Assembly: GCA_026745465.1 (NCBI GenBank) | Contig: JACYXH010000812.1 | Span: forward strand, 5,570,454 to 5,634,453 | From: Lota lota | Taxonomy: Eukaryota; Chordata; Actinopteri; Gadiformes; Lotidae | DNA: 64,000 bases | Direction: 5' to 3' | Shown here: positions 1 to 64,000 of the stretch, one piece after another | Layout of the letters: the number at the start of each line of letters is the position of its first letter | Position numbering within the stretch: position 1 is the first letter of the stretch | Program-made: the position numbers and the translations under genes | Notes under the pieces: generated by a model | Databases searched by the model: none | What the model was told of the DNA's origin: nothing | What the model saw: the letters and a program-made list of their open reading frames with translations, nothing else

Positions 1-1148
1 CAGTGGCATATTCTCTCTTTCGTTCTTTCTTTCGTTTTTTTTAAATTATTTGTTGTCTTTCTTTATTTCTTAGTTATTTATTTAGTTCAACTGGATACAA
101 AGCCATCATAGACAGTTTACATACAAATGGGCAATATAATGCTATTATATTGATAGATCTGTATAGGAGAGAAATAATCGTATGTCGTTAAGAATATGTC
201 TTGTCGTTAAAAATATTTAGGCCGAATTACTGCAGGGTGACTACAATAAAATAGGAAAGTAATCATTATAACTTGTTTATTATGACATCAAAGTTAATTT
301 CCCTTAATGCTTCATCATACTACCAAAGGTTCCATTTCCACATAGCGTCTTTTTCTGAGCGTCTTCTTCAATAGTTTCCAATGAGGAGAGAGCGAATGCG
401 ACCGCATGCGGACGTCTGGACAGAAAGCCCAGCGCCCAGCGTCTTTTTCCAGAGTGTTTCTGTTTTACCGTGCTGCCGCTCTGGGCACTTGAAAATCTCT
501 GAACTGCTCAGAAAAGCACTGCCACTGTTGCTTTTCCCCAGTCACCCAATCACAGATTATGTCAACTGTCAAACAAAGATTTAATTTCAGAAAAAGGTGG
601 TTGTTACATATAACTGACTCCAGAGAGAGCCAGTTGTTTTCACAGATCAAAACTGTAATGTGTGTGTCTTCATACGCTGCGTAGCCCTCATGGGCGTATA
701 ACAAGAAGTTATCGCTACGATGTTGAGCTAGGAGCTACGGAGCTAACACGGCTAGTTGTCACAGAAACAGTAAACAAAGCAGAGGGATGCAGCTGTTCCT
801 CGCAGGGCTTCCCAGCGCCATGCCAGCGCTTTCGTGTCAGAAAGACACGCTGTGTGGACACGGGCCCGAGGTATTGTTTCTCAAGCATCGCCTGGATGCC
901 GAGTATACCGTAGTGGGCCGTGGATAGCACACATAGTTATTCCCCCTGAATTCTGCAGCATAACCGTGCTATTCAGACAGCGGGTCAGACTATGAGAGTG
1001 ACCGACGAACAGGGATGTGGCAGCCATGAGAAGGCCTGATTGTGTGTGTGGTGTTATGTGTGTTGTATTTGGAATAGGGCCTGAGGTCATTTTCCCACCA
1101 CAGCACACATTCGGATTCAGCTTGAAGCTACACCTACTATCCGAGACC

Positions 1149-1173
1149 TTCTTTAGGCTTGTAGCCTAAAGAA
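1149..1173. repeat. Perfect 11-bp hairpin
   Basis: TTCTTTAGGCT (1149-1159) and its exact reverse complement (1163-1173) flank a 3-nt loop. It lies in zeb1 intron 1. No function can be inferred. Confidence 0.6.
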
Positions 1174-1496
1174 CGAGGAAGTATAATAAAGTATAATATA
1201 TAAGGACTTTACTATAATATGTGTGTGTGTATAGTGTACTCCTATTACATAATAGTCGAGGTAATCTTCCGATGTTGCATGGTAAATTATTTTTACCATG
1301 AGTTACAGTGGATACCTGCTATGGCTGGTCAGTCATACTTTATCATCTCACTGGCTTGGGGGTATGCAAAGAGTCTGTGTTGTTGAGAGAATTCTCTCTC
1401 GTGGGAAAGAAAACGCCCAGTTTGTCTCTCCCCTCGCTCAACCTTAAGAGTTCCTCTCGCTCTTCCACCCCCGCTGCTTTTGAGTGTGTGTGTGTG

Positions 1497-1625
<129 letters not shown>

Positions 1626-2080
1626 TTCTCCTCTGCCCCCCCCCTCCCTCCTCTCCCTCTCTCTTTGTGTAAGAGACAAAGACCCACAGCATTGGGGGTC
1701 TTGGTTTTGACCCCTCAGAATTTTTGGGGGGCTCCAGAACTGAATGGCTCACAGATCTATGGAGAAGAAAATGTGTGTATGTGTGTGTGTGAGTGTATGT
1801 GTGTGTTTGTGATGGGGGCCATTATGACCATATAAAAATAGAATTGCAGTTGGAATCAAAGGTTACTTTCATGTGTGCACAAAAATATAGGACTTGTGCT
1901 GTACTTCTACTACTTGTTTTTTATCTGTGTTAGTATGTGTTTTATCATCTGTGTGTGTTTTTTTTATCTGTGTGTGTGTGTGTTTATCTGTGTGTTAGTG
2001 TGTGTGTGTCTGTGTGTGTCTCTCTTCTTCTATTCCCTGGGTGGGATGAGAGTGTTTTGCTTGGCTGTTTGAAGGGTCAG

Positions 2081-2160
2081 CGGGTGCTGTCTGAACTCAT
2101 CTGGCCAAGGGACCCGCGAGGCCCTTGGAGACTGTAACTGTGATAAAGAGCTGTATAAAT
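2081..2160 (+). repeat. Dispersed fish repeat tail (partial)
   Basis: The segment ending GACTGTAACTGTGATAAAG then GCTGTATAAATAC resembles the 3' end of a repeat common in fish genomes. A second, longer relative lies at 46568-46752, whose end also reads GACTGTAACTGTGA. The family assignment rests on memory of fish repeats, not on alignment. Confidence 0.35.
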
Positions 2161-2391
2161 ACACTCGCACCTGAATTGACTCGCTGCTTATGTGGTTCGG
2201 TCTCGGAGCTCAAGCTCAGCAAATAGAGGAACAGAGAGAGAGACACCGTTTAGGAGTGGTAGATAACTTGACTTCTTCTTTATGGTCTATTCAGTCATCA
2301 TTCACACATTTTATAACTTTTTTATCGTGGCTGTGCCTTTGTGTATTTGAAAAGTGTACACATAGGTCTATGTCTGTGTGTATGTCTGTGG

Positions 2392-2430
<39 letters not shown>

Positions 2431-3246
2431 AAATGTGGTGTATTATTTCTAGGGCTTTGAGGTATTACTCTGTTGTGGCAAAAACGTAACTCATTTTCCA
2501 ACATGTGTCTGCTGTCTGTGCGGGTCTGATTTCTTTCTGTTTCTGTGTGGGTGTTTATGTTACTTTAAGTGATATGCCACCGCTTCGAATGTTTCCCCAG
2601 AAAGCCTTCCAAATGTTTCGGGAAGACTTTCATTTGTCTAGTTTCCGCTGCTCTGCTCAGTGCTGTCCCGTGTCTGCTAGTGTAGCTACTGCCCCTAGCA
2701 CACAGCAGGAGCCTGAGACCAAGAGAGAGTAGAGGGCGACGTGTGAACATTTTTAGTATTTTTAGAATATCTATTAGCCCCATTCTGTAATTTGACCAGT
2801 AATGGATAAGCATGACTGTTAAAGAGCAAAAGCCTGTTTTTATATCCACAACATATCTTTAATACATGTAGTGAAACATGATAACAATGTATTTGCGTCT
2901 TCCATTGAGAGTTTTTACACACACACACACACACACACGGGCATGCACACCCCCCCCCCCCCCCACACACACACACACACACATACAGCAATGACAAGTA
3001 AGGACACAAGTGTCCTCTCTGTCTGTCTCTCTCTATCTCTTCACACCTACAGTCTCTTTCTATTCTCCCCTCCACCATTTTACTGTCTCTATGACACGCC
3101 CAGCTCTCTGTATTGAACCAGGCATCCAGATGACCATCACTCACCTACCCTTCCTCACCCACTCACACCCAACCCCCAGCTCTACCTGCCTCACGTCCCT
3201 ATGGCAAATTAATGTTGAAAAGCTCCATATCACTGCTGCACCCCCC

Positions 3247-3277
<31 letters not shown>

Positions 3278-3364
3278 ACACACACACAACCAGACACGCA
3301 TACACTGGGCGGGTTTCTGTGTTGAAACATATTCGAATTACTTGATCCTGTACTTTAATGTCAA

Positions 3365-3403
<39 letters not shown>

Positions 3404-3617
3404 TGGGTGTGTGCGCTTTCACACAGATAAACAAAACAAGCCCTAGCTCTGTGGTTTTGTATCTGTTCAAGTGTGAGAGTGTGTATGTGTGTGCGTGTGT
3501 GTTTGTGTTAATTAATTGTGTATGTATAAGCACACCTGTAAACCGCCAGCTGTAAAACAAACAAGCCAGTATTGAGAGGTATTTAATGCTTGTGTGTAGA
3601 CAGCTTGTTCCCCCTCA

Positions 3618-3649
<32 letters not shown>

Positions 3650-4085
3650 GCACGCGCACAAACACAAACACACACACACGCTGAAATATAAATAAAAACA
3701 TGCATATATAGCAATAATAATATATCTATTATGTACATCATTCCTAAAAATCATACATTTGAAATCTGGCTTTTCTTAGACCAGTGCTTGTGTTGCACCC
3801 TCAACAAACGCCCCACAGGTAAACCCAGTGACCGGTGGTTCAGTGGAAAATGGTGTTGCTCTTCTTGATGATGAAGTGGTGGTGTTTGTTGTTATTGTTC
3901 CCCCGCGGGGGGGGGGGCACTTGTAAGGTGCCTCAGGTCAGACAGATCGATCGATTCCAGAGGTATCCAAGTTCACGCTTCAGAGCGTAAAGTTAAAGCC
4001 CTGGAAAACCCCTCCAGTTGAACGTCATCAAAGATTAACCCACCTGAAAGCTCAGACGTGTTTTGAATTGGGGGAAACACATTTG

Positions 4086-4130
<45 letters not shown>

Positions 4131-5487
4131 CTTTTCTTGTTATTTCGTTATTGACAGTCGCGTCTGTTTCTCGGGTGGTCTGAGACTTGCTGCATAGCAG
4201 TCTGGAAATGTAGGAAGCTTGTTTTAACGTTCTCTGTTTAGGATGACTCAATCTCCATCTTTGTTACTTCATTCCAGTGCTATTTAAAGGCATCGCATTC
4301 TATAAAGGCGTACCTTAGTCATTTTGTCCTAATTTGTATTATGCAACTTGGAAATGCCGGCATGGTCACTTTTGTGCTTACTCAAATAGTGTTGTGCTTC
4401 TGCGTCAATTTCGCCTCGATTGGATCCGCCTCAAATCTTCCTGAAACACTTTGATCTGATGTGGGACATGGGTATCACATTATTTAGTTGGCCATGGAAA
4501 GTCTTTGTTCAAGTTCTCTGCAAAGGAGAGCAGAGGGGGAGGTCCAATTGAAACAATGACACACTGCATAAGATAGATAAAACACAACCTTATCTGTCAT
4601 GGGTGTAATGTAGTCTAAACCCTGAAGCAAAGGATACAATCAATGGGCTTACACTTAATAGACACAAGGATGGAGATAACGGGCCATTCTAGCACAAGCT
4701 ATAGTGGAAGCATTTTCTTTTTTTGCACAAAAGATCAGGGCCCGTAGTTATCATGCCTCTCAGAGTAGGACAACAAAAATTCAGTGACCTCATTTTGGTC
4801 CTTACTCCTAGGAGTAAAAGTAAATTGTCAATATTCCTACATCCTAAGATCGCTCATAACTCACGCATTGAGGCAACAACGCATGCGTGTTTGTTCAATG
4901 AACACGTTGATATTTTGCAAGCATTTGATTCATTAATAAATACTATATTCATAGATAATATTTGTGCAATATCTCTGCACTTGCCCACCGGGGACAATAA
5001 GGGCAATACTTATTATTTTTTACTCTAGCCGAGATGTACCACCATCTCTCACACTCTTCTGGCGTGCGCGTACAGTTTAAAGCGCCGTGGTCGATATTGT
5101 CCTCCACGCAATCTTTTTCATGCTGACTAGTCACTGGGCATTTTCCTTTTTGGATTTCCTTGTATTTTTCTTACTATTGAGTCCTTGTTTTTACCTTTAC
5201 TCATAAGCTCTGCGAGTAAAATGCTCTCGGAATATCTGAGCGTCCTCCTCACCTAATGAAACAGTAAAATATGAACTCTTCATGAACTGCAATTCAATTG
5301 TATTGAATGGAAGTGTACAAAATAGATGAGAATTAAACCCATGATGTTAGCGGAACGATGTAGAACTGGCATTATGTCCTTTACAATACAAAATCATCTC
5401 ACCTTCTTTAAACCGGATGAGCTTTTCTAGCTATTAAGTAAAAAAAATATATATAAATGTAGATAATAAAAATAGCTAATTAATTGT

Positions 5488-5824
5488 TGTAGCAAAGGTC
5501 CCTACTACACGCCACCTAGGTGGCTCCCATACTCCACCTAGGTGACTTTCCTCGGGCTCCTCCAAACAATTGGACACAGGGTGGTGATGTTGAAAACCGG
5601 TTTATTGTAAAAGTTGCATACGATGAGGCCGGCAGACGGTGCTCCGTGCTGCCATGCCGAAGAGCTCTCCTCGAGTGTGTGTGGTGGTGGCTGGTTTAAC
5701 CTGTGCACACTGATTGCTCAATGTGCAACAGGTGTGCAGCCCCACCCAGCCCCAGAGTCCAATCAGTCTGACTCAGGCCAGGTGAGGCTGCTTAAACCAG
5801 CCACCATCCACACACACTCCCACA
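5488..5824 (-). repeat. LTR, 3' copy (minus orientation)
   Basis: It begins TGTAGC and ends CCCACA on the plus strand and matches 6481-6817 over its full 337 bp by eye. It includes a CCACCTAGGTGG palindrome (5512-5523). Confidence 0.85.
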
Positions 5825-5845
5825 TACCCCCAACACCCAATTGAA

Positions 5846-5864
5846 GCCGGGGAGTATCCCCGGC
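5846..5864. repeat. GC-rich hairpin in LTR element
   Basis: GCCGGGGA and TCCCCGGC form a perfect 8-bp stem with a GTA loop, 22 bp inside the 3' LTR. Its role, if any, in the element is unknown. Confidence 0.65.
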
Positions 5865-6461
5865 TGAAACCTACTCCCCCCCCCCCCCTCCTCCTCCTCC
5901 TCCACCCCCCATCCAAAAAAATAATAATCCTAAACCGGACTCTGACCCAGGGTTACCATACCTCACGGACTCTGACCAGGGTTACCATACCTCACGGACT
6001 CTGACCAGGGTTACCATACCTAAAAAAAAAAAAAAAAAAACCCAACCCCACAGTCCCCACACCTCCCCAGGGTGACACCCCAACCCACCCTCCCCCTCCA
6101 TCCTGGAGACTCGGAGGCCTGGGCTGCTGCCTTGACTGGCGGAGGTGTCGGCGGACTTGGCGGTCCACTCCAGCCCACCCTCCCCCTCCATCCTGGAGAC
6201 TCGGAGGCCTGGGCTGCTGACCCAGGGCTGTCTGGACGGGCTGGCGGAAGAGTTGGTTGGGCTGTGGCGCTGGCTGGATGCCGGGGTGGCTAGCTGCAGA
6301 CGGTTGCCTGTGGCGGTTGCTGCGCTGCCTCCCCCGTCCTCCGCTGGAATCCACAGCGCCGTTGGGGAGAGGGATGGTGTTGGGAGAAGGCTGTCCGTCG
6401 TCGCTGCTGGGCCCAGTGCGCCCCTGGACAGCCTTCCTGTGTCCAAACACGGTTTGGAGAG

Positions 6462-6479
6462 GTCCCTGTTCGGGCGCCA
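6462..6479 (-). promoter_or_regulatory. tRNA-Lys primer binding site
   Basis: On the minus strand this reads TGGCGCCCGAACAGGGAC, the 18-nt complement of the 3' end of tRNA-Lys used by many lentiviral and other LTR elements for minus-strand priming. It sits one base inside the LTR at 6481, which fixes the orientation. Confidence 0.9.
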
Positions 6480-6480
6480 C

Positions 6481-6817
6481 TGTAGCAAAGGTCCCTACTA
6501 CACGCCACCTAGGTGGCTCCCATACTCCACCTAGGTGACTTTCCTCGGGCTCCTCCAAACAATTGGACACAGGGTGGTGATGTTGAAAACCGGTTTATTG
6601 TAAAAGTTGCATACGATGAGGCCGGCAGACGGTGCTCCGTGCTGCCATGCCGAAGAGCTCTCCTCGAGTGTGTGTGGTGGTGGCTGGTTTAACCTGTGCA
6701 CACTGATTGCTCAATGTGCAACAGGTGTGCAGCCCCACCCAGCCCCAGAGTCCAATCAGTCTGACTCAGGCCAGGTGAGGCTGCTTAAACCAGCCACCAT
6801 CCACACACACTCCCACA
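6481..6817 (-). repeat. LTR, 5' copy (minus orientation)
   Basis: This is the upstream LTR in element orientation, next to the primer binding site. It appears identical to 5488-5824. Confidence 0.85.
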
Positions 6818-7528
6818 GTTGTATATCAATAATGGTTCAATCTGAAGATAATGTGATAATTTCCTATCAGAAAAACGGCACCAATGTGTTCAAACTTTCA
6901 ATTAGCGACCGATTAGGTCGTAAAATATTGACGTCTTTCACTCCTGAAAGCCGTGTCCTACTTATCGCTGAAAGTAGGTGCAGGAGCCTTGGTAACTCAC
7001 TTCCAGGTCCTACTCTGCTATGATTACTTTTAGTCATCAAAATACTTTCAGCACAATTCTTAGTGACCAAGGGACTCTGAGAGACAATTGTTTTGTCGCT
7101 CATGCAGGGCTTTGCAAAAAAAGTAGAAAATCAGTTACCCTTATTCTATCAAATAAAATCTGAACATTGTATTAGGATGGGTTTCATATTTGATTGATGC
7201 CCCACACTCACAAACACACACAGTTAGGGATTTGCGGCCCTGAGACCATAGCAACCACAGTGCAGATTCCAATATGGTCATGAGATGAATAGCAGAGAAA
7301 TGCAGTGAAAACTTGGTGCTCAGAGCATGCCACTATAGGCCGATCAGATGACAAGCTTTTTCCTGCTTTGATTGATTTGTGTTTGGTTCTTTTCATCGTG
7401 TTTTCAGTTTTTTTCCCCTTGTCTCAGCTGTTGCTAGCAATTGATAGCAGAGCCCGGCTAACAAATGCTAGCAACTGCTATGCTGTGAAGCCCTACTGAA
7501 ACAATACTGACCTGCCATGGTGTACCTC

Positions 7529-7554
7529 TCTCTTTCTCTTTCTCTTTCTCTTTC

Positions 7555-7639
<85 letters not shown>

Positions 7640-7640
7640 T
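7529..7640. repeat. (CT)n microsatellite at zeb1 exon 2 acceptor
   Basis: About 110 bp of CT-rich repeat (CTTT, then CT) ends 11 bp before the exon 2 acceptor and so forms its polypyrimidine tract. Confidence 0.95.
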
Positions 7641-7651
7641 GCTCCACACAG

Positions 7652-23460
<15,809 letters not shown>

Positions 23461-23687
23461 CGATGGAAAGGAAGCTACAGAGGGAAGGAGGAGAGCGACT
23501 TAGGAGAGTGAAAATGTCAAGCAATTCAGTTGAATTCTCGTCTTGCCATCAGTAGAAACCACCGCGGTTGCCAGACATCTTACGGTCCACTGTGTACAAT
23601 AACCCAGGTGTGCCTGAACTTTAAGATAACAGCAGTGACTTTTTATTTTCTTTCTTTCTCCTTTTTTTCTTGTGGAAACAAAAGTAT

Positions 23688-23695
23688 CAGTGTTA
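23688..23695 (+). promoter_or_regulatory. zeb1: miR-200a/141 seed match (8mer)
   Basis: CAGTGTTA, complementary to the miR-141/200a seed with A opposite position 1. The first of ten miR-200-family matches; it lies 6 bp before the first AATAAA, so even the shortest 3'UTR would keep it. Confidence 0.7.
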
Positions 23696-23700
23696 AACAA

Positions 23701-23706
23701 AATAAA
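23701..23706 (+). terminator. zeb1: Proximal poly(A) signal AATAAA (zeb1)
   Basis: Use of this hexamer would remove nine of the ten miR-200-family matches. Use is not shown by the sequence. Confidence 0.4.
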
Positions 23707-23869
23707 CTGTTTATAGAAGTTGGGATTACCAAACAATACTCATCAATGGATTTGTCAGAGTATATAGAGTTGAAGCGTTTTAGGCTATAATTTGTTACTG
23801 ACATCGCAAGGTTTTTATTGTGTTTGATATTGTTTTGTTTTGTTGTATTTCTTATTTCGTTCAATCCAT

Positions 23870-23877
23870 CAGTGTTA
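23870..23877 (+). promoter_or_regulatory. zeb1: miR-200a/141 seed match (8mer)
   Basis: CAGTGTTA in the zeb1 3'UTR. Confidence 0.7.
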
Positions 23878-23968
23878 CTAATCTTATTGCTAATGTTTGG
23901 AAACATTTGAACTTGTAAAAATAGGAAAGATTTCTATACCTTTTTATTGCCAATGAAGTTTGCTATAT

Positions 23969-23975
23969 CAGTATT
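23969..23975 (+). promoter_or_regulatory. zeb1: miR-200b/c/429 seed match (7mer-m8)
   Basis: CAGTATT followed by T in the zeb1 3'UTR. Confidence 0.7.
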
Positions 23976-24013
23976 TTATTGAGTTCTATGAACAAAAAAA
24001 AAAAACTGCACTA

Positions 24014-24020
24014 CAGTATT
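24014..24020 (+). promoter_or_regulatory. zeb1: miR-200b/c/429 seed match (7mer-m8)
   Basis: CAGTATT, 45 bp after the previous match, close enough for cooperative action as known for miRNA sites. Confidence 0.7.
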
Positions 24021-24067
24021 CCTGGTTTACCCACGGATACAACATGCCTCATGCATCGTCTGCCCTT

Positions 24068-24075
24068 CAGTGTTA
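24068..24075 (+). promoter_or_regulatory. zeb1: miR-200a/141 seed match (8mer)
   Basis: CAGTGTTA in the zeb1 3'UTR. Confidence 0.7.
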
Positions 24076-24199
24076 CTGACTGACACTAGCAAGACCCTCT
24101 TCTTTGTGTTAGCCTACGCTAGCGCGTCATGCTAGCGAGCATCATAACTGTTATTTTTTTCAGTTTGACTGTTAGCCTTAAGAGAAAAGCAGTTTTCTT

Positions 24200-24249
24200 G
24201 GGGGGGGGGGGGGGGGGGGTGGGGGGGGGGGGGGGGGGGGGGGGGGGGG
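24200..24249 (+). repeat. zeb1: Poly-G tract in zeb1 3'UTR
   Basis: Twenty G, one T, then 29 G on the mRNA strand. Strong potential for an RNA G-quadruplex, placed between two groups of miR-200 sites. Confidence 0.9.
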
Positions 24250-24639
24250 ATAATGAGGTAACTTCTGAATGCCATAACCAAATTTTTGTCCTTTCAGGGA
24301 AGGTAGAATCACAACCTTAAAAGCCAGCATTAGGCACCGAATTGTTATTTTGCAACCCAGTGAATTTGAATGGGGCTAAAGCCTTTACCTCCTCAAGGTA
24401 TAAATATATATACATATATGTAGTTGCCCTCTACACCTACTTGGCTTCGCAAAGGGTTATACATGTAGCTATTTCAACCAAGCTTCTTCTTGTTTTGGTT
24501 TTACTTTGAGTCTTTGTCCAGTTATTCATGTGTAAACGTAATTTGTGATTCCCAGCCCCACAATGCCTCCAGCCTTATGCAAGACCTGTGTGCTGTTAAA
24601 AGTGCCATTTGAAAAGTGTTATCATTTGTACAATGTAGT

Positions 24640-24647
24640 CAGTATTA
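24640..24647 (+). promoter_or_regulatory. zeb1: miR-200b/c/429 seed match (8mer)
   Basis: CAGTATTA in the zeb1 3'UTR. Confidence 0.7.
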
Positions 24648-24737
24648 TGTCCTCTGTTACTCAAGTCCCATATTGACTAATGTTTGTTGTTGACTTGCAT
24701 GGAGGACGCACACCTGAAGTCCATGTTTTCATCTTTG

Positions 24738-24745
24738 CAGTGTTA
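24738..24745 (+). promoter_or_regulatory. zeb1: miR-200a/141 seed match (8mer)
   Basis: CAGTGTTA in the zeb1 3'UTR. Confidence 0.7.
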
Positions 24746-25267
24746 GAAACATATGGCCTCTGAAAGTTAGGGCACTTTTTTTTACGTTTTGGGAGGGGAG
24801 GAGAGCAATGAGTTACAGAGTACAGAACATCACAAGTTGTGTTATTTACAGTTATAAAGTGATGTGATAGCTCTCAGTTAGAGGCCTAGTTCTCTTTTAT
24901 TTAGTGGTTTGTATGGTAGTTGGATAGAATTACGCATTTAACAGCAGCCTGAGACCATTTAAGTCCAACTGACTGGCTTTCTGAAACCCTTTCAAAAGCC
25001 TGTCGCCAATACATTTGCCGTTTGTCTCTCTAACCACGAAATTATTAGGTTTGATTTAACATTAACATTGTAAGTTGGAGAATGGTCAATGAGATGAGAT
25101 GAAATTAGCCAATTATAGACTAAATTCTATATAGAATACGACTGTAGAGACTGTGGGTTCATATCTTAATATGACCCACCACCCCCCCCCTCCCCTGGAC
25201 AAGTATGGTGGTCTTCACCATATCTAATGTGGCCTGCAATCTGCATGAGAAATCAACCCAGTATCGG

Positions 25268-25274
25268 CAGTATT
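25268..25274 (+). promoter_or_regulatory. zeb1: miR-200b/c/429 seed match (7mer-m8)
   Basis: CAGTATT followed by T in the zeb1 3'UTR. Confidence 0.65.
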
Positions 25275-25492
25275 TGATTACTATAGTACCATGAGGATTC
25301 AACCTCATGTAAGCATGTTCATAAGCGTGTGCCAGTGGAGTGCACTTTTTTTTTTTTTTTTACAGAATCAGACAGGAAATGGCAAGTTGTCCTGCACTTC
25401 AGGTAACAAACGTTAGTAAATGTGGTCCCTTTTTGTTCATTTTCAGGTTTGTTTATTTTTTTCTGTGTACTTGTTTTTTTGTTTTTACCGAA

Positions 25493-25499
25493 CAGTGTT
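25493..25499 (+). promoter_or_regulatory. zeb1: miR-200a/141 seed match (7mer-m8)
   Basis: CAGTGTT followed by C in the zeb1 3'UTR. Confidence 0.65.
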
Positions 25500-25579
25500 C
25501 TTAAGTTCTGTGTTCTTAGTTTGAAATAATTGTTTAGGTATGTCCTGTGTTTTACGTTCGTCTTTGTTTTTGACAATGG

Positions 25580-25587
25580 CAGTATTA
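25580..25587 (+). promoter_or_regulatory. zeb1: miR-200b/c/429 seed match (8mer)
   Basis: CAGTATTA in the distal zeb1 3'UTR. Confidence 0.7.
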
Positions 25588-25772
25588 GAGCCCTTTTCAC
25601 TGATGAAGTACCTGTTTAGTTACTAGAGGACTTTTTTATATTTATGTGTCTTATTTTTATATTTTCTTTTATGGTTATTTATTACACATTGTAGTGTACA
25701 ATACTGTAGTTTGAATTGATACAATAATATATTTTACTATGAAAAATAATCTGAAGAAGCAAACTTTGAAAA

Positions 25773-25784
25773 AATAAAAATAAA
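25773..25784 (+). terminator. zeb1: Tandem AATAAA poly(A) signals (zeb1)
   Basis: Two hexamers back to back (25773-25778, 25779-25784), followed by a TTGTTGTTCTGG-type region. They would retain all ten miR-200-family matches. Confidence 0.5.
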
Positions 25785-26272
25785 TCCCAAAATTGTTGTT
25801 CTGGGGACAAAAGTTTGTTACAATCCAACAAAATGTATTATGTAAACATAACTTGTTTTAAGCTATAAAAAACGAAGAAGAAGAAGGATGAAGTAAAACC
25901 ACGGGAATGATGATGTGTTACATGTGCATCCGCTTGTTGTCCCTGTTCGGGTCTGATCCTCGCATTGTTACCAAGCTACTGAATCCTACAGCTCTGTGAT
26001 TTTACTAACGCATGAGTCCTTGCCGTTGTATTGAAGGGTGTTGTGCTGAACATGTTACCTGTTGCTCCCTTTTGTTTTTTCAAAGCCAAATTTAGATTAA
26101 CCCCTCCCCAACTCACCCTTTTTTATGTCCCTGTTCTGTGCCAACTTTGTTCCATTGTTAACATGTGTTCAAAGGCTACATTTACGTTTGCCCTTAAAGA
26201 AACTTTGTACACTCACTGTCTTTTTTTGTATTGTTTTTATTTGTGGGCTGTTTTTTTATCACTCCCCATCAC

Positions 26273-26278
26273 AATAAA
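26273..26278 (+). terminator. zeb1: Distal poly(A) signal (zeb1)
   Basis: AATAAA followed within 40 bp by a TTTTCTTTCCT-rich stretch. It is the last good plus-strand hexamer before the convergent svil 3' end. Confidence 0.55.
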
Positions 26279-26295
26279 AATATTAGAAAGCAGTT

Positions 26296-26814
26296 CTGAG
26301 CCATTTTCTTTCCTCCATGACTGTCAGATTTTACATAACGTCATCGGGTATACTGGCAGTCCTGTCTCTACTTCTAAATATACCACTACCCTACCTCTCT
26401 TACCTCGTATATCTCAATAGGGAGCGAAAGTATCAACTAACGCCTTCTAGTGGTAGCTTACCAGACAGTCACTTATCCGGCATGCTGCCCTAAATGGCAT
26501 ACAGACTAAAACTGTGGTCACTTAGCACCACCTATTGAACAAGGAAGTACTTGTAGTATGCTGTATACTGTATACTGTATGCTGTATACCTCAACGTTGA
26601 ATTTAATAAAGGTCCAAGTTACTTAACTTCAAATGTAAGACACATTACAATTATTATTATTTGCATATTCATTCCTCATAACATAATTTTTGTGATTCAT
26701 CACTAAAACAAAGAAGGTATTTCAGAAGTCTTCCCGTAGACTTACACAACACGCCATCGGTCATATGAGACAACCAGTAGAAAGAGACCAGTGGACGGTG
26801 GTTTGATTGATACG
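26296..26814. other. Intergenic gap between convergent genes
   Basis: About 0.5 kb between the predicted 3' ends of zeb1 and svil. It contains a short CTGTATA repeat (26558-26590) and no gene. Confidence 0.6.
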
Positions 26815-27341
26815 GTCAGCCCCATGATTTATTCCACTAAACCTTATATCACAAAGGAAGTCTTTCGAAATACAGACTATAATTCTTGTATATAAACTGT
26901 ACACAAAGCAAGGCACTATACATTAAAATAAAATCGGTTACTTTTTTCCCCATTATTTTGTAACTTTTCCTTGATGTTTGTTAACACTGAGTCAAGGTAG
27001 CGTTGCGTCCGAGTTAAGAGTGAGTGACCGAGTCTATTCAGGCCGGCTCTTTTTGCGCTCATCTGCATTGACAGGAACACCATCAGTAAATACATACACA
27101 TTTTGACCCCTCCCCATCCTAGATTTGCTCCTACAGAGACACAAATAAACAAATACACACAAGCACACCTAGAGCACAAACAACCCTCCGTCCTACATGC
27201 ACATACATACTCATAGTTAAACCTAACGGACACACACAAACATTTTTATACACCTATAAAAAAAGTATGCAGTCACACACTTACACACCCATAAACAGAC
27301 GCAAGCGCACACACACAAAGAAAAGAAAATAACTCGCACAC

Positions 27342-27381
<40 letters not shown>

Positions 27382-27686
27382 TGTGTCAAAAGCGCATGTT
27401 GTCCACGTCATGAGTGGGAAGTTAAGTGCAAGAGACCAGGAGTAGAACCATATACAATGTATTAGCAAATAAGTCTTTTTTTGTGTTTGTTTTGGTATTC
27501 ACCCTTTACAACCATTTCATTACATCATCATTGTGCAAGGCTGCTATCCGTCACGTCCATTCTCTTCATTCTCATCCTTGACGCTGAGTCCCAGTCACTC
27601 CACTAAGAGCCTTCTTTTCCTTCTCCATCTTTGACCTTTCACCCTCTGTCCATATCCCACCACACGCCACGGCGTGCGACTTTCCT
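26815..27686 (-). other. svil: svil 3'UTR (predicted)
   Basis: Runs from the svil stop (27687-27689) to the minus-strand AATAAA at 26833-26828. It contains a (GT)n/(CA)n block at about 27343-27381. The open frame at 26916-27239 falls inside this UTR and matches no svil sequence. Confidence 0.6.
26828..26833 (-). terminator. svil: svil poly(A) signal
   Basis: AATAAA on the minus strand (TTTATT on plus), about 860 bp past the svil stop codon. Confidence 0.55.
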
Positions 27687-61869
<34,183 letters not shown>

Positions 61870-61877
<8 letters not shown>

Positions 61878-61921
61878 TCCAGAATCACTCTGACCGGTTT
61901 TCTCAAACTGTTTCTTCAATT
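61870..61921 (-). CDS. svil: svil exon 1 with start codon
   Basis: Acceptor CCAGTTTCAG, donor AACAG|GTATTT. ATG at 61877-61875 gives MN, then R across the junction: [10 protein letters not shown], matching human MKRKERIARR. The 44 bases before the ATG are also open in frame (LKKQFEKTGQSDSG), so this exon may carry an N-terminal extension. Confidence 0.85.
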
Positions 61922-62033
61922 CTGAAACTGGGTGTTGGAAATAGATGATAATGGTTAGTTGTTTGGGAGAGACAGAACTGTAAGGAGAGCTTCTGGTGAA
62001 GTTATTTCTTCGAAATGATGAATAGAATCTCAC

Positions 62034-62112
62034 CCTTGGGCAGGACAGCCAAAAGATCAATGTCGGAAACACTCTTGACCAATGCGGTCCTCTCGATTAC
62101 TAGGATGTCACT
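62034..62112 (-). CDS. svil: svil upstream exon, in-frame extension or 5'UTR
   Basis: Acceptor GCTTTCAG, donor AAGG|GTGAGA. Open for 26 codons (SDILVIERTALVKSVSDIDL then LAVLPK) and joins in phase with the next exon to continue into MNRKERV. No upstream ATG was identified. I do not recognise the peptide. Confidence 0.5.
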
Positions 62113-62420
62113 CTGAAAGCTAAACACACAACAGCCACGACAAAAACAAGTAAAGCACGATGCTTAAAATGCTCACACAATGGGCTTCAATGTTGAAATA
62201 GCACAATGTTGATGTGACTTGTGTTAAACTAGTATGGAAAATTTGGGGATTGGATCAGGTCAAAACCCGGTAGTTCCTATAAAACAAATAACTAAACTAA
62301 ATAGCTAAACATAATAAAATGCAGTAGATGTAATAAATGTTCCATACATTTTGTCATGGAAGTCCTTCAGAAAAGCTCAACACATCTAGGCAGCTATCTT
62401 AAGCCCTCTTTGAGGAAGGG

Positions 62421-62562
<142 letters not shown>

Positions 62563-62681
62563 TAGTAACTAGGTCAATCGATCTGCAACACTGCCTCTCA
62601 GATCATAATGCCTTAGGTGTAGGAGGACCAGCAAAGTCACCAAGAACATTTTAACTCACTCTATGTTTACCTGATGTCTCT

Positions 62682-62800
62682 AGGTATTGGCTTAGCACAA
62701 AACCTCATGTCTGTAAATATTGGTTTAGCACAAAACCTCATGTCTGTAAATATTGGTTTAGCACAAAACCTCATGTCTGTAAATATTGGCTAAGCACGGC
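62682..62800. repeat. 33-bp tandem repeat
   Basis: Three full copies and flanking partials of a unit containing TTGGTTTAGCACAAAACCTC and ATGTCTGTAAATA. Confidence 0.9.
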
Positions 62801-64000
62801 AACACAAGCACTAAAGAATCCTCTTTGGTCAACATGGTGCCTGCCTGGAGACTATTCTAACATGTGTTGACAATACTCTTCCAAATTCTCCAGAACTTGG
62901 ATGTCCTTTCTATTGCAAGCTGCTATTGCGCAACACACACCAAGAGGGTTGTACTTGTTGTTTAATCTGTATCTTAAATTCCTTGGCTTTGGTGCCGCTG
63001 AACTGACGTAGACCAGTGAAGAAACAGAGAGAACGGGTCTTCGTCATTGAACAAACACAGGCATGGTGGACCGAGTCTTGCTTCAGGTGATATATTATGG
63101 CCTTTATTGGCATGCCAAGAAGGGATCTTGGGATAAGCTTCCCCAGCCAACGCTGGCTTTTAATGCTTAGCAGACATGATAGTTTAAAGCTAGGCTAAAA
63201 GCTAAAGCTTACACAAGCACAGTGTTGATGACCATGCAAATGCATTGCAAAATGTGCTGTGCACACAAAAATGCACGCTACAAAACGTTTGATATTTATT
63301 TTGGTATACAATAAAACACACATGGTCTGGTGGTCTCTCAGTTAGCAAAATACATAAGCGGACAAATAAGATTGGCATATTTTAGATTTTATTGAAATAG
63401 TTGATAGTAATTGTGAAAGAGAAACATTTTGAACAGACTGAAACTCATTACTCATTTTAATTCATACAATATAAGAATAGTGCTTACAACTTGAGTTTCA
63501 TGCCAGGAGAAGGCGGGGCTGGTGACCCTCCAGTTGCTAGGCAAGCTTCCCTAACTCTGACTGGGGGAAGTACACCTGACCTAAGAGCATTGGGAACGCT
63601 GCCGTCTCAGCACTGAGTGTTGCTGGAGGGAGAGTTCTTTACTTCGTCATGTCCCGTTGCTTACCTTAAGGTTTTGGTTGGAAACGACACCGAGGCACAC
63701 AGTCTGGAAGGCGCTTTGTTGTCAAATCCTACAGAAACAGAGACTGAATTAAGGACAGAGTTGACACAAACAAAAACTGTATTCTGTATTCAGACTTTAG
63801 TCTCAGCAGAAGCAGCTCTCGTCTCACAGTAAAACTGGGGCACATGTTTAAAGGACGATTTTGGACTCATCTCTCATCTTTGACTACAAAACGACGTATC
63901 ATGAATAGCCAATATGTTTATTTCATGTTTATTTTAGAGACCACTCTAAAATAAGATATTGTTTGACATACCCCTGCTCCATGGATGTGTAACAAGAATA

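What the first reader, a model, noticed from the sequence alone, without database searches (positions are those of the whole stretch)
23688..25587. Ten miR-200-family seed matches in the zeb1 3'UTR, five per subfamily
Seen: CAGTGTT(A) at 23688, 23870, 24068, 24738 and 25493; CAGTATT(A/T/C) at 23969, 24014, 24640, 25268 and 25580; six are full 8mers. Known: human ZEB1 is a classic miR-200 target with about eight sites in the same two classes. Inference: the ZEB1/miR-200 double-negative loop is retained and slightly strengthened here.
Basis: partly seen in the sequence, partly recalled or inferred. Interest (0 to 1): 0.75.

Follow-up and report, generated by a model that had tools for sequence, protein, structure and literature searches.

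The report
miR-200 sites in fish zeb1 3'UTR
The tail of this fish's zeb1 messenger RNA carries about ten genuine-looking docking sites for the miR-200 microRNAs, much as published for zebrafish and mouse, so it is a solid but ordinary example of a well-known regulatory switch between epithelial and mesenchymal cell states.

Summary
In detail: all ten seed matches are at the stated places, six are 8mers; a weaker eleventh (7mer-A1) lies at 24614. Shuffles of this 3'UTR give 0.7 on average and never more than five in 5000. The gene is zeb1: one reading frame through seven exons to a stop at 23460; best protein match is an unnamed burbot (Lota lota) product, 99%. The same genome encodes miR-200b, miR-200a and miR-429, and ZEB-type boxes are in excess around that cluster, so both arms of the loop look present. 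A distal 3'UTR block (25636-25740) shared with two zeb2-type genes supports a long 3'UTR holding all ten sites. 'Slightly strengthened' is not supported: mouse has nine sites, zebrafish zeb1b ten, the sites are not unusually accessible, and no miR-200c/141 cluster was found here. No other fish's zeb1 3'UTR could be aligned, so orthology of single sites is untested. The loop is already published in zebrafish. Ordinary; interest low.

The parts
7652..23460 (+). zeb1 coding exons 7652-7858, 13625-13816, 15092-15294, 16003-16111, 16973-18810, 20298-20481, 22004-23460; TGA stop ends at 23460 (the first coding exon lies upstream of these and was not located)
   Evidence: acceptors AG in all seven, donors GT in the six internal ones, one open frame to the stop; best protein match an unnamed Lota lota product, 99%, then proteins mostly named zeb1 in other teleosts (best 120 of 1537 listed)
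23461..25800 (+). 3'UTR to the probable main poly(A) site (AATAAA at 25773 and 25779); a further AATAAA at 26273 could extend it to about 26300
   Evidence: signals listed; conserved distal block directly upstream
23688..23695 (+). miR-200a/141 8mer CAGTGTTA
23870..23877 (+). miR-200a/141 8mer CAGTGTTA
23969..23975 (+). miR-200b/c/429 7mer-m8 CAGTATT
24014..24020 (+). miR-200b/c/429 7mer-m8 CAGTATT
24068..24075 (+). miR-200a/141 8mer CAGTGTTA (strongest predicted duplex of the eleven, -23.2 kcal/mol)
24640..24647 (+). miR-200b/c/429 8mer CAGTATTA
24738..24745 (+). miR-200a/141 8mer CAGTGTTA
25268..25274 (+). miR-200b/c/429 7mer-m8 CAGTATT
25493..25499 (+). miR-200a/141 7mer-m8 CAGTGTT
25580..25587 (+). 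miR-200b/c/429 8mer CAGTATTA; 56 nt before the block shared with zeb2, where both zeb2-type genes also have a CAGTATTA about 70 nt before it
   Evidence: the alignment does not put them base on base
25636..25740 (+). distal 3'UTR block homologous to the 3'UTRs of two zeb2-type genes of the same genome
   Evidence: blastn E 3e-10 (C593, 76 columns, 78%) and 4e-9 (C837, 103 columns, 73%); none with C363
23701..23706 (+). proximal AATAAA that, if used, would leave only the first of ten sites

Best explanation
This is the miR-200 response region of a gadiform fish's zeb1 mRNA. miR-200a (site class CAGTGTT) and miR-200b/miR-429 (site class CAGTATT), made from one cluster in the same genome, pair through their seeds with about ten sites spread over a 3'UTR of about 2.3 kb and repress zeb1 additively in epithelial cells; Zeb1 protein in turn represses the miR-200 cluster through ZEB-type boxes upstream of it. 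Shown here: gene identity, the sites, their excess over chance, the miRNA genes with matching seeds, the excess of boxes. Inferred from zebrafish and mouse work: repression, additivity and the feedback.
For: Ten 7mers against 0.70 expected, six 8mers against 0.16; both words stand out without being chosen beforehand. zeb1 reading frame and protein relatives. mir-200b, mir-200a and mir-429 hairpins above the Rfam cut-off at C298:793219-795023, with mature sequences exactly those expected (miR-200a and -200b from printed morpholinos, miR-429 recalled) and hairpin folds. 23 ZEB-type hexamers in 9.9 kb around the cluster against 13.5 in 1000 shuffles (P 0.002) and 7 within 900 bp at 4.1-4.9 kb upstream (P 0.013); a review passage places the human promoter with its pair of ZEB-type E-boxes 4 kb upstream of miR-200b (PMC5575604). 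In zebrafish a reporter with the full zfhx1 3'UTR is reduced by miR-200 duplex (PMC2204047 section 12; PMC3696638 cites this work for zeb1b), and zeb1b overexpression lowers miR-141 and miR-200b (PMC3696638). Two zeb2-type genes of the same genome also have more CAGTATT than expected (6 against 0.27; 2 against 0.21, P 0.02).
Against: No expression data and no other fish zeb1 3'UTR to align. Over the eleven sites accessibility is, if anything, lower than elsewhere in the 3'UTR (mean rank 0.35 of 1); neighbouring sites are not closer together than random (P 0.49) and 3' pairing is weak at most sites. In zebrafish embryos knockdown of miR-200 left zeb1a and zeb1b mRNA unchanged at early segmentation, a stage at which the authors say miR-200s are weakly expressed (PMC3696638 passage). 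A proximal AATAAA at 23701 could give an mRNA with one site only. The box excess was tested after looking, and such boxes bind other factors too (general knowledge).
Confidence: 0.92

Rival explanations
1. Chance or compositional artefact: an A/T-rich 3'UTR gives seed matches without meaning.
For: An intronic 16-bp tandem array in the same window (10202-10414) reaches nine matches in about 200 nt by repetition alone, so raw counts can mislead.
Against: Dinucleotide shuffles give 0.70, maximum 5 in 5000; the matches are on the sense strand (10 against 1); flanks are unrelated to each other, unlike those of the array (mean identity 35 of 50); both related seed words are raised together, their neighbours are not.
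Confidence: 0.02
2. The sites are real but mostly not in the mRNA: the main transcript ends at the AATAAA at 23701, or alternative polyadenylation lets zeb1 escape miR-200 in some tissues.
For: A canonical signal 241 nt after the stop, just behind the first site.
Against: The block 25636-25740 is conserved against two zeb2-type genes, a split that I recall as dating to early vertebrates, and canonical signals with a GU-rich stretch behind them follow at 25773/25779. Usage itself was not measured.
Confidence: 0.07
3. The loop is strengthened in this species relative to other vertebrates.
For: Ten 7mer-m8 or better sites plus one 7mer-A1 against nine in mouse; five to six in the miR-200a class against four in mouse.
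Against: Zebrafish zeb1b was already credited with ten; counting methods differ; accessibility and pairing are not better than elsewhere in the 3'UTR; only one miR-200 cluster was found, against two in zebrafish.
Confidence: 0.12

Closest known systems
Mouse Zeb1 3'UTR with its miR-200 sites (Zeb1-200 mutant mouse; PMC6220299, PMC12802903)
   Same: Same gene, same two seed classes, similar number: nine, five of the miR-200b and four of the miR-200a class (passages).
   Different: Here five and five, plus one 7mer-A1 of the miR-200a class; which sites are orthologous was not testable.
Zebrafish zeb1b (and zeb1a) 3'UTR and the zebrafish Zeb1/miR-200 loop (PMC3696638, PMC2204047)
   Same: zeb1b has ten miR-200 elements by RNAhybrid; a reporter is repressed by miR-200; zeb1b lowers miR-141 and miR-200b.
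   Different: Zebrafish has two zeb1 genes (the other, zeb1a, with four elements) and two miR-200 clusters; here one zeb1 and one cluster (200b-a-429) were found. Whether the window's gene corresponds to zeb1a or zeb1b was not settled; UniRef names its medaka and killifish relatives zeb1a.
zeb2-type 3'UTRs of the same genome (C593, C837)
   Same: More CAGTATT than expected, shared distal block, a CAGTATTA just before that block.
   Different: Mostly the miR-200b class in zeb2 (in 2340 nt C593: 6 CAGTATT, 0 CAGTGTT; C837: 2 and 1), both classes equally in zeb1.

Membership tests
miR-200 target site cluster in a ZEB 3'UTR | Perfect 7mer or 8mer seed matches to miR-200a/141 and miR-200b/c/429 | tested here: met
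   ten 7mer-m8 or better, six of them 8mers
miR-200 target site cluster in a ZEB 3'UTR | More matches than chance, on the sense strand | tested here: met
   10 against 0.70; antisense 1
miR-200 target site cluster in a ZEB 3'UTR | Located in the 3'UTR of a ZEB gene | tested here: met
   open frame through seven exons to 23460; zeb1 relatives; 3' end inferred from signals and a conserved block, not measured
miR-200 target site cluster in a ZEB 3'UTR | Sites conserved between species | not testable with these tools
   G000 has no relatives here; one scan of viral contigs gave no zeb1; only a within-genome comparison with zeb2 was possible
ZEB1/miR-200 double-negative loop | miR-200 genes of both seed classes in the genome | tested here: met
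   mir-200b, mir-200a, mir-429
ZEB1/miR-200 double-negative loop | ZEB-binding boxes at the miR-200 promoter | tested here: inconclusive
   excess and a cluster 4.1-4.9 kb upstream, but promoter and binding are unknown here
ZEB1/miR-200 double-negative loop | miR-200 lowers Zeb1 and Zeb1 lowers miR-200 | not testable with these tools
   needs expression or reporter work; shown in zebrafish by others
ZEB1/miR-200 double-negative loop | Second cluster miR-200c-141, as in zebrafish (not essential to the loop) | tested here: not met
   no further Rfam match above the cut-off (65 of 51351 candidates scored; one more at 23 bits, below the cut-off of 47), no further exact match and only three further 2-mismatch matches, all with altered seeds; the assembly may be incomplete

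The most novel reading that the evidence does not exclude
In this cod-like lineage the switch has been simplified to one zeb1 gene and one miR-200 cluster (200b-a-429, with 200c-141 lost), and the 3'UTR makes up for the lost miRNA dose by carrying more and better sites, especially 8mers of the class whose second member, miR-141, is gone. The last site and the block behind it, shared with zeb2, would be the remnant of an array older than the ZEB1/ZEB2 split.
Probability: 0.1. Interest if true: 0.45.

Novelty: already known. Interest (0 to 1): 0.2.

Why it matters
It confirms from sequence alone, in a gadiform fish, that the parts of both arms of a classical vertebrate switch are in place in one genome, and gives exact coordinates for a reporter test. 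It does not change what is known: conserved miR-200 sites in zeb1 and a working loop in a teleost are already in print. The one open thread of some value is whether loss of the miR-200c-141 cluster and the site number in zeb1 are linked across fishes.

Tried and rejected
Tested and not supporting the reading (eleven sites): higher accessibility (mean rank 0.35, the opposite direction), clustering (3 of 10 gaps at 60 nt or less against 2.5 expected, P 0.49), strong 3' supplementary pairing (0 to 6 nt). Rfam on the window itself gave no match above cut-off. A search of solved structures with the last fingers gave 242 sequences; none of the 60 shown is named ZEB. Pfam gave only general zinc-finger families for the first 265 residues.

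I first took the C363 gene for the second zeb1 copy because of its acidic tail and two sites. A protein search (best 120 of 1301 listed) gave a cod-family protein named zeb1-like as best hit, but most others, gar and bowfin among them, named ZEB2 or ZEB2-like, and its ending resembles the gar protein P0235, not the zeb2-type genes. I therefore treat it as a probable third ZEB-type gene; no tree was made and gar's own zeb1 was not looked for. The C837 count of three sites was first made from a stop in another frame; with the stop at the conserved end, 163 nt further, the same three sites remain downstream. Searching viral contigs for another fish zeb1 gave one unrelated weak hit.

Paper searches: (one search was malformed and did not run). 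One search (zeb1, miR-200, burbot, any two of three) listed 5 of 6,960 papers, none of the five holding 'burbot'. I make no claim that the burbot sites are unpublished. Passages only were seen of PMC12802903, PMC3696638, PMC6784428, PMC5575604, PMC4159003 (nothing there on loss of miR-141 or miR-200c), PMC6220299; of PMC2204047 the outline with abstract and section 12 (38, 42). An earlier count gave the G tract as 18 and 30; the sequence shows 20 and 29.

Full report
What was claimed. Ten miR-200 seed matches, five per class, in a zeb1 3'UTR at 23688-25587, read as a retained and slightly strengthened ZEB1/miR-200 loop.

The sites. One 7mer-A1 match at 24614 was missed. In 23461-25800, 5000 dinucleotide shuffles gave a mean of 0.70 such 7mers and never more than five; 8mers: six against 0.16. 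Taken to the further signal near 26300 the mean is 0.83 and the maximum six. Ranking the 1911 distinct 7-mers of the stretch, homopolymer runs masked, puts CAGTATT first and CAGTGTT third under a first-order model, second and fifth under second order; CAGTGTTA is first of 2095 8-mers under both. Ten 7-mers occur five times or more: the two seed words, AGTGTTA, which overlaps one of them, three homopolymers and four T-rich words. The antisense strand of the same stretch has one match, and the rest of the window, without an intronic tandem array, 8 sense and 16 antisense in 60.9 kb. Flanks of the sites are no more alike than random places, in contrast to that array, a 16-bp unit at 10202-10414 that piles up nine matches by repetition.

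The gene. Seven exons with AG/GT junctions form one open frame from 7652 to a TGA ending at 23460. The protein is 99% identical to an unnamed product of Lota lota. Next come Lepidogalaxias and Merluccius (80% each), Coryphaenoides (73%) and many other teleosts, mostly with proteins named zeb1. The window therefore comes from burbot or a very close gadiform. Supervillin-like coding sequence ends tail to tail at about 27690 on the other strand (the name is recalled, from the headpiece motif).

Does the mRNA reach the sites? Signals lie at 23701, 25773, 25779 and 26273. The stretch 25636-25740 is homologous to the 3'UTRs of two zeb2-type genes of the same genome (C593, E 3e-10; C837, E 4e-9); C363 gave none. 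A block kept since zeb1 and zeb2 parted argues that the 3'UTR runs at least to there. All ten sites lie upstream of it. The last site, 25580, is 56 nt before the block; C593 and C837 each have a CAGTATTA about 70 nt before theirs. The alignment does not put these base on base, so this is a matching position, not shown orthology.

The miRNAs. An Rfam search of the genome found mir-200b, mir-200a and mir-429 in one cluster, C298:793219-795023; the mature parts are exactly the expected ones and fold as hairpins. Both seed classes are therefore available. The second cluster of zebrafish, miR-200c-141, was not found: no further Rfam match above the cut-off (65 of 51351 candidates scored; one at 23 bits, far below it), no exact match to the shared mature pattern elsewhere, and the three further two-mismatch matches have altered seeds (the reversed control pattern gave one). 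Assembly gaps are not excluded.

The other arm. In 9.9 kb around the cluster there are 23 ZEB-type hexamers against 13.5 in 1000 shuffles (P 0.002), with 7 in 900 bp between 4.9 and 4.1 kb upstream of mir-200b (P 0.013). Density is 2.3 per kb, against 1.1 in the window and 0.4 to 0.8 in four other stretches of the genome. A review passage places the human promoter, with its pair of ZEB-type E-boxes, 4 kb upstream (PMC5575604). This agrees, but was tested after looking.

Relatives in the same genome. In 2340 nt after the stop: window zeb1 10 against 0.83 expected, C593 (zeb2 type) 6 against 0.53, C837 (zeb2 type) 3 against 0.40, C363 2 against 0.63 (P 0.13) (for C837 the stop was later moved by 163 nt). 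C363 is probably a third ZEB-type gene with relatives in gar and bowfin, though its closest named relative, in a cod, is called zeb1-like. The genome search for zeb relatives scored 150 of 1460 candidates; no second ordinary zeb1 was seen.

How it works. Seeds of miR-200a and miR-200b/429 pair with the two site classes; several sites add up; Zeb1 represses the cluster in return. The pairing partners are shown here. The repression is inferred from zebrafish (reporter with the zfhx1 3'UTR; zeb1b lowers miR-141 and miR-200b) and mouse (mutating the nine sites derepresses Zeb1). Against a strong role everywhere: in zebrafish, miR-200 knockdown left zeb1a and zeb1b mRNA unchanged at early segmentation, when miR-200s are weakly expressed.

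Strengthened? Not supported. Mouse nine, zebrafish zeb1b ten, here ten. Sites are not more accessible than other places (mean rank 0.35), not clustered (P 0.49), and have little 3' pairing. On the miRNA side one cluster instead of two was found.

Verdict. A correct and well-supported observation of a known vertebrate circuit; the quantitative claim is unsupported; conservation of single sites among fishes remains to be tested.

Noticed in passing
window 10202-10414: Intronic 16-bp tandem array (unit TATAGTACCACAGTAT) holding nine miR-200 seed words by repetition; between coding exons, so not expected in mature mRNA.
   Followed up: yes
window 24200-24249: Run of 20 G, one T, then 29 G inside the 3'UTR; possible G-quadruplex, or a stretch of uncertain assembly length.
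   Followed up: no
window 22739-23258: 39-bp repeat, 13.6 copies, encoding a long Glu-rich tail of Zeb1; the Lota lota record P0001 lacks some stretches of this tail, so its length seems to vary.
   Followed up: partly
L011, L012, L014-L017 (G000 contigs C147, C551, C506, C538, C94, C440); also listed on C706, C712, C574 and others: Many copies, often about 500 or 1000 bp apart, of a cassette like the last zinc fingers and linker of zeb2 (KRPHQCQ..., DPDSCLSLK...), with varied finger residues: apparently a zeb2-derived zinc-finger array expansion (positions; translations of the named loci).
   Followed up: partly
L020, L023 (G000:C363, about 7561354-7564600): A probable third ZEB-type gene, compact, with relatives across ray-finned fishes including gar and bowfin, named ZEB1-like in a cod and mostly ZEB2 or ZEB2-like elsewhere.
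   Followed up: partly
G000 genome; cluster in L022: No miR-200c-141 cluster found beside the 200b-a-429 cluster; the 200b-200a gap is 204 bp here against 49 bp in zebrafish.
   Followed up: partly
L019 (G000:C837) bases 1-731: In this zeb2-type last exon the frame of the fingers and the frame of the conserved C-terminal end differ; a sequencing slip in a GGA-rich stretch or a disrupted gene.
   Followed up: no
window 5488-5787 and 6481-6780: Two identical 300-nt direct repeats 993 bp apart (reading one search suggests they run on some tens of bases): possibly a small, young, LTR-like element upstream of the exon at 7652.
   Followed up: partly
window about 27690-61000, minus strand: Supervillin-like gene tail to tail with zeb1, headpiece end at about 27690. 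A 310-aa frame at 59951-60883 looks like its N-terminal part (recalled), but Pfam gave only a sub-threshold Serglycin match for it.
   Followed up: partly
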